Shown: piece after piece, positions 1 through 64,000 of the stretch | Position numbering within the stretch: position 1 is the stretch's first letter | How the letters are laid out: the number at the start of each line of letters is the position of its first letter | Origin: Persicimonas caeni | Lineage (GTDB): Bacteria; Myxococcota_A; Bradymonadia; Bradymonadales; Bradymonadaceae | Reading direction: 5' to 3' | Length of the DNA: 64,000 nucleotides | NCBI RefSeq assembly: GCF_006517175.1 | Contig: NZ_CP041186.1 | Coordinates: 2,879,001 to 2,943,000 of the forward strand | Made by a program: the position numbers and the translations under genes | Notes under the pieces: generated by a model | Told to the model about the DNA's origin: nothing | The model's input: the letters and a program-made list of their open reading frames with translations, nothing else | Databases searched by the model: none

Positions 1-233
1 AGGCGGGCGACGCCGTCGTGTTGCCGGCGGGCACCGGCCACAAGCGCCTCGAGTCGAGCAGCGACTTTCGGGTGGTGGGCGCCTACCCCGGCGGCCAGAG
101 CTACGACATGAACACCGGCGCTCCCGACGAGCGCCCCGAGGTGGTCGACAATATCCGGCGGGTGGGCCCCCCCGACAAAGATCCGCTCTTTGGCGACGCG
201 GGACCGTTGGTCGACATCTGGGGGAGTGTTTAG
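1..233 (+). CDS. Cupin-domain protein, C-terminal fragment (YjlB-like)
   Basis: Only the last about 77 codons are inside the window; the frame is open at the left edge, so the start is outside. The visible part reads GDAVVLPAGTGHK followed by VVGAYPGGQSYDM. This matches the second half of a cupin beta-barrel (the PAGxGH motif supplies a metal-binding His). The tail with a DPLFG motif followed by GPLVDIW resembles YjlB-type cupins, a family of unknown function. The stop is TAG at 231-233. Family assignment is by motif only; substrate unknown. Confidence 0.65.
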   Translation, partial: AGDAVVLPAGTGHKRLESSSDFRVVGAYPGGQSYDMNTGAPDERPEVVDNIRRVGPPDKDPLFGDAGPLVDIWGSV

Positions 234-288
234 GCGCAATTAAAAACGCGTGGCCCACCGGCGGCGTTCGCGTTAAGATACCGCGGCA

Positions 289-1602
289 ATGAGCGATACA
301 AAGAACAAGCCCGACAAAGAGGGGGGCGAGTGGAGCCGCCAGACCAGCTTGAGCGGGCTGGTCGACGCGCCCGAATCCAGCCCTGGGGTCGAGCCCGAAT
401 ACCTCGCCAAGCTCAGCCACCGCATGCGCAACGCGATGAACGTCATCGTGGGCTACAGCGAGTTGGTCGCCGAAGTGCTCGTGTCCGAGGAGAGCGGGCT
501 CGAGCGCGAGCTGGGAAAGATCGTCGACTCCGCGCACGACATGGTCGAGTTGGTCGGCGATATCGAAAAGGCGATCGAGACGGCGCGCGCTCGCCAGGAG
601 CGCGCCGATGTGACGCGGCGACTGGCCGAGCGGCTCAATCAGGCGCTGACGCCCGATCAGTTCGTCCACTCGGTGGTCGACAGCCTGGGCGACTTGTTCG
701 CGTGCGACTGGGTCGAGCTGTGGCTCGAAGACCAAGGGACGCTGACCTGCGTGGGGGCATCCCCGCGCCTGCCGGAGCCCTGCGCGCCGGTGCCGTCGGC
801 TGCGCAAAACCGCCTCTTCGCCCCGCTCTTCAGCGGGGAGCGCACGCACGAGGTCTCGGGAGCCGCGGCCGTCGACGCGCTGCGCGAGCTCTACGGCGAG
901 GCCGAGGTCGGCGAGTGGGTCGCCGCGCGGATTGATCACGACGACGAGCTGTTGGGGGCGCTTGTGCTACGCGCCGAAGACGCCGTGCGTCTGGGCGAGC
1001 AAAAGCTGCGCTCGCTCGAGCCGGTCTGCGCTCAGCTCGGGATCGCGCTGGGCCGAAGCCGGCGCTTCGATCAACTCGTCAACCGGGCGCATCGCGACCC
1101 GCTGACCGGTTACCTGAACCGCCGGCGCTTCTTCGAGCTGGCCAGCGCCGGGCTCACCGGGGCGCAGGCGGCCGACGAGACTATCGCGCTGCTGATGCTC
1201 GACATCGATCACTTCAAGGATTTCAACGACACCTTCGGCCACCAACTGGGCGACGAGGTCCTCAAGCTGGTCTCGCGCTCGTGCGCCGGGCAGTTGCGCG
1301 ACACCGACCTGTTCGGCCGCTTCGGCGGCGAAGAGTTCATCGTGCTCGCCCGCCACGTCGACTCGGCCCAAACCGCCCACCTCATCGCCGAGCGCCTGCG
1401 AAACGCGGTCGCCTCGCTGGGCATCGCGCAGCAAGACCAACTCCTGTCGGTCACCGTCAGCATCGGCTACGCCCTGTCCGAGCCCGGCGCCGAGCTCGAC
1501 GAACTCATCGGCCGCGCCGACTCGGCGCTGTACGCCGCCAAACATCAGGGCCGCAACCGCGTGGTGCAATACGCCGACGTCAACGACACCCTCGAGATGT
1601 AG
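289..1602 (+). CDS. Diguanylate cyclase with HisKA-like and GAF-like N-terminus
   Basis: Predicted to make cyclic di-GMP from two GTP. The 437-residue protein has no membrane segment, so it is probably cytosolic. Residues about 36-95 look like a HisKA dimerisation helix pair (KLSHRMRNAMN, His44) but no HATPase follows, so it probably serves dimerisation. Residues about 115-255 look GAF-like. The GGDEF domain is at about 265-430, with LDIDHFKDFND, the active-site motif GGEEF at 346-350, and an inhibitory-site RxxD (R337-D340) five residues before it. Product inhibition is therefore expected. GGEEF is an active variant. ATG start; the upstream 55 bp are AT-richer and could carry the promoter. 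Flanking genes are unrelated. Confidence 0.9.
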   Translation: MSDTKNKPDKEGGEWSRQTSLSGLVDAPESSPGVEPEYLAKLSHRMRNAMNVIVGYSELVAEVLVSEESGLERELGKIVDSAHDMVELVGDIEKAIETARARQERADVTRRLAERLNQALTPDQFVHSVVDSLGDLFACDWVELWLEDQGTLTCVGASPRLPEPCAPVPSAAQNRLFAPLFSGERTHEVSGAAAVDALRELYGEAEVGEWVAARIDHDDELLGALVLRAEDAVRLGEQKLRSLEPVCAQLGIALGRSRRFDQLVNRAHRDPLTGYLNRRRFFELASAGLTGAQAADETIALLMLDIDHFKDFNDTFGHQLGDEVLKLVSRSCAGQLRDTDLFGRFGGEEFIVLARHVDSAQTAHLIAERLRNAVASLGIAQQDQLLSVTVSIGYALSEPGAELDELIGRADSALYAAKHQGRNRVVQYADVNDTLEM

Positions 1603-1686
1603 AACGATGGATGAGCAGACCTAGAAGGTCGGCCTCCTATGGTGTAAGTTGGCCAAACGAAGATATCCCCCTGCGAAGTACCGACT

Positions 1687-3015
1687 TTGGCCGCCGACAC
1701 CGACATTGCCGTCTTTCATGATTCGACCGGCGAGTTGATCGCCGAGCGCTACGAGGTGCTCGACGAGATCGGCCGTGGCGGCCAGGCGCTGACCTTTCTG
1801 GCGCGCGACCGGCAGACCGACGAGCGCGTGGTGCTCAAGGAGCTCGACCTGCGACGGGCGGGCGACTGGAAGGCGGTGGAGTTGTTCGAGCGCGAGGGTG
1901 AGGTGCTGCGCTCGCTCGCCCACCCCGCGATTCCGCGCTACATCGATGCGTTCCAGGTCGACGGCACCGCCGAAGACACCGATATCATTCGCTTCTTTCT
2001 GGCCCAAGAGTTCGTCCCCGGCGAGTCGTTGCGCGAGCGGATCGAAGCCGGGCGACTGCTCGACGAGGAGGAGGCGCGCCGGTTGCTCGTCGAGATATTC
2101 GACGTGCTCGATTACCTGCACTCGAAGAGCCCGCCTGTGGTCCACCGGGACATCAAGCCGGCCAATATCATCATGCGTGCGGACGGAGGTATCGCGCTCG
2201 TCGACTTCGGCGCGGTCCAAGAGGTCGTCCAGGAGACCGCCGGCGGCGACACGATTGTGGGTACCAGCGGCTTTTTGCCCCCCGAGCAGCTCATGGGCAA
2301 GGCGAGCCCGGCGAGTGACCTGTACGCGTTGGGGGCGACGGTGGTGTACGCGATGGGCGGGGTGCACCCCGCCGACATGCCGATGCGCGGGATGCGCCTC
2401 GACTATCGCGGGGCGGTGCATTGCTCGGCGAAGCTCGACAAGTTGCTCGAGAAGATGCTCGAGCCGGCCGTCGAAGACCGGCTCAGCGACGTCAGACAGG
2501 CCCGCGGGCAGTTGAGCGACGAGACGAGCCTGCCCGCCAAGAGTCGCACGAAGCTCGCCACCGAGCCGGTGACCATCGAGCGCGACGCCGACACGCTCAC
2601 CGTCACGGTCGCCCCGCGCGTTCCCCAGCACACCCCGTTTTCGATCACCGCGCTGGCCGTGGCGTTGGTGCTCCCCTTTTTGGTCGTCTCCTCGAAGGTG
2701 CTCTACTTTGCGGCGGCCGTCCCCATCCTCGCCGCGATGACCTTTTGGGTGGGCGACTTCGGCGTGCTGACCCACGTCATCGAGCTCACCCCACGAACGT
2801 TCAGCATGCAGCGCCGCTGGGGGCTGCTGCGCTGGACGGTGCGCGGCCAACTCGACGACCTGCACGGCGCCGACGTCTACACGCCCGAGTCGAGCCCCAA
2901 ATTCTCGCTGCTCGACGGCACCAAAGAGCGCGTCATCGCCGCGCGCCTCGACGAGGCGAGCTGTCGCAAGATGGGCAAGCATATCGAGATGTACTTGGAC
3001 GAGTATAACCGCTGA
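1687..3015 (+). CDS. Hanks-type Ser/Thr protein kinase with membrane-anchored C-terminal domain
   Basis: A 442-residue protein kinase. The Gly-rich loop GRGGQA is at 29-34, ATP-binding Lys51 in VVLKEL, catalytic loop HRDIKPAN at 153-160 and DFG at 173-175, followed by GTSGFLPPEQ. All catalytic residues are present. Two hydrophobic segments at about 318-355 form a hairpin, followed by a compact about 80-residue domain that may be PH-like. The kinase would sit on the cytoplasmic face of the membrane. The start is a TTG: it is the only start-type codon between the in-frame upstream stop (TAA at 1645) and the kinase core. The stop overlaps the ATG of the next kinase gene by one base, so the two are translationally coupled. 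Substrate unknown. Confidence 0.88.
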   Translation: MAADTDIAVFHDSTGELIAERYEVLDEIGRGGQALTFLARDRQTDERVVLKELDLRRAGDWKAVELFEREGEVLRSLAHPAIPRYIDAFQVDGTAEDTDIIRFFLAQEFVPGESLRERIEAGRLLDEEEARRLLVEIFDVLDYLHSKSPPVVHRDIKPANIIMRADGGIALVDFGAVQEVVQETAGGDTIVGTSGFLPPEQLMGKASPASDLYALGATVVYAMGGVHPADMPMRGMRLDYRGAVHCSAKLDKLLEKMLEPAVEDRLSDVRQARGQLSDETSLPAKSRTKLATEPVTIERDADTLTVTVAPRVPQHTPFSITALAVALVLPFLVVSSKVLYFAAAVPILAAMTFWVGDFGVLTHVIELTPRTFSMQRRWGLLRWTVRGQLDDLHGADVYTPESSPKFSLLDGTKERVIAARLDEASCRKMGKHIEMYLDEYNR

Positions 3016-4379
3016 TGACGCAGGCTATCGCCGACAAATCGAGCGCCAAGAGCGCGCGCTACGAGCTCCTCGACGACCTGGGCGGCGGGCAGACCGCCAC
3101 ACACCTGGCGCGCGACCGCGACACGGGTGACGAGGTCATTGTCAAGATGCTCGACGTGCGCCAGTCCGACGAGTGGAAGGCGGTCGAGTTGTTCGAGCGC
3201 GAGGCCGAGCTGCTCGCAGCCCTCGACCACCCGGCGATTCCGAAGCTGTTGGACGCGTTCGTCGAGCAGGACGAAGCGGGCCATCGCGCGCGGCTCTTCT
3301 TGGTCCAGGAGTACGTCGAGGGCACCGACCTCGCCCGGGCGGTCGAAGAGGGCTTTCGAGTCGACGAGGAGCGCGCGAAGCAAATCGCCCGCGAGTTGCT
3401 CGAAGTGTCGAGCTACCTGCACGCCCAGGACCCGCCGGTCATCCACCGCGACATCAAGCCGGCCAACATCATCCGGGGCACCAGCGACGACGGCAGCGAA
3501 CGGCTGCACCTGGTCGACTTCGGCGCGGTGGGCCGGTTCGTGTCGGCCAAGGGCGGCTCGACGGTCATCGGCACAGCTGGGTACGTCCCCACCGAGCAGC
3601 TCGCCGGGCGGGCGACGCCCGCCAGCGACCTGTACGCGCTGGGGGCCACGCTGGTGTACTTGCTGTCGAGACGCCCTCCTTCGGAGCTTCCGGTCGAGCG
3701 CATGCGCCTGGCGTTTCGCAAGGTGACCAACGTGAGCGAGGAGTTCGCCGAGTTCCTCGACCGGCTACTGGCGCCCGCGCCCGAAGACCGCCCCAAGGAC
3801 GCCACCCAGGCGCTCGCCGAGCTCGACAGCCTGGGCTCGAAGCTGCCCGTGCGTTGGTCGGGGAGCATCGACAACCAGCCTCGGCGGCTGCGCCCGCCGT
3901 CTGGAACCAAGATCACCGTCGACCGGCGCCCCGACCACCTCGAGGTCTACCTACCACACGCCTACGGCCATTACGGGCTATCCCTGATGCTCCCTTTTGG
4001 ATATCTGGCCGTGGCCGTCGCGTCGAGCGAGGGGCTTTCCGCCCTCGCAGGGATCGCGCTGTTCACTTTGTTGGCGGTGGTGCCCTATGTGGTCTCGCGC
4101 TTGATCGACCTTCGCCTGGTGCTCACACCGGAGCGCTTCGAGCGAACCTACGGCTGTTTGGGAATGCGCTTCAAGAAGTCGCTGCCCACCGAGCAGTTCG
4201 AGGGATTCGAGTTGGGAAACGTCAGCGCCGTCGGCAGCCAGCGAAGTATGCCCGGCCTGATCGTCAAGAGCAGCGCCAAAGACGACGAGTTGACGATCCC
4301 GATGGGCATCTCGAAGGCCGAGCGACGATGGATCGCCAAGTTGTTCGAGCCGGAAGCCCCTGAAGAGCCCGACGAGTGA
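3015..4379 (+). CDS. Hanks-type Ser/Thr protein kinase, paralog of the preceding gene
   Basis: A 454-residue kinase with the same plan as its neighbour: Gly-rich loop at 23-28, Lys44, HRDIKPAN at 144-151, DFG at 168-170, then two hydrophobic segments near 325-370 and a small C-terminal domain. It reads as a tandem duplication that has diverged strongly outside the kinase core. The ATG overlaps the previous TGA (TGATG), and its own stop overlaps the GTG of the following ATPase gene (GTGA). The four genes 1687-6071 are therefore one coupled operon. Role unknown; a pair of membrane kinases with an ATPase and an arrestin-fold partner suggests a stress or envelope signalling module. Confidence 0.87.
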   Translation: MTQAIADKSSAKSARYELLDDLGGGQTATHLARDRDTGDEVIVKMLDVRQSDEWKAVELFEREAELLAALDHPAIPKLLDAFVEQDEAGHRARLFLVQEYVEGTDLARAVEEGFRVDEERAKQIARELLEVSSYLHAQDPPVIHRDIKPANIIRGTSDDGSERLHLVDFGAVGRFVSAKGGSTVIGTAGYVPTEQLAGRATPASDLYALGATLVYLLSRRPPSELPVERMRLAFRKVTNVSEEFAEFLDRLLAPAPEDRPKDATQALAELDSLGSKLPVRWSGSIDNQPRRLRPPSGTKITVDRRPDHLEVYLPHAYGHYGLSLMLPFGYLAVAVASSEGLSALAGIALFTLLAVVPYVVSRLIDLRLVLTPERFERTYGCLGMRFKKSLPTEQFEGFELGNVSAVGSQRSMPGLIVKSSAKDDELTIPMGISKAERRWIAKLFEPEAPEEPDE

Positions 4380-5017
4380 CCCCTTTGCAACTCCCCTTCG
4401 CCCACCTGAACCTTCGCCGTAACCCATTCGGCGAGGTCCCCCCCGAGGAGCGCGGCCGCCTGGCGGTGGTCGACGTCGAGCGCTTTGTCCCGAAGCTCGC
4501 CGCGCCGGGGTTCGTGGTGGAGTTCGTCGGCGATTGCGGGCGGGGCAAGACGACGCACCTGCGTGCGCTGTGGGATCGGTCCCCCAATGCGCCCTTCGTC
4601 AAAGTGCCCGAGAAGGCGCGGGGGTTCGACGTGCCCGACGCGCCGTTGGTCTTTGTCGACGAGGCGCAGTTTCTGGGGCGTTGGCAGCGGCGGCGCACCT
4701 TCCGGGGCGAGCGCTCGTTTGCCGTGGGCACCCACGAGAGTTTGGCGAAGGTGTACGAGCGCGCCGGGCTCGACTGGATAATGATCGAGGTGGGCGGTGT
4801 CGACGCCGAGCGTGTCCGCCAGATGATCGAGCGGCGTTTGGAGTGGGCGCGGCGTGAACCCGGGCCGCTTCCGCAGGTGACAAATGCGGCGATTGCGGCC
4901 ATGCTCGAGCGTCACGGCGATGACCTTCGTGCCATCGAGCACCACCTATACGAAGTTTTTCAGAGACTCGAGGAGATCCGCGATGTCGAAGTGCACCATC
5001 TTGGTCGAGCTGGATGA
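4376..5017 (+). CDS. P-loop ATPase (ExeA/AAA-like), small
   Basis: A 213-residue ATP-binding protein. Walker A is GDCGRGKTT near residues 53-61 and Walker B is LVFVDEAQF near 90-98, with the Asp-Glu pair expected for ATP hydrolysis. The opening (FAHLNLRRNPFGE) resembles the start of ExeA/GspA and TniB-like AAA ATPases, where NPF precedes the nucleotide-binding core. No membrane segment is seen. Start is GTG overlapping the TGA of the upstream kinase; the 3-prime end overlaps the next gene by 35 bp. It presumably acts with the kinases, but the partner is unknown. Confidence 0.72.
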   Translation: MTPLQLPFAHLNLRRNPFGEVPPEERGRLAVVDVERFVPKLAAPGFVVEFVGDCGRGKTTHLRALWDRSPNAPFVKVPEKARGFDVPDAPLVFVDEAQFLGRWQRRRTFRGERSFAVGTHESLAKVYERAGLDWIMIEVGGVDAERVRQMIERRLEWARREPGPLPQVTNAAIAAMLERHGDDLRAIEHHLYEVFQRLEEIRDVEVHHLGRAG

Positions 5018-6071
5018 CCCAACGCGCCAGTACGTCCCGGGCGATTTGGTCAGCGGCGAAGTCCACGTGACCGTCGACAGCGACTGCAAATGCGACGCGC
5101 TGATGGTCGAGCTCGCCTGGGAGACCCACGGCCGCGGCAACCACGCCGAAGGGGTCAGCACGCTGGACATCCCGTTTCAGGGCACCTGGAGCGCCGGCGA
5201 CGAGCACACCTACCCGTTCCGATTCACCGTGCCCAACGGGCCATACACCTACCACGGCCACTACCTGAACGTGGACTGGTACGTGCGCGCCCGAGCCGAT
5301 ATCCCGTGGGCGATCGACCCGAAGGGAAAGGCCGACTTTTTGGTCGGCCCAGGACCGAAGACCGACCCGGCGAGCTATATCAACACCGACGAGTGGCACG
5401 ATGGGCTCGACACGAAGCAGGCGCCGAGCGCAGCCAACGCCGGCTGCCTGTTCTTCTTCGGCATGGTCTTTGGCGGCTTCGGCGTCTTCATGATGATGAT
5501 GATCCTCGCTACGGGAGGCGACGCAGGCGCCAGCGTCATGGCCGCGCTAGGGGGCTTGGTCTTTCTCGCCATCGGCGGCTCGATGATGTTCGCCGCGGTG
5601 CGCAACCCGTTGGCCCAAAAGAAGCTGGGCACCGTCGAGGTCACGCTGCCCGACGAAGTGCTGCACCCGGGCAACAGCCTGCCGGTGACCGTCACACTGG
5701 ACGCGGATGCACGCGACGACATCACCATCGCCACCGCCACGCTCATGTGCCGCGAGCGCGTGGTGTCGGGCAGCGGAACCAACAAGAGCACCCACACCGA
5801 AGATATCTTGGTCGAGCCGCTCGAGCTCGAGGAGACCGCGGGCGCCCCGGGCGGACGCATGGTCCTGGAGGCGCTCCACCGCCTCCCCCAAGACGCCGCC
5901 CCGAGCTTCTACGCCGACGACAACGAGCTCTTGTGGCTCGTCGAGGTCCACGTCGATGTACCCAACTGGCCCGACTACAAGGAGGAGCGCTTCTTCGAGG
6001 TGCGGCCGGGGGTGGGGCGTGGGGCTGGCGAGGAGAAGAAGCCTGCGCTGGAGGCGGGCGCGGTTTGGTAG
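4983..6071 (+). CDS. Arrestin-fold membrane protein
   Basis: A 362-residue protein with two beta-sandwich segments. Residues 1-120 (LVELDDPTRQYVPGDLVSG, with PYTYHGHYLNVDWYV) resemble the N-terminal arrestin-like fold of Spo0M and eukaryotic arrestin-domain proteins. Residues about 210-350 look like a second sandwich (EVLHPGNSLPVTVTL). Between them are two adjacent hydrophobic segments at about 148-200. ATG at 4983 is chosen because residues from it match the arrestin fold start; a more upstream frame extension lacks such similarity. Last gene of the kinase operon, ending inside a perfect palindrome that also serves the convergent glutamate dehydrogenase gene. Confidence 0.62.
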   Translation: MSKCTILVELDDPTRQYVPGDLVSGEVHVTVDSDCKCDALMVELAWETHGRGNHAEGVSTLDIPFQGTWSAGDEHTYPFRFTVPNGPYTYHGHYLNVDWYVRARADIPWAIDPKGKADFLVGPGPKTDPASYINTDEWHDGLDTKQAPSAANAGCLFFFGMVFGGFGVFMMMMILATGGDAGASVMAALGGLVFLAIGGSMMFAAVRNPLAQKKLGTVEVTLPDEVLHPGNSLPVTVTLDADARDDITIATATLMCRERVVSGSGTNKSTHTEDILVEPLELEETAGAPGGRMVLEALHRLPQDAAPSFYADDNELLWLVEVHVDVPNWPDYKEERFFEVRPGVGRGAGEEKKPALEAGAVW

Positions 6072-6094
6072 GAGCGCGGCATGCCGCGCTCCTA
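6069..6094. terminator. Perfect 26-bp palindrome between convergent genes
   Basis: The bases from the TAG stop of the arrestin-fold gene onward form a perfect inverted repeat with no loop mismatch (13 bp each side, centred on GCATGC at 6079-6084). It lies five bases from the stop of the glutamate dehydrogenase gene on the other strand. There is no T-run, so a bidirectional terminator or mRNA 3-prime-end protecting hairpin is inferred. Confidence 0.6.
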
Positions 6095-6098
6095 CTTA

Positions 6099-7340
6099 CT
6101 ACTTCGCCATAATCGCCTCATCGAGACGCTCGAGCGCCAGGGCGTAGGCCGCGACGCGTGGCGGAAGATCGCGGTCGTCCATCACGTCGAAGACCTCGTG
6201 GGTCGTGCGCAAGATGCGCCGTTCGAGGCGCTCGGCGACGGTGTCTTCGTCCCAGCGCTCGCCGGTGCGGTTTTGGCGCCATTCGAAGTAGCTGACGGTG
6301 ACGCCGCCGGCGTTGACCAGGATGCCCGGGTAGATGGGGATGTCGTTGCCGGCGAGGATGTCGTCGGCGGCCGAGGTGATCGGGCCGTTGGCGACCTCGA
6401 AGATCATGTCGGCCTGGACTGTGTCGGCGTTGTCTTCGTCGATGGCGTCTTCGAGGGCGGCGGGGACGAGCACGTCGACGTCGAGGGCGAGCAAGTCGTC
6501 GTTGCCCATTTCTTCGCCGTCTCCTGCCTCGCCCACCGCGTCGACCGAGCGTTCGACGCGCTTCTTCTGCCAGATCTGTTCGACGTCGAGCCCCTCGGGG
6601 TGGTGCAGCGCGCCTTTGGAGTCGCTCACCGCGACCACCTTGTAGCCGTCGGCGGCGAGCATGCGGGCCAGGCCGCCGCCGGCCGAGCCGAAGCCTTGGA
6701 TGGCGACGCTCGTCTCGTTGGGGTCGCGCCCGTCGCGCTCGATGACCGCGTTGATGATGTGGCGCGCGCCGCTGGCCGTGGCCGTGTCGCGGCCCTTCGA
6801 GCCGCCGAGGGCCAAGGGCTTTCCGGTGAATGACTCGGGGGTATTCTCGCGCTTGATGCGGCTGAACTCGTCGGCCATCCAGCCCATGACGGTGGCGTCG
6901 GTGTAGACGTCCGGGGCGGGGATGTCGACGCGGGGGCCGATGACGTCGGCGATGGCGCTGATATACCCGCGGCTCAATCGCTCGAGCTCGCAGCGCGACA
7001 GCTCGCTGGCGTCGACGGCCACCCCGCCCTTGGCCCCACCGAAGGGCAGGTCGTTGAGCGCGCACTTGAAGGTCATCCAGAAGGCCAGCCGAATCACCTC
7101 CTCCATGTCGACGTCCGGGTGGTAGCGGATCCCCCCTTTGGCCGGGCCGCGCGAGTCGTCGTAGCGCACCCGAAACCCCTCGAAGACACGTAAATCCCCG
7201 TTGTCCATGCGCACCGGCACCGACACCTCCAGGGCGAGCCTGGGAGCGCAAAGGATGCGACGGGCGTCGGGGCTCAGGTCGACGTGCTGACAGGCGGCGT
7301 CGAGGCGAGCGCTGGCGTCTTCGAGTCTCTCGTGGGGCAT
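6099..7340 (-). CDS. Glu/Leu/Phe/Val dehydrogenase (glutamate dehydrogenase type)
   Basis: NAD(P)-dependent oxidative deamination of an amino acid, most likely glutamate. The 413-residue length fits the hexameric family. Signatures are the substrate-binding GPAKGGIRYHP, the catalytic-lysine region LPFGGAKGGVAVD, the PAPDVYTD loop, and the nucleotide-binding GFGSAGGGLA. The ATG at 7340 is preceded by an excellent Shine-Dalgarno (AGGAGG, 8 bases upstream). A 13-codon upstream extension exists but lacks one. The gene stands alone, divergent from the exosortase gene. The loop motif alone does not settle NAD versus NADP. Confidence 0.92.
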   Translation of the reverse strand: MPHERLEDASARLDAACQHVDLSPDARRILCAPRLALEVSVPVRMDNGDLRVFEGFRVRYDDSRGPAKGGIRYHPDVDMEEVIRLAFWMTFKCALNDLPFGGAKGGVAVDASELSRCELERLSRGYISAIADVIGPRVDIPAPDVYTDATVMGWMADEFSRIKRENTPESFTGKPLALGGSKGRDTATASGARHIINAVIERDGRDPNETSVAIQGFGSAGGGLARMLAADGYKVVAVSDSKGALHHPEGLDVEQIWQKKRVERSVDAVGEAGDGEEMGNDDLLALDVDVLVPAALEDAIDEDNADTVQADMIFEVANGPITSAADDILAGNDIPIYPGILVNAGGVTVSYFEWRQNRTGERWDEDTVAERLERRILRTTHEVFDVMDDRDLPPRVAAYALALERLDEAIMAK

Positions 7341-7493
7341 CGTTTGTCCTCCTGCACATTTTCTGCACAAGCTCTCCAAGGTTTCACCACACCCTGAACA
7401 TCACCACTGCAAGGCCGGTGGCCATCCTTCGAAGCGGATGATGGAAGAGCCCATGCTTCGCTTACTCGGCTTCGCTGATTCGGCTTCGATTAG
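7341..7493. promoter_or_regulatory. Divergent intergenic region, gdh / exosortase
   Basis: 153 bp between two divergent start codons, so promoters for both genes must lie here. It contains the AGGAGG ribosome site of the dehydrogenase gene and a TTCGCTGATTCGGCTTCG stretch that resembles the GATTCGCT tandem repeat at 56.0 kb. I cannot place -35/-10 boxes with confidence. Confidence 0.4.
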
Positions 7494-9149
7494 ATGGATA
7501 GGATGCGTAACCACCCTGCACAGAATCACAACCGGCCATGGCTCGTCGGCGCGATCGTCGCGCTCGGCGCGCTCGTGCTGGCCGTCGAGCCGGTGCTGTG
7601 GCTCGTCGAGACGTGGACGACGCCGGCCTACGACAGCCCGGGCGGCTGGATCTTTGCGCTGGTGGCCGGGCTGTTTGGATGGAGCGTGTCGAGCCGACAG
7701 ACCGCACATGCCTTAACTCAGCAAGCCTCGACGCAGCACGCCTGGTGGCTGCTCGCCGGCACGGCCGTGCTTCGGCTGGTCGGCCAGGTGCTGGCCATCA
7801 ACGTGCTCGGGGCGTTGGCGCTGGCGGTCGACGTGTACGCCGTGGGCGTGTTGTGTAGGCTGGGCCGACGCGAGCGGGCCGTGTCGCCGTTTTGGCTGGC
7901 GGTGCTCTTTGCCTTCTCGCTGCCCGTCGAGCGAATCTTCCAACGCGTTATCGGCTACGGTCTGCAGCACGTGTCCGCCGCCGGCTCGTGCAGCCTGCTC
8001 AGCACGGTCTTCGACGACGTGACCTGCGCCGGGGTCAACATCACCCTGGCCGGCCAGCCCGTGCTCGTCGACCTGCCCTGCTCGGGCGCTCGCGGGCTGG
8101 TGCTCTTGTCGGTCTTGTTCTGCGGCTTGGCCGCGCTGGCGCGCCCTAATCTTCGCCAAGCACTCGTCGGCATCGGCCTGGCGGTGGTCTCGGCGCTGGT
8201 GGCCAACTCGGTGCGCATCGCGTCGCTGGCGGTGGGGATCGCGTTTCCCGAGGCGGTCGGCGTCGACGTGATGGCCCAGCCCTGGCACGACATCGCCGGC
8301 CTGGCGGCGTTGGGGTTTGGGGTGATGCCGTTGGTGTGGTGGGCGAACCTCATACGTACGCCTCGCCACCCCTCCCCGAGCGGGCAGGTGCCGAGCATCG
8401 TTTGCGAGGCGGAGGGGGCGTCGAAGGACGAGGAGCCTCTTTCTGCCCCCTCCGACGGCATGGCGATCGCCTTCTTGGCCTGCGCCCTCGCCATCATCTT
8501 CGCCCCGCAAAAGCCCGTCGACGTGGCCCAGCGCCTCGACCCCATCGCCCTGCCCTCGACACTGGGCGGCCACCCCGCCGCGCGCCAGTCGCTGAGCGAC
8601 CTCGAACAAGACTACTTCACCCGCTTTGGCGGCGCGGCCGCCAAGGCGAGCTACGGGCCGCATACGCTGCTGGTGGTGCGCACGAGCGCGCCGCTTCGCC
8701 ACCTGCACGCCCCCGACGAGTGCCTGTCGGGCGCAGGCTTCCGTGTCGAAACCGCCGGTATCAGCGGCCACGCGCTGCCCGGGGCGACCTACCGAGCGAC
8801 CGCCCCCGACGGCAGCGAGTGGCGAGTCGTCGTCACCTACGTCTCCGACTCCGGCGACGTCGCCACGAGCGTGTCGGAGGCCGTGTGGCGCTGGATGCGA
8901 GACACCGACTCGACCTGGACCGCCATCGAGCGCATCCACCCGGCCCACGCGCCCCTGGCCGAAGCCGAAGCGTTCGACCACGCCGTGGCGAGAGCGTTCG
9001 ATTTGAATCGACCTTCTGCACTGCGAGACGGAGCCGATTGGGTTGGTGCCGATCAATCCCCCGGGGCTCGCCCCGGGGCTGCACCGGCGAGAGCTCCGCT
9101 GGGGGCAAGCCCCCGCTCCGCGACATCCCCCAAACCCCTAAATCCCTAA
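7494..9149 (+). CDS. Exosortase fused to EpsI-like domain
   Basis: A membrane transpeptidase-like enzyme of the exosortase/archaeosortase family that processes PEP-CTERM-type proteins. About eight hydrophobic segments lie within residues 17-285. The catalytic triad is visible: Cys196 in VDLPCSGARG, Arg241 in NSVRIA and His265 in PWHDIAG. After another membrane segment (about 322-338) residues 350-510 form an EpsI-like periplasmic domain (HAPDECL, His405-Cys410), so two usually separate proteins are fused. The following gene encodes a protein with a PEP-type sorting tail and lies only 22 bp downstream, suggesting a dedicated enzyme/substrate pair. The start may be ATG 7494 or 7503; neither has a strong ribosome site. 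Confidence 0.88.
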   Translation: MDRMRNHPAQNHNRPWLVGAIVALGALVLAVEPVLWLVETWTTPAYDSPGGWIFALVAGLFGWSVSSRQTAHALTQQASTQHAWWLLAGTAVLRLVGQVLAINVLGALALAVDVYAVGVLCRLGRRERAVSPFWLAVLFAFSLPVERIFQRVIGYGLQHVSAAGSCSLLSTVFDDVTCAGVNITLAGQPVLVDLPCSGARGLVLLSVLFCGLAALARPNLRQALVGIGLAVVSALVANSVRIASLAVGIAFPEAVGVDVMAQPWHDIAGLAALGFGVMPLVWWANLIRTPRHPSPSGQVPSIVCEAEGASKDEEPLSAPSDGMAIAFLACALAIIFAPQKPVDVAQRLDPIALPSTLGGHPAARQSLSDLEQDYFTRFGGAAAKASYGPHTLLVVRTSAPLRHLHAPDECLSGAGFRVETAGISGHALPGATYRATAPDGSEWRVVVTYVSDSGDVATSVSEAVWRWMRDTDSTWTAIERIHPAHAPLAEAEAFDHAVARAFDLNRPSALRDGADWVGADQSPGARPGAAPARAPLGASPRSATSPKPLNP

Positions 9150-9168
9150 ACCCCTAAACCCCTAACAC
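9124..9168. repeat. CCCTAAA telomere-like heptamer run
   Basis: Four to five imperfect heptamers (CCCCTAAA / CCCTAAA) occupy the end of the exosortase gene and the 22-bp gap before the VIT/vWA gene. They sit where a Shine-Dalgarno would be expected, and none is visible. The template strand is G-rich and could form a G-quadruplex. Similar runs lie at 22.27, 56.00, 56.43 and 58.61 kb. Confidence 0.8.
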
Positions 9169-9171
9169 CCC

Positions 9172-11445
9172 ATGAGCATCAAACCTCAGAAAGCAATCGC
9201 CTACGCCCTCGCTGGCATCTTCGGCATCATCTGCTCCATTGTGACGATCGGCATCCTGTTCTCGAATTTCTCGCAGGACGTGACCGACATCTCCAACCGG
9301 GCGGCCGACAACGCCAGGCGCTACGTGCACGACCAGAGCCGGCGCGAGCTCGACCGGCAGCGCACCGACAGCTCGCCGCAAGTCCGCCGCGTCGAGCCGA
9401 CGACTGAGAGGCGGCCGGGGGCGCTCGACCGGTTCCCCGACCACGGCGGCCAGATGGTGGCGACCACGCCCGACGGCCGAAAGCTGGCGCTGCCGACGGT
9501 CAAATCGGACTATAAGGTTGATATCCGCGGGGACCTGGCGACGGTGACCGTCGAGCAGCGCTTCGAGAACCCCGGCGAGGTGCCGCTCAACGCGACGTAC
9601 CAGTTTCCGATGGCCGAGGAGGCGGCGGTCTACGAGATGATCATGCGAGTGGGCGACGAGCGCATCCGCGCCGATATCCAGAAGAAAGAGGAGGCCAAGA
9701 AGACCTTCGAGAAGGCCAAATCGGAGGGCAAGTCGGCGGCGCTCTTGGAGCAGCACCGGCCCAACCTGTTCACCCAACAGGTTGCCAACCTGATGCCGGG
9801 GATGCCGGTCGACGTCACGCTGCGCTATGTGCAGACGGTCGACAAGATCGACGGGCGCTATCAGGTGGTGGTGCCGCTGGTGGTCGGCCCGCGCTTCAAC
9901 CCGGGCGACATGTCGAAGAACTTTCTGGTGGAGTCGGAGGGCGCGGGGAGCTCGAACGACGCGCAGGCCAACGACCTGCCCACCGCCCCGCCGGTCAGCG
10001 AGCTCGACGCGCCCGAGACGATCGACCCCGAGCGCGTCTCGCTGGAGGTCCGCATCGACGGCGGCGTGCCCATCCAGTCGGTCGAGAGCCCCACGCACGT
10101 CCTGGAGGTGAGCGAGCTCAACCCGCGCGACTGGCAGGTGGGCCTGGCCGAAGGGCGCACCATCGCCAACAAGCATTTCGTGCTCGACTACGGCCTCGAG
10201 GGCCAGGAGACCGACGCCGGGGTGCTGTCGTACTGGAACGAGGAGTTCAACGAGGGGTACTTCAGCGTGCTGGTCGAGCCGCCGGCCGAGCCCGCCGACG
10301 AGGATATCGTCAAGCGCGAGATGGTCTTCGTGCTCGACTGCTCCGGCTCGATGCACGGCCAGCCGATGGACGCCTCCAAAGCGTATATGCGCTTTGCGCT
10401 CAAAAACCTGCGGCCCACCGACCACTTTCGCATCATTCGCTTCAGCGACTCGGCCACCGAGTACTCCCGCGAGCCCAAGCTGGCGACCGACGCCAATATC
10501 GAGGAGGCGATCGCGTACGTGAACGACCTGAGCGGCTACGGCGGCACGATGATGACCTCGGGCATCCGACAAGCCCTCGAGGTGCCCGTGCCCGACGACA
10601 CGGTGCGCTTAGTGACCTTTTTGACCGACGGCTATATCGGCAACGAATACGAGATCATCCGCCTGGTGGGCGACAAGCTTGGCAGCGCGAGGCTCTTTGC
10701 CATGGGCGTGGGCAGCGGCGTGAACCGCTTTTTGCTCGACGAGATGGGCAAGATGGGGCGCGGCTTTACCAAGTACCTCGACCCGACGAAGGACGTCGAA
10801 GCTCAGGCCCGCGAGCTGGCCACGCGCCTGCAGACGCCGGTGCTCACCGACATCCGCATCGACTGGGGTGAGCTGGGGCCGCGCGAGCAGACGCCCGAGA
10901 AGATCCCGGATCTGTTCGCCGGCCAATCGGTCAGGGTGATGGGCCGCTACGCGACGCCGGGGACCTACGACATCGAGGTTCAGGGCAAGTCGGGCACCCG
11001 CGAGGTGACCATCCCGCTGCAGGTCGAGCTCGCCGAGGAGCCCTCCGATGGCAAGTCGGTCGAGCTCGTGTGGGCGCAGCGCACCATCGACGAGTACATG
11101 CACACGCTCACCACGCCCAACCGACTGCGGCGCACCGAGCTGACCGACGAGCAGATCAAAGAGATCGTGACCAATATGGGCCTCGACTACTCGCTCGTGA
11201 CCCAATGGACGTCGTTCGTGGCGGTCAGCGAGAAGGTGGTCAACCCGAACCCGGCGGGCGCCGCCGACGGGCAGGTGCCCGAGGCGCAGGCCGACGGCGT
11301 GACCCGCAAAGGCTACGGCCAGCGCGCCTCGTCGACGCCGCAATTCGGCGCGGCGACCGCCCACGGCACGCCCGAGCCGACCACCATCGGCGGGCTACTG
11401 CTGGCGATGCTGGCCGGTGCTTTCGGGCTGCGAAGGAAGGACTAG
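9172..11445 (+). CDS. VIT and vWA domain protein with PEP-type C-terminal sorting signal
   Basis: A 757-residue secreted protein. An N-terminal hydrophobic segment (about 8-30) acts as signal/anchor. A VIT domain spans about 90-240 and a von Willebrand A domain about 380-560, with an intact MIDAS motif DCSGS at 389-393. At the C-terminus TPEPTT (around 733-738) is followed by a hydrophobic stretch and the basic end LRRKD. This is the tripartite architecture of exosortase substrates, and the exosortase gene is directly upstream. I infer cleavage at the PEP-type motif and surface attachment. VIT/vWA proteins are known sortase or exosortase clients in other bacteria. Function may be adhesion or calcium-dependent binding. 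Confidence 0.87.
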   Translation: MSIKPQKAIAYALAGIFGIICSIVTIGILFSNFSQDVTDISNRAADNARRYVHDQSRRELDRQRTDSSPQVRRVEPTTERRPGALDRFPDHGGQMVATTPDGRKLALPTVKSDYKVDIRGDLATVTVEQRFENPGEVPLNATYQFPMAEEAAVYEMIMRVGDERIRADIQKKEEAKKTFEKAKSEGKSAALLEQHRPNLFTQQVANLMPGMPVDVTLRYVQTVDKIDGRYQVVVPLVVGPRFNPGDMSKNFLVESEGAGSSNDAQANDLPTAPPVSELDAPETIDPERVSLEVRIDGGVPIQSVESPTHVLEVSELNPRDWQVGLAEGRTIANKHFVLDYGLEGQETDAGVLSYWNEEFNEGYFSVLVEPPAEPADEDIVKREMVFVLDCSGSMHGQPMDASKAYMRFALKNLRPTDHFRIIRFSDSATEYSREPKLATDANIEEAIAYVNDLSGYGGTMMTSGIRQALEVPVPDDTVRLVTFLTDGYIGNEYEIIRLVGDKLGSARLFAMGVGSGVNRFLLDEMGKMGRGFTKYLDPTKDVEAQARELATRLQTPVLTDIRIDWGELGPREQTPEKIPDLFAGQSVRVMGRYATPGTYDIEVQGKSGTREVTIPLQVELAEEPSDGKSVELVWAQRTIDEYMHTLTTPNRLRRTELTDEQIKEIVTNMGLDYSLVTQWTSFVAVSEKVVNPNPAGAADGQVPEAQADGVTRKGYGQRASSTPQFGAATAHGTPEPTTIGGLLLAMLAGAFGLRRKD

Positions 11446-11504
11446 GAGGCAGCGCTTCCAGCGCTGGGAGCGCGCCCTTTTGGAGGCAGCGCTTCCAGCG
11501 CTGG
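11445..11504. repeat. Tandem pair of GGAGGCAGCGC palindromic elements
   Basis: Two identical 23-bp copies (11445-11467 and 11482-11504) begin with GGAGGCAGCGCTTCC and contain the palindrome TTCCAGCGCTGGAA in the second copy. They fill the gap between two convergent genes (stops at 11445 and 11514). A related hairpin with the same GGAGGCAGCGC arm follows the bilin reductase gene at 26617. They are probably a dispersed extragenic palindrome also used as a transcript end. Confidence 0.7.
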
Positions 11505-11513
11505 AAAAGCCGT

Positions 11514-13193
11514 TTACGGCACAAAAACCACCCCACGCTGGTCACGCGGAGGCGTCCCGCCGGCGATCGAGAAAGCGTAGGGCTGGGCAAACCCGAGCCA
11601 CTCGACCTGCAGCAGCCCACCGAGCCGGTATGCGCCCCGGTCGGCCTCGCCGCCGCTCACGTCGGTGAGGTCGACGTCGGCTTGCCACCACGACCGCTGT
11701 GTGCGGGGCAGCGGGGCGACGTCCTTGTTCAGGTACTCCTCAGTCGTTCGATACAGGTAGGCGCCGCCGGTCGCGCAGGCCAGACGCTCGTAGTCGGCGA
11801 CGGGGCCGAGGCGGCCGTCCTCGTTGCGTTGGGGCATGCAATAGGTCTCCGAGGGCGCATTCGACGGCTCGCCGACCGCGGAGGCGTAGCCGCGCGGCGT
11901 GCGGCACGTCTCGTAGTTTTTACACTCGTCGTCGGAGGTGCAGGGGTCCTGGCCCTGGTGGTACGTCGGGTCGTCTCGATACGCATCTGCTTCGTCGCGC
12001 ATCGGGTCGAAGTGGACGACGAAGACTCGAACACCAACGCTGGTCGCTGCCTGGATGACGTCGTCGATGCCCACCGCGTCGTTGCCGCGCATGTCGTCCG
12101 GGCCGTCGACGACCAGCACGAGCGTCTTCTGGGCGTCGGCGGGCTCGGCGACGCCGGCCTGCGACAGCGCGGTGTCGGTGTAGTCGTTCTCGAGCAGCGA
12201 GACTGCTGCCTCGTAGACGTTGGCGCGCGAGGGCCCTGCCTGCTCCTGCTCGTAGCTGTCGACGGCGTCGTCTGCGAAGCCCGAACCGGCGGCCACCCAA
12301 TCGGGCTGACTATGCGCTCGCGGCGCGGTGTCAGCGGCGTTGAACGACCAGAGGCCGAAATAGCTCTGTTGGCCGTCCATCATGGCCAGTCGAGCCACGG
12401 CCTGCCAACTCCCCATGGTGTCCTCGACGGCATCGAAGAGCCGGTCGTTCGGGTCGGTCGCCACGGCCGAGTCGCGCAAGTCGACCGGCCCGGCGTCGGT
12501 CGTGCCGTCGCCGTCGGCGTCATAGGCGTCGGTGGTGCCGGCCAACCGGACGCCGTCGAGGCTGTGCGCGTCCTCGACGAGCATGCCGAAGACCTGCGCG
12601 CCAGCGGGCTGCGCCAAAAACTCCACCGAGTCCGGCTGCGTGCCGACCGCGAGCGTGGCGTCGCGGTAGCAGCGTCGGAGCGCGGCATCTTCTTCGAGGT
12701 CATACGCCGGCGCAAAGCCACAGCTAAATCCATCGGCACAATCGGCGTCACTCTCGCAAGCGAGGTCGGCCGACGCGAACAGCGCGCCGCGGTCCAGCGT
12801 CAGGTTCTCGGGCTGCAAGTCGAGCGGCTCGCCGCCGACCCAATCGCCCTCGGCGATGGGCTGTGCGTTCATATCGGTGAGCACGAATCGAAGCGTCGTC
12901 TCTCCCGAGCCCGCCCCGCACGCCTCCTGCGACGCCGAGAACGCGGCCGTCTCGATCGGCCCGATGTTGCTCTGCTCGTCGAGCCGGCACTCGCCGCCCC
13001 CCGAGCCCGAAGACGCGCAACGAAGTCCCACACCACAATCGGCCTGTGTCTGGCACGCCTCCCCCACCCCCTCGGGTCCTTCCCTCAGCGGCGGCTCATC
13101 TCCGCCACCAGAACCGCACGCGGCCAGGCTCATCGCCACACCGAACACGGCGAGTACGTGCCACGAAGAACGCTTTTGCGAACACATCATCAT
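11514..13193 (-). CDS. Secreted lipoprotein with Cys-rich repeats and vWA-like region
   Basis: A 559-residue lipoprotein of unknown function. The start MMMCSQKRSS leads into a hydrophobic signal and lipobox SLAAC near residue 26, then a Gly-rich linker. CxxxxDC-type disulfide-rich segments occur near the start (CQTQADCGVGLRC), at about 115-130 and late in the protein (CTSDDECKNYETC). They resemble the small cysteine modules of myxobacterial-type lipoproteins. Residues about 355-410 (KTLVLVVDGPDDM, VRVFVVHFDP) look like a degenerate vWA fold. GGGGA 8 bases upstream of 13193 supports this start. Convergent with the VIT/vWA gene; outer-membrane location inferred. Confidence 0.7.
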   Translation of the reverse strand: MMMCSQKRSSWHVLAVFGVAMSLAACGSGGGDEPPLREGPEGVGEACQTQADCGVGLRCASSGSGGGECRLDEQSNIGPIETAAFSASQEACGAGSGETTLRFVLTDMNAQPIAEGDWVGGEPLDLQPENLTLDRGALFASADLACESDADCADGFSCGFAPAYDLEEDAALRRCYRDATLAVGTQPDSVEFLAQPAGAQVFGMLVEDAHSLDGVRLAGTTDAYDADGDGTTDAGPVDLRDSAVATDPNDRLFDAVEDTMGSWQAVARLAMMDGQQSYFGLWSFNAADTAPRAHSQPDWVAAGSGFADDAVDSYEQEQAGPSRANVYEAAVSLLENDYTDTALSQAGVAEPADAQKTLVLVVDGPDDMRGNDAVGIDDVIQAATSVGVRVFVVHFDPMRDEADAYRDDPTYHQGQDPCTSDDECKNYETCRTPRGYASAVGEPSNAPSETYCMPQRNEDGRLGPVADYERLACATGGAYLYRTTEEYLNKDVAPLPRTQRSWWQADVDLTDVSGGEADRGAYRLGGLLQVEWLGFAQPYAFSIAGGTPPRDQRGVVFVP

Positions 13194-13423
13194 TTGATTT
13201 CCCCACGAGTGATTTCGAGTTGGATTCGGCTCACCGTAGAGCAATCGAGTACGCAGGGCAAACGGGTCGATTGGCCTCTCGTTGCCCCCTTCGACAAGCC
13301 CCACATCTCCTGCTAATCTCACCTCACTTTCGCAGTAGTATCAGTTTCCCCGACATCTTGGGCGGGGGGTATCGATAAGGACGCGCCGCCATGGGTGCGT
13401 CGTATCTACGAGATGGAGGTGAC

Positions 13424-13867
13424 ATGACCTTTCTACGACACCGCGCATACCTGATGGCGCTGTGTGTCTGCCTGTTGCTCGGAGCGGCCTGCTCCGACGA
13501 TCCCGACGAGAGTCCCGGCGAGCTGGTCGACAGCGGCCAAGACGTGGGCGCCGACACGGCTGATGTGGGCGTCGACGCCGACGTCGCGCCGCAGCCCGAC
13601 ACGGGCCCAGACGCCGACCCGGATCCAGACACGGGACCAGACGCCGACACCGGACCAGACACAGACACCGGACCAGACGCCGACACGGGCACGGCCACCG
13701 GCCTGCGCCTGGAGGGCACGCTTGTGCCCAACGGCGGGCTGTCGATGAGCCGCAGCTTCACGCTGTCGGGCCGGTTGAGCCCGGGCATGCCCACGCAGAA
13801 GAGTACGAGCGCGAGCTTTGCGCTCGAGCTGACACCGGCGACAGGCAAGACGGACGATGCGAATTGA
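13424..13867 (+). CDS. Small lipoprotein with Asp-rich GPDADT repeats
   Basis: 147 residues: a signal peptide with lipobox LLGAAC (Cys near residue 22), then an acidic low-complexity linker built from repeated DTGPDAD units (about 55-90), then a short C-terminal domain with no recognised family. GGAGG just upstream of ATG 13424 decides the start. The linker is encoded by an in-frame minisatellite, so its length probably varies between strains. Acidic linkers of this kind are common in lipoproteins of Myxococcota-like bacteria. It lies 85 bp upstream of the long coiled-coil protein and may be co-transcribed with it. Confidence 0.7.
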   Translation: MTFLRHRAYLMALCVCLLLGAACSDDPDESPGELVDSGQDVGADTADVGVDADVAPQPDTGPDADPDPDTGPDADTGPDTDTGPDADTGTATGLRLEGTLVPNGGLSMSRSFTLSGRLSPGMPTQKSTSASFALELTPATGKTDDAN

Positions 13868-13952
13868 ATGGCGTGCGAGACCATCCCTGCTCTCGTCGCC
13901 TTCGGTGCGAGTGCATCCCTGCTCTCGCCGTGACAAATAGGAGAAATGACAG
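13868..13952. repeat. Short direct repeat CATCCCTGCTCTCG
   Basis: The 85-bp gap before the coiled-coil protein gene contains two copies of CATCCCTGCTCTCG (13883 and 13913), 30 bp apart. It also holds the ribosome site AGGAG about 9 bases before the ATG at 13953. The repeat may be an operator or a small duplication; nothing decides between these. Confidence 0.45.
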
Positions 13953-15938
13953 ATGAATGGACGATATCAAGCAGCACTGCTGACCATGCTCTTGTGCCTT
14001 GGCCTGTCGGCCACGGCCTTCGCCCAGGTCCCCGCCACGATGACCTACCACGGCAAGCTGACCGACGGCGCCGGCCAACCGGTCGACACCACCGTCGGGG
14101 CGACCTTCCATATCTACGACGCCGCAACCGGCGGCAGTGAAGTATGGTCAGAAGAGTTTTCCACAGTCGATGTGAACAACGGCAGCTTCACCGTCCAGCT
14201 CGGCGCCAACCAGGCGCTCGACAACGTGTTCGACGGCAGCGCCTACTGGCTCGAGATCTCCGTCGACGGCGAGACGCTCAGCCCCAGGACGCCCATCGAG
14301 TCGGTGCCGTACGCGCTGCGCGCCGACAAGGCCAACAAGGCCGACGACGCGGACACGCTCGGCGGCCAGACCGCCTCTGACATCACCGCGGCCGCCCCCT
14401 CGACTGCCGCCGACCTCGCCTACGACAACACCCAGAGTGGGCTGACCGGCTCGGACGTGCAGGCCGCCCTCGACGAGCTCGCCCAGCTTCGCGCACGGGT
14501 CGACGCGCTCGAGGCGAGCATGCAGGATTCGAGCGGCAACGCGGTGACGCTGGCCGACCTAGACGCGCGAATTGCGGCGAACGCGGGTGATATTTCGACG
14601 AATGCCGGCGACATTTCGTCGCTTCAGACGAACGTGTCGACGAACACGAGCGACATCTCCTCGCTGCAGTCCAGCGTGTCGACGAACACGAGCGATATCT
14701 CCTCGCTCCAAACCAACCTGTCGTCGCTGGAAACCACCGTCTCGGGCAACACGACCGATATCTCCTCGCTGCAGTCCAGCGTGTCGGCCAACGCCACTGA
14801 TATTTCCTCGCTGCAGTCCAGCGTCTCCGGAAACACGAGCGATATTGCGACGCTGCAAACCACCGTGTCGGGCAACTCCAGCGACATCGCCTCGTTGCAG
14901 GCCGACGTGGCGAACAACGGGAACGCAATCTCGACGAATTACTCGACCATCGCCGCCAACCAGACCGACATTGCGGCCAACGCCAACGATATCTCGACCA
15001 ACGCCTCGGCCATCGCGACGAATAGCTCGGCCATCGCCACCAGCCAGACCGATATCGCGGCCAACGCCTCGGCCATCGCGACGAATGGCTCGGCCATCGC
15101 CGCCAACCAGACCGATATCGCGGCCAACGCCAGCGATATCTCGACCAATGCTTCGGCCATTGCGACGAATGGCTCGGCCATCGCCACCAACCAGACCGAT
15201 ATTTCGAACAACGAATCGAATATCCAGGCCAACTTCACCGCCATCAGCGCGCTCGAGACGCTGACTCAGGATATGAGTCGCACCACCATCAACGGTCAGC
15301 CGTCGGTAGCGTTTACCGGGGTGAATGTGCATGTGCGCAACGGATTGGGCGCGACGGATGGTGATACCGGCAATGGCCCGCAGGTCAACGGAGTGGGCAA
15401 TTTGGTCGTGGGGTATGATGAGGCGCGGTCCACGAATAGCGACAAGAGTGGGTCGCACAACGTCGTGATCGGCGACGACCACAACTACACCAGCTACGCC
15501 AGCCTCGTCAGTGGCCTCCGGCACAAAGCTACTGCGAAATACTCCACCGTAATTGGCGGCCTTAATAACCATGCGTCCGGCGACTACGCTTTCATCGGAG
15601 GGGGGTACAACCACAGCGCGTCCGGCACCGCCGCAGTGGTCGTCGGAGGGAACGATAGCAAGGCATTGGGCAGCTCGTCCACGGTCGTGGGAGGTTTCGT
15701 CAACACGGCGCACAGTTCAAATTCCACGGTCAGCGGGGGCGACCATAATAATGCGAACGGCTTTATATCCACAATCAGCGGTGGGGCGTATAACACTACA
15801 TCGGGCCGCGCCTCCTCAGTCAGCGGCGGCAGATCCAACACCGCCTCGGGCGACCACTCCTCGGTCAGTGGCGGCAACGGCCGCAGCGCGGGCGGGCCCT
15901 ACGACTGGCGAGCCGGGGGAATCTGGGAGACCGAGTAA
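13953..15938 (+). CDS. Long secreted coiled-coil protein with YadA-like head repeats
   Basis: 661 residues. Signal peptide about 1-24 (AFA/Q). Residues 30-130 form a beta-rich domain (TYHGKLTDGAG, ESVPYALRADKA) common in secreted structural proteins. Residues about 200-420 are a chain of 7- and 14-residue repeats of the type NTSDISSLQSSVS, then NASAIATNGSAIAANQTDI, typical of a trimeric coiled-coil stalk. Residues about 500-655 consist of GNNxASGxxSSVSGG-like repeats as in the left-handed beta-roll head of YadA-family adhesins. The order is reversed relative to trimeric autotransporters (head at the C-terminus) and no membrane anchor follows. A strong hairpin terminator lies downstream. Confidence 0.75.
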   Translation: MNGRYQAALLTMLLCLGLSATAFAQVPATMTYHGKLTDGAGQPVDTTVGATFHIYDAATGGSEVWSEEFSTVDVNNGSFTVQLGANQALDNVFDGSAYWLEISVDGETLSPRTPIESVPYALRADKANKADDADTLGGQTASDITAAAPSTAADLAYDNTQSGLTGSDVQAALDELAQLRARVDALEASMQDSSGNAVTLADLDARIAANAGDISTNAGDISSLQTNVSTNTSDISSLQSSVSTNTSDISSLQTNLSSLETTVSGNTTDISSLQSSVSANATDISSLQSSVSGNTSDIATLQTTVSGNSSDIASLQADVANNGNAISTNYSTIAANQTDIAANANDISTNASAIATNSSAIATSQTDIAANASAIATNGSAIAANQTDIAANASDISTNASAIATNGSAIATNQTDISNNESNIQANFTAISALETLTQDMSRTTINGQPSVAFTGVNVHVRNGLGATDGDTGNGPQVNGVGNLVVGYDEARSTNSDKSGSHNVVIGDDHNYTSYASLVSGLRHKATAKYSTVIGGLNNHASGDYAFIGGGYNHSASGTAAVVVGGNDSKALGSSSTVVGGFVNTAHSSNSTVSGGDHNNANGFISTISGGAYNTTSGRASSVSGGRSNTASGDHSSVSGGNGRSAGGPYDWRAGGIWETE

Positions 15939-16012
15939 TCCGCCCCCCCGTGAACGTGCACGTGCACCTGAACGTGAACGGCAGTTAACTCTGCAATACG
16001 CACGACAACGAC

Positions 16013-16057
16013 AAAGGGCCTCGAGTCGCGCTGATGAGCACGATTCGAGGCCCTTTT
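16013..16057 (+). terminator. Intrinsic terminator after the YadA-like protein gene
   Basis: A 16-bp stem (AAAGGGCCTCGAGTCG at 16013-16028, pairing with 16041-16056, one G-T wobble) with a 12-base loop, ending in TTTT. It is 75 bp past the stop codon. It is a classical Rho-independent terminator, symmetrical enough to work in both directions. Confidence 0.85.
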
Positions 16058-16338
16058 GCGTTCGTGTGCTCATTGCTGCCCGAAAGGCCGTTTACGTGCA
16101 CGTGCACGGGAACGTTGACGACTCCGACTTCGACGTCGAGACAGCTCACACCGCCGCCGACATCACCGCGGATGCCCCTGCACCCGCCGCGCCGTCACTC
16201 GGTCGCGGTGTGAACGACCACGCCCCCTTCGCGTAGCAACCCGAGCGTGGCGCGAACGACCATACACCCTTCCCATTACGACACGACCGTCACGCTGAAC
16301 GGCATCGGGTCCTCCCGCGCGGGATTCGACCGCGAGTC
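16058..16338. other. Noncoding stretch before the palindrome array
   Basis: About 280 bp with no supported gene. It contains one ACGTGCACGTGCAC run (16095-16108), matched by another near 15955-15968 on the far side of the terminator. Open frames here have no start context, family motif or codon pattern like the neighbours. Confidence 0.5.
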
Positions 16339-16741
16339 AAAGGACCATGGGTCCTTCGGCGTCGCGGTCGGGTTGCGTGCAAAAGGACCATGGGTCCTTC
16401 CGCGCGGCGGCCGGGTTGCGATTAGAAGGACCATGCGTCCTTCCGCTTGCGAGCGAGTTGTGTGGAAAAGGACCACGGGTCCTTCAGTGCGGCGGCCCGG
16501 TTGCGTGCAGAAGGACCCTAGGTCCTTCAGTGCGGCGGTGGGATTGTGATCGAAAGGACGCTGGGTCCTTCCGCGTGCGGTCGAGTTGCGTACAGAAGGA
16601 CCCGGGGTCCTTCGGCGCGGCGGTCGGGTTGCGTGCAAAAGGACCGTGGGTCCTTCGGTGCGGCGGTCGGGTCGCGATTGGGAGGACCCTGGGTCCTTCG
16701 GTGCGGCGGTCGGGTTGCGTGCGAAAGGACCCTGGGTCCTT
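16339..16741. repeat. Tandem array of ten palindromes AAGGACCnnnGGTCCTT, period about 43 bp
   Basis: Ten 17-bp palindromes start at 16339, 16382, 16425, 16467, 16511, 16554, 16596, 16639, 16682 and 16725. Spacings are 43, 43, 42, 44, 43, 42, 43, 43 and 43. The arms are almost invariant, while the central triplet varies (ATG, ATG, ATG, ACG, CTA, CTG, CGG, GTG, CTG, CTG). Copies 3, 6 and 9 have one arm mismatch. The about 26-bp linkers are partly conserved (GTGCGGCGGTCGGGTTGCGT type). The period is not a multiple of three, so this is not a coding repeat. It lacks the unique spacers of a CRISPR array. Possible roles: phased protein-binding sites or an RNA hairpin ladder. Confidence 0.95.
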
Positions 16742-16775
16742 CGGCGCCGCGCGGGCGGCTTGCGATTGGACGGCA

Positions 16776-16840
16776 AAGGGCCTCCTCGGTCCCTCTCCTT
16801 GGTCCTCTCCTCCCTGCGCTTCGCTTCGGGGGAGAGGAAA
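16776..16840. repeat. CT-rich extragenic hairpin element (copy 1)
   Basis: Contains TCCTCTCC at 16803-16810 pairing with GGAGAGGA at 16831-16838, separated by a loop containing GCGCTTCGCTTCGGG. The same element, in several copies and both orientations, fills 28.97-29.26 kb. It lies 36 bp beyond the stop of the following minus-strand gene and could end its transcript. Confidence 0.7.
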
Positions 16841-16875
16841 ATGTCGTGTGGGTGTGATTTTGTGGTGGCTCGAGG

Positions 16876-18948
16876 CTACATATACGCCAAGCCCAGCCCG
16901 ATCATGATCCAGTGCCCGCCCACGAAATTCTCCCCGAAGAAGCTCGCGTCGGTGCCGTAGAACACCAGCGGCAGTCGATAGCCCAGCGAGAACTCCAGGG
17001 GCAGCTTCGTCCACCCTTCCGGCAGCGCGGTCATGCTCACCTGCGGGGCGAGCCCCGTAAAGAAGGCGACGTCGGAGTCGAGGCCGCGCAGCCCGGCGAA
17101 GTACTCGGTGCGCGCGTCGATCAGAAAGCGCGCCGACCAGCGCCAGTGAAAGCCGTAGGAGTAGTCGAGGATGAACTGGTTGAGCTGGGCGTCGCCGATG
17201 GTCGAGCGGAGGCCCATGCGGTGGCTGGTGAGCCAGTTGGCGCGGTCGTCGAGTTCGCTCAAGAGCGTCAGGTGCAGGCCGTATTGGGCGGCGGCGCCGG
17301 TGGCTTCGACGCCCAGGTCGAAGGTGAGCGCCTGGTAGCCGAACGACGGCGGGGGCACCGGGATGGAGCCGTGGTGCATGCGGCCGACGACTTGGCCGGA
17401 GCTGTCGTTTTGGCCGGCGACGAGCGTCGGGCGAGCGGGCAAGGTGCGGCAGACGAAGGCTTCGAGGGAGCCGTCTTGCGGGCAGGAGGTGCGGGCCAGA
17501 GTCTTGGGCTCATTGGGGGCGTCGTACAATGTGCCGCCCAGGGCCCAATCGACCAGGCTGGCGGTGCTCGTGGCCACGAGCAGGCCGCGTTGGTGCTGGA
17601 TGAGGCAGGTGGAGACGAGCTCGGGCGGGGTCTTTGGGGCCGACAGGTCGTCCCAGTTGCAGTCGACGGCCTTGTCGACCTGCACCGGGCCGAGCATGTA
17701 CTGGTCGCCGAAGGCCACGAAGGGGTACTCGCCTGTGCGCGTCTGGAAGAGCGCGACGACGCCGTCGCGGTTGTCGGCGTGGTGGTCGTAGCGCACCTCG
17801 CCCAGCTCCTCTTTGGAGCGGATGGTGCGCATGTGGCCGCCGGCGAGGCCGTCTTGCAGGTAGTGCAGCCCGGTGCCCTCCATGACGAGTGAGGTGGTGG
17901 CCACGGCGACGCGGTCGAGGAGCAAACCGGCCTCATCGGGCGACTCTTTCATCTCGGTCAAGAGCTTATCGACCGGGGCGACGAGCTTCTTGTCGGCGCG
18001 GGCGTGCCACTCGACCAGCCGCCGGCGGATCGCCTCGCGCATGACCGCGCAACCCTGCTTCGCGCGCTCCTCTTTGGACAGCTCGTCCCACTCGATCTCG
18101 TCGAAGCCGGCCATGTCGTCGGCCAGATCGTCGAGCTGGTCATCGTCGAAGTCGATGACGTCCTCGCACGTCTTCTTGCCCACCGACACCGCCGCCGAAT
18201 GGAAGCCGAGCCACGAGCTGAAGGCCTGGTCGCCAAAATGCGAGTGATTGCGCAAGACCAGGTCGAGGTAGTGTGGGTTGTCGAAGCTGTAGGCGCCGGC
18301 CGGGTCGGTCGGCCCCTGCGGAATGGGCGCGCGCACCACCGGGCTGAGCAGGTCGGTGGGGATCGCTTCGAGATCGTCCTTCTCGTCGGTGCGTGTGAGA
18401 AAGGTCGAGATATCGTGCTCGACGCGGTTCCACGGCACCAGGTTATCGGTCTCGCAGGCGTCCTCGGCCACGTCGCCGATCACTCCGCCGGCGTCGTCGG
18501 GCTCGCCTGTGAGCCACAGCCACGCCTCGTAGGTGAGCCCGTCGGCGCCGATGCGGCTCAGCCCGCGGATGGGGCCGTATTTGGACATGTGGTCGGGCAG
18601 CGCGGCGTAGTCGCCCAGGCTCGCGGCGAGGTCGCCGCTTTGGTGCGGCGGCGCCTCGAGCCGGTTCAAGCCCGACTCGAGCTGCTTGTAGCCGTCGTCG
18701 CAGTAGGGCTTGTCCCACTTCTCGGGACACGCCAGCGCCAGCGCCAGGTAACGGGCCAGCGTCTCGTTGGAGGTGTCGCCCTCTTGGATGTGCGCGCCCA
18801 GGCGTGTCTGCGCCTCCAGGCAGGCGCGGTCGGTGAAGTAGGTGTGCTCGATATAGTCGTAGGCGTGCGTCGTTGAGGCGCTGAGAACGACGAGGGCGAA
18901 GGCGAGGCCGGCGAGGGCGCCGTTGGCGAATCGGTGCGGCGAAGACAT
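16876..18948 (-). CDS. Secreted zinc-dependent phospholipase C-like protein with C-terminal beta-barrel-like region
   Basis: 690 residues. Signal peptide about 1-29 (THA/YDYIEHT). The mature N-terminus and the motif GLHYLQDGLAGGHM near residue 360, with other scattered His/Asp (NHSHFGDQ, EWHARADKK), resemble the all-helical zinc phospholipase C/S1-P1 nuclease fold, where H-x3-D-x4-H ligates zinc. Residues about 530-690 alternate hydrophobic and polar residues and end LGLAYM, typical of an outer-membrane barrel or its terminal strands. The start at 18948 is chosen for the signal peptide; the longer frame begins with an improbable His-Asp run encoded by the GATC array. Function, probably lipid or cell-wall hydrolysis, is inferred. 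Confidence 0.6.
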   Translation of the reverse strand: MSSPHRFANGALAGLAFALVVLSASTTHAYDYIEHTYFTDRACLEAQTRLGAHIQEGDTSNETLARYLALALACPEKWDKPYCDDGYKQLESGLNRLEAPPHQSGDLAASLGDYAALPDHMSKYGPIRGLSRIGADGLTYEAWLWLTGEPDDAGGVIGDVAEDACETDNLVPWNRVEHDISTFLTRTDEKDDLEAIPTDLLSPVVRAPIPQGPTDPAGAYSFDNPHYLDLVLRNHSHFGDQAFSSWLGFHSAAVSVGKKTCEDVIDFDDDQLDDLADDMAGFDEIEWDELSKEERAKQGCAVMREAIRRRLVEWHARADKKLVAPVDKLLTEMKESPDEAGLLLDRVAVATTSLVMEGTGLHYLQDGLAGGHMRTIRSKEELGEVRYDHHADNRDGVVALFQTRTGEYPFVAFGDQYMLGPVQVDKAVDCNWDDLSAPKTPPELVSTCLIQHQRGLLVATSTASLVDWALGGTLYDAPNEPKTLARTSCPQDGSLEAFVCRTLPARPTLVAGQNDSSGQVVGRMHHGSIPVPPPSFGYQALTFDLGVEATGAAAQYGLHLTLLSELDDRANWLTSHRMGLRSTIGDAQLNQFILDYSYGFHWRWSARFLIDARTEYFAGLRGLDSDVAFFTGLAPQVSMTALPEGWTKLPLEFSLGYRLPLVFYGTDASFFGENFVGGHWIMIGLGLAYM

Positions 18949-19040
18949 CTGCGTGATCACGTCGTGGAGAGACGGAATGAATGACGGTTCACAGATACGT
19001 GAACTCGTGAGCAATGTCGAGAATGGGTGATGTCTACTGG

Positions 19041-19153
19041 AGTCGTGATCGTGATCGTGATCGTGATCGGTTGTTGTCATTCGAGGGGGTGAAACAGCCG
19101 ATCACGATCACGACGACGATCACGATCACGACGACGATCACGATCACGGGATC
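19041..19153. repeat. GATC hexamer array in inverted orientation
   Basis: Eleven GATC sites occur in 107 bp, at 19047, 19053, 19059, 19065, 19100, 19106, 19118, 19124, 19136, 19142 and 19150. The left block is (CGTGAT)n and the right block (GATCAC)n, so the blocks are inverted repeats that can fold into a hairpin around a 31-bp centre. The right block runs into the 3-prime end of the ammonia-lyase gene (stop 19144-19146). It lies between two minus-strand genes. Confidence 0.9.
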
Positions 19154-20712
19154 GTGGGCGTTGTTTTGAGTGCCTTTGCGAGGGACTGGATCTCGGCCGA
19201 CAGTGACCGGTCTTCATCTACGAAGGCGCTGCGCGCCCTCACCCAATGAGCTATATTTTGTGAGCTCTCGCAGAAGTCGTCCCTCTCGAACCCTCCCACC
19301 AATTCGAAGCCCTGCACGAGCACCATCGCCTCGATGGCGAGTACTTCGTAGAGCCGTTCGAGCAGCTGCGAGGCGCGCAGCGCGGAAATGGTGCCCATGG
19401 TGACGACGTCTTGGTTGTTGGCGTTGGTGGGCACCGACTGGATGGAGGCGGGCGACGACTTGGTGCGCATCTCGGCGATGAGGGCGCTGGCGGTGACCTG
19501 CGCGCCCATAAAGCCGCTGTTCAGCCCGGTGTGGTTGCCCTGCATGAAGGCGGGCAGGCCGCCGTTGAGCGTGGGGTCGGTGACGCGGGCGACGGCGCGC
19601 TCGGCGTGCACGGCGAGCTTGATGATGGCGTTGGACAGCGCGTCGGAGGCAAACGAGATGTGCTGGCCGTAGAAGTTGCCGCCGTGGACGACGCGGCCGT
19701 TTTCGACGTCGAAGACGGGGTTGTCGGTCACCGAGTCGAGCTCGCGGGCGACGGTCTGGCCGTGGAAGTCGAGGGTGTCGAGTACGGCGCCGAAGAGCTG
19801 CGGGATACAGCGCAGCGTGTAGGCGTCCTGGGGCAGATCGCGGCCGTGGTCGACGGGGCCGTCGCCAGCCAGATCGAGGCGCGCGGGCTCGTCGGGGATG
19901 GGCTGGAGGCGCGCGCTCGACGCGGAGAGCGCCATCAAGCGCTCGTGGACGCTCCCCTGGCCGGGGTGCGGGCGCAGCCTGCCGAGCAGCGGGTCCCACG
20001 CCTCGCGCCGGCCTTCGAGCAGCTCGGCGTAGAGGACGGCCAGGCGCAGGGCGAGGTCGAAGGCCCTGTCGGTGTCGGTTTGATTGACCAGCGCGAGGCC
20101 GGTCATCGCCGAGGTGCCGTTGACGAGTCCCAGCCCTTCTTTATGGGCGATGTCGAGCGGCTCGAGGCCGACCTCGTCGAAGACCTCGGCCGCCGGACGG
20201 CGTTGGCCGTCGTACATGACGTCGGCCTCGCCCAAGAGCGCCAGGGCCATGTGGGCCAGCGGAGTCAGGTCGCCGCTGGCGCCGACGGTGCCGAGCGAGG
20301 GGATCACCGGCAAAATGTCGTGCTCGAGGCAGTCGAGGATGAGCTCGACGGCCCGCGGCCGCACCGCCGAGGCGCCGCGCGACAGGCTCACCGCCCGAGC
20401 GAACATCAGAGCGCGCACGTAGACCGGGGCGAAGGGCTCTCCGACGCCGGTGGCCAGGTGGTAGATCAGCTTGCGCTGCAGCTCGGCGGACTGGGCGGGG
20501 TCGATATATTGGGTCGCCAGCGGCCCGTAGCCGGTGGTCACGCCGTAGACGCGGCGTTTTTCGGCGACCATGCGGTCGAGCAGCTCGCGCGAGGCGAGCA
20601 TGCGTTCGCGTGCGGCGGGGCTCAGCTCGACGCGGCGGCGGCCGCGAACGACGTCGATGGCTTGTTGGACGGTGACGGAGTGATGCGGGTCGAGTGCGAG
20701 CGCTCGGCTCAT
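19144..20712 (-). CDS. Aromatic amino acid ammonia-lyase, predicted tyrosine ammonia-lyase
   Basis: MIO-dependent lyase that removes ammonia from an aromatic amino acid; tyrosine would give p-coumarate. 522 residues, the usual HAL/TAL length. The MIO-forming Ala-Ser-Gly is at 145-147 in GTVGASGDLTPLAHMA, and the catalytic Tyr56 is in VYGVTTGYGP. The selectivity position is His85-Leu86 (KLIYHLATG), which aligns with H89-L90 of Rhodobacter sphaeroides TAL (NLVHHLASG). Histidase has SH and PAL has FL there. The ATG overlaps the stop of the CoA-ligase gene (ATGA), so both act together. With the PYP-like gene next door, a chromophore pathway is the best reading. Phenylalanine or histidine activity cannot be excluded. 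Confidence 0.85.
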   Translation of the reverse strand: MSRALALDPHHSVTVQQAIDVVRGRRRVELSPAARERMLASRELLDRMVAEKRRVYGVTTGYGPLATQYIDPAQSAELQRKLIYHLATGVGEPFAPVYVRALMFARAVSLSRGASAVRPRAVELILDCLEHDILPVIPSLGTVGASGDLTPLAHMALALLGEADVMYDGQRRPAAEVFDEVGLEPLDIAHKEGLGLVNGTSAMTGLALVNQTDTDRAFDLALRLAVLYAELLEGRREAWDPLLGRLRPHPGQGSVHERLMALSASSARLQPIPDEPARLDLAGDGPVDHGRDLPQDAYTLRCIPQLFGAVLDTLDFHGQTVARELDSVTDNPVFDVENGRVVHGGNFYGQHISFASDALSNAIIKLAVHAERAVARVTDPTLNGGLPAFMQGNHTGLNSGFMGAQVTASALIAEMRTKSSPASIQSVPTNANNQDVVTMGTISALRASQLLERLYEVLAIEAMVLVQGFELVGGFERDDFCESSQNIAHWVRARSAFVDEDRSLSAEIQSLAKALKTTPTIP

Positions 20713-22259
20713 ACAGCTTCCTCGAAGGTGCCGATATCGGGCAACGAGCGCAGCTCGTCGCGAAGAACTTTGCCGGCGCCGTTTCGGGGCAATTCGTCGA
20801 CCACGAAGAGACGCCGGGGACATTTGTACCGCGCCAGAGACTGGGAACAAAACGCCACGATGGCCTCCAGCGAGATTTCGTCGCCCGCATCGTCTTCTTC
20901 GGGGACCACGGCGCAGCAGACCTGCTCGCCCCAGAAGTCGTCGTCGACGCCGAAGACGGCCGCTTCGGCGACGCCCGGCATCTGCCCGAGGACGCGCTCG
21001 ACCTCGGCCGGGTACACGTTTTCGCCGCCGGTGATGATCATGTCGCGGCGCCGGCCGACGATCGTGTAGCGGCCGTCTGCGTCCTGCCGGGCGATGTCGC
21101 CGCTGTGGAACCACCCGCAGCGAAGAGCGCGGGCGGTCGCCTGCGGGTTTCGCCAGTAGCCCTTCATGACGTTCGGGCCGCGCAGGATGAGCTCGCCGGC
21201 CTCGCCGGGCGCGACGTCGCGCCCCTCGTCGTCGACGATGCGCACGTCGACGAACTCGCCGGGAACGCCCACCGAACCGGCGTGCTCGACGGCGTCGCGT
21301 GGGCCGAGCAACGTGGCCATCGGCCCCGCTTCGGTCATGCCGTAGCCCTGCATGAGCGTCACGTCGTGCTCGGCCCACGCCCGGATAAGTTCGGGCGGGC
21401 ACGGCGCACCGCCGACGACGCCGCCTTTGAATTTCCCCATGGATTGGGCCAAGCCACTGTCAGCCTCCGCCTTGGAAAGACTGTCGAGCAAAGCCCGCCA
21501 CATCGTGGGGACCATGAACGCGCAGGTCGCGCCGGAGTCTCGGATGTGGGCGAGCGCCAGGTCGGGCTGGAAGCTCGGCACTAAAATGCTCGTGCCCCCG
21601 GCGAGCAGCAGCGGCCAGGTGAGCACGTTCAGCCCGGCGACGTGGAACATCGGGGCGGCTGCGTAGTTGATGTCGTCGGCTCCGAAGGGCAACTCCTGCA
21701 GGAATTGGGCGTGATTCCACAGCAGGTTGGCGTGGGTGTGCACGGCGCCGCGCGGGGTGCCTGTGCTTCCGCTGGTGTAGACGATGAGCGCCGGAGTCTC
21801 GGGGCCCGCCGGGGCATCCGTGGGCGACGCCAATGTATCGGCCACCATGTGGGTGACGGAATCGTCGAGTGGGACGTCGGCGTCGATCAGCATCACGGCG
21901 CTCGACAGCGCCGCCTCGAAGGCGAGCGTGGCGGTGCGCATCTCGTAGAACATCACGGCCGGGTCGGCATCCTCGATGACCGCGGCCAGCTCGACGGGGG
22001 CCAGCCGGTGGTTGAGCGGGACGAAGACCGCGCCGCGTAGCGCGCACGCGGCCTGCAGGGTGACCAGCGCGATGCGGTTGGGCATGAGCGCTGCGACGCG
22101 GTCGCCCGCGCCGATGTCGAGCCCGGCGAGTTGGGCGGCGCGTGTCTTCGTCATTCGCCACAGCTCGGCGTAGGTGACCTGACGCTCCGGCTCGATGAGC
22201 GCGATCTTGTCGGGGCGTGTGTGGGCGTGGTGTTTGAGCCAGTCGCTGCTGAGGAGCAT
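20709..22259 (-). CDS. Acyl/aryl-CoA ligase, predicted p-coumarate:CoA ligase
   Basis: ANL-superfamily enzyme that adenylates a carboxylate and transfers it to CoA. The 516 residues carry the full motif set: YTSGSTGTPRG (phosphate loop), GYGMTEAG, GWFHSGDIA, the hinge region GRRRDMIITGG and the catalytic lysine in LPRNGAGK. Sequence alone gives a broad ligase class. The 4-bp overlap with a predicted tyrosine ammonia-lyase gene points to p-coumarate as substrate, giving p-coumaroyl-CoA. The upstream leader is C-rich (CCCCAAACCCC) with no clear ribosome site. Divergent from the PYP-cyclase gene, with which it shares a 189-bp promoter region. Confidence 0.85.
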   Translation of the reverse strand: MLLSSDWLKHHAHTRPDKIALIEPERQVTYAELWRMTKTRAAQLAGLDIGAGDRVAALMPNRIALVTLQAACALRGAVFVPLNHRLAPVELAAVIEDADPAVMFYEMRTATLAFEAALSSAVMLIDADVPLDDSVTHMVADTLASPTDAPAGPETPALIVYTSGSTGTPRGAVHTHANLLWNHAQFLQELPFGADDINYAAAPMFHVAGLNVLTWPLLLAGGTSILVPSFQPDLALAHIRDSGATCAFMVPTMWRALLDSLSKAEADSGLAQSMGKFKGGVVGGAPCPPELIRAWAEHDVTLMQGYGMTEAGPMATLLGPRDAVEHAGSVGVPGEFVDVRIVDDEGRDVAPGEAGELILRGPNVMKGYWRNPQATARALRCGWFHSGDIARQDADGRYTIVGRRRDMIITGGENVYPAEVERVLGQMPGVAEAAVFGVDDDFWGEQVCCAVVPEEDDAGDEISLEAIVAFCSQSLARYKCPRRLFVVDELPRNGAGKVLRDELRSLPDIGTFEEAV

Positions 22260-22448
22260 GGGTGGGTAGGGGGTTGGGGTTTGGGGGCCTATGGCCTTGG
22301 TCTTGGATTAGATGCGGTGGGGGTGGGGGGAGTTACATGGGTGGGTTCGCGTGGGGCGAAGGAAAAATTCGCGTGTAACGCATTGTGGTGGCGTTGCATC
22401 TGAGGAATGCACTGCATCTAAGGCGACACGCTGCATATCGGAGTTCGT
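22260..22448. promoter_or_regulatory. Divergent promoter region between ligase/lyase operon and PYP-cyclase gene
   Basis: 189 bp hold both promoters. A direct repeat is visible: TGCATCTGAGG (22395-22405) and TGCATCTAAGG (22413-22423), 18 bp apart, followed by TGCAT at 22432. The core GCATCTAAG recurs before the bilin reductase gene (25834) and, inverted, upstream of the XRE regulator gene (30813). CGGAG lies 6 bases before the ATG at 22449. The repeat may be the operator of a shared regulator. Confidence 0.5.
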
Positions 22449-23486
22449 ATGACGCATTACAAAAAGCCCGACCTCGAGCCTGCCATCCTGGAGGCTTGCC
22501 TCGACCAGCTTCCCATCGGCGCGATCCTCGTCGACGACGAGGGTGTCATCAAGCGGTTCAATCGCTACGAGGAGCAGCTTTCGGGGCGGTCGCGCGAGAA
22601 GGTCATCGGGCGCTCGTTCTTCTCCGATGTGGCGCCGTGCACCAACGATATCGAGCTGGGCGCCCGCTTTCGGGAGGGGATCGAAGACGGAAACCTCGAC
22701 ATCGATATCGAGTTCAGCTTTCCGTACCCGTACAACCGCGTGGCCCGCGACGTGCGCATCCGGGCGACCTCGGTGCACGGCCAAGAGGACCATATCAACC
22801 TGGTCCTCATCGAGGAGATCACCAGCCGGCGCGAGCTCGAGCGTAACAACCAGACGATGATGGCGAGCCTGCGGGCAATGATCGGCGCCGACGCGGTCGG
22901 GGACGCCGACGAGCGGAAACCGGCCGCCACGGTGACCCGCCAGAAGGCAGTGTGCCTGCTGGCAGACTTGTCGAGCTATGCGTCCGTGGCTCGCGAGGTG
23001 GCGCCCGACGAGCTGTTCGGCCTGCTCGATGGGCGCATTCGTCGCGCCGTGGCCGCCATCCACCGCTACGGCGGACATATCGACGAGATCACCGGCGAGG
23101 CGGTGCGGGCCTACTTCGTCATCGAGGAGCGTGAGGAGGTGCACAACCAAGCCTTCTTCAACGCCCTTCGGGCCGCGCGCGACATCACCGGAGAGCGAGG
23201 CGACGCCGAGTTCGAGCTGCCCTTCCGGGTGGGCATCGCCAGCGGCGAAGTCATCCAGGGGCAGCTGGGACGCGACGAGTTCTCCCAAAAGGCGACGGTG
23301 GGGGCGGCCTTTACCGCCGCCAGTCGCCTCGCCTCATTGGCCGGCGAGGCGCAGACGATGATGGCCGCCGACGTCGAGGAGCGCGTGCGTGAGTCGGTGG
23401 GCACCAGCGAGGTGCCGCGCATGCCCATTGTGGGCCTCGATGAAGTCTGGCCGGTCTATCGCCTCGAGCGAGTCGACCTTCCCTGA
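22449..23486 (+). CDS. Photoactive yellow protein domain fused to class III nucleotide-cyclase domain
   Basis: 345 residues, probably cytosolic. Residues 10-124 align with Halorhodospira halophila PYP at a constant offset of 5 through at least residue 93, with no gap. C64 equals C69 (p-coumaroyl thioester site, DVAPCT), E41 equals E46, R47 equals R52, S45 equals T50 and F37 replaces Y42; the following FREGIEDGNL also matches. A helical linker (125-160) leads to a class III cyclase fold (165-330). There Asp173 is kept, but the other metal Asp is Glu217, the substrate Lys is Glu213, the adenine Asp is Ala286 and the Asn is Thr289, while Arg293 is kept. Output activity is thus uncertain. Divergent lyase/ligase genes could supply the chromophore. 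Confidence 0.88.
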   Translation: MTHYKKPDLEPAILEACLDQLPIGAILVDDEGVIKRFNRYEEQLSGRSREKVIGRSFFSDVAPCTNDIELGARFREGIEDGNLDIDIEFSFPYPYNRVARDVRIRATSVHGQEDHINLVLIEEITSRRELERNNQTMMASLRAMIGADAVGDADERKPAATVTRQKAVCLLADLSSYASVAREVAPDELFGLLDGRIRRAVAAIHRYGGHIDEITGEAVRAYFVIEEREEVHNQAFFNALRAARDITGERGDAEFELPFRVGIASGEVIQGQLGRDEFSQKATVGAAFTAASRLASLAGEAQTMMAADVEERVRESVGTSEVPRMPIVGLDEVWPVYRLERVDLP

Positions 23487-23554
23487 AGTTTCGCGCGGGC
23501 AACACGCCGCCGGCTACCTTTTTCGAGCACCAGTCTCGAGCACAAGGCTTGAAA

Positions 23555-25399
23555 GTGAGCACGCAAACGCGAACAACGACGACCATCGAACCGGGCGCGA
23601 CGTTGATGGGGCGCTACGTCATCGAGGGCTGTCTGGGGAGCGGAGGCATGGGCAAGGTGTACCTGGCCCGCCAGCACCCGTTCGACCGCAAAGTCGTCAT
23701 CAAGGTCATGCACGATCGGCACGTGGCCAACGACCAGTTGCGCCAGCGCTTTTTCAACGAGGCGCAGGCGGCAAGCCAGCTGTCGCACCCCAACACGATC
23801 ACGGTCTACGACTTCGGTGAGGCCGACGACGGCATGCACTTCATCGTCATGGAGTACGTCGACGGGCGCTCGCTGCTCGAAGAGCTCAACGACAACGGGC
23901 CGATGTCGGTGGCGCGTGCGGTCCCGCTGGTCGTGCAGGTCGCCCAGAGCTTGGGCGAGGCGCACCGAAAGGGGATCATCCACCGCGACCTGAAGCTCGA
24001 GAATATCATGATCTCGGCGGTCGGCTCGGGCGACGAGTTCGCCAAGGTGCTCGACTTCGGGATCGCCAAGCTCACCGAGAAGAAGGTGGGGCTGACCCAG
24101 ACGGGCTCGGTGTTCGGCACGCCGGGGTATATGCCGCCCGAGCAGGCCAACGGAAACGACAAGATCGACGCCACCGCCGATCTGTACGCGCTGACTTGCT
24201 GCCTGTACGAGTTGCTCACAGGCCGGCTGCCGTTCGAGGGGGAGTCGGCGTTGGCGGTCCTGATGAAGCATCAGACCGACCCGCCTCCCAGTCTGCCCGA
24301 CCATCTGCCGCGGCGCCTCGACGCGTTCATCAAGCGCGGCATGGCCAAGCAGCCGCGCCATCGGCCCCAGAGCGCCGACGAGTATATCGCCGGGCTGCTC
24401 GCCTGTTTCGTCGACCGCGACAAAGCCGCCGGTCGGCGCAGGCCGCGCGAATCGTCGTCGTCGCACCCGAACATCGCGAGTGCGCAGACCAATGAAGGTA
24501 CGCCACCGGGACCGAAGACCACCCGCCGAAAGGCGTCGGATGTGCACTCGCGGCCGACGATGCAGTCGCCGGTGCCCCAGCAGAAGCTCGATCGCGCCGC
24601 GATGGACGACCTGGGTCGAGCCAAGACGGCCTCGGGCGAGCACGACAGTATGTCGCCCAGGTTGCCGACGCCCCAGCCGAGTCCGAGTACCCCGGTGCCG
24701 CGTCTCGAGAAGAGGGAGCTGACAGGTGAGCCGACGCACGAGACGGGCCGAGACGTGTCCGAATCGCGCCCGGGCACTGGCGCTCGACCTGGCGAGCCGA
24801 CCGACACGCGCGTCCCTCTAAGCTGGGTGGTCGCCGGCGGGTCGGTGCTCGTCGCTACCGGCGCTCTTCTCTTTGCCTTCAACAGCGCCCCCGAGCCCGC
24901 CCGCCCCTCCGCCAGCGCGGCAGCGACGAAGACGCCCGCCAAAGTCGAGCTGACCGTGGTGAGCGAGCCCGAGCGCGCCAGCATCTTCGCCGACGGCCAG
25001 CGCGTGGGGATCACCCCGGCAACGCTGAGCTTCGACGACGGCGAGACTGTCGACCTGCGCATCGAAAAGAGAGGGTTCCGCCCCGAGACGTTCGATGACT
25101 ACAGAGTCGGCACCGCCGCCGACGGAAAGCTCGTGGTGCCGCTGGAGGCGGCCACGATCACCGTCACGGTGACCTCCCCGGATGCCGACGGCGAAGTGCT
25201 CGTCAACGGTGAATCGTTCGGAAGTCTGTTGGCGGGAGCGAGCCGTCGACTCGAGGTGAGCTGGCCGAAAGACGCGTTGGAGGTGCGCATTCGCTACGCC
25301 GACCGCGCTGACTACGTCGAGCGCATCCCCGCAGGGGCGATCTCGACCGACGTCGAAATCGCCCCTGCGGCCGATGAAGCGCTGGGGGCGAAGAAGTAG
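23555..25399 (+). CDS. Hanks-type Ser/Thr protein kinase with TM segment and PEGA domain
   Basis: 614 residues from the GTG at 23555, which has AAGG seven bases upstream; a TTG two codons earlier is the alternative. Kinase residues: GSGGMGKVY at 28-36, Lys50, HRDLKLEN at 143-150, DFG at 167-169 and GTPGYMPPEQ. A long Pro/Ser-rich linker (about 285-415) leads to one membrane helix (about 427-447), then a PEGA domain (about 465-530) outside the membrane. This is a normal bacterial receptor-kinase plan. The gene starts 68 bp after the PYP-cyclase gene on the same strand, so co-transcription is likely and it may be the output kinase. Its stop is four bases from that of the ferredoxin gene. Confidence 0.9.
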   Translation: MSTQTRTTTTIEPGATLMGRYVIEGCLGSGGMGKVYLARQHPFDRKVVIKVMHDRHVANDQLRQRFFNEAQAASQLSHPNTITVYDFGEADDGMHFIVMEYVDGRSLLEELNDNGPMSVARAVPLVVQVAQSLGEAHRKGIIHRDLKLENIMISAVGSGDEFAKVLDFGIAKLTEKKVGLTQTGSVFGTPGYMPPEQANGNDKIDATADLYALTCCLYELLTGRLPFEGESALAVLMKHQTDPPPSLPDHLPRRLDAFIKRGMAKQPRHRPQSADEYIAGLLACFVDRDKAAGRRRPRESSSSHPNIASAQTNEGTPPGPKTTRRKASDVHSRPTMQSPVPQQKLDRAAMDDLGRAKTASGEHDSMSPRLPTPQPSPSTPVPRLEKRELTGEPTHETGRDVSESRPGTGARPGEPTDTRVPLSWVVAGGSVLVATGALLFAFNSAPEPARPSASAAATKTPAKVELTVVSEPERASIFADGQRVGITPATLSFDDGETVDLRIEKRGFRPETFDDYRVGTAADGKLVVPLEAATITVTVTSPDADGEVLVNGESFGSLLAGASRRLEVSWPKDALEVRIRYADRADYVERIPAGAISTDVEIAPAADEALGAKK

Positions 25400-25402
25400 C
25401 GG

Positions 25403-25693
25403 CTACTGGAAAAAGGCGACGTTTCGGGAGGCGTCCGGAGCGAGGCGCTCGGGCAGGTTGAAGTCCTCGTAGATCGCCTTCATCGGACACTCGGGCACAC
25501 AGGCGCCGCAGTCGATGCACGTCTCCGGATCGATGTACATCTGAATCTCGCGCAGCCGGTCGCGTTTGCCGTCCAACTGCAGCTTGCGAATCTCGTTGAC
25601 CGGCAGTGGACCCTGGATGCAGTCAATCGGGCAGACGTCGACACACGAGGTATCGCAAGTTCCCTGGCACCACTCTGTGATCACATGGCTCAT
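25403..25693 (-). CDS. Ferredoxin with two iron-sulfur cluster motifs
   Basis: 96 residues, electron carrier. Cysteines are arranged as two clusters: an N-terminal group (CQGTCDTSCVDVCPIDC) and a canonical CIDCGACVPECP near 59-70. The long insert between the clusters (RKLQLDGKRDRLREI) is seen in the 2[4Fe-4S] ferredoxins of the Alvin/FdxN-like group. GGAAGAG about 10 bases upstream supports the start. It is divergent from the bilin reductase homolog across 181 bp, and ferredoxin-dependent bilin reductases take their electrons from such a protein. A functional pair is the likely reason for the arrangement. Confidence 0.88.
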   Translation of the reverse strand: MSHVITEWCQGTCDTSCVDVCPIDCIQGPLPVNEIRKLQLDGKRDRLREIQMYIDPETCIDCGACVPECPMKAIYEDFNLPERLAPDASRNVAFFQ

Positions 25694-25874
25694 GGGCTCG
25701 ACTCTTCCAAAGGCTCATCAACACTCTGCCTTTGAGATGCGTCGAGAGCCTATTCGGTAACACCCCCGATGACCCTGTGAGCCCCGTGCGGCCATCGTCG
25801 GGAACAGATTCCCTGTTACTGCGTCGCCGGCGACGCATCTAAGACCTGTAAGCCTTGACGTAGCGAGCCCCAAA
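25694..25874. promoter_or_regulatory. Divergent region between ferredoxin and bilin reductase genes
   Basis: 181 bp with both promoters. It contains CGCATCTAAG at 25834-25843, the same core as the direct repeat before the PYP-cyclase gene. A related GAGATGCGTCGAG lies near 25734. No strong ribosome site precedes the reductase ATG. Confidence 0.45.
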
Positions 25875-26612
25875 ATGATCCACCACGCCCGACAGATTTG
25901 TGTCGAAGCCAAGTTCGACCGGCTGGCCCAGCGAACCTGCAGCACGCTGGCCGACGCCGGCTTCGCCGAACGCAAAGTCGAAGGCGCCTTTTGCTTCGAC
26001 GACGAATTCGCCCGCGAGCCGCTGAGCATTCGCCCCGTGGCGTTCACCGGCCGCGGCCTCGACTTTGGCAACGTGGTGCGCGTGCGGGGCGGCAGTCAGG
26101 TGCAGGTTCTCAGTATCGTGCTCATCCCCCCTAGCACTTCCCCATTACCCATCTTCGGCTGTGAGCTTCTTGTCTTCTCGCGCGGCGTGCACCTGGTGAT
26201 GCTCGACGCGTTTCCTACCTGCGAGCACGAGGAAGCAAGCCGTCTCCTCCTAAAGCTCGAGCGCCTCGGCGCCTGTTTGGCCGATGCGTTCGAGCTCCAT
26301 CCCGCCCCTGACTGGGGCAAGAATGTCTTCAGTGAGAAGGCCATCGTCATCAAACCCGACCCCCTCAAGCCCGCCGGGATCGGCGCTTTCGTGCCCGCGG
26401 TCAATAGCCTGCTGTCGGCCTACTTGACCGCGGCGGGCCAATGCCCCACCGCCCCCGAATCGATGCAAAGCCAGATTCGCGAAGCGCGCGCGCTGTACTT
26501 GAAAGACCACGCTGAGCAAGAGCCGGCGGGGCCGTTTTTGGAGAGAATCGCGGGCAAGGAGTGGGTCGACAAGTTCGTGTTCGACTTTTTGTTCCCGCAG
26601 TGGTTGGCGTGA
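25875..26612 (+). CDS. Ferredoxin-dependent bilin reductase family protein (PcyA/HY2-like)
   Basis: Predicted to reduce biliverdin to a phytobilin using ferredoxin. 245 residues, the family length. The signature is clear: QVQVLSIVLIPP, then LPIFGCELLVF and VMLDAFP, matching PcyA QVLHCVMFP, LPMFGCDLV and IVDLSP. The C-terminal helical part (NSLLSAYLTAA and YLKDHAEQEPAGPF) also fits. By my eye alignment the PcyA catalytic residues H88 and D105 are Ser80 and Glu97, so the product bilin cannot be predicted and could be novel. The ferredoxin gene is divergent next door. No heme oxygenase or phytochrome gene is in the window. The family is mostly cyanobacterial, so acquisition by transfer or an old proteobacterial branch is possible. 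Confidence 0.78.
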   Translation: MIHHARQICVEAKFDRLAQRTCSTLADAGFAERKVEGAFCFDDEFAREPLSIRPVAFTGRGLDFGNVVRVRGGSQVQVLSIVLIPPSTSPLPIFGCELLVFSRGVHLVMLDAFPTCEHEEASRLLLKLERLGACLADAFELHPAPDWGKNVFSEKAIVIKPDPLKPAGIGAFVPAVNSLLSAYLTAAGQCPTAPESMQSQIREARALYLKDHAEQEPAGPFLERIAGKEWVDKFVFDFLFPQWLA

Positions 26613-26616
26613 CTCA

Positions 26617-26645
26617 CGGAGGCAGCGCGGGAAGCGCTGCCTCCG
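26617..26645 (+). terminator. Perfect 12-bp-stem hairpin after the bilin reductase gene
   Basis: Arms CGGAGGCAGCGC and its exact complement enclose the 5-base loop GGGAA, five bases past the TGA. There is no T-run. It shares the GGAGGCAGCGC arm with the tandem element at 11445, so it is a member of a dispersed palindrome family likely doing termination between convergent genes (next stop 26676). Confidence 0.75.
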
Positions 26646-26675
26646 ATGAGTGAGCTTTAGGGGCGGTACGAAGTC

Positions 26676-28799
26676 TTATTCGGTCACGATGTTCATGCGC
26701 CACGAATCGAGCTGACCCTCGTCGTACTTGGCGCGGTCGACCACCTGCAGCGTCCAATCGCCCGCCATGTCGACGCCTTCGAACTCGGCCAGAAGCTTGC
26801 CGGTGATGTGAACGTCGTCGGCCGACGGGTCGTCGACCTCATCGCCGTTGAAGACGGTGGCGGTGATGCCGTCGTGGGTCAGCGTGATCATCAGGTCGCC
26901 GGCGTAGGTGTGGCTGACGCCCAGATCGATGGCCAACTCGCTGACCTCGCCGGCTTCCTCGACGGTGATGGTGCTCGTCAGACCGGCGTCGTCGTTGTCG
27001 GGGATGGCCACGTTCGTCTCACCGTCGAACTCGTAGTCGCCGGCGACCGGCTCGGGCTGCGGTTCCGGGTCGGGGAACGGCGCGTCGGTCGCCACGTCGA
27101 ATTCGAGCGTCCAGCCCTCGATGGTGCCCGTGTCGATGCGCGCGTTATCGCTGACCACGAGTTCCCACTCCCCTTCGGTATTCATGCCCTCGAAGCCGAG
27201 GATTTGCTCGGCCGACAGGCTCACGTTGTCTTCCCAGGCGGGGCTTGCGTCCTGGCCGTTGTAGACGAGCACGGTGGTGCCGTCGTGGCGCAGCTCGACG
27301 ACCAAGTCGCCGCGGTAGGTATGCTCCACCTCGAGGTCGAGCTTCAGCCCGCTGATGACCTCGCGCTCGGCGACGGTGATGGTGCTCGTGGCGCCGTTGG
27401 GGTCGTTGTCGGGGATGGCCACCGACTCGGAGCTCGTGTAGCGGAACTCGCCTTCGGCCGGCTCGTCACCGCCGGGCGCGTCGGGGTCCTGGCGGCTCTC
27501 GGCGATCAAGTCGCGTACCAGGTCGGTGTCGATATGCGGGTTGCCGCTGCGAGCGCGCGTGGGCAGCCACAAGAAGTCGGGGTGGTTCTGGATCGAATCG
27601 CCCAGCCACTCGCCGCCGATGATCTTGCCCTCGCCGTCGAGCTCGAGGATGTAGTGGTAGTAGTCGTGGCGGGTGTAGCGCTCGATGTGGTCGCCGTTGG
27701 GGCGCGTCGAGGCGTGCGACTCGGTGATATAGTCGGTGGTCAGCTTGATCTCGATGAACTTCTCGGCGTCTTCATTATAGACGTACTCGACGGGCTCGCT
27801 GACCTCGCCGTCTTCGCCTTTGACCTTGAGAAGCTCGTGGGCCTCCTCGAGGGTGATTTCGCGCTGCTCGGTGATCTTGAAGCCGGTCACCGGCTGGTTC
27901 CACACCTCGTAGTTGTAGGTGCGGTCCTCGGCGATGGCGCGCTGCTGCAGGCCCAGGAAGTTGGTCACGATGACGTGGAAGGTGCCGGCGTTGACGTCGC
28001 GGCAGCCCGAGTTCATCACGCGGCCGGTCTCCTCGTCGCGCTCGACCTCTTTGTCGTTGCAGCGACCGCCGAGCATGTAGGCGTCGGCGCGGTCGTACTG
28101 GGCAATGATGAGCGCCTTGATGTCGCTGACCTCGAAGGTCACGCCGTTTCGGGTCACCGGACGAAGCGGCTCGTCCTCCAAGATCGCCGCCGGCACCCAC
28201 GCGTGGCAAAGCCCCCACCAGGTCTCGACGCCGTCGCGGTCCTTGTTCTCGTCGCCATAGCCACACTCGTCTTTGTCGGCGAGGCCGTCGCCGTCGTCGT
28301 CGACGCCGTTATGCGACTTCCAGTTACCCTTGTAGCGGCTGGTGTACTCGGCGGCCGGGCCCAGCGAGGTGTAGTAGTCCTCGTCCCAGGTGCAGCTCGA
28401 CGAGTCGAACGGCTTCAGGTCCATGAAGCCCTCGGGCTCGGCCCACCCGTTGAACGCCTTGTCGTACTTCTCGGCCGGCGACAACGTGTCGTGGCCCTGC
28501 CAGCGCGCGTTGATGCTATCCTCGTAGGTCGGCCAGTAGGTGTCGGCCCACGCCACGCGCTGCGAATAGCCCTCGATGGGCAACTCGGCGAACGTGTAGG
28601 TGAGCTCGCTGCGAAAGCGAGACGGGTCGTTGCGCCAGTTCCAGGCGTCGCCCTTACCGTCGGTGCCCTCCGACTGCTTGACCATGCCGTCGGGGGTTAC
28701 GCGGGCTTTCGATGTGTCGTCAGCGCTCTCGGCGCAACCGGCGAGCGCGCCGATGGCGAGCAGACCGGCGATCGCCCACTTGGTGGTGTTGGTGTTCAT
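26676..28799 (-). CDS. Lipoprotein with transglutaminase-elicitor-like domain and two P-type (proprotein convertase) domains
   Basis: 707 residues. Lipobox ALAGC near residue 22. Residues about 60-340 contain WWGLCHAWVPAAI followed by PVTRNGVTF and SDIKALI, which match the elicitor-transglutaminase family known from oomycetes and some bacteria; the Cys in GLCHAW would be the nucleophile. A Ca-binding-like DDDGDGLADKDEC is at about 170. Two beta-sandwich P domains follow (about 455-590 and 600-705), each opening with VAIPDND and containing HTYxGDL. Predicted secreted protein-crosslinking or protease-like enzyme on the cell surface. GGGAGAAGAG precedes the ATG. Confidence 0.78.
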   Translation of the reverse strand: MNTNTTKWAIAGLLAIGALAGCAESADDTSKARVTPDGMVKQSEGTDGKGDAWNWRNDPSRFRSELTYTFAELPIEGYSQRVAWADTYWPTYEDSINARWQGHDTLSPAEKYDKAFNGWAEPEGFMDLKPFDSSSCTWDEDYYTSLGPAAEYTSRYKGNWKSHNGVDDDGDGLADKDECGYGDENKDRDGVETWWGLCHAWVPAAILEDEPLRPVTRNGVTFEVSDIKALIIAQYDRADAYMLGGRCNDKEVERDEETGRVMNSGCRDVNAGTFHVIVTNFLGLQQRAIAEDRTYNYEVWNQPVTGFKITEQREITLEEAHELLKVKGEDGEVSEPVEYVYNEDAEKFIEIKLTTDYITESHASTRPNGDHIERYTRHDYYHYILELDGEGKIIGGEWLGDSIQNHPDFLWLPTRARSGNPHIDTDLVRDLIAESRQDPDAPGGDEPAEGEFRYTSSESVAIPDNDPNGATSTITVAEREVISGLKLDLEVEHTYRGDLVVELRHDGTTVLVYNGQDASPAWEDNVSLSAEQILGFEGMNTEGEWELVVSDNARIDTGTIEGWTLEFDVATDAPFPDPEPQPEPVAGDYEFDGETNVAIPDNDDAGLTSTITVEEAGEVSELAIDLGVSHTYAGDLMITLTHDGITATVFNGDEVDDPSADDVHITGKLLAEFEGVDMAGDWTLQVVDRAKYDEGQLDSWRMNIVTE

Positions 28800-29268
28800 C
28801 GTCTCTTCTCCCAGATATATCGCAAAATTCGTTGTGTTTGCGGGTTGTGGGGGAAGAGTAGATCAAGATGCGTGCCAATGTGGGGAGAGCGTAGCGTGGG
28901 TGTGGGAAGGGGGGTGGCAAGTCGGGTTGCCGGATGTGTGGGGGATGAGGGTGGAAGATGGAGTTGCCGGGGCCTCTCCCTCGATCCCTCTCCTTCCCTT
29001 CGCTTCGCTACGGGTGGAGAGGGGGTCCTCTCCTCGGTCCTCTCCTTCCCTCCACTTCGTTACGGGCGGAGAGGAAGACGTCGTTCAGTCGATCTCTGTA
29101 CAGTGTGCGATGTTGCTTCATCGAACTCTGTACAAGGTGCGCTGTAGCAACATCTTCCTCCCCTGCGCGAAGCAAAGCGGAGCGTAGGGGAGGACCGAGG
29201 AGGGGACTCCTCCTCCGCGCAGCGAAGCGAAGTGGAGGAGGACCGAGGAGGAGGAAGAAAACGCCCAG
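28800..29268. repeat. 469-bp noncoding region of CT-rich inverted elements
   Basis: No gene is supported. From 28970 to 29085 there are two direct copies of a TCTCCxxCGCTTCGxTACGGGxGGAGAGG element (hairpin arms TCCTCTCC 29038-29045 and GGAGAGGA 29068-29075). From 29154 to 29257 there are two more in inverted orientation. Between them is a direct repeat (CTCTGTACA at 29094 and 29127) flanked by GATGTTGCT/AGCAACATC inverted arms. The whole region can fold back on itself. It is the same family as 16776-16840. Confidence 0.75.
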
Positions 29269-30420
29269 CTACATCAACCGCGTTACAAACCAATACACAC
29301 TCACCAACAACACCAACGCCGCCACAACTTTGATCGCCTTCGAGCCCCACTCCCGACCGCGCGCCCACGCGACCAGCGGGAACGCCGCGGCCACGATGGC
29401 GATCTGGCCCAACTCCACACCCACGTTGAACGACAACAGCGCCGGCACGAGCGCATCGGTCGGCAAGCCGACCTCGTCGCGCAGCACGTACGAGAACCCG
29501 AAGCCGTGCAACAGACCGAACGCGAAGGTCAGCGCGTACAGGTGCAAGGGCGGACCGACCTCTTCGTCGTCTTTGCTCGCATCGGCGGGCTTCTTCGCTT
29601 CGAGCAGAAGCTCGACGGCGACCCAGGCGATCGACAGCGCGATGAGCGGCTCGACGACCGTAGGCGGCAACGTGAGCACCTCCAGAGCGCTCAACGCCAA
29701 CGTGATCGAGTGGGCCAGCGTAAAGCTCGTGACGACGACCAAGAGCGGCCGGAAGCGGCGGGCAGCCAGCAGCAGGCATAGAACGAAGAGCACGTGGTCG
29801 ATGCCGAGCACGATGTGCAAGACGCCCTGCCAGATATATTGGACGAAGACGTCCCAAAAGCTCTGCTCGGAGGCGGCTTGGCCGTCGGCGCCGACTTGTA
29901 CGGTGTAGCTCGAGGTGTCGCGGTTGAAGACGGTGGTGTGGATGTCTTTGCCGATCTGGATCTGGCCGTAGTGGGTGTAGCCATTCTTCGAGGCGAGCAT
30001 CACCTCGTTGGTCAGGGTGACCTCACCGAGGGCGTCGTCGCATTGAACCGTCTTTCGAAAGAGCAACGACGCCATGCGCCGGCCCATGTCGACGAAGTCT
30101 TGGTGGGTGGGCTGGCAGACTTGGCCGTTGTTGGTGACCTGCAGATGCTCTTCGAAATACGAGCCGATGGCCGGCTCGAGATACGGCAACTCGGATTGGT
30201 CGACCCAGCCGTCACCGTTGGGGTCGAGCTTCAGGTGGTCGGTGACGTCGTCCGGCGAGATCGCCAGCAACATGTCGACCTCGCGCTTGTCGGGGCGGAC
30301 CTCGACGTTGAGCGTACTGACGGCTGTTTGATGCGCAAAGGCCGGCTGGGACACCATCACGAAGCTGGCCACAACGGCCAAAACGATACAGCTCATCCGT
30401 ACGAGCAGCTGGGTGCACAT
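29269..30420 (-). CDS. HupE/UreJ_2-family membrane protein with EF-hand-like loop
   Basis: 383 residues. Signal peptide about 1-29 (AFA/HQ), a periplasmic beta-rich domain (30-185), then six to seven membrane helices. The family signature GIDHVLFVL, FTLAHSITLAL and FGLLHGFGFSYVL with conserved His/Asp is clear. Family members are linked to nickel/cobalt or other metal transport. The periplasmic domain contains DPNGDGWVDQSE, a complete EF-hand calcium loop (D, N, D, D, E at positions 1, 3, 5, 9, 12), which I do not know as typical. ATG at 30420 or 30396. It is followed upstream by the XRE gene on the same strand, 34 bp away. Confidence 0.8.
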   Translation of the reverse strand: MCTQLLVRMSCIVLAVVASFVMVSQPAFAHQTAVSTLNVEVRPDKREVDMLLAISPDDVTDHLKLDPNGDGWVDQSELPYLEPAIGSYFEEHLQVTNNGQVCQPTHQDFVDMGRRMASLLFRKTVQCDDALGEVTLTNEVMLASKNGYTHYGQIQIGKDIHTTVFNRDTSSYTVQVGADGQAASEQSFWDVFVQYIWQGVLHIVLGIDHVLFVLCLLLAARRFRPLLVVVTSFTLAHSITLALSALEVLTLPPTVVEPLIALSIAWVAVELLLEAKKPADASKDDEEVGPPLHLYALTFAFGLLHGFGFSYVLRDEVGLPTDALVPALLSFNVGVELGQIAIVAAAFPLVAWARGREWGSKAIKVVAALVLLVSVYWFVTRLM

Positions 30421-30454
30421 AAAACGAAGCCTGAGTTGTCGCTTGCGGTAAAGC

Positions 30455-30772
30455 TTATTCGGCAGCTTTGGCTGCCTCGACTGGTTTCGTCGTCGCTTCG
30501 ACGTGCGAAAACAGTTCGATGGGCTCGACTTTCAAGGCTAGGGCCAGGGAGACCAAGTTGTCGAGGGATATGTTCCGACGACCGTTTTCGACCATCGACA
30601 GGTAGGAGCGGTTTAATCCGGCTCGCTCGGCGAGCTTGGACTGAGACATGCCGTTGGCACGGCGTAGTCGGCGAAGATTCCCACCCACCTGCTGGCGGAA
30701 ATTTAAAATGTACTGATCGTCAGAGAGCATGAGCGTGCAAGTTCGTGCGTTAGATTTACGGAAATTTAACAC
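30455..30772 (-). CDS. XRE-family helix-turn-helix regulator
   Basis: 105 residues or fewer. The DNA-binding domain (about 25-80) reads NLRRLRRANGMSQSKLAERAGLNRSYLSMVENGRRNISLDNLVSLALALKV with a textbook HTH; the strand is cytosolic and no ligand domain follows. The start is uncertain: GTG at 30772 or ATG at 30730. In the longer form the peptide LNFR occurs twice, reflecting a direct DNA repeat CGGAAATTTAA at 30697 and 30759. CTTAGATGCA lies 41 bp upstream of the GTG. It may regulate itself and the HupE-like gene. Confidence 0.85.
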   Translation of the reverse strand: MLNFRKSNARTCTLMLSDDQYILNFRQQVGGNLRRLRRANGMSQSKLAERAGLNRSYLSMVENGRRNISLDNLVSLALALKVEPIELFSHVEATTKPVEAAKAAE

Positions 30773-30871
30773 CCCTGCGCACTATACGCAACAGCAAATC
30801 CGGTTCTATGCACTTAGATGCAGCTCCTCGGCCCTTTGTTACGAAAAATTCAGTTTTTTATCTCAAATTCT
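30773..30871. promoter_or_regulatory. Upstream region of the XRE gene
   Basis: 99 bp, AT-richer than the surroundings, between the XRE start and the stop of the TonB receptor gene. Contains CTTAGATGCAG (30813-30823), the inverse of the TGCATCTAAG core seen in the PYP and bilin promoters. It is a candidate operator and should hold the XRE promoter. Confidence 0.4.
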
Positions 30872-33800
30872 TTAATACTCCCATGCGATCTTGGCTGAAA
30901 AGGAGCGTCCTTCGAACTGGCGAAGTGCCTGTCGAGTGCCGACGGTCTCGGGCTGGTCGAGGTCGAGAAGATTCTTTGCCTTGAAGCCGAGCTTGAAGTG
31001 GTCGGAGAGCCGCTGTGAGTAGACGAAATCGACCACGTGGGACGGCTCTTCGTAGGTGTCCGGACGCCCGCGAGCGCCGACGCTGATAATGCGCTGGCCG
31101 AAGACGTTGTAGAGCAAGGTCGCCGAGGTGCCCAGGTCGGCGTTGTCGTAGCCGAACTGCATGTTGACGACAAAGGGCGACTGCCCCTGCAGCGCGCGCT
31201 CGGTGTTGGTGAGCACGTCATTTTCGCCGATATCGACCTGCGAGGCGATCAGCGCCACGTTGCCGGCGATATAAAAGTCGCGGAACGCGTCAGATAGCAC
31301 GTCGAGGTTCTTGCGCGCGTCGAACTCGACGCCGTAGTTGGTCGCGCCCTCGGCGTTGGAGTAGGTCTCCTGAGGCGGCGTGCCCGGCTCGAGCACGATC
31401 TCGATAGGAGCTTCGAACAACTTGAGGAAGGCGCCGACCGACACCGACTCGCCGCGGCTCGGATACCACTCCCAGCGGGCGTCGAAGTGAGTGATCGTAG
31501 CGCGCTCGAGGTTAGGGTTGCCGCAGACTTGGCGGCCGCCGACGACCGAAGCGAAGCAGGCCGGAGACAGCTCGCGAAAGTCGGGGCGGTTGACCGTGCG
31601 GGCGACCGCGCCACGAAGCTGCATGTCGTCGACGAATTTCCAAGTGGTGCTCAGCGAAGGCAGCACGTCGAGCCGGTCGAGGGTCGACTCGTCGACCTCA
31701 TTGGTGAAGAGCTGTTGGGTGGTGACCGTCTGCGTCGACTGCTCGAGACGTACACCTGCAGCGATCTCGAAGGTCTCGGTGAGCGGTAGCTCGGTGAGCA
31801 AGTAGGGGGCGACGATGATGTGCGCGGCGGTGTAGTTGTCCGTCGGACGCGTCGTCTCCAAGATCTCGTAGCCGTCCGGGCCGATGGTGCCGTCGTTGAT
31901 CAATTCCTCGGGCGACTGGGTGCGCTCCTGTTCGGAGGGCGGCGGCTCGGCTTTGAAGGAGAAGCGGCGCGTCGACACCGCGCGATCCTTGTAGAGAAAG
32001 TCCGCGCCCGTCTTGACCTTGGCCTCCAATGAGGACCACACGTCGAAGGGAATGGTGACCGAAGCGCCCAGGTCGTGGCTGTTGTCGACCAAGTCGCTGT
32101 AGAGGCGCACGTTGCCGTCGGGGCGGTTCGACAGCACCCAATCGTTGACACGCGGGTTCCAGTCGTAGCGGTAGTCGCGACGGTCGGGCTCGTCGCGGCG
32201 TGCCTGGCCGTAGGCGTAGCGCCAGTCGATCTCGATGTCGTTCCAGTCCTCGACTTTGTGCTCGCCGCGAAGCTGGTGGAACATCAACTGGCGCTCGAGC
32301 CAGCGCAGGCGGGTCATGCGGATATCGTCGCCGATATCGTCGTAGTAGCCCTGATAGACCTGGGTTTCGTTGTCGGTCAGCCGCGAGATCATCGAGGTGA
32401 GCTCGATCATGTTGCCCTCGTCGAACTGAAGACCACCGGCGAGCATCGCCGACAAGACGACTTCGTCGATGCGCTCGTCGAAGTCGTATTGGTTGACGAT
32501 CGTCTGGTCGGCGTTGAGGAAGTAGGTTTTGTTGTAGCGGTTGACGTCGTGGTCGTTGTCGTAGCTGAGCGCGATGCGGTAACCCGCGTCGGCGTCGAAC
32601 AGCTCGACTGTGTCGCCGAGGTCGGCCGAGATGCCTAGCCCCGGCATCACCGTCTCGCTGCGCGTCGAATAGTGGTTCGGCATCGCCTCACCGATCGCCT
32701 CGAGCTCTCGAGGGCTGAAGCCGTTGTCCGAGAACGTGCCGCCACGCTTGAGCGGGCTCTGGGCGGCGGCCCGGCGCACCTTCTCGGGCAGCGCGCGGGT
32801 GCCGTCGTCGAAGCCCAGCCAGTCCAAGCCGCCGCCCTGATAGGCCAATCCGTCCTGAAAGGTCGTCATCGTGTTGGCGCCCAGCGATAGCTCGACGCCG
32901 GCCGAGAAATCCGAGGGAAACGAGCGGGTGCGCATACGCACCACGCCGCCGCCGAAGCCGCCGGGCATGTCTGCCGAGTAGGTCTTCTGGACGACGACGC
33001 TGTCGAGAATGGAGGTCGGGAACAGGTCGAGTGGAACCACGCGTCGCTCGGGGTCGGGACTCGGCAGACTCGATCCGTTCAACAACGAGCTGGAGTAGCG
33101 CTCGCCGAGTCCGCGCACATACACGTACTTGCCGCCGACGACCGTCAAACCGGTGACGCGACTGAGCGCCGACGCCGCATCGGAGTCGCCGCTCTTGGAG
33201 AATTGCTCGGCGCCGATGACGTCGGCGACCTGCGAGGTCTCCTTACGCTCTTCGAGCAGCGAAATGGTGCCGCCCTCGATGCGCGGGATGGTGACTTTGA
33301 ACGCAGCCAGACGAACTGACGCCGGGGTCATCGCGATGGTGACGTCGGCCTCCCCTTCGGCCGCGACCTCCACGCCGGTCTCGCTGGCGGTGCTGTACTC
33401 GGGATGGATGACCGAGAGGTCCCAGGTGCCCGAGGGGACCTGCATGGTGAATCGACCGTTTTTGTCGGTCTTCGCCTCTTCGGCGAGCCCGCGCACGAAC
33501 ACGCGCGCCCCCTCGATGGGTGTCTGCCCCTCGAAGGAGACGACGGTGCCGGACAACGTGCCCGGAGGACCGGTGTTCTCGGGCTGTTGGGCCTCGGCAG
33601 CTTGGCGCCCCTTGCCGAGCTCGACGGTCTCGACGTCGGCGATCACCTCACCATCGGCGCGCACCTCGACGACCACCTCGGCGCCCTCGCCGCGAGCCAC
33701 TTCGACGTCGTCGATCCGAGCCGAAGCCATGCTCTCGTGGCTGATGCTCAGGGTGTACGTGCCCGGGGCGACGTTCAGCCACGCTGCCCCGTCTTTATTG

Positions 33801-33970
33801 GTTTCGAGGGTCTGGTCGCCCACCTCGACCTCGGCGCCCTCGACCGGAAGGCCGTTGGGCGGGCCGAAGACGACCACATGGATCTGACCCGTAGGCTCGG
33901 CAAAACCGAGCGATGGCGACGCCGCGACGACAAAGACCACGGCCGCCAAACATGCTGCGAAATGCTTCAT
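30872..33970 (-). CDS. TonB-dependent outer-membrane receptor with N-terminal carboxypeptidase-regulatory-like domains
   Basis: 1032 residues. Signal peptide about 1-24. Two CarboxypepD_reg-like beta-sandwich domains (about 28-105 and 135-215), then the plug (about 235-345: ADVIGAEQFSKSGD, YVYVRGLGERYSS, MPGGFGGGVVRMRTR) and a 22-strand type barrel ending in KIAWEY with terminal aromatic residue. It imports a bulky ligand across the outer membrane using TonB energy. The ligand is unknown; the carboxypeptidase-like domains resemble those of SusC-like and oligopeptide-type receptors. The gene lies at the end of a gene set that contains TonB, ExbD and two ExbB proteins, with only 10 bp to the TPR gene. 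Confidence 0.92.
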   Translation of the reverse strand: MKHFAACLAAVVFVVAASPSLGFAEPTGQIHVVVFGPPNGLPVEGAEVEVGDQTLETNKDGAAWLNVAPGTYTLSISHESMASARIDDVEVARGEGAEVVVEVRADGEVIADVETVELGKGRQAAEAQQPENTGPPGTLSGTVVSFEGQTPIEGARVFVRGLAEEAKTDKNGRFTMQVPSGTWDLSVIHPEYSTASETGVEVAAEGEADVTIAMTPASVRLAAFKVTIPRIEGGTISLLEERKETSQVADVIGAEQFSKSGDSDAASALSRVTGLTVVGGKYVYVRGLGERYSSSLLNGSSLPSPDPERRVVPLDLFPTSILDSVVVQKTYSADMPGGFGGGVVRMRTRSFPSDFSAGVELSLGANTMTTFQDGLAYQGGGLDWLGFDDGTRALPEKVRRAAAQSPLKRGGTFSDNGFSPRELEAIGEAMPNHYSTRSETVMPGLGISADLGDTVELFDADAGYRIALSYDNDHDVNRYNKTYFLNADQTIVNQYDFDERIDEVVLSAMLAGGLQFDEGNMIELTSMISRLTDNETQVYQGYYDDIGDDIRMTRLRWLERQLMFHQLRGEHKVEDWNDIEIDWRYAYGQARRDEPDRRDYRYDWNPRVNDWVLSNRPDGNVRLYSDLVDNSHDLGASVTIPFDVWSSLEAKVKTGADFLYKDRAVSTRRFSFKAEPPPSEQERTQSPEELINDGTIGPDGYEILETTRPTDNYTAAHIIVAPYLLTELPLTETFEIAAGVRLEQSTQTVTTQQLFTNEVDESTLDRLDVLPSLSTTWKFVDDMQLRGAVARTVNRPDFRELSPACFASVVGGRQVCGNPNLERATITHFDARWEWYPSRGESVSVGAFLKLFEAPIEIVLEPGTPPQETYSNAEGATNYGVEFDARKNLDVLSDAFRDFYIAGNVALIASQVDIGENDVLTNTERALQGQSPFVVNMQFGYDNADLGTSATLLYNVFGQRIISVGARGRPDTYEEPSHVVDFVYSQRLSDHFKLGFKAKNLLDLDQPETVGTRQALRQFEGRSFSAKIAWEY

Positions 33971-33980
33971 AGCTTATATC

Positions 33981-35183
33981 TCAACAGCCCGAGGGCTCCT
34001 GCTGACACATCTGAACTGTCTTGCGCAGTTGCACGGCACTTTCGAACAGTTGTGCGTCGGTGACTCTCTTCAGGAGACGCTCGGCGTCCTCATAGTCGCC
34101 GGTCTGAAACCGGGCGTAGGCGAGTGTGTAGAGAATACTCTGTTCATCCTGGTCATCGAGCAGCCCCAGCCGCGACAGGCGCATCTCGAGCGACGCGATG
34201 CGCTCGAATTGCTTGCGGTCGAGCAGGATGGCCACCCGCTGCTTGAACTTTTTCTTTTGGTCTTCGACCTGCGAGTTCATGTAGAGGGCGCGCTCGAAGG
34301 CGCCGGCGCGCCGATAGAGTTCGGCTGACTCGAGCACGTACTTTTTGTCGAACTCGGCGGCCTGCTGCAGGAACTCACCGGCCGTGATCAGGTGGCCGGT
34401 GGCGATATAGGCGTGCGCCAGGTGCACCAAGACCTTTTGATTCTGGGGGAAGCGGAGCTTGGCCTCCTCGAGCAGATGCTTGGCCCGGTCGTGCGCGCCG
34501 GCGCGGCGAAACGCCTCGCCGAGCGCCAGGTAGTCTTCGACGCCGCTGTCGGCCTTCCCCAAAAAGACCTCCCCCAGGTCGGCGGCCTGCCTGTACAGGC
34601 CCATCTCGACGAGCAGGAAGACCTGCTGGCGCAAAAAGGCGACCTTGTCGGGGAAGCGCTTCGCGCCCTTCCTCAAGGTCGACCAGGCCTGCTGGTTCTG
34701 GTCGAGTTCGCGGTGGGCGTGGGCCTTCATCAAGAACAGATCCGGGATCTTTTCGCCGGCCTCTTCGGCGTTTCTGACCGACAAAATCGTTCGTTCCCAG
34801 TTGCGCAGCCCGTAATAAGCCTGCGCCAGGTAGACGAACATCATGTCGTCGACCTTGCCGTAGCGGATGGCGTCGTCGAGGTGGTCGACCGCCGACTGGT
34901 AATCTTTCTTCTTGAGGGAAATGATCCCCTCGAGCGTGTAGTAGGTCTTGCGATCGAAGTCGCTGCCTTCGGAGGTGTCGACCTTGGCCAGCTCGAGCTG
35001 GGCGCGGTCGTAGTGGCCGTCCTGGACGAGCATGGCGGCGAGCGCGACGTAGTCGGGCTTCTGGGCTTCTTGCTGCTTCGACTCGTCCTCTTCGGCGAAG
35101 GTGTACGCCGTCGTGGTGAGCACTGCGGCCGCGACTGCCAGGGCGAGGAGGCGTTGCCAGGTTGTGGATAAATGCGGTTTCAT
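33981..35183 (-). CDS. TPR-repeat periplasmic protein of the TonB operon
   Basis: 400 residues. Signal peptide about 1-30 (TFA/EEDE), then a row of about nine tetratricopeptide repeats (for example YDRAQLELAK, YQSAVDHLDDAI, YEDAERLLKRV) covering most of the chain, ending with a Cys-containing tail (MCQQEPSGC). TPR proteins are constant members of TonB2-type clusters, where they aid receptor energisation. Position between tonB and the receptor gene agrees. Partner unknown in detail. Confidence 0.82.
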   Translation of the reverse strand: MKPHLSTTWQRLLALAVAAAVLTTTAYTFAEEDESKQQEAQKPDYVALAAMLVQDGHYDRAQLELAKVDTSEGSDFDRKTYYTLEGIISLKKKDYQSAVDHLDDAIRYGKVDDMMFVYLAQAYYGLRNWERTILSVRNAEEAGEKIPDLFLMKAHAHRELDQNQQAWSTLRKGAKRFPDKVAFLRQQVFLLVEMGLYRQAADLGEVFLGKADSGVEDYLALGEAFRRAGAHDRAKHLLEEAKLRFPQNQKVLVHLAHAYIATGHLITAGEFLQQAAEFDKKYVLESAELYRRAGAFERALYMNSQVEDQKKKFKQRVAILLDRKQFERIASLEMRLSRLGLLDDQDEQSILYTLAYARFQTGDYEDAERLLKRVTDAQLFESAVQLRKTVQMCQQEPSGC

Positions 35184-35218
35184 ATTTGAATGCTTCTGAT
35201 TGGCGCGGGTCTATTTGA

Positions 35219-35341
35219 GCGGACAAACGACGATTTGGGGGTCGTATCTTCGACCGTGGTCACGAGTTGTATCCCTCAAACACCGTCGCCGGTGGGTCAA
35301 TCGACCCTCAAATTGTAGTTTGTCCGCCCCAATAGCGGACA
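35219..35341. repeat. Foldback element between tonB and the TPR gene
   Basis: Arms at 35219-35241 and 35305-35327 (23 bp each, three mismatches, GCGGACAAAC at the ends) enclose a 63-bp loop. A second hairpin GTCCGC/GCGGAC is nested at 35322-35340. A diverged relative lies at 54090-54218. The loop has no gene. It may act as an attenuator within the operon or be a small mobile element. Confidence 0.75.
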
Positions 35342-35342
35342 T

Positions 35343-35984
35343 TCACCCCAACTCGAATTCGAACGGCACGACGGTGGCCGTCTTGACCGGGCGGCCCTTG
35401 TAGGTCGCCGGCTGGAACTGCCACTGGCGCAGCGCCTCTTTGACGATCTGATCGAAGACGCCCGGCGGGTTGGCGCTCTTGATGCGCACCCACTCCACGC
35501 GCCCCTGCTCGTCGACCATGCATTCGGCCACGACCTTGCCCTCCACCTGCTTTTGGACCAGACGCGCCGGCAGTTGCGGTTGGACCTGACGAAGCGGCTT
35601 GGGCTTGGTGTCGACCGAATCGGCGGTCATCACGCTCGCCTGCACATCGCCCAACAGGTCCTTGGACACATCGCCCATCTCCGAGGGCGCAAAACCGGGC
35701 AGATCGAGCGCCACCGAGCCGATCGCCGAGTTGAGGCTCGGCGGCGGGGCCGGCGCCGACTTCATCGGCTTTCGCTTGCGTGGCTTGGGCTTCGGTTTTT
35801 TCTTCTTTTTCGGCGGCTTGGGCTTGGGCGCGGCCACGAACCGCTCGGCGCGCTCGGCCTCGGGCTTCTTCAAATCGCCGTTCATGCCGTTCATCACGAG
35901 CATCAGCCCGAAGACGGTGGCGCTGCCGCCGGCCATGATCACCAGCGTGCCGGCCCACTTTGTGAGCAGCGAGCGATTCATCAT
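35343..35984 (-). CDS. tonB: Energy transducer TonB
   Basis: 213 residues from the first of two adjacent ATG codons at 35984, overlapping the exbD stop (ATGA type) with GCAGGAGGCGGG upstream. One N-terminal membrane helix (about 10-32), a Pro/Lys-rich periplasmic spacer (about 50-75, KPKPPKKKKKPKPKPRKRK), then the C-terminal TonB fold (about 125-213) with GKVVAECMVDEQGRV and ALRQWQFQPATYKG. It transmits the ExbB/ExbD proton-motive force to the receptor. Confidence 0.92.
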   Translation of the reverse strand: MMNRSLLTKWAGTLVIMAGGSATVFGLMLVMNGMNGDLKKPEAERAERFVAAPKPKPPKKKKKPKPKPRKRKPMKSAPAPPPSLNSAIGSVALDLPGFAPSEMGDVSKDLLGDVQASVMTADSVDTKPKPLRQVQPQLPARLVQKQVEGKVVAECMVDEQGRVEWVRIKSANPPGVFDQIVKEALRQWQFQPATYKGRPVKTATVVPFEFELG

Positions 35985-36385
35985 CCCGCCTCCTGCTCGG
36001 TGGCCACACCGACGTCTTTGGCGCCGGCCAAGCGGCATTGGTCGACGACCTCGATGAGCTTCTCGGAGGGGACGTTGCGGTCGACGACCACGAGCACCTG
36101 ACCCTCACCCGAGCCCGAGATGAGCTGGCGGATGCGGCTCTGCAGCATCCACGGTTTGACGGGGTTTCCGTCGACGAAGATGCTCGAATTCTTGTCGATA
36201 TAGACCCGAAGCGCCTTCGTCGACGCCCTGGAGGCGCTGGCCGCGCCAGGGCGCTCCAGGTCGAGCTTCATGTCTTTGACGAAGGTCGTCGAGACCATGA
36301 AGAAAATCAGCAAGATGAACACCATGTCGATCAACGGGGAGATGTCGATCTGTTGCTCTTCGGTATTCTTGTGTCGGAATCTCAT
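35981..36385 (-). CDS. exbD: Biopolymer transport protein ExbD
   Basis: 134 residues. A single membrane helix with the proton-carrying Asp20 in ISPLIDMVFILLIFF, followed by a periplasmic ExbD/TolR fold (VVDRNVPSEKLIEVVDQC). It works with the ExbB proteins as the proton channel. Overlaps exbB (stop/ATG overlap of 4 bp) and tonB. Confidence 0.93.
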   Translation of the reverse strand: MRFRHKNTEEQQIDISPLIDMVFILLIFFMVSTTFVKDMKLDLERPGAASASRASTKALRVYIDKNSSIFVDGNPVKPWMLQSRIRQLISGSGEGQVLVVVDRNVPSEKLIEVVDQCRLAGAKDVGVATEQEAG

Positions 36386-37047
36386 GGCGTAGTGACCTCG
36401 GAAGGCTGTTGAGATCTTGTGCTTCGATCGACAAGGTTCTTGGTTCTCGGTTCTTGGTTCTTGTTGCTGCAGAGAACCTCTTTGAGTTCCTCGAGTTCGC
36501 TTGCGAGCCGCTCCTGCTTGCGGTCGAGAATGCGCCCGACGACCAGCCCCGGGATCGCCACGGCCAAGCCCATCTGGGTGGATACCAGCGCTACCGAGAT
36601 GCCGCCGGCGATGCCGCCCGATTGGCTAAAGAGCGACATCGACGCCAGCGAGTCGAACGTCTCGATCATGCCGGTGACCGTGCCCAACAGGCCGGTCAGC
36701 GGCGCCACGGCGACGATCGCTTTGACGAGCACGTTGAACTGCTTCATGTCGAGCTCGAGGTCGCCGAAGGCGTCGTCGAGGTAGCCGCGAAGGTCGTCCA
36801 AATCGAGCTTCGCAAGCGCCACACCGCGCATGGCGGCGCGGTCGACGATGCCACGCGCCCCCTCGCGCTCACCCTTGGCGTAGGCTTTGACCAGCTCGCG
36901 CAGCGTGGCCGTCGAACCGCGCTGCAGGGTCATCAGCCGCCAGCCGAGCGCGAACCACAAGATCAGCGTGGCCACCACCAGCGGCGGCATCACGAAGCCG
37001 CCGTCCTGGAAATACTGGAGCAGTTGGTCGAAGACTCCGGGTTGCAT
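36382..37047 (-). CDS. exbB: MotA/TolQ/ExbB proton channel protein
   Basis: 221 residues, three membrane helices (about 18-36, 105-130, 145-170) with the family core PLTGLLGTVTGMIETFDSL and STQMGLAVAIPGLVV. Proton channel subunit paired with ExbD. The ATG at 37047 overlaps the stop of the upstream gene (TGATG); a GTG one codon earlier is possible. The last about 30 residues (SNKNQEPRTKNLV...) are unlike ExbB and are encoded by a GGTTCTTG repeat at about 36434-36465, so the end looks extended into former spacer DNA. Confidence 0.9.
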   Translation of the reverse strand: MQPGVFDQLLQYFQDGGFVMPPLVVATLILWFALGWRLMTLQRGSTATLRELVKAYAKGEREGARGIVDRAAMRGVALAKLDLDDLRGYLDDAFGDLELDMKQFNVLVKAIVAVAPLTGLLGTVTGMIETFDSLASMSLFSQSGGIAGGISVALVSTQMGLAVAIPGLVVGRILDRKQERLASELEELKEVLCSNKNQEPRTKNLVDRSTRSQQPSEVTTP

Positions 37048-38519
37048 CACACAGCTCCCAGGTATTCGGTCGCTTCAGGCATCTCGACCTTCTCGAGCTT
37101 GGGCTTCTCGCCCTCGCTATCCGGCTCGCCCTGGCGCTCGAGGCGAGCGAGGTTCATCAGCCGAAGCGCGCCGCGCTCCATGTGGGTGGTGATATTGCCC
37201 GCCCACCCCTTGAGCACATTGCCGATCAGCAGTAGCGGAATCGCCACGATCAGGCCGAGTTGGGTGGTCACGAGCGCCTCGGAGATACCGCCCGACAGGA
37301 GCTTGGGGTCGCCGGTGCCGAACTCGGTGATGATGTCGAAGGTCGAAATCATACCGGTGACCGTGCCCAGCAAGCCGAGCAGCGGGGCGACGGCGGCGAA
37401 GACCAAGATGGCCGAGCCGAAGCGCTCGAGGGTGGGAAGCTCGTGGAGGATCGACTCGGCGACGACATCCTCGAGTTCTTCCCTGTCACATTTGGCAGGA
37501 TCGACGTCCAAGTGCGACAACGTGCGAGCGAGCACGCGTGCCGCCGAACCGTTGGCGTTCTCGCACAACCTCTTCGCGCCCTCGACGTCGCCGGCGACGA
37601 CCAGCTTGCCCGCCTGGGCGATGAGCCCGCGGGTGTTGGCGCCGGCGCGCCACAGGATGAACACGCGCCCGACGACCAGCAGCAGGCCGAGCAGGCCCAG
37701 GCCGACGATGACCCAGGCGATGACGCCACCGCTGTTGACGATGTCGAGCCAGGTCTTCTCCTTTTGCTCTTCGACCGCCTTTTCGAGCGACTCGAACAAA
37801 AACGCCTGCACGACGCCCGGGTTTTCGCCATTGGCGAGCGCGCGGGCGCTCTTCGAGGCGTCCTTTTTCCACAGCTTGAGCCGGCCGTTGCCCGCCGGAG
37901 CGAGCGCGCCGGCAGCCTTGTCGGCCACACCGTAGGCGGCGACGTTGCCGACCATCACGATCTGGCCCTCGGTCTTGGTGCCGTCGGGCAGGAAGAACTC
38001 GCCCTGCTTCGAGCGCACGCTGCTATGCTCTTCGAGCAACTCCGTGCCGGTGTCGAACAGCGCGCTCACAGCCTTGGCGTACTCTTTTTTGCCGTCGGCC
38101 TCGGGGATGTCGACCTTGCGATTCCACTTCTCGAAGGTCGCGTTGGCCTGCTCGACGGTGGTGGCCACCGCCTCGCCGCCCTCGCCCATCCCGTCGGCAT
38201 TGCGCTCGACCTCGGCGAGGGTGTCCGAGAGGCGATCGGCCTCGGTCTGCAGCGACAGCAGCCGGCCCTGCAGGGCGTCGAGCTCGCCTTTGGCGCCGCC
38301 GACCTGGGCGCGCTCGCGCTTCTCGAGCTTCTGCAGGCGATCTTCGAGCGCCTTTTTCTGCGCCTCGAGGTAGGCGAATTCTTTTTTGTAGGCCGCGAAC
38401 AAGCTCTCGTCCTCGTGCGGATGAGCCCAGCTCGTGGCGGTGATCGTCATCAGGACAAGCCCGAGCGCGATCAACCCGGCCAAGACATGTCCACCTGCGT
38501 GTCGGATTGGGCGCATCAT
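37047..38519 (-). CDS. ExbB-type proton channel with N-terminal periplasmic coiled coil (TtpC-like)
   Basis: 490 residues. Signal peptide (about 1-32), then a coiled coil and small domain (about 35-240, AYLEAQKKALEDRLQKLEKRE), then the MotA/TolQ/ExbB core with three helices (about 265-285, 385-410, 430-455; LLGLLGTVTGMISTFD, VTTQLGLIVAIPLLL). This matches TtpC of Vibrio TonB2 systems, which is required besides ExbB2. GGGAGGTG precedes the ATG at 38519; its own start overlaps the DUF3450 stop (ATGATGA). Confidence 0.88.
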   Translation of the reverse strand: MMRPIRHAGGHVLAGLIALGLVLMTITATSWAHPHEDESLFAAYKKEFAYLEAQKKALEDRLQKLEKRERAQVGGAKGELDALQGRLLSLQTEADRLSDTLAEVERNADGMGEGGEAVATTVEQANATFEKWNRKVDIPEADGKKEYAKAVSALFDTGTELLEEHSSVRSKQGEFFLPDGTKTEGQIVMVGNVAAYGVADKAAGALAPAGNGRLKLWKKDASKSARALANGENPGVVQAFLFESLEKAVEEQKEKTWLDIVNSGGVIAWVIVGLGLLGLLLVVGRVFILWRAGANTRGLIAQAGKLVVAGDVEGAKRLCENANGSAARVLARTLSHLDVDPAKCDREELEDVVAESILHELPTLERFGSAILVFAAVAPLLGLLGTVTGMISTFDIITEFGTGDPKLLSGGISEALVTTQLGLIVAIPLLLIGNVLKGWAGNITTHMERGALRLMNLARLERQGEPDSEGEKPKLEKVEMPEATEYLGAV

Positions 38520-39355
38520 TGCGCACCTCCCTTTTGAACTGCTTGCTGGTCCTGCGGGGCAGGCAGCGCGTTCGGAATCTCGAAATAGCCCACCCGGATA
38601 TTCTTCTTGAACGAGTCGAACAGGTTGCGCACCCGCTTGGTGTTCTCTTCGCCGCTGATCGTCGCCCACTTCCAGCCCCCGTCAGACTTCTGGGCCATGC
38701 CGACCCGTCCGTCCTCGGTCTTGAAGTAGATGGCGACCATGCCGACTCGCGCCACGTCGGCGAGGACTTCGTCCCCGTCGACCTCGACGATCTGGCGGTA
38801 CAAGCCGTTCTCACGCGCCAGGCGAAGCTCGTCTTCGACGAATTGCCACAGCCGGGCGGTCGCCTTCTGTGGCGAGATGAGCTTGTCGTCGAGCTGCTTT
38901 TCGAGCTTGTCGAGCTCGCTCAACCGCGCCGAGCGCTTGAACGGAAGGCTCTTGGCCACCGTCTGGCGTACGTCGCCGATGGCCTCCTTGGCCGCCGGGG
39001 CCAAATCAGCGCGCGTCTTGTTCTGCGCCTCGATGCGGTCCTGGTGCTTTTGAACCGCCTGGCGAAGCTGCTTCAGGCGGACCTCTTCGCGCTGAATCTG
39101 CATCTCGAGGTCGGCCTTCTGGCTTCTGACCGAGCGCAGCTTGGCGTCGATGTCGGCTTTTTTGTTCTCGACCTCGCTCGACAGCGTCTCGACCTCCGAG
39201 CGCAGCTCGGCGAGCCGTTTGGCCAAGGCCTGCACGTCGCCGTCGTGGGCGATCGCCGAGCCCGCGACGAGCAGGGCAAACAGAGCAGCAAAAGCGCCGA
39301 GGGTTTTCAGGCCCATTCGGCGCCACCTGGTGAGTTCTCGGGTGGAACGTCTCAT
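38516..39355 (-). CDS. DUF3450-family periplasmic coiled-coil protein
   Basis: 279 residues. Signal peptide about 1-36, a long coiled coil (about 38-110; LRSEVETLSSEVENKKADI) and the family C-terminal domain with YFKTEDGRVGMAQ and WKWATI. DUF3450 proteins are found next to TonB2/TtpC operons, as here, and are thought to assist energy transfer. Start at 39355 chosen for the signal peptide. Confidence 0.85.
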   Translation of the reverse strand: MRRSTRELTRWRRMGLKTLGAFAALFALLVAGSAIAHDGDVQALAKRLAELRSEVETLSSEVENKKADIDAKLRSVRSQKADLEMQIQREEVRLKQLRQAVQKHQDRIEAQNKTRADLAPAAKEAIGDVRQTVAKSLPFKRSARLSELDKLEKQLDDKLISPQKATARLWQFVEDELRLARENGLYRQIVEVDGDEVLADVARVGMVAIYFKTEDGRVGMAQKSDGGWKWATISGEENTKRVRNLFDSFKKNIRVGYFEIPNALPAPQDQQAVQKGGAQ

Positions 39356-39435
39356 GATGATGTCTCTTTGTGGCTTGAAGCTTGTCGTTGGCTCCCCTCC
39401 GCCGAAGCGGAGGGGAAGCGTCAATCAACCACCAC

Positions 39436-40818
39436 TTAGCTGTCGGAAGTGATCGTCCAGCCGGCGGTCCAGTCGTCTTCGCCGACGGCGCCGATGAAGC
39501 CGGCGTCTTCGAAGAAGCTGTCACCGTCGGGCTGGACCGAGTCGGTCAGCGCCGGCGAGCCGCTCTGGGGAACCCAGCCGTCGAGCATGGGGTCGGTGGC
39601 TTGGTTGCCGTTCTGGCCTTCGAACCACTCTTGGACGGTGAACGGCTCGGTGGCCTCGGCGTCTTCTTCGTCGTCTTCGTCGAACGTCTTGTTGCAACCG
39701 TTGACGATGGAGTTGACCATGGTCAGCTCGCCGCTGAAGTCGCCGGCGTCGGCGTCCCAAGCGTTCTCGAAGGTGGCGATATCGTCGATGTCGATGCAGG
39801 CATCGGCGAAGTTGGCCACGATCATGTTGTAGTAGTTGCCGGCCACGCCGCGGCGAAGAACCATGCCGGTATCACCCTCGGCGCCGCCCAGGAGCGTCAC
39901 GTTCGAGATGACCGGGTGGCTGCGCGGGCTGGCGTCGTTGTCGGCCTTGAGGTTGTCCGACTCGATGCCGCGGTCGGCTTTGTCGTCGAATTGCTGGACG
40001 ACGGCGTACTGGATCTTGCCCTGCCAGCCGTCGGTCCAGTCGATGCTGTCGTCACCGATACCGGTGAGAACCAAGTGCTTGGCCTCGGCGGTGCCGCCGA
40101 AGAACTCGACGCCGTCGTCGCTGTTCATGTGCACCTGCACGTAGTCGATGACGGTGCCACGACCGACGCCCTGGAAGGCGATGCCGTTGAGCTCGTCCTC
40201 GTCGGTGATCAGGTCACCGGCGAACTCGACGCGCACGTATTTGAGCGTGCCGCTGCTGTCGTTGGGGTCGTCACCGCCGTACTTGCCGGTGTTGCCCTCG
40301 CCTTCGGCCTCGGCGCCGGTGTTCAGCGGGGCATTACCGTTGATGATCATGCCGCCCCACATGCCACGCTGGCGGGTGCCTTCGTCGGCAGCCGGGGTGA
40401 AGACGATGGGGGCGTCCTTGGTGCCCTCGGCCATGATCTTCGAGTTGCGGCGGATCGTCAGGAAGGTCGTCTCGGAGGTGGCCGGGTCGGCGAAGACGGT
40501 CACGCCGGGCTCGATGGTCAGCACGGTCTCTTCGGCGTCGTCACCGACGAAGACCGGCCCTTGGAGTTGATAGATGGTGCCGTCGTTGGCCAGCGTGAGA
40601 TCTTCGGTGATCCCGCCGGTGATATTGCACAGCGTGCCAGAGTCGACTTCCGAGCAATCGACGTTCGGATGGTCGAGGCCTTGGCCGTTATTCGAGCCGC
40701 CGTTGTTGGTGGTTTCGTTGTTGCCGGCGTCGTCGCCGCAAGCAGCGGCGCCCAGTGAGCCGGCAAGCATGGTAGCGAGCGACAGAGCGATAAACTTCGT
40801 GTTCACATTCCAATTCAT
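39436..40818 (-). CDS. Lipoprotein with right-handed beta-helix-like repeats
   Basis: 460 residues. Lipobox LGAAAC near residue 27, then an Asn/Gly-rich linker and a long beta-rich chain (TIEPGVTVFADP, LTIRRNSKIMAEG, GMWGGMIINGNAP, YVRVEFAG, MNSDDGVEFFGG) typical of parallel beta-helix surface proteins. In many genomes this kind of protein is encoded next to TonB-dependent receptors. It heads the TonB gene set (81 bp from DUF3450) and may help capture the substrate. GGGAAAG upstream supports the ATG. No enzyme motif seen. Confidence 0.72.
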   Translation of the reverse strand: MNWNVNTKFIALSLATMLAGSLGAAACGDDAGNNETTNNGGSNNGQGLDHPNVDCSEVDSGTLCNITGGITEDLTLANDGTIYQLQGPVFVGDDAEETVLTIEPGVTVFADPATSETTFLTIRRNSKIMAEGTKDAPIVFTPAADEGTRQRGMWGGMIINGNAPLNTGAEAEGEGNTGKYGGDDPNDSSGTLKYVRVEFAGDLITDEDELNGIAFQGVGRGTVIDYVQVHMNSDDGVEFFGGTAEAKHLVLTGIGDDSIDWTDGWQGKIQYAVVQQFDDKADRGIESDNLKADNDASPRSHPVISNVTLLGGAEGDTGMVLRRGVAGNYYNMIVANFADACIDIDDIATFENAWDADAGDFSGELTMVNSIVNGCNKTFDEDDEEDAEATEPFTVQEWFEGQNGNQATDPMLDGWVPQSGSPALTDSVQPDGDSFFEDAGFIGAVGEDDWTAGWTITSDS

Positions 40819-41006
40819 CTTGGCTTTCCCCGAATGGAAAAGAGACCAGACTGCGAATGCTCCCGGCGGGCCTATCCCGACGAAAACAGGACACAAACGG
40901 GCAATGGGCGCCCGTCCAGTTCGGGGTGCACAATGTCATCGATGGATGGAATTGAAGTGGCGTGTTTGTGACGATTTACTCGCCACAATGTAACGACCGT
41001 GTGACA

Positions 41007-41025
41007 CCTCCCCGGTCGGGGGAGG
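41007..41025. terminator. GC-rich hairpin after the M20 peptidase gene
   Basis: CCTCCCC-GGTCG-GGGGAGG, a 7-bp perfect stem with 5-base loop, two bases from the peptidase stop (41028). No T-run. It also lies upstream of the beta-helix operon, whose promoter must be in 40819-41006. Confidence 0.55.
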
Positions 41026-41027
41026 AG

Positions 41028-42401
41028 TTACTTGGCCAAAAAGCGGCTCACCACGTCGTAGAGCACGCGTTGTCCCCACACGAATCCGTCGACGGGCACG
41101 CGCTCGTCGACGCCGTGAAAGAGGTCGCTGAAGACGAGATCGCTGTCAGGATCGAGCTTGAGCGGGGCGAATCCGTAACAGCGCATGCCCAGGCGGCTGA
41201 AGAAGCGCGCGTCGGTGTGGCCCGGGATCATGTAGGGGGCGGGAATGGCGTCCGGGGCGTGCACCGCGAGGGTGTCGGTGATCGTGTCGAGCAAGGGACT
41301 GCCGATGGGGTTGGCCTGCACGGCGGGCGCCTCGGAGACGACCTCGATGTCGATGGCGGGATCGTCGATGCAGCGCTCGACCTCGCGTTTGAGGTCTTGG
41401 CCGTTGAAGTGCGGCAGGGTGCGGCCGTCGAGATCGCAGCTGGCCTCGCCGGGGATGACGTTTCGGTTGGAGCCGGCGTGCATTACCGTGGGCGAGACGG
41501 TGTTGTGCAGCAGGGCGTTGAAGTTTCGAGAGATCGACGGATCGGGCAAGATTTTGTCGAGCACCGGCCCGGAGAGCCGGCTGTTGAGCAGGCTCTTGAG
41601 CCCCATGCTCGCCGGCAGCGGCTGGGTGTCGGCGAGCTTGCGGATGAAGTCCTCCATGACCGGCGACAGGTGGTAGGGAAGCCGGTTTTTGCCGAGGGTT
41701 TCGATCGCCGAGGCCAACTGGACGAGCGCGTTGTCGGGCCGCGGGATGGAGCCGTGGCCGGAGGGGCCACGCGCGGTCATGCGCAGGTGCACCGAGCCCT
41801 TCTCGGCGACCATGATCGGGATATAGCTCTGCGGCCCGATATTGAGCCAAAACCCTCCGACTTCGCCGAGCATGAACTCGGCGTTGACCCGCGAGGGGTG
41901 ATTGTCGACCAAGAACTTCGAGCCGTGCCCGCAGCCGGCCTCCTCGTCGGCGACCGCCGCCACGATCAAGTCACGCTTGCGCTCGCGGCCCGAGCGGGCC
42001 ATCAGCTTGGCCACCATCGTGCTCATGGCGACCATATTCTTCATGTCCACCGCCCCACGGCCCCAGATATGGCCGTCCTCTTCGGCCCCCGAAAAGGGTG
42101 GGTGGGTCCAACGAGCCGCCTGGGCCGGGACCACGTCGGTGTGGCCGGCGAGCAAAAGCGGCCCGCCAGTGGGGGTGTCGACCGTGGCCGGCAAGCGCAC
42201 CACCAAGTTCGCTCGCCCCGGCGCGCTCTCGACGATCCAAGGGTCGAGGCCGTCTTCCGACAGCGCCTCGGCCAGGTACTCGGCGGCGCGATTCTCGTTG
42301 CCGGGCGGGTTGGTGGTGTCGAGGCGCAGAAGCCCCTTGAAGAGTTCGACCGCTTCGCGGCCTGTTTCGTCCCAGTCGATTCCGTGCGGGTCGAGCGGCA
42401 T
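41028..42401 (-). CDS. M20-family metallopeptidase
   Basis: 457 residues, zinc-dependent amidase/dipeptidase of the ArgE/DapE/CPG2 class. The metal and catalytic motifs are complete: GHTDVVP, GRGAVDMKNM, ADEEAGCGHGS and HGVDERVPVD near the end, with the dimerisation lid (SGHGSIPRPDNAL) between. Substrate not predictable. AGAGGA precedes the ATG. Eight bases separate it from the CPBP protease gene, so the two form an operon. Confidence 0.9.
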   Translation of the reverse strand: MPLDPHGIDWDETGREAVELFKGLLRLDTTNPPGNENRAAEYLAEALSEDGLDPWIVESAPGRANLVVRLPATVDTPTGGPLLLAGHTDVVPAQAARWTHPPFSGAEEDGHIWGRGAVDMKNMVAMSTMVAKLMARSGRERKRDLIVAAVADEEAGCGHGSKFLVDNHPSRVNAEFMLGEVGGFWLNIGPQSYIPIMVAEKGSVHLRMTARGPSGHGSIPRPDNALVQLASAIETLGKNRLPYHLSPVMEDFIRKLADTQPLPASMGLKSLLNSRLSGPVLDKILPDPSISRNFNALLHNTVSPTVMHAGSNRNVIPGEASCDLDGRTLPHFNGQDLKREVERCIDDPAIDIEVVSEAPAVQANPIGSPLLDTITDTLAVHAPDAIPAPYMIPGHTDARFFSRLGMRCYGFAPLKLDPDSDLVFSDLFHGVDERVPVDGFVWGQRVLYDVVSRFLAK

Positions 42402-42409
42402 CGTTCCTC

Positions 42410-43138
42410 TCAGCGAAAGACCATCACGATCACGTCGTAGATCGCATGCGTGTAAACCGCGACCGCAAACCCTCGCAGGTAAAAGATCACCGCCAACAGC
42501 ACGCCGGCGAAGAATCTGTACGTAAACGAGCCGAGTTCAAATGGATCGCCCAGAGATCCGATATAGTGGACCGCGCTAAACAACAGGCTCGAGACCAATA
42601 CGGCAGTGGTCGCAGCCAGCCACGCCGGCCATTTGACCCACTTGACCCCGGCGTAAAACATGCCGCCCATCAAGAAGAGGCGGAAGACGAGCTCCTCGTA
42701 CAGCCCGGCGCCGATGCTCAACACCAGGCTGTCGAAGACGCCGTACTCGACCGCGCCGGCGCCCGACGCCAGCAGCACGTCGAGGCCCAGCCCCCGCATC
42801 ATGCCGATGACGGCGGCGCCGAAGAAAAACGCGTACACCGTGCTCTCGGCGATGACCTTGGGCCACAGCTTCGGGTTGAACTCGCCCTTTTTGCGCAGCC
42901 AGATCAGCGACAGGCCGAAGGCGATCAGTATCCCCAAGTTGATCAGGAAGTAGTTCCAGAAGTTATGGCCGGCCAGGGCCATCAGCACGTCGGTCACGAA
43001 GTCGACGCCGTTACGCACCCCACCGGTGGCCAGCAGCCCGAGCTGGTAGAGCACAAAGAGCGGGAAGACCAAGATGACGCTGGTGGGCAGGTCGCGGGTC
43101 TTATCCAAGTAGGTTTTGACGGCCTCTTTCATCTTCAT
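42410..43138 (-). CDS. CPBP-family intramembrane metalloprotease
   Basis: 242 residues with about seven membrane helices. Motifs EELVFR (about residue 147) and SAVHYIG (about 190) give the Glu-Glu and His ligands of the CAAX-protease/bacteriocin-processing family. It probably cleaves a membrane peptide; substrate unknown. GGAG precedes the ATG. Same operon as the M20 peptidase. Confidence 0.88.
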   Translation of the reverse strand: MKMKEAVKTYLDKTRDLPTSVILVFPLFVLYQLGLLATGGVRNGVDFVTDVLMALAGHNFWNYFLINLGILIAFGLSLIWLRKKGEFNPKLWPKVIAESTVYAFFFGAAVIGMMRGLGLDVLLASGAGAVEYGVFDSLVLSIGAGLYEELVFRLFLMGGMFYAGVKWVKWPAWLAATTAVLVSSLLFSAVHYIGSLGDPFELGSFTYRFFAGVLLAVIFYLRGFAVAVYTHAIYDVIVMVFR

Positions 43139-43321
43139 GTCTCCAGCTTGGGACGTTCCTCGATGTATAACAGGCGCACACTTTTAAAATATTCACGACG
43201 GGAACTTTCTTTCGCAAATGGATGTAGCCTGCTACAACTTGGCCCACGGGGCCAGTCAAGCAGTTGGATTTCTTGATCTTGGCCGACCAATCGTGGATCA
43301 TTTCTTCGCGGAAAAGCGCTT
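43139..43321. promoter_or_regulatory. Divergent region CPBP protease / TatA-like gene
   Basis: 183 bp, AT-richer in 43160-43220 (CACTTTTAAAATATTC), so promoters for both directions are likely here. No repeat stands out. Confidence 0.35.
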
Positions 43322-43606
43322 ATGGTTCCCAGCTTGACCGAGATCATCCTGCTGATCGTCATCGTGATCTGTATTTTCGGACTCGGAAAGCTCGGTGACA
43401 TCAGCGAAGCGCTCGGCGAGATGCGCGCCAAACGAGCACGCAGCCTTCCCGGGCCCGATGCCGTCGACATCACCCCCGAGCACCAACGCCGTGCGTCGAC
43501 GGACGCTGCCGAGCCCAAGCCGGGCACGCGCAAGCCTCCGGTCGATGAAGCGATGATCGACGAAGACGAAGATAACAAGCCAAAAGCTAACGACTCTGAA
43601 GCCTGA
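43322..43606 (+). CDS. TatA/TatB-like twin-arginine translocase subunit
   Basis: 94 residues. A short N-terminal membrane helix (about 6-22, LTEIILLIVIVICIFG) is followed directly by the hinge FGLGKLGDISEALGE and an amphipathic helix, then an acidic, Pro-rich tail. This is the TatA plan, in which the helix-hinge FGxxKL aligns with FGPKKLP. The hinge Pro is absent, so a divergent or accessory TatA is likely; tatB/tatC are not nearby. Confidence 0.75.
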   Translation: MVPSLTEIILLIVIVICIFGLGKLGDISEALGEMRAKRARSLPGPDAVDITPEHQRRASTDAAEPKPGTRKPPVDEAMIDEDEDNKPKANDSEA

Positions 43607-43626
43607 ACGCGCAGTACGAGGATTTC

Positions 43627-44124
43627 ATGCTGGTCGACCTCATCGCTCCCATCGCCAACATGCCCATGTTGGCCGAAGCCGCCATCACCTGGACGCCGTC
43701 CACATTCTATATCGCAGCGGCCATCGTGCACGTGTTCGTCTATCTGATCGGCTTCAAAGTGCTGCAGACCGACCCCGAGCACAATACGTTCGTGGGCGCG
43801 GTGATCGCGGCGGTGGTATCCAACTTCGCCACGTTCGTGCTGCGCGACTTCGGCCTGTTCGGCATTTTGGGCGCCGGCGCGCTGCACTTTGTGATGCTGG
43901 TGGCCATCACCAGCGGTGAAGCGGTCAAGTCGCTGGTCGTCTTCCTGATCTCGATGGCGGCGTATGCCGGCCTGGGCACCTTCATCACCCAGCGCACCCC
44001 GCTGCGCGCCGAGAATATCGGTGGCATCCCCATGGTCATCATGACCGGCGGGCTCGAAGCCGAGCCGATCACCGAGGAAGAAGCCAACAAGATGTCCGCG
44101 CCTGCCGAAGACAAGACCCAATAA
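43627..44124 (+). CDS. Hypothetical four-helix membrane protein
   Basis: 165 residues; I do not recognise a family. Four hydrophobic segments (about 25-45, 52-72, 75-100, 103-125) are followed by an acidic C-terminal tail, probably cytoplasmic. GAGGAT precedes the ATG. The gene is 20 bp from the TatA-like gene, so it is likely co-transcribed and may be its partner. Confidence 0.7.
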   Translation: MLVDLIAPIANMPMLAEAAITWTPSTFYIAAAIVHVFVYLIGFKVLQTDPEHNTFVGAVIAAVVSNFATFVLRDFGLFGILGAGALHFVMLVAITSGEAVKSLVVFLISMAAYAGLGTFITQRTPLRAENIGGIPMVIMTGGLEAEPITEEEANKMSAPAEDKTQ

Positions 44125-44175
44125 GTCGAACCCCGGTAAGCCCAGACTCGGCAAACCAAGATCCGGGAAGCTCGG

Positions 44176-44478
44176 TTACAGTTCTAGATCGGCGATGAGC
44201 GCGTCGACGTCTCGCTTGATGGCGTCAAAGTCGACGCCGTCGTCGAAGATGACGATCAGGAAGTCTTTGCCCGCGCCGACCAGGTAGACGTTTTCTTTGG
44301 CGTCGAGGCCGGTGGCGACCATCGGCTCGGTCGCGCCGGCGGTGGCCTTGAGCGCGCGAGCTCGGCCGACGCGCGCTCGCACCGAGCCGGCGCGATCGAC
44401 CACGAGCGCCGCCTTGATTTGAGCATGCTCTTCGAGCGCACCCATCATTTGATTGCGTTTGGCATCCTCTCCGAGCAA
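44176..44478 (-). CDS. Small roadblock/LC7-like protein
   Basis: 100 residues from a TTG at 44478, with a strong GAGGAGGAG four bases upstream; the ATG at 44448 lacks one. The sequence (HAQIKAALVVDRAGSVRAR, ENVYLVGAGKDFLIVIFDDG) has the beta-alpha profile of roadblock/LC7 or profilin-like small domains. Such proteins often partner small GTPases in Myxococcota-like bacteria. Function inferred only by profile. Confidence 0.55.
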   Translation of the reverse strand: MLGEDAKRNQMMGALEEHAQIKAALVVDRAGSVRARVGRARALKATAGATEPMVATGLDAKENVYLVGAGKDFLIVIFDDGVDFDAIKRDVDALIADLEL

Positions 44479-44551
44479 AATACTCCTCCTCAAACAACTG
44501 CGAGACCAATCGACCCGCTCGACACCGACCGACGGGTGCAAGCGGTGGATG

Positions 44552-45604
44552 CTACCGGTGAGTACGCGCCTTGGTGCGCTTGCTGACGCCCAGCGGCATG
44601 CTCCCGCGCGCTTTGAGCCCGTGGCTGGTAAAGCCCGGCGCGTCGAGCTGCTGCAGGTAGAACTCGGCCACGGCGCCCAGCATAGCCGCATTGTCCGTAC
44701 AAAGCGACGCCGGCGCAATGAAGATGTCGACGTCGGCCTCGTCCCCGGCCGCGCGCATGGCCTGGCGCAGGCGGCTGTTACAGGCCACGCCGCCCGACAG
44801 CACCACTCGCCCGATATCGTTCTGGTGGGCCGCCGTCATCACCTTCATGACGAGCACGTCGACGACCGCCTCTTGGAAGGAGGCGCACAGGTCGTTGAGC
44901 GCCTGGCCTTCGGGGATGCCGTGCTCCTCGAGATGCTGGAGCACCGCGGTTTTGAGCCCGGAGAACGAAAAATCGAGGTTCTTGCGCGTCCACATCGGCC
45001 GCGGGAAGTCGATCGCGGCCGGGTCGCCCGTCTTGGCGAGTCGGTCGATCTCGACGCCGCCCGGATAGGGCAGCCCGAGCATCTTGGCGACCTTGTCGAA
45101 GGCCTCGCCGGCCGCGTCGTCGCGCGTGCGGCCCAGCAACGTGTAATCGCCCAGCTCGTGGACGATGTAGATGTCGGAGTGGCCGCCGCTGGCGATGAGG
45201 CCCACGTAGGGAAACTCGGGGGTGCCGACCTCGTCGAGGTCCAACAAGACCGTGGTCAGGTGGCCCTCGAGGTGGTTCAGGCCTACACATGGCCGGTCTT
45301 TGGCGAAGGCGAGCCCTTTGGCGGTCTCGACGCCGACGAGCAGGCTGCCGACCAGCCCCGGACCGGCGGTCACCGCGAAGCCCTCGATGTCGTCGAGAGT
45401 CTTCTGGGCGCGCTCGAGCGCCTGATCGATGACCGGGTGGATGTCACGAATATGATTGCGGGAGGCGAGCTCGGGCACCACGCCGCCGTAGCGGGCGTGC
45501 ACCGGGATCTGGCTGGCGACCGCGTTGGACAGGATCTTCTTCCCGTCCTCGATGATCGCCGCCGAGGTCTCGTCGCAGCTCGACTCGAGGGTCAAGACCA
45601 GCAT
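44552..45604 (-). CDS. tsaD: tRNA N6-adenosine threonylcarbamoyltransferase TsaD
   Basis: 350 residues. It transfers threonylcarbamoyl to A37 of ANN-decoding tRNAs in the TsaBDE complex. The ASKHA fold shows LESSCDETSAA at 6-16, metal ligands in NHLEGH (His111, His115), SGGHSDIYIV, and GGVACNSRLRQAM. A short basic extension (SKRTKARTHR) ends the protein. GAGAG precedes the ATG; the upstream response regulator gene ends 12 bases before it. Confidence 0.95.
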   Translation of the reverse strand: MLVLTLESSCDETSAAIIEDGKKILSNAVASQIPVHARYGGVVPELASRNHIRDIHPVIDQALERAQKTLDDIEGFAVTAGPGLVGSLLVGVETAKGLAFAKDRPCVGLNHLEGHLTTVLLDLDEVGTPEFPYVGLIASGGHSDIYIVHELGDYTLLGRTRDDAAGEAFDKVAKMLGLPYPGGVEIDRLAKTGDPAAIDFPRPMWTRKNLDFSFSGLKTAVLQHLEEHGIPEGQALNDLCASFQEAVVDVLVMKVMTAAHQNDIGRVVLSGGVACNSRLRQAMRAAGDEADVDIFIAPASLCTDNAAMLGAVAEFYLQQLDAPGFTSHGLKARGSMPLGVSKRTKARTHR

Positions 45605-45615
45605 GGATTACTCTC

Positions 45616-49434
<3,819 letters not shown>

Positions 49435-49532
49435 TTACACGTCCTAGAAAACAAGCAAGAATCCTGCCGACGATCTGGTACCGCAGCGAATCTTAAATGG
49501 TTGAGGAGTCATTCACAAGGAAGGTCCGCAAC

Positions 49533-49679
49533 GGCAAAAGAGCAAAAGAGCAAAAAAGCAAAAAGCTAGAGAGCAAAAGAGCAAAAAGCTAGAGAGCAAA
49601 AGAGCAAAACAACTCGTGCCCAAGGGCAGCTCGAGGAGCGTTACTTTTTTGCTCTTTTACTTTTTCACTCTTTTGCTCG
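49533..49679. repeat. AGAGCAAAA repeat foldback
   Basis: The left half (49533-49609) is seven or eight copies of AGAGCAAAA/AGCTAGAGAGC. The right half (49642-49679) is the inverse, TTTTTTGCTCTTTTAC...CTCTTTTGCTC. The arms can pair for about 30 bp. In a 334-bp gap between the response regulator and the SseB-like gene. The T-rich arm could end transcription from either side. No gene is seen in the rest of the gap. Confidence 0.8.
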
Positions 49680-49693
49680 CGCGAAGCGCGCTT

Positions 49694-50110
49694 TCACTCG
49701 CGCGTCAGCACGCCGAAATGCTCGGCGTACTGCTCGAGCGCCTCGACCGGGGCGCGGAAGGTCGCCGGCGAGTCGGGGTTGAAGACCACTCCGCGCACCT
49801 GTTCGCGCACGTCGAGGATTTGCTCCATCGAGTCGCGCGGGTCGAGCACCATCAAGAAGACCTCGCCCGACGCCTCGGCGCGGCCGGTGGTGCGCGCGAA
49901 GTCCTTGAGCCGGCGCACGTTGGTAAACGCCACTAGCCACGGCTCGTCGTCGACGAGCATCACCGTGGGGCGGTTGGGCCCCTGGCGGTTTTCGGCGGGC
50001 AAAAAGTACCAGCCCTTGAGCAAGAACATCGCCTGCCACAGGGCTTGAATGTTCTCGGTCGTCGGGTCCGCCTTGGCGCGGGCGACGTAGTCTCGGATTT
50101 CTGAGGCCAT
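49694..50110 (-). CDS. SseB-like N-terminal domain protein
   Basis: 138 residues. The pattern AMFLLKGWYFLP, RPTVMLVDDEPWLVAFTNVRRLKDFA and VRGVVFNPDSP matches the SseB N-terminal domain family (type III secretion chaperone/enhanced serine sensitivity), whose function is unclear outside secretion systems. ATG 50110 has AGGA seven bases upstream; a longer frame upstream runs into a foldback element and is rejected. No secretion genes nearby. Confidence 0.7.
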   Translation of the reverse strand: MASEIRDYVARAKADPTTENIQALWQAMFLLKGWYFLPAENRQGPNRPTVMLVDDEPWLVAFTNVRRLKDFARTTGRAEASGEVFLMVLDPRDSMEQILDVREQVRGVVFNPDSPATFRAPVEALEQYAEHFGVLTRE

Positions 50111-50139
50111 GGTTGGTTTCCTGTAATTCTCTGCTTTCT

Positions 50140-50302
50140 GGCGCCCCCCATCCGACTCGCGCTGTAACGCGCGCGAGCCACCTTCCCCGAGGTGAAGGGC
50201 TGCCCAAGCAAGCCTGAACCAAGTAGCTATTCGCGGGGTAATCCCTTCCCCAGGGGGAAGGTGCCGAGCGTGTCGTTTAACGCGAGGCGGATGGGGGGCG
50301 CC
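50140..50302. mobile_element. 163-bp MITE-like element with 15-bp perfect terminal inverted repeats
   Basis: Ends GGCGCCCCCCATCCG (50140-50154) and its exact complement (50288-50302). The next bases also pair imperfectly (CTCGCG on both sides). Internal CCTTCCCC/GGGGAAGG hairpins lie around 50180 and 50250. No open frame is supported. Small, with paired ends and a compound hairpin, it looks like a non-autonomous mobile element or extragenic palindrome. No clear target duplication was seen. Confidence 0.65.
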
Positions 50303-50334
50303 GAGAAGCTTTGCTGTCCGAAACGCCCTGCCTC

Positions 50335-50745
50335 CTAGACGCCGACCACAATCAAATACGCCCAATTGACCAACGGCACCACGATCAGCGAGATCTTGAA
50401 GATCTTACTCTCCGTCGCATTCAGGTGGATCTTCGTCCGCTTGTCGCGCACGAACAGCCCGAAGCTCACCAAGCCCCACAGCGCCAGCGCCGCATATACC
50501 GCCATCATCATCGGCTGCAGGCTGATCGCGCCGGCCAAGTCGCCGTACAGCAGGCGAATCGTGGCGCGCGTCGCCCCGCAGCTCAAGCACGGCAGGCCCA
50601 CCGTCGCCTTGAGCGCGCACGTCCCCAGGTTGCCCCACGGCTGCTGGACCATCCAGCCGCCCAGCGGCAGGGCAAAGAGCGGGAGCATCAAGAATGCCCC
50701 CAGCGGGATATGCCCCGGGTTGCGCTGTTCGACGGCGAGTTTCAT
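50335..50745 (-). CDS. DUF2752-family membrane protein
   Basis: 136 residues, three to four helices. The family signature LPCLSCGATRATIRLLYGD (Cys-x2-Cys-Gly-x-Thr-Arg) is present near 45-63. Function unknown; often found beside TM2 or heme-related genes. The ATG overlaps the stop of the HemJ-like gene by four bases, so the pair is co-translated. Confidence 0.82.
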   Translation of the reverse strand: MKLAVEQRNPGHIPLGAFLMLPLFALPLGGWMVQQPWGNLGTCALKATVGLPCLSCGATRATIRLLYGDLAGAISLQPMMMAVYAALALWGLVSFGLFVRDKRTKIHLNATESKIFKISLIVVPLVNWAYLIVVGV

Positions 50746-51182
50746 GCCAGATAGCGTCCCTTCATCAGAAAGACGATGATGATGAAGCACAAGCCGACGA
50801 TGCCGTGGATGGCCATGAACAGCTTGCGCTTGCCGTCGCCCTTGTTGTGGAAGCGACGCATGCGCTGGTGGAAGAATTGGTCGGCGACGATGAGGATGAA
50901 CACCAGCATGAGCTTGACGTGGAAGGTACTGCCCCACACGCCCTCGTCGACGCTCAGGTAGATCTTCGGGTTCAGGAACAGCGCGTACAGGCCGGTCGCG
51001 AGGGTCAAAAAGAACCCCGGCAACACGCCCATATAGTACGACTTCGACTCGTAGACCTTCAGGTCCTCGTCGACTCCGGTTTCACGGCTTACGTGCGTGC
51101 CGACGTGACGGGTCAGCATAAACAGGCCGCCCATCCAAAGAATGATTCCGATAATGTGCAGCGACGCCATCCATCCAGGCAT
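50742..51182 (-). CDS. HemJ/CopD-like membrane protein
   Basis: 146 residues, four helices. SLHIIGIILWMGGLFMLTRH and FHVKLMLVFILIVADQFFH fit the UPF0093/HemJ family (protoporphyrinogen IX oxidase of bacteria) and the related CopD fold with conserved His and Arg. If HemJ, it completes heme synthesis. The GAGGAG before ATG 51182 decides the start. Downstream of a zinc-ribbon protein gene, 14 bp apart. Confidence 0.65.
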   Translation of the reverse strand: MPGWMASLHIIGIILWMGGLFMLTRHVGTHVSRETGVDEDLKVYESKSYYMGVLPGFFLTLATGLYALFLNPKIYLSVDEGVWGSTFHVKLMLVFILIVADQFFHQRMRRFHNKGDGKRKLFMAIHGIVGLCFIIIVFLMKGRYLA

Positions 51183-51196
51183 AATCGATCTCCTCG

Positions 51197-52234
51197 TTAC
51201 CAAACTCTCAACAGCATTCCAGCGATCTCTTCTGCGGTCAGCCGCCCCGCTTCACCGGGGGTGATACCCGTACAGACCGCCCGACGCAACACCGCCGAGA
51301 CGGCAACGCCGCGGCCGTAGACCTCATCGCCGGGGGTGGTGATCTTCGACAAGAAGAGGTCCACGTCGGTCTGGTCGATCTCGTAGGTCAACTGGGCGAC
51401 TCCGAAAGTGCGTTCGATCGCTTCGACGACCCCGGAGCGAGAAACGTAGGCTTCTGCCCACGCATTTCCACCTTCGAGCAGCGCGCGGATATCCTCGGGC
51501 AGCCAGGTTTGCCATCGTCCGGGGATTTGATCGGGATAGCTGTGGGTGGGCAGCTGCGCGGGCACCGAGTCGGCCAAGGGGATGACCATCAGGTCGCCGT
51601 CGTCGTAGGCCTCGCGAAATTCCTCGTCGTCGATCTCGTCGGCGAGCTCGCTGGCAGCCTGCTCGGTCTCCTCGATCACCAGCCAATAGCCGGGGGCGGC
51701 ACACGCGAACGCCCCGCCCTCCGGGTCGGCGGCCCAATCCTCGAAGAGCTCGAGCCACAACAGCTTCGGGTTGAACACGCGCCGGAACACGCGCTCGATG
51801 GTCGACTCGCCGAGGCGGTCGAATACCTCGCCGCGCTCGTCGTTCGGCGTCCATCCGGGCAACGCCTGCGGGTCGAGCCGGCGGCGGGCCTCGAGCTCGA
51901 ATTCGACCTCGGGCGCGTCACCCGTGCGGTCGAGGTAGCCGCGAATGATACCGGCGTCGTCGGGAAACCCGTACGTCAGCGCCGCCTGCGCGACGTGTTC
52001 GGGCCCTACCTCTTCGCCGCAATTCTCGCACTCGTAGCCCGCCTTTTGGGGCACCTGCGCCAACAGCTCGCCCAACCTCTCGACGGTCAGCGGGTGAAAC
52101 GGCGTCGAATGGTAGAAGCGCTGCATCTGCACGTGCCCGCACAGCCCACACTCACAGCGCACGTCGGCGACATACATCACCTCCGGCTCGCCGTGCTCCC
52201 CTGGCGCGAATCGAAATACGAATGGTTCAGCCAT
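51197..52234 (-). CDS. Hypothetical protein with zinc-ribbon-like N-terminus
   Basis: 345 residues; I do not recognise the family. The N-terminus has CECGLCGHV and further CENCGEEVG (about residues 28-36 and 70-78), so one metal-binding knuckle is likely. The rest is acidic and alternates helices and strands. No membrane segment. The start MAEPFVF has CGAGGCG about eight bases upstream; the longer frame begins inside a foldback arm. Confidence 0.65.
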   Translation of the reverse strand: MAEPFVFRFAPGEHGEPEVMYVADVRCECGLCGHVQMQRFYHSTPFHPLTVERLGELLAQVPQKAGYECENCGEEVGPEHVAQAALTYGFPDDAGIIRGYLDRTGDAPEVEFELEARRRLDPQALPGWTPNDERGEVFDRLGESTIERVFRRVFNPKLLWLELFEDWAADPEGGAFACAAPGYWLVIEETEQAASELADEIDDEEFREAYDDGDLMVIPLADSVPAQLPTHSYPDQIPGRWQTWLPEDIRALLEGGNAWAEAYVSRSGVVEAIERTFGVAQLTYEIDQTDVDLFLSKITTPGDEVYGRGVAVSAVLRRAVCTGITPGEAGRLTAEEIAGMLLRVW

Positions 52235-52270
52235 AACTATCGCCTCGGTTGATGCAACGCCTTCTACATG

Positions 52271-52341
52271 AGCAATTAAGGACATAAGGGTTGCAAGTCT
52301 CGACTGCTTTCCAATTCGCAGCCCCTATGTCCTTAATTGCT
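52271..52341. repeat. Foldback: 20-bp inverted arms around a 31-bp loop
   Basis: AGCAATTAAGGACATAAGGG (52271-52290) is the inverse of 52322-52341 with one mismatch. It lies in the 158-bp gap between two minus-strand genes. It is AT-rich compared with its surroundings, which suggests an inserted element or a terminator of the upstream gene. Confidence 0.75.
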
Positions 52342-52392
52342 TATTTAGCGGTCGCTGCAAACCTGCAAGGCCATCTCTTCTCGAAAGCAAAC

Positions 52393-53403
52393 TCAGAACC
52401 CGCTCACGCGGTCCCAAAAAGTCGATTCGAACTGCAATACCGCCTCGGCCATCGACTCCAAGTGATGCGTCGGGTCTTCTTCGGGCTTGTCGTCGCCGCC
52501 TTCGACCCAGCGTGACATCGCCTCCAGGTAGCGCGCCAGCGTCGACCACGACGAGGCGGTGCGCGTCATGCTCACCGCGAGTTGGGCCTGGAGGATGCTC
52601 GGCACGTGCTCGCCGGCCTCGTTCAGAAAATCGCGATACAGGTAGCGGAAGTTACCTCCGCCGGTGCCCCTCTTTTCGATGCACTGAAACGCAAATCGAT
52701 ACGCCCAGGCGGCGTCGTCGAGTTCGCGCCAGGAGACGATCTCGGCGGCGAATTGCTCGAGGGCGGCCAAGCCGCCAAAGCCGCTCGAGTCCTCTTCCAT
52801 CTGGGCGGCGTTTCGCTCCAGCGCCAGCTCCACCGCCTCGTCGAGGGGGCGCGTGTCGCCCGGCTCCAGGGTCCACCACACGTTCTGGTTGCCCATCGAC
52901 GGCGGCGCGTTCGAGGCGCGGGCGCGCTCGAGCGCGTCGGCCGAGATGCGCTGCAGCCCCTCGAAGTGGGTGTCGGCGACGAGCACCTCGCCGGTGGCGT
53001 CGTTGTAGCCGACCACCGCGATCTTGTGGCCGTTGAACGGAGTGGTCGACCCCCAGTAGGGAAGTTCGCACAGGTCACACTGCACCAACACCGGCCGGTC
53101 CTCGTCGAGCGCGGCTTTGACGCCGGCCCAGGCGGCCTCGTTGTCGCCCTCGAAGTGGGGGCGAAGCTCGAGGCCCAGCGCCTCGGCGCAGTTCTCCTCG
53201 AGGCGGAAATGCCGCCCCATGATTTGGCGCGACGGGGACATATGCTCACTTTTGAGGTAATAGACCCCGAGCCCGCTGCCGAGCCCGAAGACCATCGCCT
53301 CGCTGAGCTCGATGCCGGCATGGCGCAAGATGTCGGCCATGGCCGTCGAGCCGCAATGAATCCCCGTGTGATGCTCAAAGTCTTTGACGATCCGGTCGCT
53401 CAT
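52393..53403 (-). CDS. BtrH N-terminal-domain (DUF4872-like) cysteine peptidase-fold protein
   Basis: 336 residues. Residues 10-150 match the BtrH/butirosin-H-like fold: HCGSTAMADILRHAGIELSE (Cys about 18), FNGHKIAVVGYND (His about 132) and VLVADTHF (Asp about 146), forming a Cys-His-Asp set like papain or acyltransferases. The C-terminal half is helical (DUF4872-type). In antibiotic pathways it transfers an acyl group from a carrier protein, but no such genes are here. Single gene; upstream neighbour is divergent. Confidence 0.68.
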   Translation of the reverse strand: MSDRIVKDFEHHTGIHCGSTAMADILRHAGIELSEAMVFGLGSGLGVYYLKSEHMSPSRQIMGRHFRLEENCAEALGLELRPHFEGDNEAAWAGVKAALDEDRPVLVQCDLCELPYWGSTTPFNGHKIAVVGYNDATGEVLVADTHFEGLQRISADALERARASNAPPSMGNQNVWWTLEPGDTRPLDEAVELALERNAAQMEEDSSGFGGLAALEQFAAEIVSWRELDDAAWAYRFAFQCIEKRGTGGGNFRYLYRDFLNEAGEHVPSILQAQLAVSMTRTASSWSTLARYLEAMSRWVEGGDDKPEEDPTHHLESMAEAVLQFESTFWDRVSGF

Positions 53404-53449
53404 CGGTATTTCTCGTGACTCACTTCTGCGCAACGAATATGGGGCTCCC

Positions 53450-54061
53450 ATGCGTGTACACCAGAACCAACCGAGATACTACCGACAGCCGTCTTCGCTG
53501 ACGGCGTTTGTCACCCGTCTCGGCTGGATATTTGCCGTCGCCATGCTGGTCCTGCCGCCTCAAATCACCATGGCGCAGCAGGCGCCTGCGGCCCAGGTCG
53601 ATACGACCCAACAACAGTCGGCCGAAGGTGCCGAAGAGGCCGCGCCCGAAGCCCAGCAAGCCGACGAGGACGACGAAGAGTTCTTCGGCGAGGCCCACCG
53701 ACGACGAATGTACGAGCAGTCGTCCCTGTCGACCACCACCGCCGTGCTCTACAACCTGGCCCTGCCCGGGCTGGGCAACCTGTACGCCGAACAATATTTC
53801 TACGGGGGCATCGCCTTCACGCTGATGGTCTTCACCCTCGTCTTCGAAGGCTACGGGCTGGTCACCAACCAGTCGGAATTCTTGTGGATTGGCGCCGGCA
53901 CCGCGCTGATCGCCTACTCGGGCAGCATCGCCACGAGCGTCGTCGGCGTTCGCGAGTACAACCGCAAGCTGCGAGAGGGGTTGAAGCTGGAGACGGTCTC
54001 AGAATCTGGGCCGTGGCAGTTGCCGAAGGCGAGGACGATCGACGTCGGCTTTCGATTTTGA
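53450..54061 (+). CDS. Membrane protein, TM2/DUF5683-like, with signal peptide
   Basis: 203 residues. N-terminal hydrophobic segment (about 23-42, ending MAQQ), an acidic linker and then LYNLALPGLGNLYAEQYFYGG, which matches DUF5683/TM2-like domains (PGxGxxY), with two more helices. Function unknown. Start ATG 53450 is chosen since further upstream codons overlap the divergent gene. Confidence 0.68.
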   Translation: MRVHQNQPRYYRQPSSLTAFVTRLGWIFAVAMLVLPPQITMAQQAPAAQVDTTQQQSAEGAEEAAPEAQQADEDDEEFFGEAHRRRMYEQSSLSTTTAVLYNLALPGLGNLYAEQYFYGGIAFTLMVFTLVFEGYGLVTNQSEFLWIGAGTALIAYSGSIATSVVGVREYNRKLREGLKLETVSESGPWQLPKARTIDVGFRF

Positions 54062-54089
54062 GGATTGACTTTCTCGGTCGCCTTGCAAG

Positions 54090-54218
54090 GGTGGCGTCCG
54101 CTATTCGGGGCGCCTGAACTGCGGCGCAAACTACGATTTGGGTGTTCCCCCATGCACCATAAAAGCTGAATTGAGGAACACTCAAATTGCAGTTCCGCGA
54201 GGGCGTAGTTGGCCCTCG
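54090..54218. repeat. Foldback element related to that at 35.2 kb
   Basis: Opens with GTCCGCTATT and contains CAAACTACGATTTGGG, both found (inverted) in the 35219-35341 element. Arms at 54124-54148 and 54175-54198 pair with a few mismatches. A GC hairpin CGAGGGC/GCCCTCG (54198-54218) follows. It sits between convergent genes (stops 54061 and 54268). The rest of the gap holds nothing recognisable. Confidence 0.65.
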
Positions 54219-54267
54219 CCCCAAATCGCGCGCCTCAACAACCACATACGCCCCACCGAAGGAACAC

Positions 54268-55320
54268 TCAAACCGTCGCAAACCACCCGACGGGCCGCTT
54301 CCCCTCTGCCACCATCAACCGGAATCTCACGCCTTCGCTCGTTCCCGTAGGCGGCTCGCCGCCCGGCTCGTACGCCTTCAACAAATCGCGCCCCTTCGAC
54401 TGCACCCACGTTCGCTGCTCGAGCACCCGGTCGAGCGCCGACTTGTTCATGGTGGTCGCCACGACGCTGCCGTCGAGCGCGACCAACGCCCCCGGCTCCG
54501 ACAGGCACTCCAGCGCGCCGATGAGCAGCTGGCGCTGTTGGTTGATGAGGCCCGTCGCCTTCGAGCGCAGGTGCTCCTGAGCGTCGAGGGCGGCGTTGAA
54601 GTGGCGCGCGATCGCGCCCAGCTCGTCGTCGTAGCCGGCCTTGAGGCGGCGTTTGTATTCGCCCTCGGCGATCGCCTCGCTGACCTCTTTGAAGTAGGTC
54701 AGCCGCGCGATGAGGTGCTTTCTGAGCGCCCGAGACAAGAAAACAAGCGAGAGTAAGGCGATGGCGACCAAGACTCCCAGCCAGACGCCGTTTTGCATGG
54801 CCGTCTCACGGGCCTCACGGTCGGCGACGATCATCGCGGTGCGGTTCATCTCGACGAGCTCGAGCACCGACTGTTTGACGTGAAAGAACGTCGGGAAGGT
54901 CTCTTTTCGATACGCCACCAACGGCTCGTCGAGTTGCTGGGCGAGCAGCTCTTCACGCAGCGCCGTGTACTGGTCGTACTCGAGCTCGATCTGGTCGATC
55001 ATCTTCCGCTCGCCCTCGATGGTCACGTTGTCGCGCGCCTTGCCGAGCGCGCTGTCAAAGGCGGCGTCGGCCGCGTCGAGGTTCTCGCGGCTGGTGGGGT
55101 CGACGCCCGGCTCGACGAGCGAGGCGAGCGTGGCGCTGTCCTGGCGCTCGAGCGCCTCGAGCATGTTGGTCGCCGCCGTCAGGCTGCGCACGTTCTCCTG
55201 CAGGATGCGGTCGATCCCGCGGCTCAGCTCGAAGAAGCCGACGGCAGCGCCGCCGGCCGCCAGAACAATCAGCAGCACCAGGTAGCCGTAGCCGAGTAAT
55301 AGTCGGGTGCGAAGGCTCAT
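54268..55320 (-). CDS. Membrane sensor with HAMP and PAS-like domain, no kinase
   Basis: 350 residues. TM1 about 7-27, a periplasmic four-helix-bundle sensor (28-170), TM2 about 175-195, a HAMP domain (about 196-248, FKEVSEAIAEGEYKRRL) and a PAS-like end (GALVALDGSVVATTMNKSALD). No histidine kinase, methyl-accepting or GGDEF output follows, so it must act through a partner or is an orphan sensor. It is followed 10 bases upstream by ktrA on the same strand. Confidence 0.75.
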   Translation of the reverse strand: MSLRTRLLLGYGYLVLLIVLAAGGAAVGFFELSRGIDRILQENVRSLTAATNMLEALERQDSATLASLVEPGVDPTSRENLDAADAAFDSALGKARDNVTIEGERKMIDQIELEYDQYTALREELLAQQLDEPLVAYRKETFPTFFHVKQSVLELVEMNRTAMIVADREARETAMQNGVWLGVLVAIALLSLVFLSRALRKHLIARLTYFKEVSEAIAEGEYKRRLKAGYDDELGAIARHFNAALDAQEHLRSKATGLINQQRQLLIGALECLSEPGALVALDGSVVATTMNKSALDRVLEQRTWVQSKGRDLLKAYEPGGEPPTGTSEGVRFRLMVAEGKRPVGWFATV

Positions 55321-55330
55321 AAGGTCTCAC

Positions 55331-55984
55331 TCAAGCGAGCGCAGCGATACGATTGACGGCCTCGGGGCGGCCGATGACGACCATGATGTCGCCCGACACC
55401 AACTGCACTTCGGCGCGGGGGTTCGGCTCGACGGTGTCGCCGCGGCGAATGGCGAGCACCGAGACGTGGTACTCGTTGCGAAGGTCGAGCTCGGCCAGAG
55501 TCTTGCCCACGAACGCCTCGGGCGCCTCGACCTCGGCGAGTTCGGCGTTGCCCAGGTCGATCTGGTCGACGATGCTCGGCTGGGAGAGCCGACGAGCCAG
55601 GCGCCGCCCCATTTCTTGCTCGGGGTCGATGACCTCGTTCGCCCCCACCGAGCGCAGGATGCGCGCATGAAGCTCGTTGCTGGCACGAGCGATGATCCGC
55701 GGCACGCCCATCTCTTTGAGCAAGGCGGTGGTCAAGATCGACGCCTCGACCGAATGCGCCCCCATGGCCACGATGGCCACGGACATCTGCTCGAGCCGAA
55801 GCCCGTACAGCGCGTCCTCATCGGTCGCGTCGGCCTGCACGGCCACGTCGACGACGTCCTGGACCGCCTCGATGTGGTCCATGTCGTTGTCGACTGCCAA
55901 CACTGCTTGCCCCTGCGAGGCCAGGCTCCTGGCGACCGCTTGGCCGAATTGGCCGAGGCCGATGACTGCTGTTTCTCCGCTCAC
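55331..55984 (-). CDS. Potassium channel regulatory subunit, TrkA/KtrA type
   Basis: 217 residues. RCK N-domain with the NAD-binding motif GLGQFGQAVARSL at 9-21 and acidic end of strand 2 (AVDND), then RCK_C (about 135-217). It binds ATP/ADP or NAD and gates the TrkH/KtrB pore encoded 0.5 kb away. GTG start at 55984. Its leader is a CCCTAAA run, without a clear ribosome site. Confidence 0.9.
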   Translation of the reverse strand: MSGETAVIGLGQFGQAVARSLASQGQAVLAVDNDMDHIEAVQDVVDVAVQADATDEDALYGLRLEQMSVAIVAMGAHSVEASILTTALLKEMGVPRIIARASNELHARILRSVGANEVIDPEQEMGRRLARRLSQPSIVDQIDLGNAELAEVEAPEAFVGKTLAELDLRNEYHVSVLAIRRGDTVEPNPRAEVQLVSGDIMVVIGRPEAVNRIAALA

Positions 55985-55995
55985 TGGGTTTGATC

Positions 55996-56096
55996 CGGGG
56001 TTTAGGGGTCTAGGGATTTAGGGGTTTAGGGCGCTGATTTCGCTGATTCGCTAATTCGCTAATTCGCTGATTCGCTGACTTCGCTGATTCGCTGGC
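55996..56096. repeat. CCCTAAA run plus GATTCGCT tandem octamers
   Basis: 55996-56030 holds telomere-like heptamers (GGGTTTAG sense on the plus strand), directly followed at 56032-56096 by about eight copies of GATTCGCT/AATTCGCT. The octamer array runs into the 3-prime end of a broken four-helix-bundle gene (56051-56281). Confidence 0.85.
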
Positions 56097-56257
56097 GACC
56101 GCGACGTCAGACCGTACCGCTCATCCTGCGGAAACTGTTTCGTCAGCTCGTATATGTCGGTCGTCACCTGCATCCCAACCTGCCAAGCCTTGTTGTTCTT
56201 ATACCCTGCTGCCCCGCCCGCAGAATTGTTCGCGGCTTGCTTCCCTCTACGATTCAT
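56051..56257 (-). pseudogene. Truncated S23/four-helix-bundle protein
   Basis: About 68 residues from ATG 56257. The middle (KAWQVGMQVTTDIYELTK, then FPQDERYGLTSR) matches the start of the 23S-rRNA intervening-sequence/Avd-like four-helix-bundle family, normally about 115-125 residues. The next family motif (RRAAVSIPSNIAEG) is missing. After YGLTSR the frame enters the GATTCGCT octamers (SPANQRSQRISELAN). The gene is therefore broken about halfway, likely by repeat expansion or deletion. Confidence 0.75.
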
Positions 56258-56281
56258 CTGTCTCTCCTCGTCGATTTCCAA

Positions 56282-56457
56282 AGCAAAGGTTCCTTCTGTC
56301 CTACACTCTGGTTATCGGCAGAAACCGCCAAATCGTTGCCTCCTCCCCCGCCCGCGCACCACCAAATCACGATTCCTCTGTTCCCCCCCACATCCCAACA
56401 TCCCCACATCCGCGAACTCCGCGCCTCCCAAACCCCTAAACCCCAAAACCCCCTCCC
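56282..56457. other. Spacer before trkH stop, ending in a CCCTAAA run
   Basis: 176 bp with no gene. The last 30 bp (56427-56457) are CCCAAACCCCTAAACCCC-type repeats; on the trkH coding strand this is a G-rich four-run tract that could form a G-quadruplex after the stop. Confidence 0.6.
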
Positions 56458-58503
56458 CTAACCCACCATCAACCGCGTCTTCGGATACGTCACTGGACTC
56501 GGCTTGCCGCCGCCGAGCAGCAGCGCCAGCGTCAACGGCCCGATACGACCGACGAACATCACGAAGATGATCACAAATTTGCCGATCGCGCTCAGCTCGC
56601 CGGTCGCCCCGATCGACAGGCCGACGGTGGCCACGGCGCTGACGACTTCGTAGACGAGCATATAAAACGGGATATCCTCGGTCAGGAGCAGAATGAACAT
56701 GCTCAACCCGATGACGAGCACCGCCACCACCGCGATCGCCGCGCTGCGGTAGACGATCTCTTGGGAGATGCGACGCTTGAAGAGGACGACCTTGGGCTCG
56801 CCGCGGGCGATGGCGCGCACGCCGGCTAAGAGCACCACGGCGGTGGTCGTCTTGATGCCGCCGCCGGTGCTTCCCGGTGAGGCGCCGATATACATGAACC
56901 CGAGCATGGCGAAGACGGTGGCCATCTCGAGTTGGCCGTAGTCGACCGAGTTGAACCCGGCGGTGCGTAGCGTCACGCTCTGGAACAGGGCGTTCATGAC
57001 CTTGTCGACCGGGGCGAGCCCCGCAAGCGAGGCGTCCCACTCGACGGCCAGGTAGATCGCCCAGCCCATCAAAACAAGCGCCACCGAGGCGAGGGCGACG
57101 ATCTTGGCCTGCACCGACCACTGGATGCGTCCTTCGGCGCGCCACGAGCGAAAGGCGCCGGCCATCACCAAAAAGCCCAGGCCCCCGAGGGTGATCAGCG
57201 CCGAGAAGACCAGCAGGGCGAATGGGTCTTCTTTGAACATCATCAGCGAGTCGGACTGCAGGGCGAATCCGGCGTTGCAGAACGCCGAAATGGAGTGAAA
57301 GACCCCGTTCCAGACCGCCTCGCCCCATCCGTAGCCGTGGGTGACGAAGACCACCGCCAGCAAGGCGGCGCCGACCGCCTCGATGACGAAGGTCGAGATG
57401 ACGATGAAGGTGGTCAGCCGGTAGGCGGTGCGCGGGTCGTGGATGTCGAGTTCTTGGCCCAGCGCGCGCTCACCGCGGATGCCGAGCTTGCCGCCGATGA
57501 TGACTGCCGCGAAGGTCGACAACACCATGATGCCGAGCCCGCCCACCTGAATGAGGCCCAAGATGACGGCGTGGCCGAAGGTCGAGAAGTCGTGGGGCGT
57601 GTCGAGCACGATCAAGCCGGTCACGCACGAAGCGCTGGTCGCGGTAAACAACGCGTCGAGCGGGTCGATGGGCACGCCGGTGGCCGAGGCCTGCGGGAAG
57701 GTCAGCAGCAGTGTGCCCAGCAAGATGATGGAGACGAATGCCGCGGCGATGAGCACCGCCGGGTGGTCGAAGAAGACGCCTAGCAGCTCGCGAAACAATT
57801 CGCCGCGCACCACCATCGCCACCAGCGTGAGCAGGTGGTAGACGCCCACGAGCGCCAACGCCACGGCGAAATTTCCCACAAAGACGAGGCTCAACCCCAG
57901 GGGCACGGCAAGTAGCGCTATTGCGCGCTGGCCGGCGGCGTAGCTCAGCAGCACGAAGCGCAAACTCAACACCACCGTGAGCAGCGTCAGGGCCGCCGAG
58001 ACGGTCAACGCCACCCAGTGGCTCGACAACTCGAAGCCGATCACCGCCACGGTCAAGAGCACCGACACGATCACCAGATGGCGCACCGGTGGCCCGTAGG
58101 CCGCCCACCACTCGCCGACCGAGTCGACCGGCGCGCCCAAGGGGCGATCGATGTACTCGCCGATCTCGGTTGCCTCGGGGAACAGGTGCTGGGTTAGCAG
58201 CACCAGGTGCCAGATGATCAGCAGCACCGCCAGCAGCGGGTCGCTGACCAGCGCCGGCACAAAGAGACCGATGTTGACGGAAAAGGCGACGGGAACCAGA
58301 TTTCGTAGCCACTCGACTCGCCGGAGAAGGCCGGCAGCAACCACAACCGCGCTGATCAACAGTGCACCGGCATAGATGGCGCCAAAGTCGGTCAACTGGT
58401 TGGCAGGCCCGAGGTAGCCTTCGGGCATGTCGATCGAAAAGATCGCCACGACTGTCAACGCGGTACTTCCGACGAAACGCGCAGCCGTGAGAAGCCGGTG
58501 CAT
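56458..58503 (-). CDS. Potassium uptake channel, TrkH/KtrB family
   Basis: 681 residues. An N-terminal extension with about six extra helices (1-210) precedes the four M1-P-M2 units. Selectivity-filter-type glycines are seen in ATSASCVTGL, SISAFCNAGF, VTLRTAGFNS and, in the last helix, VGRIGPLTLALLL. Potassium transport driven by the membrane potential or sodium, gated by the TrkA-type protein at 55.3 kb. The N-terminal helices exceed the usual length (about 450). Start ATG 58503. Confidence 0.9.
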   Translation of the reverse strand: MHRLLTAARFVGSTALTVVAIFSIDMPEGYLGPANQLTDFGAIYAGALLISAVVVAAGLLRRVEWLRNLVPVAFSVNIGLFVPALVSDPLLAVLLIIWHLVLLTQHLFPEATEIGEYIDRPLGAPVDSVGEWWAAYGPPVRHLVIVSVLLTVAVIGFELSSHWVALTVSAALTLLTVVLSLRFVLLSYAAGQRAIALLAVPLGLSLVFVGNFAVALALVGVYHLLTLVAMVVRGELFRELLGVFFDHPAVLIAAAFVSIILLGTLLLTFPQASATGVPIDPLDALFTATSASCVTGLIVLDTPHDFSTFGHAVILGLIQVGGLGIMVLSTFAAVIIGGKLGIRGERALGQELDIHDPRTAYRLTTFIVISTFVIEAVGAALLAVVFVTHGYGWGEAVWNGVFHSISAFCNAGFALQSDSLMMFKEDPFALLVFSALITLGGLGFLVMAGAFRSWRAEGRIQWSVQAKIVALASVALVLMGWAIYLAVEWDASLAGLAPVDKVMNALFQSVTLRTAGFNSVDYGQLEMATVFAMLGFMYIGASPGSTGGGIKTTTAVVLLAGVRAIARGEPKVVLFKRRISQEIVYRSAAIAVVAVLVIGLSMFILLLTEDIPFYMLVYEVVSAVATVGLSIGATGELSAIGKFVIIFVMFVGRIGPLTLALLLGGGKPSPVTYPKTRLMVG

Positions 58504-58644
58504 GCAGTGACCCGTGCGGGAAATAAGTAACACGACGTCGACACGATGTAGTCACGCCACCAGAGGTTGTCAACGCGGCGCGACTCACTACAATGGCCGC
58601 CAATCGCCTCAACCCCAAACCCTCAACCCTTATAGATCCCGCAC
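58504..58644. promoter_or_regulatory. Divergent region trkH / ackA-pduL
   Basis: 141 bp with both promoters. The ackA leader (58608-58633) is again CAACCCCAAACCCTCAACCC, C-rich and lacking a ribosome site. Confidence 0.4.
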
Positions 58645-60489
<1,845 letters not shown>

Positions 60490-60504
60490 TGGCGTTTGTC
60501 CCGG

Positions 60505-60690
60505 GACTCCCTCCGGTCGCCCCGGGCTACCGAGGCCTTCGTTTCGCTTCGCTTCACTTCGGCGCGGCGCGGACTGCGCGCCTTAGACTGCTCCTTCGAC
60601 ACACCTCGCTCGGGCGGCCAAGGCGCCGCGCCGAGCGTTGTTTGCGAGGCCTCGGTAGCCTCAGGCGACCGGAGCGAAGCGAAGGGAGTC
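60505..60690. repeat. 186-bp foldback element, copy A
   Basis: Left arm (60505-60540, GACTCCCTCCGGTCGCC..GGCTACCGAGGCC) is mirrored by 60645-60690. The middle carries TTTCGCTTCGCTTCACTTCG and GGCGCGGCGCGGACT. The left half is repeated almost exactly at 61144-61257. No gene is supported. The rest of the 265-bp gap up to 60754 is unremarkable except for the ribosome site of the next gene. Confidence 0.8.
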
Positions 60691-60754
60691 TGGGGAGAGG
60701 GCGCGTGTTTAGCTTCGAGATCGACTCGCACAACTGGCAACAAGGGAGGACGAG

Positions 60755-61123
60755 ATGACGATCGGTAAGAAGCACTGGGCGATCGCCGAGGGGTATATCC
60801 CCGAGGGGAGCACCGGCCCCGAGCCCGAGATGCTCAGCCACGAGACCGCCTGCATCCTGAACACGACCGACCAGGACGCGCACGTCGAGTTGATGATCTA
60901 CTTCAGCGACCGCGATCCGATCGGCCCCTACGAGATCACCGTGCTCGCCAAGCGCACCAAGCACGTGCGCTTCAATGACCTCGCCGAGCCCGAGAAGGTC
61001 CCCCGCGGCACCGACTACGCCAGCGTCTTCGAGTCGGACGTGCCCGTGGTCATCCAACACACCCGCCTCGATAGCCGCCAGGCCGAGTTGGGGCTGCTGT
61101 CCACGATGGCTTATTCGGAGTGA
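60755..61123 (+). CDS. Sensory rhodopsin transducer homolog (ASRT family)
   Basis: 122 residues, soluble beta-sandwich. The whole chain matches the Anabaena sensory rhodopsin transducer family: KHWAIAEGYIPEGS, GPEPEMLSHETACILN, DAHVELMIYFSDRDPIGPY, RTKHVRFNDL, DYASVFESDVPVVIQHTRLDSRQAE. In Anabaena the tetramer binds a microbial rhodopsin and DNA; most bacterial homologs lack a rhodopsin partner and may bind a ligand. GGGAGG seven bases upstream supports the ATG. Flanked by two repeat elements, no rhodopsin in the window. Confidence 0.9.
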   Translation: MTIGKKHWAIAEGYIPEGSTGPEPEMLSHETACILNTTDQDAHVELMIYFSDRDPIGPYEITVLAKRTKHVRFNDLAEPEKVPRGTDYASVFESDVPVVIQHTRLDSRQAELGLLSTMAYSE

Positions 61124-61143
61124 GTGGGGGAATCGGAGGACCC

Positions 61144-61257
61144 GGGACTCCCTTGCGGTCGCCCCGGGCTACCGAGGCCTTCGTTTCGCTTCGCTTCACT
61201 TCGGCGCGGCGCGGACTACGCGCCTAGGACTTCTCCTTCGACACGCCTCGTTCGGCA
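61144..61257. repeat. Half copy (B) of the 60.5-kb foldback
   Basis: About 114 bp repeat the left half of copy A with few changes, up to CCTTCGACACGCCTCG; the right arm is absent. The 41-bp tandem array begins within about 10 bp of the break. Confidence 0.8.
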
Positions 61258-61264
61258 CGTGTTT

Positions 61265-61545
61265 TGGAAGAATCTCTGGCCTTCCGAGCCGCTCGGCGCC
61301 GGTCTTGGAAAAATCTCTGGCCTTCCGAGCCGTTCGGCCCGTGTCTTGGAAAAATCTCTGGCCTTCCGAGCCGTTCGGCGTGTCAGCGAGAGAAATCTCT
61401 GGCCTTCCGAGCCGTTCGGCGTGTCAGCGAGAAAAATCTCTGGCCTTCCGAGCCGTTCGGCGCGTCAGCGAGAAAAATCTCTGGCCTTCCGAACGGCTCC
61501 GAACGTTTCCGAGAAGAGTCTCTGACCCTCCGAGCCGTTCCGATG
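61265..61545. repeat. Tandem array of seven 41-bp repeats
   Basis: Units containing AATCTCTGGCCTTCCGAG followed by CCGTTCGG start at 61271, 61312, 61353, 61394, 61435, 61476 and 61517 (the last is degenerate), each exactly 41 bp apart. The array sits between the ASRT gene and pgpA (stop 61580). 41 is not a multiple of three and no start or domain fits, so it is not coding. A CCGA/TCGG inverted core is in each unit. Spacing is about four helical turns, as in the 43-bp array at 16.3 kb. Confidence 0.93.
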
Positions 61546-61579
61546 GCGAGCGAGGCTGCAAATTGGCGTCCGGCGCCGA

Positions 61580-62104
61580 TCAGAGTTGAGCCGCAAAGAG
61601 CCACACCACCAGAACAACGCCCGGAATCGCCCACACCCCGGCCACGAGGTCGTCGGCGATGACGGTGATGCCGTTGTCGCCCTCGTCGTCGAGGCGGCGA
61701 GCAGGCGGGGGTTTGGTGACGTCGAAGATGCGGAACAACACCAGACCGACGAGGGCGGCGAGCCAGCTGAGGTTCGAGAACCACACCAAGGTCGCCCACA
61801 CGCCCACGACTTCGTCCATGACGATGCGTCGGCTGTCGTGCTCGCCCAGGGCCTTGCCAGCCCGGTCGGCCCACCACATCGACAGCAGCGTGACGACGAC
61901 GAACGGCCCCACGCGCCAGCCCAGGGGCCAGGTGGACATCCACACGATCGCCGGGGTGAACAGCGCGGCGGCGTAGGTGCCCGGGCCGCCGGGGATGTGG
62001 CCGACGCCGAAGAAGGTCGAGAAGAACATCGACACCGGGGCCTGTCGCCAAGCTTGCCGCCAGGTCGGCTTAGGTTCGTCGGCAGGTTGCTCAGGCGACT
62101 CCAT
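61580..62104 (-). CDS. pgpA: Phosphatidylglycerophosphatase A
   Basis: 174 residues, removes the phosphate from phosphatidylglycerol phosphate at the inner membrane. Motifs FFGVGHIPGGPGTYAA, IVMDEVVGVW and FDVTKPPPARRLDDEG, then DDLVAGVW, with three to four helices. Overlaps the next gene by 14 bp (62091-62104); part of an operon with gtrA and the MMPL gene. Confidence 0.9.
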   Translation of the reverse strand: MESPEQPADEPKPTWRQAWRQAPVSMFFSTFFGVGHIPGGPGTYAAALFTPAIVWMSTWPLGWRVGPFVVVTLLSMWWADRAGKALGEHDSRRIVMDEVVGVWATLVWFSNLSWLAALVGLVLFRIFDVTKPPPARRLDDEGDNGITVIADDLVAGVWAIPGVVLVVWLFAAQL

Positions 62105-62537
62105 GCTCGGCCTCCTCTTCGGCGTTCTTGCCGGCGAGGCCGCCGAAGACGACGTACCGACTCAGGGGATAGGTCCACAAAATCCAGATCAAGCCTTTGG
62201 ACGCACCCCAGCCCCAGCCGGCGCCGACGATCCCGGCGAGCCACTCGGTGAGCAGGCCGTGGCCGACGGCGGCCGAGCCGCTCATCGCAAAATAGGTCAG
62301 CGCCGACCAGCGCAGCGAGGCGTCGAAGCGGCGAAAGACCCAGAAGCGGCACATCGAGTAGTGGATCACGCCGCCGACCACCGCGGCCAGGCCCGCCGAG
62401 ACGCCCACCGACAAGAGCCCCCAGGCGACGAGCGTGTGCACAAAGGCCGCGTAGACGAGCCCGTCCGAAGCCGTGGCCACAAAGCTCGCCACAGACGATC
62501 CCGATACGTCCATCAGATGTCTGCGCCAGGTGCTCAC
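62091..62537 (-). CDS. GtrA-family membrane protein
   Basis: 148 residues, four helices, GtrA-like (SFVATASDGLVYAAFVHTL, HYSMCRFWVFRRFD, SRYVVFGG). The family moves lipid-linked sugars or helps glycosyl transfer. GTG start at 62537 with AGGGAGAGG upstream and GTGA overlap with the stop of the MMPL gene; the ATG at 62513 is the alternative. Confidence 0.82.
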   Translation of the reverse strand: MSTWRRHLMDVSGSSVASFVATASDGLVYAAFVHTLVAWGLLSVGVSAGLAAVVGGVIHYSMCRFWVFRRFDASLRWSALTYFAMSGSAAVGHGLLTEWLAGIVGAGWGWGASKGLIWILWTYPLSRYVVFGGLAGKNAEEEAEHGVA

Positions 62538-64000
62538 GACGCGCCTCTCCCTGCGTCTTTGAGGAGCACCAGATGCGACAGCAGGTTGACCACCAGAATC
62601 GTCCCCAGTCCAATGACGGCGATGGCGCCCAGCGAGAAGAGCCCCTCGTGGTGGGCCAGGAGCATCGCGCCGAAGCCGACCATGCTGGTGATGAAGGCGC
62701 CTGCGATGGCCGCGGCCGTGGTCAGCTGCGCGCTCAGGTCGTCGGGGTGCTCGCGAAGGTGCATGAGCACGTGGAACGAGGCGTCGATGCCCAGGCCCAG
62801 CCAGATGGGCAAGATGATGATGTTCAAGAAGTTCAGGTCGATGCCCAGCCAGCCGGCAAGCCCCAGCGCGCCGGTGAACGAGGCGACGAGGATGCCCATC
62901 TGCAGCAAGACCTCGCGCCGGCGCCGAAACGCCAGCACCGAGATCAACAGCAGCCCAGTCAGGGTCAGCCCGATCATCCAGGCGGCGTCGCGCTCGACGA
63001 GGCGCACGATATCGTACAGCAGGAGCGCCTCGCTGATGGCGTCGTAGCGCCCCGGCTCGTCGATGCCCGGCAGGTCGGCCAGCGCCCCGGCAAAGCGCGA
63101 GACCTGGTCGATCTCGGCCAGGTCGATCGCCGGAAAGACGAGCACGACCTGCTTGTCGTCGACCTTGCTGCGAAACGGCTCGCGCACGCCTACGGGGAGC
63201 TTGTCGGCGGTCAGAGGCCCGCGCTCGAGCAGTCCCTCGATCTCGTCGACGAAGCCGGCGAGCTCCTCGCTTCGCTTTTTGGCGGGCACGTCTCGGAGGT
63301 CGTCGAGCACCTCTTCGAGCAAGGCGAGTTTGTCGCTCTGGCGCCCGGGCAGGAGCGAATGCAGGGCGATGACCTTGTCGATGGTCTCGCCGCCGGGATC
63401 TTCGTCGCGGCGCCGCTCGAGCTCGGCGATGACCGCGTCGCTCTGCTCGGTCGAGTCGGTCAGCACCACCGTGGGCGTCTGCGACTGACCCAGGAGCTTG
63501 TTGATCTTTTGGTCGAGCTTCCACGACGCCGAGCTTCGGTTCTCCAGCGGGGCGAAGCTTCGCTCGAAGTCGAGCTGGGTGATGCCCACGCCGGCGGCGA
63601 GCACGAGCACGCCCAGCGCAATCGCCGCCGAGCGCGCCGCCCGCGGCAAGGTCTGAATGGCGTCGTGGCCGAGCCGACCGGACAGGTAGCGGGTCAGAAG
63701 CAGCGAGGCCGGCGCGCGAAACCGGCGGCCTTTGCGCTCGAACAAGTAGACCAGCGGCGGCATGAACAGCGCGTAGGCCAACAAGATCAGCGCGATGCCG
63801 CCCAGCGAGATGACCCCGAATTCGAAGAACGCCCGAAAGTCGGTCACGATGAGGCTGGCCAGGGCCACGGCCGTGGTAAACCCGCCGTAGAAGTTCGCCC
63901 GCCCGCTCGTCGCAAAGGTCTGGGCCAGGGCCTCGCCGGTGGGCAGGCTGTCGCGAAGCTCTTGGTAGCGAATGTAGAGGTGAATGCCGTAGTCGACCCC
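62534..64000 (-). CDS. MMPL/RND-family transporter, C-terminal part, truncated by window edge
   Basis: At least 488 residues visible; the frame is open through position 64000, so the start is outside. The first residues in view (GVDYGIHLYIRYQELRD) are the conserved RND motif of the first sterol-sensing-like domain. A periplasmic loop domain (about 140-310 of the visible part) and a second set of five or six helices with LPIWLGLGIDASFHVLMHLRE follow, so the second half is complete. Family members export lipids, hopanoids or drugs. With pgpA and gtrA downstream a lipid role is plausible. Confidence 0.88.
   Translation of the reverse strand, partial: GVDYGIHLYIRYQELRDSLPTGEALAQTFATSGRANFYGGFTTAVALASLIVTDFRAFFEFGVISLGGIALILLAYALFMPPLVYLFERKGRRFRAPASLLLTRYLSGRLGHDAIQTLPRAARSAAIALGVLVLAAGVGITQLDFERSFAPLENRSSASWKLDQKINKLLGQSQTPTVVLTDSTEQSDAVIAELERRRDEDPGGETIDKVIALHSLLPGRQSDKLALLEEVLDDLRDVPAKKRSEELAGFVDEIEGLLERGPLTADKLPVGVREPFRSKVDDKQVVLVFPAIDLAEIDQVSRFAGALADLPGIDEPGRYDAISEALLLYDIVRLVERDAAWMIGLTLTGLLLISVLAFRRRREVLLQMGILVASFTGALGLAGWLGIDLNFLNIIILPIWLGLGIDASFHVLMHLREHPDDLSAQLTTAAAIAGAFITSMVGFGAMLLAHHEGLFSLGAIAVIGLGTILVVNLLSHLVLLKDAGRGAS

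Follow-up and report, generated by a model that had tools for sequence, protein, structure and literature searches.

Most knowledge of exosortases comes from comparing genomes; as a rule these enzymes are associated with exopolysaccharide and have many substrates. The locus described here lies in a 64-kb stretch of Persicimonas caeni DNA (hereafter the window, 64,000 nucleotides), where an exosortase gene stands directly beside one gene for a protein with a PEP-type tail. It raises the question of whether the two form a closed pair of one enzyme and one substrate and, if so, how the pair is controlled and what it is for.

Exosortase T and its neighbour

The upstream gene, xrtT (7494..9149, forward strand), encodes a 551-residue protein with an N-terminal exosortase membrane domain and a C-terminal EpsI-like domain. 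Its product matches PF09721 at 82.9 bits (cut-off 25.7) and the exosortase T family NF033770 at 599.5 bits (cut-off 250), with residues 22-504 aligned to positions 4-472 of the 472-position model. A full-length match far above the cut-off, the same active-site residues and the same C-terminal domain identify the enzyme, by its sequence, as XrtT, a family already named by NCBI, although the entry, as far as visible, supplies the family name only. We found no paper in the open-access literature that uses XrtT for this enzyme, so what we say of its substrate, regulators and operator derives from sequence.

The catalytic triad proposed in an earlier sequence-only reading was found at the positions claimed: the catalytic Cys196 (codon 8079..8081), Arg241 (8214..8216) and His265 (8286..8288, all on the forward strand) are each the same residue in 38/38 XrtT sequences. 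Equally invariant across the 38 are R402, H403, L404, H405, P407, C410 and L411 of the motif RHLHxPxxCL (residues 402-411), which reads RHLHAPDEC over residues 402-410 (8697..8723, forward strand). The description of the C-terminal half as EpsI-like is only indirectly supported. Alignments with the profiles of the fused exosortases XrtD and XrtO extend into the motif region, as far as residues 428 and 420, respectively; no model of EpsI (family TIGR02914, named from PMC1569441) was among the NCBIfam or Pfam matches, PF09721 being the sole Pfam match at E ≤ 1. The predicted structure has a pLDDT of 85.0; a Foldseek search of this model against the PDB gave no match at E ≤ 0.001, and a profile search against PDB sequences gave none at E ≤ 1. 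VIA-align placed PsbP, MTC28, SciW/EagT6, LpqN and DcrB, which we take to be related folds, near residues 341-504 with Z of 6.9-8.0, but this is the usual noise level of the tool and we therefore make no fold claim for the region.

On the same strand, 22 bp 3' of xrtT, begins a gene for a 757-residue VIT/vWA protein (9172..11445); both open reading frames, their spacing and a TIGR02595 match agree with the earlier description of a close neighbour with a PEP-type tail. The protein matches PF08487 at 112.3 bits and VWA_3 at 61.1 bits, with the VIT domain at residues 113-219 (9508..9828, forward strand, from PF08487) and the vWA domain at residues 381-552 (10312..10827, forward strand, from Pfam domains, the structural model and conserved residues). 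The vWA metal site (D389-S391-S393, T459 and D486) is intact by residue conservation and in the model. The model matches 6fpy_B at E 1.3e-38, and the predicted fold is like that of an inter-alpha-inhibitor heavy chain (ITIH-like).

The tail itself, TPEPTTIGGLLLAMLAGAFGLRRKD (residues 733-757; 11368..11442, forward strand), scores 23.2 bits against TIGR02595 (cut-off 16); against PF07589 it scores 16.2 bits when the protein is searched (cut-off 20.7) and 22.4 bits in a genome search. In the model a disordered linker (residues 703-735) leads into a helix (736-756) and the protein ends in LRRKD, giving the PEP motif, hydrophobic helix and basic end expected of PEP-CTERM. Glu735 is invariant in 35/35 aligned homologues and PEP occurs in 36/38 relatives, with PEA and HEP in the remaining two, which argues that the tail did not arise by chance.

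A conserved cassette with one predicted substrate

The pairing recurs well beyond this genome. Among 40 XrtT loci from other genomes, 37 contain a VIT/vWA gene, which adjoins xrtT in 36, and 33 contain an OmpR-type regulator and a histidine kinase at the same locus; three loci on truncated or short contigs (L083, L091 and L093) had no VIT/vWA match and were kept in these denominators. Over 42 loci, the recurring families are XrtT (42), VIT/vWA (39), kinase (34) and regulator (34), with the next family at 7. In one locus (L055) the VIT/vWA gene is present and the regulator and kinase are absent within its 10 kb. A partial exosortase in another genome (G007, locus L048; 98.4 bits) aligned poorly to XrtT and was left out. 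Pairwise distances of XrtT and VIT/vWA proteins are strongly correlated (r = 0.835, n = 37; permutation maximum, 0.227), and by this measure the two are co-inherited. XrtT-linked VIT/vWA proteins form one clade (support, 100) with a single intruder. The intruder (L152, genome G003) sits on a long branch, and its genome lacks XrtT.

Within the 8.05-Mb genome of P. caeni, one exosortase was found above cut-off, together with one PF07589 match above cut-off (among 16 at E ≤ 10) as against 50 MYXO-CTERM matches above cut-off, which supports the reading of a dedicated pair. A genome-wide search for other PEP-CTERM tails, proposed as a check on that reading, thus returned one protein rather than dozens. 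Because this match is the VIT/vWA protein itself, there is no second one in the window either, as had been stated. Similar patterns were seen elsewhere: a single exosortase is encoded in 27 of 38 XrtT genomes, of which 23 showed no PEP-type tail apart from that of the VIT/vWA protein. Among 57 genomes of the class, the VIT/vWA proteins read from those without XrtT lack a PEP tail.

These counts depend on PF07589, which is insensitive: at E ≤ 0.05 it fails to detect even the VIT/vWA tail in the majority of XrtT genomes, so additional substrates may go unseen. XrtT could then act on several proteins with tails too divergent for the model, the VIT/vWA protein being merely the best recognised, and one genome with a single exosortase (G064) does encode two other proteins whose tails are of the PEP or PVP type. 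However, sub-threshold matches in the P. caeni genome with a readable C terminus are mostly Cys-containing, MYXO-CTERM-like tails and not PEP, the extra matches read in genomes with a second exosortase are of the VPLPA/VPVPA type, and the adjacency and co-inheritance described above tie XrtT to this one partner. We regard a multi-substrate enzyme as improbable.

The upstream repeat and its putative regulators

The proposal of a dedicated system, one enzyme for one substrate, was thus supported, but the account was incomplete, having missed the named family, a two-component system and an operator-like repeat. An unbiased repeat search of XrtT upstream regions found, de novo, the direct repeat TGCAC-N6-TGCAC. 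In the window it lies 5' of the xrtT start codon as CTGCACATTTTCTGCACA (7352..7369, forward strand; core at 7353-7368). The exact core is present at the XrtT start in 22/38 loci and absent near XrtT in 16/38; in 714,979 bases it occurs 23 times, and because 22 of the 23 copies fall within 2.7% of that sequence, a random origin can be rejected. With up to one mismatch the window holds one match, the exact copy 5' of xrtT, against 4.03 expected by chance; the count alone is therefore not evidence, which lies in position and conservation. Across 50 genomes the operator matched 45 times compared with 9 for a reversed control (6 versus 0 in P. caeni), and it was found at XrtT in 19/39 XrtT genomes.

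The repeat consists of two direct half-sites of 5 bp with 6 bp between them and has the layout of the CreB box, given as TTCACN6TTCAC in the available part of PMC4689548, but with TGCAC in place of TTCAC, a difference of one base per half-site. When the plain cre tag was sought 5' of XrtT, every site had at least two mismatches. CreC is the top-scoring model for the XrtT-linked kinase and CreB for the regulator, but in the pairs of three relatives the scores stay below the NCBIfam cut-offs (at most 191.1 bits for CreC, cut-off 356; at most 230.1 bits for CreB, cut-off 273). P. caeni has a kinase that belongs to the XrtT-linked family (623.3 bits versus 145.6 for the next) and an adjoining regulator (G000:C1:2811921-2812622), both outside the window and 74 kb upstream of xrtT; no good operator copy was found in the upstream region of this regulator. 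Judged from gene order and sequence, the XrtT unit normally includes the two-component system and the operator, and is split in this genome. Genomes that lack XrtT can also encode this kinase family: in four (G002, G021, G046 and G047) the kinase is complete or almost complete, and in G009 it is in pieces.

Other genes behind the repeat point to the cell envelope. In P. caeni it also precedes a gene pair for an alpha-2-macroglobulin (A2M) and a penicillin-binding protein (PBP), and in G002 it precedes an A2M-PBP pair that directly follows the regulator and kinase. In further genomes, with the Pfam scan covering candidates with informative-looking open reading frames, it stands 5' of A2M (G009), creD (G081), PBPs (G078 and G089) and an M23 peptidase gene (G087). 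Of the five copies in P. caeni other than the one at xrtT, some are at genes without an obvious envelope role, for example those for a sugar-lactone oxidase and a sigma-54 activator. Matches in G077, G069, G088 and others adjoin no clear envelope gene, and some of these are probably due to chance.

Together, these observations suggest, with a probability of roughly 70%, that an envelope-stress circuit resembling CreBC controls a dedicated exosortase system, XrtT with one ITIH-like substrate. We infer that an envelope signal would activate the distant histidine kinase and its OmpR-family regulator, which would bind the repeat at 7353-7368 and turn on xrtT and the VIT/vWA gene jointly. After export, the VIT/vWA protein would stay anchored in the inner membrane through its C-terminal helix, whereupon XrtT, through Cys196, Arg241 and His265, would cleave at the PEP motif between linker and helix and hand the protein on, probably to an acceptor anchoring it at the surface. 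The operator before the A2M-PBP operon suggests that the substrate probably has a part in how the cell responds when its wall or envelope is damaged.

The 74-kb separation could also mean that the pair is constitutive or otherwise regulated here and that the operator is merely left over from an ancestor with linked regulator and kinase. XrtT is patchy in the class, above cut-off in 3/57 genomes plus one split copy, a pattern that fits a unit that has been transferred or is decaying. Yet the window carries an exact copy of the operator, a full-length cognate kinase and its regulator are retained and A2M-PBP in this genome has the operator in front of it too. The circuit thus seems to be still in use, and we consider a relic unlikely.

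If the CreBC-like circuit is correct, exosortase-based protein display, little studied, may be part of the bacterial response to envelope damage. More tentatively, a single operator may unite A2M, PBP and the ITIH-like VIT/vWA protein with its private exosortase in one envelope-damage regulon, a jointly inducible shield or repair patch for the envelope. A2M and the ITIH-like protein would then be bacterial counterparts of animal plasma proteins acting side by side, and XrtT would be an exosortase tied to wall stress and not to exopolysaccharide. With one enzyme, one substrate, a predicted operator and wall damage as the predicted class of inducer, the unit is a small system in which to study directly how an exosortase cleaves, what the transfer yields and what the EpsI-like domain does. 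Cultured hosts exist, the XrtT loci including ones from Sinimarinibacterium, Stappia, Ruegeria and Roseibium. The unit also offers a specific, falsifiable link of protein sorting with peptidoglycan stress.

Relation to known sorting systems

The closest named precedent among exosortases is XrtN (TIGR04476), which likewise has a named target model, TIGR04477 (sorted_by_XrtN), presumably a VIT-domain protein. The window enzyme scores only 30.7 bits against TIGR04476 (cut-off 200), and TIGR04477 gave no match at the window VIT/vWA gene and none above cut-off in the genome. Searches of the open-access literature found no paper joining an exosortase with a VIT domain, and none joining exosortase, von Willebrand factor and two-component. 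One VIT/vWA family with three alternative sorting tails was nonetheless published in 2011, comprising a PEP-CTERM/vault-like protein of Verrucomicrobium spinosum and its GlyGly-CTERM and LPXTG homologues; the available part of that account describes no regulator or operator (PMC3237569). On the regulatory side, the XrtT-linked kinase and regulator score best against CreC and CreB, respectively, the CreBC/BlrAB system shares the direct-repeat layout 5' of its targets, and in G081 the XrtT-type repeat stands at creD itself; xrtT is not mentioned as a target in the available part of the CreBC/BlrAB account (PMC4689548).

The dedicated sortase system (TIGR03784/03785/03787/03788) offers the nearest parallel in gene content, with a VIT/vWA target and a sorting enzyme in one neighbourhood and a two-component system in about half of the sortase regions read. 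Because the roles are the same (a target of the TIGR03788 superfamily, enzyme, regulator and kinase), the XrtT cassette might descend directly from the proteobacterial sortase system, an exosortase having replaced the sortase. This origin is disfavoured and, to our mind, very improbable: the VIT/vWA proteins linked to sortases group in a clade of their own (support, 100), separate from the XrtT-linked ones, the kinase and regulator belong to other subfamilies, with relatives far below the TIGR03785 and TIGR03787 cut-offs, and 20 sortase regions hold one operator copy, away from the VIT gene. In P. caeni, 0/76 TIGR03785 matches reach 612.2 bits, and the VIT/vWA protein scores 486.1 bits against TIGR03788, below the cut-off of 551.65, and ends in a PEP tail. 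The sortase system pairs a sortase with an LPxTA/LPxTG-like tail, whereas the XrtT cassette pairs an exosortase with a PEP tail; it is a parallel to the LPXTG dedicated sortase cassette and not a member of it.

Exosortase T and its VIT/vWA partner

The gene at 7494-9149 (+ strand) encodes exosortase T (XrtT, NF033770), matching the full NCBI model at 599.5 bits (cut-off 250), while rival exosortase profiles scored far under theirs (XrtO, 75.5/250; XrtD, 56.7/400). Within its EpsI-like domain, His403, His405 and Cys410 are invariant. Two further cysteines near the active-site cysteine in sequence, Cys166 (7989-7991) and Cys178 (8025-8027), are 97% conserved (n = 38 XrtT sequences) and possibly form a disulfide.

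As the sequence-only reading had described, 22 bp separate xrtT from a head-to-tail VIT/vWA gene on the same strand (9172-11445, +), the product of which matched NCBIfam/Pfam profiles for VIT and vWA domains and, at the C-terminus, for a PEP-CTERM tail. The vWA metal site (D389, S391, S393, T459 and D486) is complete and invariant in 35/35 homologues. An AlphaFold model (pLDDT 78.9) matched inter-alpha-inhibitor heavy chain 1 (6fpy_B; 665 alignment columns, E = 1.3e-38) and predicted that a linker of low confidence (703-735) leads into a helix (736-756), which would place the PEP motif (734-736) at their junction. Among 38 VIT/vWA proteins the motif was PEP in 36, PEA in one (L066) and HEP in one (L080), and the VIT/vWA proteins read from XrtT-less genomes of the window's class were without such a tail.

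Other genes were noted alongside. The host genome encodes a second VIT/vWA protein (L219, G000:C1:3475797-3477404), distant from any exosortase, with no PEP tail seen in the portion read, which stops short of the C-terminus. An interrupted, long-branch VIT/vWA gene without a PEP tail (L152, G003:C605) was placed within the XrtT clade and is possibly a decaying remnant; its genome gave no XrtT match. In the window, an arrestin-like, Spo0M-like protein with a central hydrophobic segment (4884-6071, +; PF00339, 53.0 bits) lies two genes 5' of xrtT, and 13953-15938 (+) encodes long coiled-coil-like repeats with adhesin-like repeats towards the end (weak UspA1_rep match).

One exosortase and one PEP-CTERM protein

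We searched the host genome as one contig of 8,047,206 bases. PF09721 exceeded its cut-off once, at xrtT, and PF07589 once among 16 matches at E <= 10, at the VIT/vWA tail, so that neither a second PEP-tailed protein in the window nor the dozens elsewhere that would have spoken against a dedicated pair were found. Sub-threshold PF07589 matches with readable C-termini were mostly cysteine tails, as in MYXO-CTERM, which had 50 matches over cut-off (67 listed) genome-wide. The genome thus has a cysteine-based bulk display route beside its sole PEP-CTERM protein, and nonetheless keeps a separate exosortase.

A single exosortase was present in 27/38 XrtT genomes, and in 23 of these 27 no PEP-type tail was found beyond that of the VIT/vWA protein. 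One exception (G064) carried two further tails, PEP- or PVP-type; in the others (G079, G080 and G089) the extra tails, examined at one or two per genome, were of VPLPA/VPVPA type. Because PF07589 fails on many VIT/vWA tails themselves, the substrate count is a lower bound. The proposed one-enzyme, one-substrate pairing is supported in the host genome at the profile cut-offs and is limited by PF07589 insensitivity and the extra tails in G064; within these bounds, sequence comparison suggests that XrtT is dedicated to its VIT/vWA partner.

A conserved cassette and its predicted operator

Screening 84,980 species genomes yielded 40 XrtT loci, mostly from Alphaproteobacteria but also from Gammaproteobacteria, Nitrospinota and, in two cases, the window's class (L060 in G010 and L094 in G048). 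The VIT/vWA gene was present in 37, immediately 3' of XrtT in 36 and 5.5 kb off in L060; the loci lacking it (L083, L091 and L093) all lie on short or truncated contigs. An OmpR-type regulator and its kinase occurred in 33/40. Clustering ORFs in the flanks of 42 loci returned only four recurrent families (XrtT, 42; VIT/vWA, 39; kinase, 34; regulator, 34), with the next cluster in 7/42. Sequence distances to XrtT correlated for VIT/vWA (r = 0.835, n = 37), regulator (r = 0.757, n = 33) and kinase (r = 0.778, n = 30) against permutation maxima of 0.18-0.23, with common ancestry of the organisms adding to these values. The cassette kinase is followed by a large ORF in two relatives from the class (L045, 2060-4075; L047, 269-2605); the L045 copy had no NCBIfam match.

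Searching XrtT upstream regions for spaced direct repeats without a preset motif revealed TGCAC-N6-TGCAC in 20/39 (0.1 expected). The exact repeat occurred 23 times in 714,979 bases (38 loci), with 22 copies inside the 500-bp interval around the XrtT start. Because flanking columns hold little information, the repeat is a footprint and not a sign of overall similarity; some of the loci are nonetheless closely related. The sole match in the window, allowing up to one mismatch, lies at 7353-7368, 141 bp before the called XrtT start (mostly 54 to 114 bp before it elsewhere). A stricter pattern gave 45 matches versus 9 for the reversed control in 50 genomes and fell directly at XrtT in 19/39 XrtT genomes. 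The layout is that of the CreB/BlrA tag TTCACN6TTCAC, which one study places about -80 to -65 before creD in Stenotrophomonas (PMC4689548), and in three relatives the linked kinases and regulators scored best against CreC/CreB, both under cut-off.

Within the window's first 25 kb, the regulator and kinase families were not found beside the gene pair. A single full-length kinase of the XrtT-linked family (623.3 bits, against 145.6 for the runner-up) is encoded in the genome, adjoining its regulator 74 kb before xrtT (G000:C1:2810326-2812622). The stricter pattern occurs six times here (reversed control, 0), once at xrtT and once 110 bp upstream of an operon (L260, G000:C1:2721500-2728400) for an alpha-2-macroglobulin (A2M) of 1,909 aa and then a transglycosylase-type penicillin-binding protein (PBP). 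Another copy precedes the gene for a cadherin/TSP3-type protein, with a MYXO-CTERM match at the end of the reading frame, and the remainder lie before a sigma-54 activator, before a lactone oxidase and near one further ORF. In G002, which is without XrtT, an uninterrupted series runs from regulator and kinase through the operator to A2M and PBP; elsewhere the operator lies 5' of A2M (G009), creD (G081; PF06123, 405.8 bits), bifunctional PBPs (G078 and G089) and an M23 peptidase (G087).

Proposed function and known systems

The gene pair, its dedication within limits, the cassette, the operator and the regulon neighbours were read from sequence. In the mechanism we propose, the regulator would bind the repeat, and XrtT would cleave the VIT/vWA protein at PEP and then transfer it, possibly with the EpsI-like domain participating in recognition or transfer; the processed product would work at the surface. 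Transfer is suggested because, according to PMC11980579, substrates appear to stay anchored in the membrane after exosortase action and the enzymes may function as transpeptidases.

Dedicated sortase cassettes likewise combine a VIT/vWA target with a sorting enzyme of its own and with a two-component system. However, the XrtT target ends in a PEP tail and falls under the TIGR03788 cut-off, the VIT/vWA proteins of the two systems form separate clades, and kinase and regulator differ in kind; judged on these sequence features, the XrtT cassette is not a dedicated sortase system. Alternative sorting tails on VIT/vWA proteins, PEP-CTERM included, were published in 2011 (PMC3237569), and XrtN with its target (TIGR04476 and TIGR04477) is a named parallel to the XrtT pair. 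As far as literature searches reach, the conserved XrtT cassette, its operator and the A2M/PBP/creD link are new.

What the first reader, a model, noticed from the sequence alone, without database searches (positions are those of the whole stretch)
19144..22259. Overlapping ammonia-lyase and CoA-ligase genes form a p-coumaroyl-CoA pathway next to the PYP gene
The ammonia-lyase carries the MIO Ala-Ser-Gly and His85-Leu86 at the selectivity site (as in R. sphaeroides TAL H89-L90). The ligase gene overlaps it by 4 bp. p-Coumaroyl-CoA is the precursor from which PYP obtains its thioester chromophore, and the divergent gene encodes the PYP domain. This makes a self-contained chromophore cassette outside the phototrophs in which PYP was first found.
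Basis: partly seen in the sequence, partly recalled or inferred. Interest (0 to 1): 0.85.

Follow-up and report, generated by a model that had tools for sequence, protein, structure and literature searches.

The report
PYP light-sensor chromophore cassette with kinase
A predatory salt-loving bacterium carries, beside a gene for a blue-light sensor, the two enzymes that should make that sensor's pigment from tyrosine; this trio is a known kind, but the sensor is joined to a broken-looking cyclase and sits next to a protein kinase, an arrangement that we did not find described.

Summary
Window 19144-20712(-) encodes a 522-aa MIO ammonia-lyase (Ala145-Ser146-Gly147, His85-Leu86). Its start overlaps the end of a 516-aa acyl-CoA ligase (20709-22259, -) by 4 bp, and both lie divergent from a PYP gene (22449-23486, +). 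The lyase groups with R. sphaeroides TAL (99/96). In the family (Bradymonadaceae, 21 genomes) such lyases occur only in the 4 genomes with a clear PYP, always beside it. In one of them the pair serves a different PYP type. So p-coumaroyl-CoA supply for PYP is very likely, although the ligase's substrate cannot be read from sequence. TAL-ligase-PYP clusters, and PYP in non-phototrophs, are already published.

The PYP protein is fused to a class III cyclase fold that has lost catalytic residues, and a Ser/Thr kinase gene follows. That kinase has its two best matches, among 237 kinase matches in 7 genomes, exactly beside the two other PYP-cyclase fusions. Outside this group, 7 of 54 PYP genes (all PYP-V4R) also have a Ser/Thr kinase gene immediately upstream. 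I propose light-to-Ser/Thr-kinase signalling through a pseudocyclase: a new variant of a known kind, untested biochemically.

The parts
19144..20712 (-). Tyrosine ammonia-lyase (TAL), 522 aa, MIO Ala145-Ser146-Gly147, His85-Leu86
   Evidence: ORF and ATGA overlap; PF00221 524 bits; best solved relative R. sphaeroides TAL 2o6y, E 1e-118; HL pair and Gln in TNANNQD; clade with RsTAL 99/96
20709..22259 (-). Acyl-CoA ligase, probable 4-coumarate:CoA ligase (pCL), 516 aa
   Evidence: PF00501/PF13193; best solved relatives 8weu and 8wev (feruloyl-CoA synthetase), E 2e-100; no NCBIfam model over its cut-off among the 25 best shown; substrate inferred from linkage
22260..22448 (.). Divergent intergenic region, 189 bp, G-rich on the + strand near the ligase start; expected to hold both promoters
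   Evidence: sequence read; function inferred
22449..23486 (+). PYP-pseudocyclase fusion protein, 345 aa
   Evidence: TIGR02373 93.6 bits; weak PF00211 19.6 bits, below its cut-off of 21.9; AlphaFold2 mean pLDDT 87.6; Foldseek hits to CyaB and PYP
22482..22823 (+). PYP domain, residues about 12-125: F37 (Hhal 42), E41 (46), S45 (50), R47 (52), C64 (69)
   Evidence: ungapped alignment to PYP structures, offset 5; F37, E41, S45 and C64 kept in all three fusion proteins
22821..22883 (+). Helix 125-145 linking the PYP domain to the cyclase fold
   Evidence: secondary structure of the model
22926..23468 (+). Class III cyclase-like domain, residues about 160-340, with catalytic residues replaced (K to E213, D to E217, D to A286, N to T289; D173 and R293 kept)
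23549..25399 (+). Ser/Thr protein kinase with one PEGA domain, 616 aa (TTG start uncertain), proposed output partner
   Evidence: PF00069 163.5 bits, PEGA 26.7 bits; its two best non-self matches in 7 genomes lie beside the two other PYP-cyclase genes

Best explanation
The lyase makes p-coumarate from tyrosine. The translationally coupled ligase turns it into p-coumaroyl-CoA, which loads Cys64 (Hhal Cys69) of the divergently encoded PYP domain. Blue light then changes the PYP domain, and the change passes along the linking helix to a class III cyclase fold that has lost catalytic residues. That domain most likely acts as a binding or allosteric module, not as an enzyme, and controls the Ser/Thr kinase encoded next. 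Shown here: the genes, the TAL-type residues and clade, the conserved neighbourhood, the lost catalytic residues, and the specific co-travel of the kinase. Inferred: TAL and ligase activities, chromophore loading, light response, lack of cyclase activity, and control of the kinase.
For: TAL: His85-Leu86, HGGNF and NQD residues as in RsTAL; in the 31 of 44 relatives' lyase matches examined, 4 have HL, 26 SH, 1 FH; tree 99/96. Cassette role: TAL beside PYP in 4 of 4 family genomes with a clear PYP, and no close TAL in the other 17; in G007 the TAL-ligase pair stands beside a different PYP type (Roadblock-linked), so PYP is the shared partner. Fusion: full-length matches in 3 of 377 phylum genomes only. 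Pseudocyclase: the Asn is lost in 3 of 3 (16 of 19 comparators keep it), the Arg in 2 of 3 (19 of 19 keep it), the second metal Asp in 2 of 3 (19 of 19), the Lys in 2 of 3 (16 of 19). Kinase: the two best non-self matches among 237 (356 and 315 bits; next 227) are the kinases beside PYP-cyclase in G015 and G016; congeners without PYP (G003, G013, G018) lack such a kinase. Parallel: 7 of 54 other PYP genes, all PYP-V4R, have a kinase gene directly upstream on the same strand.
Against: The ligase does not group firmly with the other PYP-linked ligases (27% of bootstrap trees), and similar ligases occur in genomes without PYP. G016 has no ligase nearby and none under E 1e-70. Tyr42 is Phe, which perturbs H. 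halophila PYP, although about 9% of PYPs have it (PMC12826048 section 5, PMC9664959 section 6). The cyclase domain of G015 keeps Lys and both metal Asp, so residual activity or a heterodimer is not excluded. Ser/Thr kinases are abundant (55 matches in this genome). No experiment.
Confidence: 0.62

Rival explanations
1. The cassette feeds PYP, but the fusion is a working light-regulated nucleotide cyclase with unusual catalytic residues, or works as half of a heterodimer with another cyclase, giving cAMP or cGMP; the kinase is only a neighbour.
For: Clear class III fold (CyaB TMt 0.81); first metal Asp kept in 3 of 3, and G015 keeps Lys and the second Asp.
Against: The catalytic Asn is lost in 3 of 3 and the Arg in 2 of 3; the Pfam score is below the cut-off; the kinase co-travels specifically.
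Confidence: 0.15
2. The lyase and ligase belong to aromatic acid metabolism (a phenylpropanoid pathway) and lie beside PYP by chance or for co-regulation only.
For: The ligase belongs to a broad family also found in genomes without PYP; p-coumaroyl-CoA has other uses (established knowledge).
Against: TAL is beside PYP in 4 of 4 genomes and with two PYP types; in the window no other gene lies between ligase and PYP.
Confidence: 0.07
3. The PYP domain has become a non-photochemical sensor (Phe at 42) and the cassette is a relic.
For: Phe at position 42 in all three fusions.
Against: Cys, Glu46, Ser50 and Arg52 are kept in the window protein; TAL active-site residues are intact; Y42F in H. halophila PYP changes hydrogen bonding and absorbance, not chromophore binding, as PMC9664959 section 6 describes it.
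Confidence: 0.06

Closest known systems
Halorhodospira halophila pyp-pCL-TAL operon
   Same: PYP with adjacent pCL and TAL making its p-coumaroyl-CoA (PMC12826048 section 8)
   Different: Here TAL and ligase are divergent from PYP, PYP is fused to a cyclase fold and followed by a Ser/Thr kinase, and the host is probably a predatory non-phototroph
Rhodobacter sphaeroides tyrosine ammonia-lyase (2o6y)
   Same: Best solved relative; same His-Leu pair and clade
   Different: The window lyase keeps the family features but is a diverged enzyme of Bradymonadaceae
Ppr and Ppd (PYP-phytochrome-histidine kinase or GGDEF/EAL) and other multidomain PYPs
   Same: N-terminal PYP as input of a signalling protein; a Ppr structure (1mzu) is the best solved match of the PYP domain
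   Different: No phytochrome, histidine kinase or GGDEF; a class III cyclase fold instead, absent from the domain list of PMC12826048 section 6 and Table 2
PYP-V4R proteins
   Same: PYP at the N-terminus with a C-terminal domain that is no known relay and, in 7 loci here, a neighbouring Ser/Thr kinase gene
   Different: V4R is not a cyclase fold; there the kinase is upstream, here downstream
OaPAC and bPAC photoactivated adenylate cyclases
   Same: Blue-light sensor fused to a class III cyclase domain; OaPAC matches in sequence and fold
   Different: Those use a flavin BLUF sensor (recalled) and are active enzymes; here the sensor is PYP and catalytic residues are replaced

Membership tests
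Tyrosine ammonia-lyase (MIO family) | MIO-forming Ala-Ser-Gly | tested here: met
   Ala145-Ser146-Gly147
Tyrosine ammonia-lyase (MIO family) | His-Leu selectivity pair as in RsTAL His89-Leu90 | tested here: met
   His85-Leu86 aligned to the RsTAL column
Tyrosine ammonia-lyase (MIO family) | Groups with a proven TAL and not with HAL | tested here: met
   99/96 with RsTAL, 33 rows; one reference TAL only
Tyrosine ammonia-lyase (MIO family) | Prefers tyrosine in an assay | not testable with these tools
   needs purified enzyme
4-coumarate:CoA ligase of PYP | AMP-forming acyl-CoA ligase domains | tested here: met
4-coumarate:CoA ligase of PYP | Forms a clade with other PYP-linked ligases | tested here: inconclusive
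   27% of bootstrap trees, 14 rows
4-coumarate:CoA ligase of PYP | Uses p-coumarate | not testable with these tools
   needs assay
PYP family (Cys69-bearing, PMC9664959) | Cys69 | tested here: met
   Cys64, ungapped offset 5
PYP family (Cys69-bearing, PMC9664959) | Glu46 and Tyr42, at least one kept | tested here: met
   Glu41 kept; Tyr42 is Phe37
PYP family (Cys69-bearing, PMC9664959) | Over the TIGR02373 cut-off | tested here: not met
   93.6 bits against 143; only 1 of 377 phylum genomes passes. PMC9664959 section 6 says that this model's seed holds only four PYP homologs, so I do not treat this cut-off as defining
Class III nucleotide cyclase | Cyclase fold | tested here: met
   CyaB 3r5g TMt 0.81
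Class III nucleotide cyclase | Two metal Asp, Lys/Asp, Asn/Arg (roles recalled) | tested here: not met
   window keeps one Asp and the Arg; Asn lost in 3 of 3 fusions
Ser/Thr protein kinase as PYP partner | Specific conserved linkage | tested here: met
   3 of 3 PYP-cyclase loci
Ser/Thr protein kinase as PYP partner | Physical contact or light-dependent activity | not testable with these tools
   needs experiment

The most novel reading that the evidence does not exclude
PYP in Myxococcota signals through Ser/Thr kinases: a PYP-pseudocyclase in Bradymonadaceae and, separately, PYP-V4R proteins elsewhere pass blue light to a neighbouring Ser/Thr kinase without making a second messenger. The TAL-ligase pair is a movable chromophore supply shared between unrelated PYP pathways.
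Probability: 0.45. Interest if true: 0.75.

Novelty: new variant of a known kind. Interest (0 to 1): 0.52.

Why it matters
How PYP passes its signal on is an open gap named in the 2025 survey (PMC12826048 abstract). A kinase gene that travels with a PYP fusion gives a concrete, testable output, and the same pairing recurs with PYP-V4R proteins, for which that survey (section 6) noted no apparent relay domain. The host is probably a predator from a saltern, and the passages that I read about it mention no light sensing.

Tried and rejected
Histidine ammonia-lyase as the identity of the window lyase: rejected by residues and tree; the best NCBIfam model is a HAL model (467 bits), but below its cut-off of 524, and a separate HAL-like gene exists at 3.53 Mb.

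Active photoactivated cyclase: considered, made unlikely by the lost residues, not excluded.

PYP-V4R C-terminal extensions as hidden cyclase domains: rejected; Pfam finds V4R in 7 of 7.

TAL near other Myxococcota PYPs: no hit at 50 bits or more in 51 fetched neighbourhoods covering 54 PYP matches outside the five Bradymonadia genomes, several cut short by contig ends; one ligase (L173).

Prey-derived tyrosine as the only source for the chromophore: the idea came from a passage of PMC7460792 that all genomes lacked a complete tyrosine pathway, but a PDH_N match over its cut-off exists here, so I dropped it.

PYP-cyclase in other species: one scan of genome contigs found only G015's contig (L022); it did not return G016, so its reach is small.

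Ligase tree: with and without the G015 ligase the answer differs (93/97 for two ligases, 27% for three); I count it as inconclusive. One search had dropped the G015 and G370 ligases because my motif did not match.
Full report
What is there. On the minus strand, 20709-22259 encodes a 516-aa AMP-forming acyl-CoA ligase and 20712-19144 a 522-aa aromatic ammonia-lyase whose ATG overlaps the ligase's stop by 4 bp. On the plus strand, 22449-23486 encodes a 345-aa protein with an N-terminal PYP domain, and 23549-25399 a Ser/Thr kinase with a PEGA domain.

Organism. The window's genome is one contig of 8,047,206 bases. Persicimonas caeni YN101, a predator from a solar saltern, has a chromosome reported as 8,047,306 bp (PMC7188933, search listing and passages), and a relative in the same family, G008, is 5,045,683 bases, the size reported for Bradymonas sediminis FA350. 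G015's contig is titled Bradymonadaceae. I therefore take the family to be Bradymonadaceae and the organism to be P. caeni or very near it; this is inference.

Lyase. Its best solved relative is R. sphaeroides TAL 2o6y, deposited as 'putative histidine ammonia-lyase' (E 1e-118; that it is the TAL is recalled). In 31 of the 44 lyase matches from 57 relatives, the four PYP-linked lyases have His-Leu at the selectivity site, 26 have Ser-His and 1 Phe-His. The four, like RsTAL, also have Asn-Gln-Asp where 26 have Arg-Glu-Asp or Met-Glu-Asp; the Phe-His lyase and SgTAM also have Asn-Gln-Asp. A 33-row tree puts the four with RsTAL, support 99/96; branches are long and there is one reference TAL. The same genome has another lyase with the Ser-His pair at 3.53 Mb.

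Co-occurrence. Among 57 relatives, strong PYP matches (E under 1e-20) occur in five genomes: the window's own, G007, G015 and G016 of the same family (21 genomes) and G051 of another family. The close lyase is beside the PYP gene in the first four; G051 has none. In the 17 other family members the best lyase is at most 39% identical, or there is none. In 377 phylum genomes the four are again the only His-Leu lyases among 30 loci examined; 25 are Ser-His and one (L099) did not match my motif. The ligase is beside the lyase in the window, G015 and G007, but not in G016.

Two PYP types share the cassette. G007's PYP is not the fusion: it follows a Roadblock/LC7 protein and an unknown protein. The window's genome has this same kind of cluster at another place, 6.8 Mb, without TAL or ligase near. 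The TAL-ligase pair thus stands beside one type in the window and another in G007, which fits chromophore supply.

The PYP protein. Aligned without gaps to PYP structures (offset 5), it has Cys at 69, Glu at 46, Phe at 42, Ser at 50 and Arg at 52. Phe42 is found in about 9% of PYPs (PMC12826048 section 5; PMC9664959 section 6, both read). The C-terminal part is a class III cyclase fold: weak Pfam match below cut-off, sequence matches to adenylate cyclases and OaPAC, AlphaFold2 model with mean pLDDT 87.6 and pTM 0.57 from a 32-row alignment, Foldseek best match P. aeruginosa CyaB, TMt 0.81, and PYP, TMt 0.77. Domain orientation is uncertain. Against 19 Myxococcota cyclase domains, the three fusions (window, G015, G016) have D,D,D for the first metal Asp (19 of 19 D); E,K,E for the Lys (16 of 19 K); E,D,Q for the second Asp (19 of 19 D); T,T,L for the Asn (16 of 19 N); R,K,A for the Arg (19 of 19 R). 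Residue roles are recalled. I read this as a pseudocyclase. Full-length relatives appear in 3 of 377 phylum genomes.

The kinase. In 7 genomes, 237 matches to the window kinase pass E 1e-40. The best two besides itself are the kinases directly after the PYP-cyclase genes of G015 (53%, 356 bits) and G016 (52%, 315 bits); the next is at 227 bits. G003 (same genus as G015) and G013 and G018 (same genus as G016) lack PYP and such a kinase; G007, whose PYP has no cyclase domain, lacks such a kinase too. Gene order is PYP-cyclase then kinase in 3 of 3; in G015 the ligase and TAL follow in the same direction.

A wider parallel. PYP occurs in 44 of 377 phylum genomes, 60 matches. For the 54 matches outside the five Bradymonadia genomes I fetched 51 neighbourhoods of up to 17 kb. 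No TAL scored 50 bits or more and one ligase was found. In 7 a kinase gene ends within 103 bases of the PYP domain on the same strand, and all 7 PYPs carry V4R. An eighth V4R-bearing PYP (L164) has no such kinase in view. The 7 may be one inherited arrangement, and kinases are common, so this is support, not proof.

Comparison with what is published. PMC9664959 (abstract, sections 6, 7 and 9, passages) and PMC12826048 (abstract, sections 5, 6 and 8, passages) describe PYP-TAL-pCL neighbourhoods (at least 10% and 30% of functional PYP genes in the first; 7 and 42 instances among 113 predicted operons in the second), PYP in Myxococcota and other phyla, and multidomain PYPs with phytochrome, histidine kinase, GGDEF/EAL, V4R, MCP and REC. 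In neither main text did my word searches and reading show a class III cyclase fusion, Roadblock or MerR with PYP, or a Ser/Thr kinase partner; the one mention of a serine threonine kinase is fern PHY3. Searches for PYP with threonine protein kinase or nucleotide cyclase and a broader one showed no such report in the listings. The supplements of both papers were not readable here, and most subscription papers are not held.

Verdict. The fusion and its kinase make it a new variant. I put 0.9 on TAL plus ligase supplying PYP and about 0.6 on the whole chain including the kinase.

Noticed in passing
L018:5520-7923; L021:6830-9069; L017:7272-9420: A second conserved PYP cluster in Bradymonadia: Roadblock/LC7 protein, an unknown protein of about 370 aa (matched in L021, not in L017) and an N-terminally extended PYP.
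   Followed up: partly
L170, L171, L173, L174, L175, L177, L178 (centre): Ser/Thr kinase gene directly upstream of a PYP-V4R gene in 7 of 54 PYP matches outside Bradymonadia.
   Followed up: partly
L158:7642-9020; L162:7770-8390: PYP proteins with an N-terminal MerR-type or HTH_17 DNA-binding domain, two in tandem in L158 (Pfam; for L162 only read from the sequence of L031): a possible direct light-to-transcription link.
   Followed up: no
window 16339-16764: About 10 tandem copies of a 43-bp unit, each with a palindrome like AAGGACC..GGTCCTT.
   Followed up: no
window 22260-22345: Runs of G on the + strand just before the ligase start, without a clear ribosome-binding site for the ligase.
   Followed up: no
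window 14567-15245, inside ORF 13953-15938(+): A long array of related 21-, 42-, 63- and 84-bp repeats in a secreted-looking repeat protein.
   Followed up: no
L179, L181, L186, L189, L197: PYP proteins with a C-terminal extension of about 204-218 aa with no Pfam match there.
   Followed up: no

Follow-up and report, generated by a model that had tools for sequence, protein, structure and literature searches.

The gene at positions 22449–23486 (+ strand) of the window, a 64,000-nucleotide stretch of the Persicimonas caeni genome, encodes a 345-aa protein in which a photoactive yellow protein (PYP) domain is fused to a class III cyclase homology domain (PYP-CHD). The fusion had been proposed in a first-pass annotation and was borne out by the TIGR02373 profile, PDB searches and a VIA fold match. 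From its sequence, we regard PYP-CHD as a genuine PYP whose output architecture, the fusion to a cyclase fold, is new. We favour, at a probability of roughly 0.6, a chain in which a chromophore, the PYP domain, a pseudo-cyclase adaptor and a partner kinase would be linked. P. caeni YN101 is a predator that comes from a solar saltern (PMC7188933). The genome examined here consists of a single contig of 8,047,206 bp. The ORF opens with an ATG and has a GGAG-like sequence upstream, and two further genera of the family (genomes G015 and G016) have orthologues, which are 50–59% identical. The AlphaFold model of PYP-CHD has a mean pLDDT of 85.8, with most of the PYP domain above 90. A signalling helix or linker (residues 125–144; 22821–22880, +), assigned from the AF2 secondary structure, follows an EITSRR motif at the PAS C-terminus, and PYP histidine kinases carry a similar motif.

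By profile, PDB and structural (AF2, Foldseek) comparison, residues ∼10–125 (22476–22823, +) are a genuine PYP domain. The NCBIfam model TIGR02373 'photoactive yellow protein' matched residues 15–108 with an E-value of 9e-27, far better than the generic Pfam PAS model (3.7e-9), which is the comparison that the first-pass annotation had put forward as a check. The score of PYP-CHD (93.6) lies below the curated cut-off of 143, as do those of nearly all PYPs of the phylum, where just 1 of 379 genomes passes. In the PDB sequence search, the best 33 matches were PYP or PYP-derived chains (E 5.8e-22 to 8e-13), with the PYP of Ppr (1mzu, 5.8e-22) at the top, and the first non-PYP PAS domain appeared at 0.019. 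Best matches to non-PYP PAS domains, which would have spoken against the assignment, were thus not seen. Foldseek likewise matched the N-terminal part of the model to 1mzu (41% identity). A generic PAS domain was ruled out by the profile and PDB searches.

The PDB alignment confirmed the proposed correspondence with Halorhodospira PYP at a constant offset of 5 (C64 = C69, with its codon at 22638–22640, +; E41 = E46; R47 = R52; S45 = T50; F37 = Y42), although the alleged FREG/GNL likeness did not hold as worded, since H. halophila reads FKEG, not FREG, there. In PYP numbering, all three orthologues retain I31, N43, E46, F62, F63, V66, A67, P68, C69, T70 and F96, and all three carry Y42F and T50S. 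Differences between PYP-CHD and the H. halophila protein are Y42F, T50S, Y94F, F28I and F75L; F28I and Y94F are unusual pocket residues and are counted against the favoured explanation. According to two PYP surveys, Y42F occurs in ∼9% of PYPs, and the 2022 survey has no Cys69 PYP in which Y42 and E46 are both changed (PMC9664959, PMC12826048).

The TIGR02373 search of the 379 phylum genomes returned the fusion in three genomes only, corresponding to 3 of the 57 genomes of the class and to three genera of one family. The other multidomain PYPs scanned carried a histidine kinase, V4R, phytochrome-histidine kinase or uncharacterised C-terminus. Beyond the phylum, the fusion was sought by two contig scans: the scan with the single PYP-CHD protein as query gave no matches, and the alignment-based scan returned one MAG, Bradymonadaceae bacterium LUM.15, with the same contig as G015. 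The 2025 survey, which covers 984 PYPs and 153 multidomain proteins, names phytochrome, histidine kinase, GGDEF/EAL, V4R, REC and MCP as partners; class III cyclases are absent from its main text, and an unlabelled example in the figures or supplements is possible (PMC12826048). Ppr and Ppd, named in the first-pass annotation as the known PYP fusions, both exist, but that list was incomplete, because PYP-HK, PYP-V4R, Rec-PYP and MCP-PYP are also published (PMC12826048).

In a tree of 62 PYP domains, the three fusions group together (support 100/97), and PYP-CHD is sister to five PYP-HisKA/HATPase kinases of Myxococcota (L071, L073, L065, L074 and L075), with a joint support of 100/100 that may be raised by the part of the linker taken into the alignment. 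Because the fusions nest with these histidine kinases, an exchange of effectors appears to have taken place inside a single PYP subclade. Both groups have an N-terminal PYP, a PAS C-terminal linker motif and then an effector, which is a histidine kinase in the one and a cyclase fold in the other; Phe at position 42 is shared by 3 of the 5 kinases. Unlike PYP-CHD, their loci showed no TAL, pCL or Ser/Thr kinase in the flanks read. In Ppr and Ppd an N-terminal PYP is also the input of a multidomain signalling protein, but these contain phytochrome plus a histidine kinase or GGDEF/EAL, whereas Pfam found neither phytochrome nor histidine kinase nor GGDEF in PYP-CHD. The BLUF photoactivated adenylyl cyclases bPAC and OaPAC likewise join a blue-light domain, a helix and a class III cyclase fold; they are active cyclases with a flavin BLUF sensor, whereas the sensor here is PYP and no BLUF match was found in Pfam.

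Further PYP genes were noted. A second PYP of the same genome (L018:7281-8072) has Tyr42 and an N-terminal coiled-coil-like region, and is flanked by a weak Roadblock/LC7 match on one side and a DUF892 protein on the other. Five loci (L060, L045, L050, L066 and L069) form a PYP clade with a ∼210-aa C-terminal region that has no Pfam match. At L035, a PYP frame read from stop to stop has a dual-specificity-phosphatase-like domain upstream, a putative fusion.

The neighbours of PYP-CHD point to a chromophore supply. A divergent AMP-binding acyl-CoA ligase gene (20709–22259, −; AMP-binding 9e-88), with a homologue beside TAL in G015 and G007, encodes a probable p-coumarate:CoA ligase (pCL), and its stop codon is overlapped by the ATG of an aromatic amino-acid lyase gene (19144–20712, −; Lyase_aromatic PF00221, 4e-157), a probable tyrosine ammonia-lyase (TAL). 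It is this overlapping TAL gene that makes p-coumarate the probable substrate of pCL. The lyase belongs to the expected family and contains the MIO Ala-Ser-Gly and the selectivity His, the latter in a YHL motif present in the lyases of all three loci (for the role of His89 in selectivity, see PMC8773403). The sole other aromatic lyase of the genome has an SH motif. A Ser-His pair is of the histidine ammonia-lyase type, and a housekeeping histidine ammonia-lyase was ruled out for TAL on the ground that the other lyase bears this motif. A TAL homologue lies beside PYP-CHD at all three orthologous loci and pCL at two of them (it was not found in G016 within the 20 kb read), and the gene arrangement differs between the three genera. 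TAL is present in just 5% of predicted pyp operons according to the 2025 survey (PMC12826048), so that linkage at 3/3 loci is notable. With a CoA ligase and a TAL-type lyase as divergent neighbours, the cell probably has the means to produce p-coumarate and to load it. The 189-bp intergenic region common to pCL-TAL and PYP-CHD (22260–22448, from the ORF positions) contains short direct and inverted repeats, possibly by chance.

Elsewhere in the window, ∼ten 43-bp tandem units, each with a AAGGACCC-GGGTCCTT palindrome, lie between genes at 16339–16764, and ∼seven 41-bp tandem units (GAAAAATCTCTGGCCTTCCGAGC...) at 61249–61542. A 661-aa protein (13953–15938) has repeated coiled-coil-like units (DISSLQT, AIATN) and resembles the stalk and head of a trimeric surface adhesin.

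The C-terminal part of PYP-CHD (residues 163–345; 22935–23483, +) is weakly matched by Pfam PF00211 (E 7.5e-4, under the cut-off). The PDB sequence search returned Rv1625c at 2.4e-7, with Rv1625c and OaPAC spanning 2e-7 to 4e-7. VIA aligned the domain model to CyaB (3r5g) with a Z of 22.9 and an rmsd of 2.4 over 184 residues, and OaPAC and bPAC were among the structural matches. In the model, the class III cyclase fold of residues ∼163–345 is unambiguous. The first-pass annotation was silent on the state of its catalytic residues, as it was on the kinase gene downstream. By alignment, the six catalytic positions are D173, E213, E217, A282, T289 and R293; canonical cyclases of the same genome and of relatives have D, K, D, T, N and R (one relative has A for T). 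PYP-CHD thus retains 2 of the 6, the metal Asp173 and the transition-state Arg293. At the other four positions, E213, E217, A282 and T289 stand in place of the Lys, a metal Asp, the adenine-pocket Thr/Asp and the transition-state Asn. The set that defines a class III cyclase (two metal Asp, a base-specifying pair, and transition-state Asn and Arg) is not complete here. The G015 orthologue reads D, K, D, A, T, K (three lost) and that of G016 D, E, Q, A, L, A (five lost).

The transition-state Asn is thus gone from all three orthologues, and the remaining losses differ between them. Such a pattern would be expected had selection for catalysis ceased, and we term the domain a pseudo-cyclase, its most likely nature as judged from the residues. 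Between orthologues, the PYP domains are 76–82% identical and the cyclase domains 36–53%. Of the earlier proposal of a light-regulated cyclic-nucleotide sensor or its derivative, light sensing stands, strengthened by the linked TAL and CoA-ligase genes, and 'derivative' fits better, but a light-regulated cyclase does not accord with the lost residues.

Directly downstream of PYP-CHD, on the same strand, lies a gene for a Ser/Thr kinase (23549–25399, +; Pkinase E 8e-48) with a PEGA domain (5e-6) and a probable TM segment between the two, a hydrophobic stretch judged by eye. We propose this kinase as the output partner. A PEGA Ser/Thr kinase gene occupies the same place in all three genera, a linkage that partly reflects shared ancestry, given that only three orthologues were present in the genomes examined. 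Each of the four cyclase-domain genes found in this genome (PYP-CHD, L096, L097 and L098) either directly adjoins a Ser/Thr kinase gene or is fused to one. With ∼130 kinase matches in the genome against the 6009 proteins reported for P. caeni, chance adjacency would be ∼2% for each. The same pairing was observed for 3/3 cyclase-domain genes in the relative G005 and for at least 2/3 in G008, the pairs of these genomes and of P. caeni being partly orthologous and not independent. The two canonical pairs of P. caeni have intact cyclases, and the pairing there may therefore run through cAMP rather than contact. A literature search found no report of such kinase-cyclase pairs. L098 is a fusion of kinase, cyclase domain and ATPase in which the cyclase motifs, inspected by eye, look degenerate. 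In the TOMM kinase/cyclase fusions (TIGR03903), to which L098 is related by domains, a cyclase fold is coupled to a Ser/Thr kinase as proposed for PYP-CHD, but both domains are in one chain and PYP is absent.

Kinase linkage was also observed in a second PYP lineage. A Ser/Thr kinase gene lies directly upstream of PYP-V4R in 7 of 8 sampled loci of Myxococcota (L053, L054, L082, L083, L084, L085 and L042). PYP-V4R resembles PYP-CHD in that a non-catalytic-looking C-terminal domain follows the PYP; it differs in the V4R C-terminus, in the upstream position of the kinase and in belonging to a separate PYP clade. The other PYP loci had no adjacent kinase within the flanks read, some of which were only ∼1.5 kb. 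An adjacent bacterial Ser/Thr kinase is not mentioned in the main text of the two PYP surveys (PMC9664959, PMC12826048). These gene associations suggest that PYP-CHD probably controls the adjacent Ser/Thr kinase.

Alternative readings concern both ends of the protein. The PYP domain might lack p-coumarate, and respond to another signal or be a relic, with TAL and pCL serving another pathway. The four departures F28I, Y42F, T50S and Y94F would fit such a domain, but the Cys, Glu46 and the pocket are invariant at high identity in three genera, TAL is linked in each of them, and Y42F PYPs are common in nature (PMC9664959, PMC12826048); we consider this reading highly improbable. The cyclase domain, for its part, might be active after all, making PYP-CHD a natural PYP-based photoactivated cyclase that couples blue light to cAMP or cGMP through an atypical active site. 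Its fold is complete, Asp173 and Arg293 are retained, K, D and D persist in the G015 orthologue, and some class III cyclases depart from the canonical residues. The loss of four of six residues here, of three in G015 and five in G016, and of the Asn in all, together with the faster divergence of the cyclase domain than of the PYP domain, makes an active photo-cyclase very unlikely.

Class III cyclases dimerise and form composite sites, and the genome encodes two intact cyclases, so the degenerate domain could make up half of a heterodimeric cyclase, regulating an intact cyclase encoded elsewhere. Each half would, however, have to supply either the full metal pair or the full Lys/Asp/Asn/Arg set, both of which are absent, and the gene linked to PYP-CHD codes for a kinase rather than a cyclase; we give this arrangement hardly any credence. 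It is unlikely, too, that the domain acts as a nucleotide sensor, which would bind ATP/GTP or a cyclic nucleotide without turnover and join light and nucleotide state upstream of the kinase or another target. All three orthologues preserve the fold and one metal Asp, and PYP-V4R has been proposed to integrate light and a small-molecule signal (PMC12826048), but the base-recognition positions vary among the orthologues.

We therefore return to the pseudo-cyclase adaptor, for which the following model is proposed. PYP-CHD would act in the cytosol as a receptor for blue light. The divergent operon, through TAL and pCL, would provide p-coumaroyl-CoA, and p-coumarate would be attached to Cys64, as the residues and the linkage suggest. 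Blue light would isomerise the chromophore, and the PYP signalling state would be passed through helix 125–144 to the dimeric cyclase-fold domain, an architecture comparable to that of BLUF-cyclases and PAS-histidine kinases. The degenerate domain (its degeneracy being seen in sequences from three genera) would serve as a conformational adaptor without cAMP production, and its contact may raise or lower the activity of the adjacent Ser/Thr kinase. This last step is proposed on account of the gene order in three genera, the 4/4 cyclase/kinase pairing and the kinase linkage of the second PYP lineage.

Although PYP is one of the best-studied photoreceptors, the 2025 survey regards its signal transduction chain as an important gap (PMC12826048). 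The locus offers a concrete candidate chain in one operon pair, comprising pigment synthesis, sensor, adaptor and kinase. More broadly, we see even odds that PYP signals via Ser/Thr (Hanks-type) kinases in Myxococcota and relatives, with a light-driven pseudo-cyclase adaptor switching a membrane kinase, an undescribed route used by two lineages (PYP-CHD and PYP-V4R). If true, Ser/Thr phosphorylation would join the PYP outputs, and the locus would suggest that catalytically dead cyclase domains can act as kinase adaptors.

What the first reader, a model, noticed from the sequence alone, without database searches (positions are those of the whole stretch)
22965..23330. Cyclase domain with altered catalytic residues: pseudo-cyclase or new specificity
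Asp173 and Arg293 fit the class III pattern. The usual Lys of DKFxGD is Glu213, the second metal Asp is Glu217, the adenine-specifying Asp is Ala286 and the transition-state Asn is Thr289. Four of six canonical positions differ. The output may be an inactive binding scaffold, heterodimer partner, or cyclase with different base choice, perhaps acting on the kinase gene 68 bp downstream.
Basis: partly seen in the sequence, partly recalled or inferred. Interest (0 to 1): 0.7.

Follow-up and report, generated by a model that had tools for sequence, protein, structure and literature searches.

The report
Blue-light sensor with dead cyclase output
A predatory bacterium carries a blue-light sensor fused to a cyclase-fold domain that has lost most of the residues needed to make cyclic nucleotides, and whose gene is always followed by the gene for the same kind of protein kinase, which suggests that light is passed on by protein contact to a kinase instead of by a second messenger.

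Summary
Window 22449-23486 encodes a 345-aa protein: a photoactive-yellow-protein (PYP) domain (residues 15-125), a helical linker, and a class III cyclase-fold domain (161-345). All 28 canonical cyclases compared keep D/K/D/N/R at five of these; the sixth (286) varies even among them. Two orthologs read DKDHTK and DEQQLA: none keeps the transition-state Asn, and only the first Asp is common to all three. The fold's conserved glycines are all kept, and AlphaFold plus structure search confirm the fold (Z about 23). This is a conserved pseudo-cyclase, not a cyclase with a new base choice. In all three genomes the next gene is a membrane Ser/Thr kinase of one orthologous clade, out of 37-86 kinases per genome. 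The same genomes carry another degenerate cyclase domain fused directly to a Ser/Thr kinase. Best reading: a light-switched, non-catalytic regulator of its dedicated kinase. Catalytic death, binding and light control are inferred, not shown. A 2025 survey of 984 PYPs reports, in its main text, neither a class III cyclase fusion nor a kinase operon of this type.

The parts
22449..23486 (+). PYP-pseudocyclase gene (345 aa, P0001)
   Evidence: orthologs in two other genomes at 59% and 52% identity
22491..22823 (+). PYP-type PAS photosensor domain, residues 15-125
   Evidence: TIGR02373 E 9e-27; PDB 1mzu E 3.7e-21
22638..22640 (+). Cys64, equivalent of PYP Cys69 (p-coumaric acid thioester)
   Evidence: ungapped alignment to Hhal PYP, offset 5; invariant in three orthologs
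22827..22883 (+). linker helix, residues 127-145
   Evidence: AlphaFold secondary structure (low pLDDT there); ITSRR motif conserved
22929..23483 (+). class III cyclase-fold domain, residues 161-345, degenerate active site
   Evidence: Pfam Guanylate_cyc E 7.5e-4, below cut-off; PDB 1yk9 E 2e-7; model Z 23.5 to 3r5g
22965..22967 (+). D173, first metal Asp, kept in all three orthologs
23085..23087 (+). E213 in place of the substrate Lys (K in G015, E in G016)
23097..23099 (+). E217 in place of the second metal Asp (D in G015, Q in G016)
23304..23306 (+). A286 in place of the base-reading Asp (H in G015, Q in G016)
23313..23315 (+). T289 in place of the transition-state Asn (T in G015, L in G016)
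23325..23327 (+). R293, transition-state Arg (K in G015, A in G016)
23555..25399 (+). Ser/Thr kinase with one hydrophobic segment and C-terminal PEGA domain; VVIK, HRDLK and DFG motifs intact; alternative start 23549
   Evidence: Pfam Pkinase 8e-48, PEGA 5e-6; motifs and hydropathy; reciprocal best hit of the neighbour kinase in G015, best hit in G016
20709..22259 (-). AMP-forming acyl-CoA ligase, probable p-coumaroyl-CoA ligase
   Evidence: position next to PYP and ammonia-lyase
19144..20709 (-). aromatic ammonia-lyase, probable tyrosine ammonia-lyase (YHLATGVG loop, GASGDL motif)
   Evidence: below the histidine ammonia-lyase equivalog cut-off, 456 of 539 bits

Best explanation
The gene encodes a blue-light receptor whose output domain is a pseudo-cyclase. 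p-Coumaric acid, made by the adjacent ammonia-lyase and activated by the adjacent CoA ligase, is attached to Cys64 of the PYP domain. Light changes the PYP domain and, through the helical linker, alters the dimer or surface of the cyclase-fold domain. That domain no longer makes cyclic nucleotides but binds the dedicated membrane Ser/Thr kinase encoded 68 bp downstream and switches it. Shown here: domain make-up, loss of catalytic residues in three orthologs with the fold kept, and strict linkage to one kinase clade. Inferred: chromophore attachment, catalytic death, binding to the kinase, and light control of it.
For: PYP half: TIGR02373 9e-27 and PDB PYP matches; Cys69, Glu46 and pocket residues kept, Tyr42 is Phe (8.9% of natural PYPs); ammonia-lyase gene beside it in all three genomes and CoA ligase in two. 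Dead site: window DEEATR, G015 DKDHTK, G016 DEQQLA against DKD.NR in 28 of 28 canonical relatives; eight fold positions (G209, D212, G216, A239, G262, G266, G274, G285) kept 24 of 24 times, five catalytic positions 6 of 15 times. Fold: pLDDT about 90 over most of 161-320, Z 23.5 to CyaB. Purifying selection on the domain, pN/pS 0.53-0.72. Kinase link: the next gene in all three genomes is the best-matching kinase, 353-356 bits reciprocally between window and G015 against 216-224 for the next best among 37-86 kinases, and the three form one supported clade (97/95); within the family this kinase type (E up to 1e-69) is seen only in the three genomes with the sensor. Fusion precedent in the same genomes: kinase plus degenerate cyclase (ERNSER) plus AAA plus TPR, 1510 aa.
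Against: No binding or kinase assay exists. Only three orthologs are known, so co-variation between sensor and kinase cannot be tested. Glu at the second metal position may still bind metal, and G015 keeps D, K and D. The PYP half was poorly modelled, so it rests on sequence. Conserved adjacency can reflect shared expression without physical contact. The cyclase half evolves faster than the PYP half (37-52% against 69-77% identity), which would also fit a domain losing its function.
Confidence: 0.58

Rival explanations
1. Half-site subunit: the protein acts like the C1 half of a mammalian adenylyl cyclase, giving the metal-binding residues to a heterodimer with another cyclase that supplies the base-reading and transition-state residues, so light controls cyclic nucleotide synthesis.
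For: The first metal Asp is kept in all three, and the second is D in G015 and E here; what is lost most consistently is the C2-type set (base Asp, Asn, Arg). C1 gives the metal Asps and C2 the rest in mammalian enzymes (PMC4174876).
Against: G016 has Gln at the second metal position. No C2-like cyclase (metals lost, K/D/N/R kept) was found in any of the three genomes; the only other cyclases are complete FHA-GAF or HAMP enzymes and the kinase-fused degenerate one. Nothing of the kind lies next to the gene.
Confidence: 0.14
2. The domain keeps a nucleotide-binding site without turnover and acts as a light-gated ATP or GTP sensor that then regulates the kinase or another partner.
For: D173 is invariant; E213 matches the Glu of guanylyl cyclases, and a Rv1625c chain with Glu at this position (1yk9) is the closest PDB sequence match.
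Against: Position 213 is Lys in G015, so base preference is not conserved; the ribose and phosphate contacts (N289, R293) are lost or variable.
Confidence: 0.13
3. A cyclase of altered specificity (for example cUMP, cCMP or cGMP) that still turns over.
For: K to E is the classic first step from adenylyl to guanylyl cyclase (established knowledge of the family).
Against: The Asn is missing in all three orthologs and the Arg in two, and these serve catalysis whatever the base; the set drifts between orthologs instead of settling on a new motif.
Confidence: 0.06
4. A decaying output domain: the PYP is still used, but the cyclase half is a relic without function.
For: The cyclase half diverges faster than the PYP half, pN/pS up to 0.72.
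Against: Open frame of full length in three genera, all eight near-invariant fold positions kept, pN/pS below 1, conserved link to one kinase clade.
Confidence: 0.09

Closest known systems
PYP-histidine kinase and PYP-phytochrome-histidine kinase or GGDEF receptors (Ppr, Ppd)
   Same: N-terminal PYP as light input, helical linker, C-terminal signalling domain; PYP-HisKA-HATPase proteins of other Myxococcota hold PYP domains among the closest
   Different: Output is a degenerate class III cyclase domain, and the kinase is a separate Ser/Thr kinase; no such combination in the main text of the 2025 survey of 984 PYPs
Photoactivated adenylyl cyclases (OaPAC, bPAC)
   Same: Blue-light sensor N-terminal to a class III cyclase fold; model aligns to OaPAC at Z about 21
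   Different: Those use BLUF and flavin, and OaPAC keeps DKD.NR; this uses PYP and has lost the active site
STK-cyclase-AAA-TPR fusions related to TIGR03903 (TOMM system kinase/cyclase fusion)
   Same: Pairs a Ser/Thr kinase with a class III cyclase-like domain; in these genomes that domain is degenerate too
   Different: One polypeptide, no light sensor, AAA and TPR regions; the own-genome copy scores 266 bits against a cut-off of 705.75
C1/C2 halves of mammalian adenylyl cyclase
   Same: Loss of part of the catalytic set in a chain that keeps the fold
   Different: There the two halves are complementary; no complementary partner found here

Membership tests
Photoactive yellow protein family | Cys69 for the chromophore and Glu46 | tested here: met
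   C64 and E41 by ungapped alignment, offset 5; invariant in three orthologs
Photoactive yellow protein family | Tyr42 or, in a minority of members, Phe42 | tested here: met
   Phe37; the family has Tyr in 90.8% and Phe in 8.9% of members
Photoactive yellow protein family | NCBIfam TIGR02373 equivalog cut-off (single-domain PYP model) | tested here: not met
   93.6 bits against 143.05; only 1 of 377 Myxococcota genomes has a match above it, so the cut-off fits the narrow H. halophila type, and the claim made here is 'PYP-like domain'
Photoactive yellow protein family | Binds p-coumaric acid and photocycles | not testable with these tools
   ammonia-lyase and CoA-ligase genes adjacent
Class III nucleotidyl cyclase (active enzyme) | Class III fold | tested here: met
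   Foldseek E 8.5e-14 and Z 23.5 to CyaB 3r5g
Class III nucleotidyl cyclase (active enzyme) | Two metal-binding Asp | tested here: not met
   D173 and E217; D/D and D/Q in orthologs
Class III nucleotidyl cyclase (active enzyme) | Transition-state Asn and Arg | tested here: not met
   T289 and R293; T/K and L/A in orthologs
Class III nucleotidyl cyclase (active enzyme) | Base-reading pair Lys/Asp or Glu/Cys | tested here: not met
   E213/A286; K/H and E/Q in orthologs
Class III nucleotidyl cyclase (active enzyme) | Makes a cyclic nucleotide | not testable with these tools
   no assay
TIGR03903 TOMM kinase/cyclase fusion | Kinase and cyclase on one chain | tested here: not met
   two genes here; a related fusion exists elsewhere in the genome, below the cut-off
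Photoactivated adenylyl cyclase (PAC) | BLUF or LOV sensor joined to an intact cyclase | tested here: not met
   sensor is PYP-like, cyclase site degenerate

The most novel reading that the evidence does not exclude
A light-switched pseudo-cyclase: a class III cyclase domain, stripped of catalysis, is the output of a PYP photoreceptor and controls a Ser/Thr kinase by protein contact, giving PYP a eukaryotic-type phosphorylation pathway that has not been described.
Probability: 0.5. Interest if true: 0.75.

Novelty: new variant of a known kind. Interest (0 to 1): 0.6.

Why it matters
How PYP passes its signal on is named as an important gap in that field (PMC12826048). This locus gives a small, testable system with sensor, kinase and chromophore genes together. 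If the kinase is light-switched, it would show a cyclase fold reused as a protein switch and give a compact blue-light tool for Ser/Thr phosphorylation.

Tried and rejected
New base choice: rejected because Asn and (in orthologs) Arg are lost as well and the set is not fixed between orthologs. Dedicated partner cyclase: PF00211 searched in the three genomes at E up to 1; none with a C2-like pattern. Kinase-cyclase linkage in other bradymonads: 15 loci with the nearest kinases were read; only G025 contig 125 has a cyclase near, a membrane type with HAMP-like layout and a gap of about 770 bp, taken as unrelated. Other PYP-cyclase fusions: none among about 60 PYP domains found in 377 Myxococcota genomes. 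Genome-collection scan with the single protein found nothing; with the alignment it found only the G015 genome again, as JAQCND010000571.1. Frameshift or wrong start as a cause of the odd residues: rejected, the frame is open and conserved. The PYP half of the AlphaFold model was of low confidence and was not used.

Full report
What is there. The reading frame 22449-23486 (+) gives 345 residues. Residues 15-108 match photoactive yellow protein (TIGR02373 E 9e-27; Ppr PYP 1mzu E 3.7e-21). By the ungapped match to Halorhodospira PYP, Cys69 is Cys64, Glu46 is Glu41, Tyr42 is Phe37 and Thr50 is Ser45. The survey of 984 PYPs lists Phe42 in 8.9% and Ser50 in two blue-shifted PYPs at 432-434 nm (PMC12826048), so a working sensor absorbing a little to the blue is expected (inference). 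Residues 161-345 match class III cyclases weakly by Pfam (E 7.5e-4, below the cut-off) but clearly by pairwise search (1yk9 E 2e-7) and by structure: an AlphaFold model with pLDDT about 90 over most of 161-320 aligns to CyaB 3r5g with Z 23.5, 2.0 A over 182 residues. The PYP half of that model is poor because the alignment held only two PYP rows.

The active site. The comparison set is 28 intact cyclases from related genomes, all D/K/D/N/R at 173/213/217/289/293; position 286 varies among them. Two orthologs exist in the same family, G015 (59%, also JAQCND010000571.1, Bradymonadaceae MAG) and G016 (52%). Their patterns are DKDHTK and DEQQLA. So D173 is the only one of the six kept in all three. 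By contrast eight non-catalytic positions that are at least 96% conserved in the intact set (G209, D212, G216, A239, G262, G266, G274, G285) are kept in every ortholog; two others (N194, T282) changed in the same way in all three. pN/pS is 0.53-0.72 for this half and 0.25-0.28 for the PYP half (synonymous sites near saturation, so these are rough). The fold is held and the chemistry is not: the mark of a pseudo-enzyme. Loss of the transition-state residues speaks against a mere change of base.

The surroundings. Directly upstream on the other strand lie an AMP-forming CoA ligase (20709-22259) and an aromatic ammonia-lyase (19144-20709) with the YHLATGVG loop, also present in G015 and G007 and as YHLASGVG in G016; by established PYP biology such enzymes make and activate p-coumaric acid. 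In G015 the order is sensor, kinase, CoA ligase, ammonia-lyase on one strand; in G016 the ammonia-lyase, sensor and kinase lie in a row and no ligase was recognised in the 20 kb read. The chromophore genes move about; the sensor-kinase pair does not.

The kinase. All three neighbours have a kinase domain with HRD and DFG motifs, a single strong hydrophobic segment and a PEGA domain. G000 has 86 kinase matches, G015 37 and G016 57 at E up to 1e-30. The window kinase finds its G015 neighbour at 356 bits (next 224) and its G016 neighbour at 314.5 (next 222); the G015 neighbour finds the window kinase at 353 bits (next 216). A tree of 39 kinase domains puts the three together (97/95), with window and G015 as sisters (99/95), the order also suggested by the cyclase halves. 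In the 21 genomes of the family, matches at E up to 1e-69 occur only in the three with the sensor (the threshold is close to the best paralog, 1.9e-66, so this is supportive, not absolute).

Precedent in the same genomes. A 1510-aa protein (L099:2966-7495, minus strand) joins a kinase, a degenerate cyclase domain (ERNSER), an AAA domain and TPRs; its counterparts in G015 and G016 are still more degenerate (RHSERQ, RSARAS, weaker alignments). Kinases and dead cyclase domains therefore travel together in this lineage, here as two genes.

How it may work. Shown: domain make-up, catalytic loss, fold, linkage. From established PYP knowledge: chromophore attachment and light response, given Cys69, Glu46 and the biosynthetic genes. 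Inferred: the pseudo-cyclase passes the light state to the kinase by contact, for instance by changing kinase dimerisation. The half-site heterodimer remains possible at about 0.14; its weak points are Gln in G016 and the lack of a complementary partner.

Known or new. The PYP surveys of 2022 and 2025 list histidine kinase, GGDEF/EAL, phytochrome, V4R, MCP and REC fusions, and no class III cyclase fusion or Ser/Thr kinase operon in the main text (supplementary files could not be read). Among about 60 PYP domains in 377 Myxococcota genomes only these three carry the cyclase fold. I rate it a new variant of a known kind.

Organism. The genome is one contig of 8,047,206 bp; Persicimonas caeni YN101, a pink predatory bacterium from a solar saltern, is reported at 8,047,306 bp (PMC7188933), so the window is very probably from that species (inference).

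Noticed in passing
G000:C1:6806733-6807056 (L037:2281-3069 +): Second PYP in the same genome: an N-terminal coiled coil plus PYP, just downstream of roadblock/LC7-like genes. A coiled coil-PYP protein also occurs in G007 (L038, with its own ammonia-lyase and CoA ligase) and probably G051 (L040), hinting at a PYP linked to small-GTPase regulators of the MglB kind.
   Followed up: partly
L099:2966-7495 - (G000:C1 about 8015965-8020494): 1510-aa Ser/Thr kinase fused to a degenerate cyclase domain, AAA_16 and TPRs; related to TIGR03903 but well below its cut-off; homologs in G015 and G016 have even more degraded cyclase domains.
   Followed up: partly
L101:1703-5165 - (G000:C1 about 1338700-1342165): An intact FHA-GAF-cyclase lies beside a Ser/Thr kinase whose kinase domain groups with that of the kinase/pseudo-cyclase fusion (100/100).
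   Followed up: no
L063, L066, L067, L076, L077; L068, L073, L082, L088: PYP-V4R proteins recur in other Myxococcota (Pfam-confirmed for L063 and L066, similar sequence in the others); L068, L073, L082 and L088 have PYP followed by a region of about 200 residues, and the one scanned (L073) had no Pfam match there.
   Followed up: no
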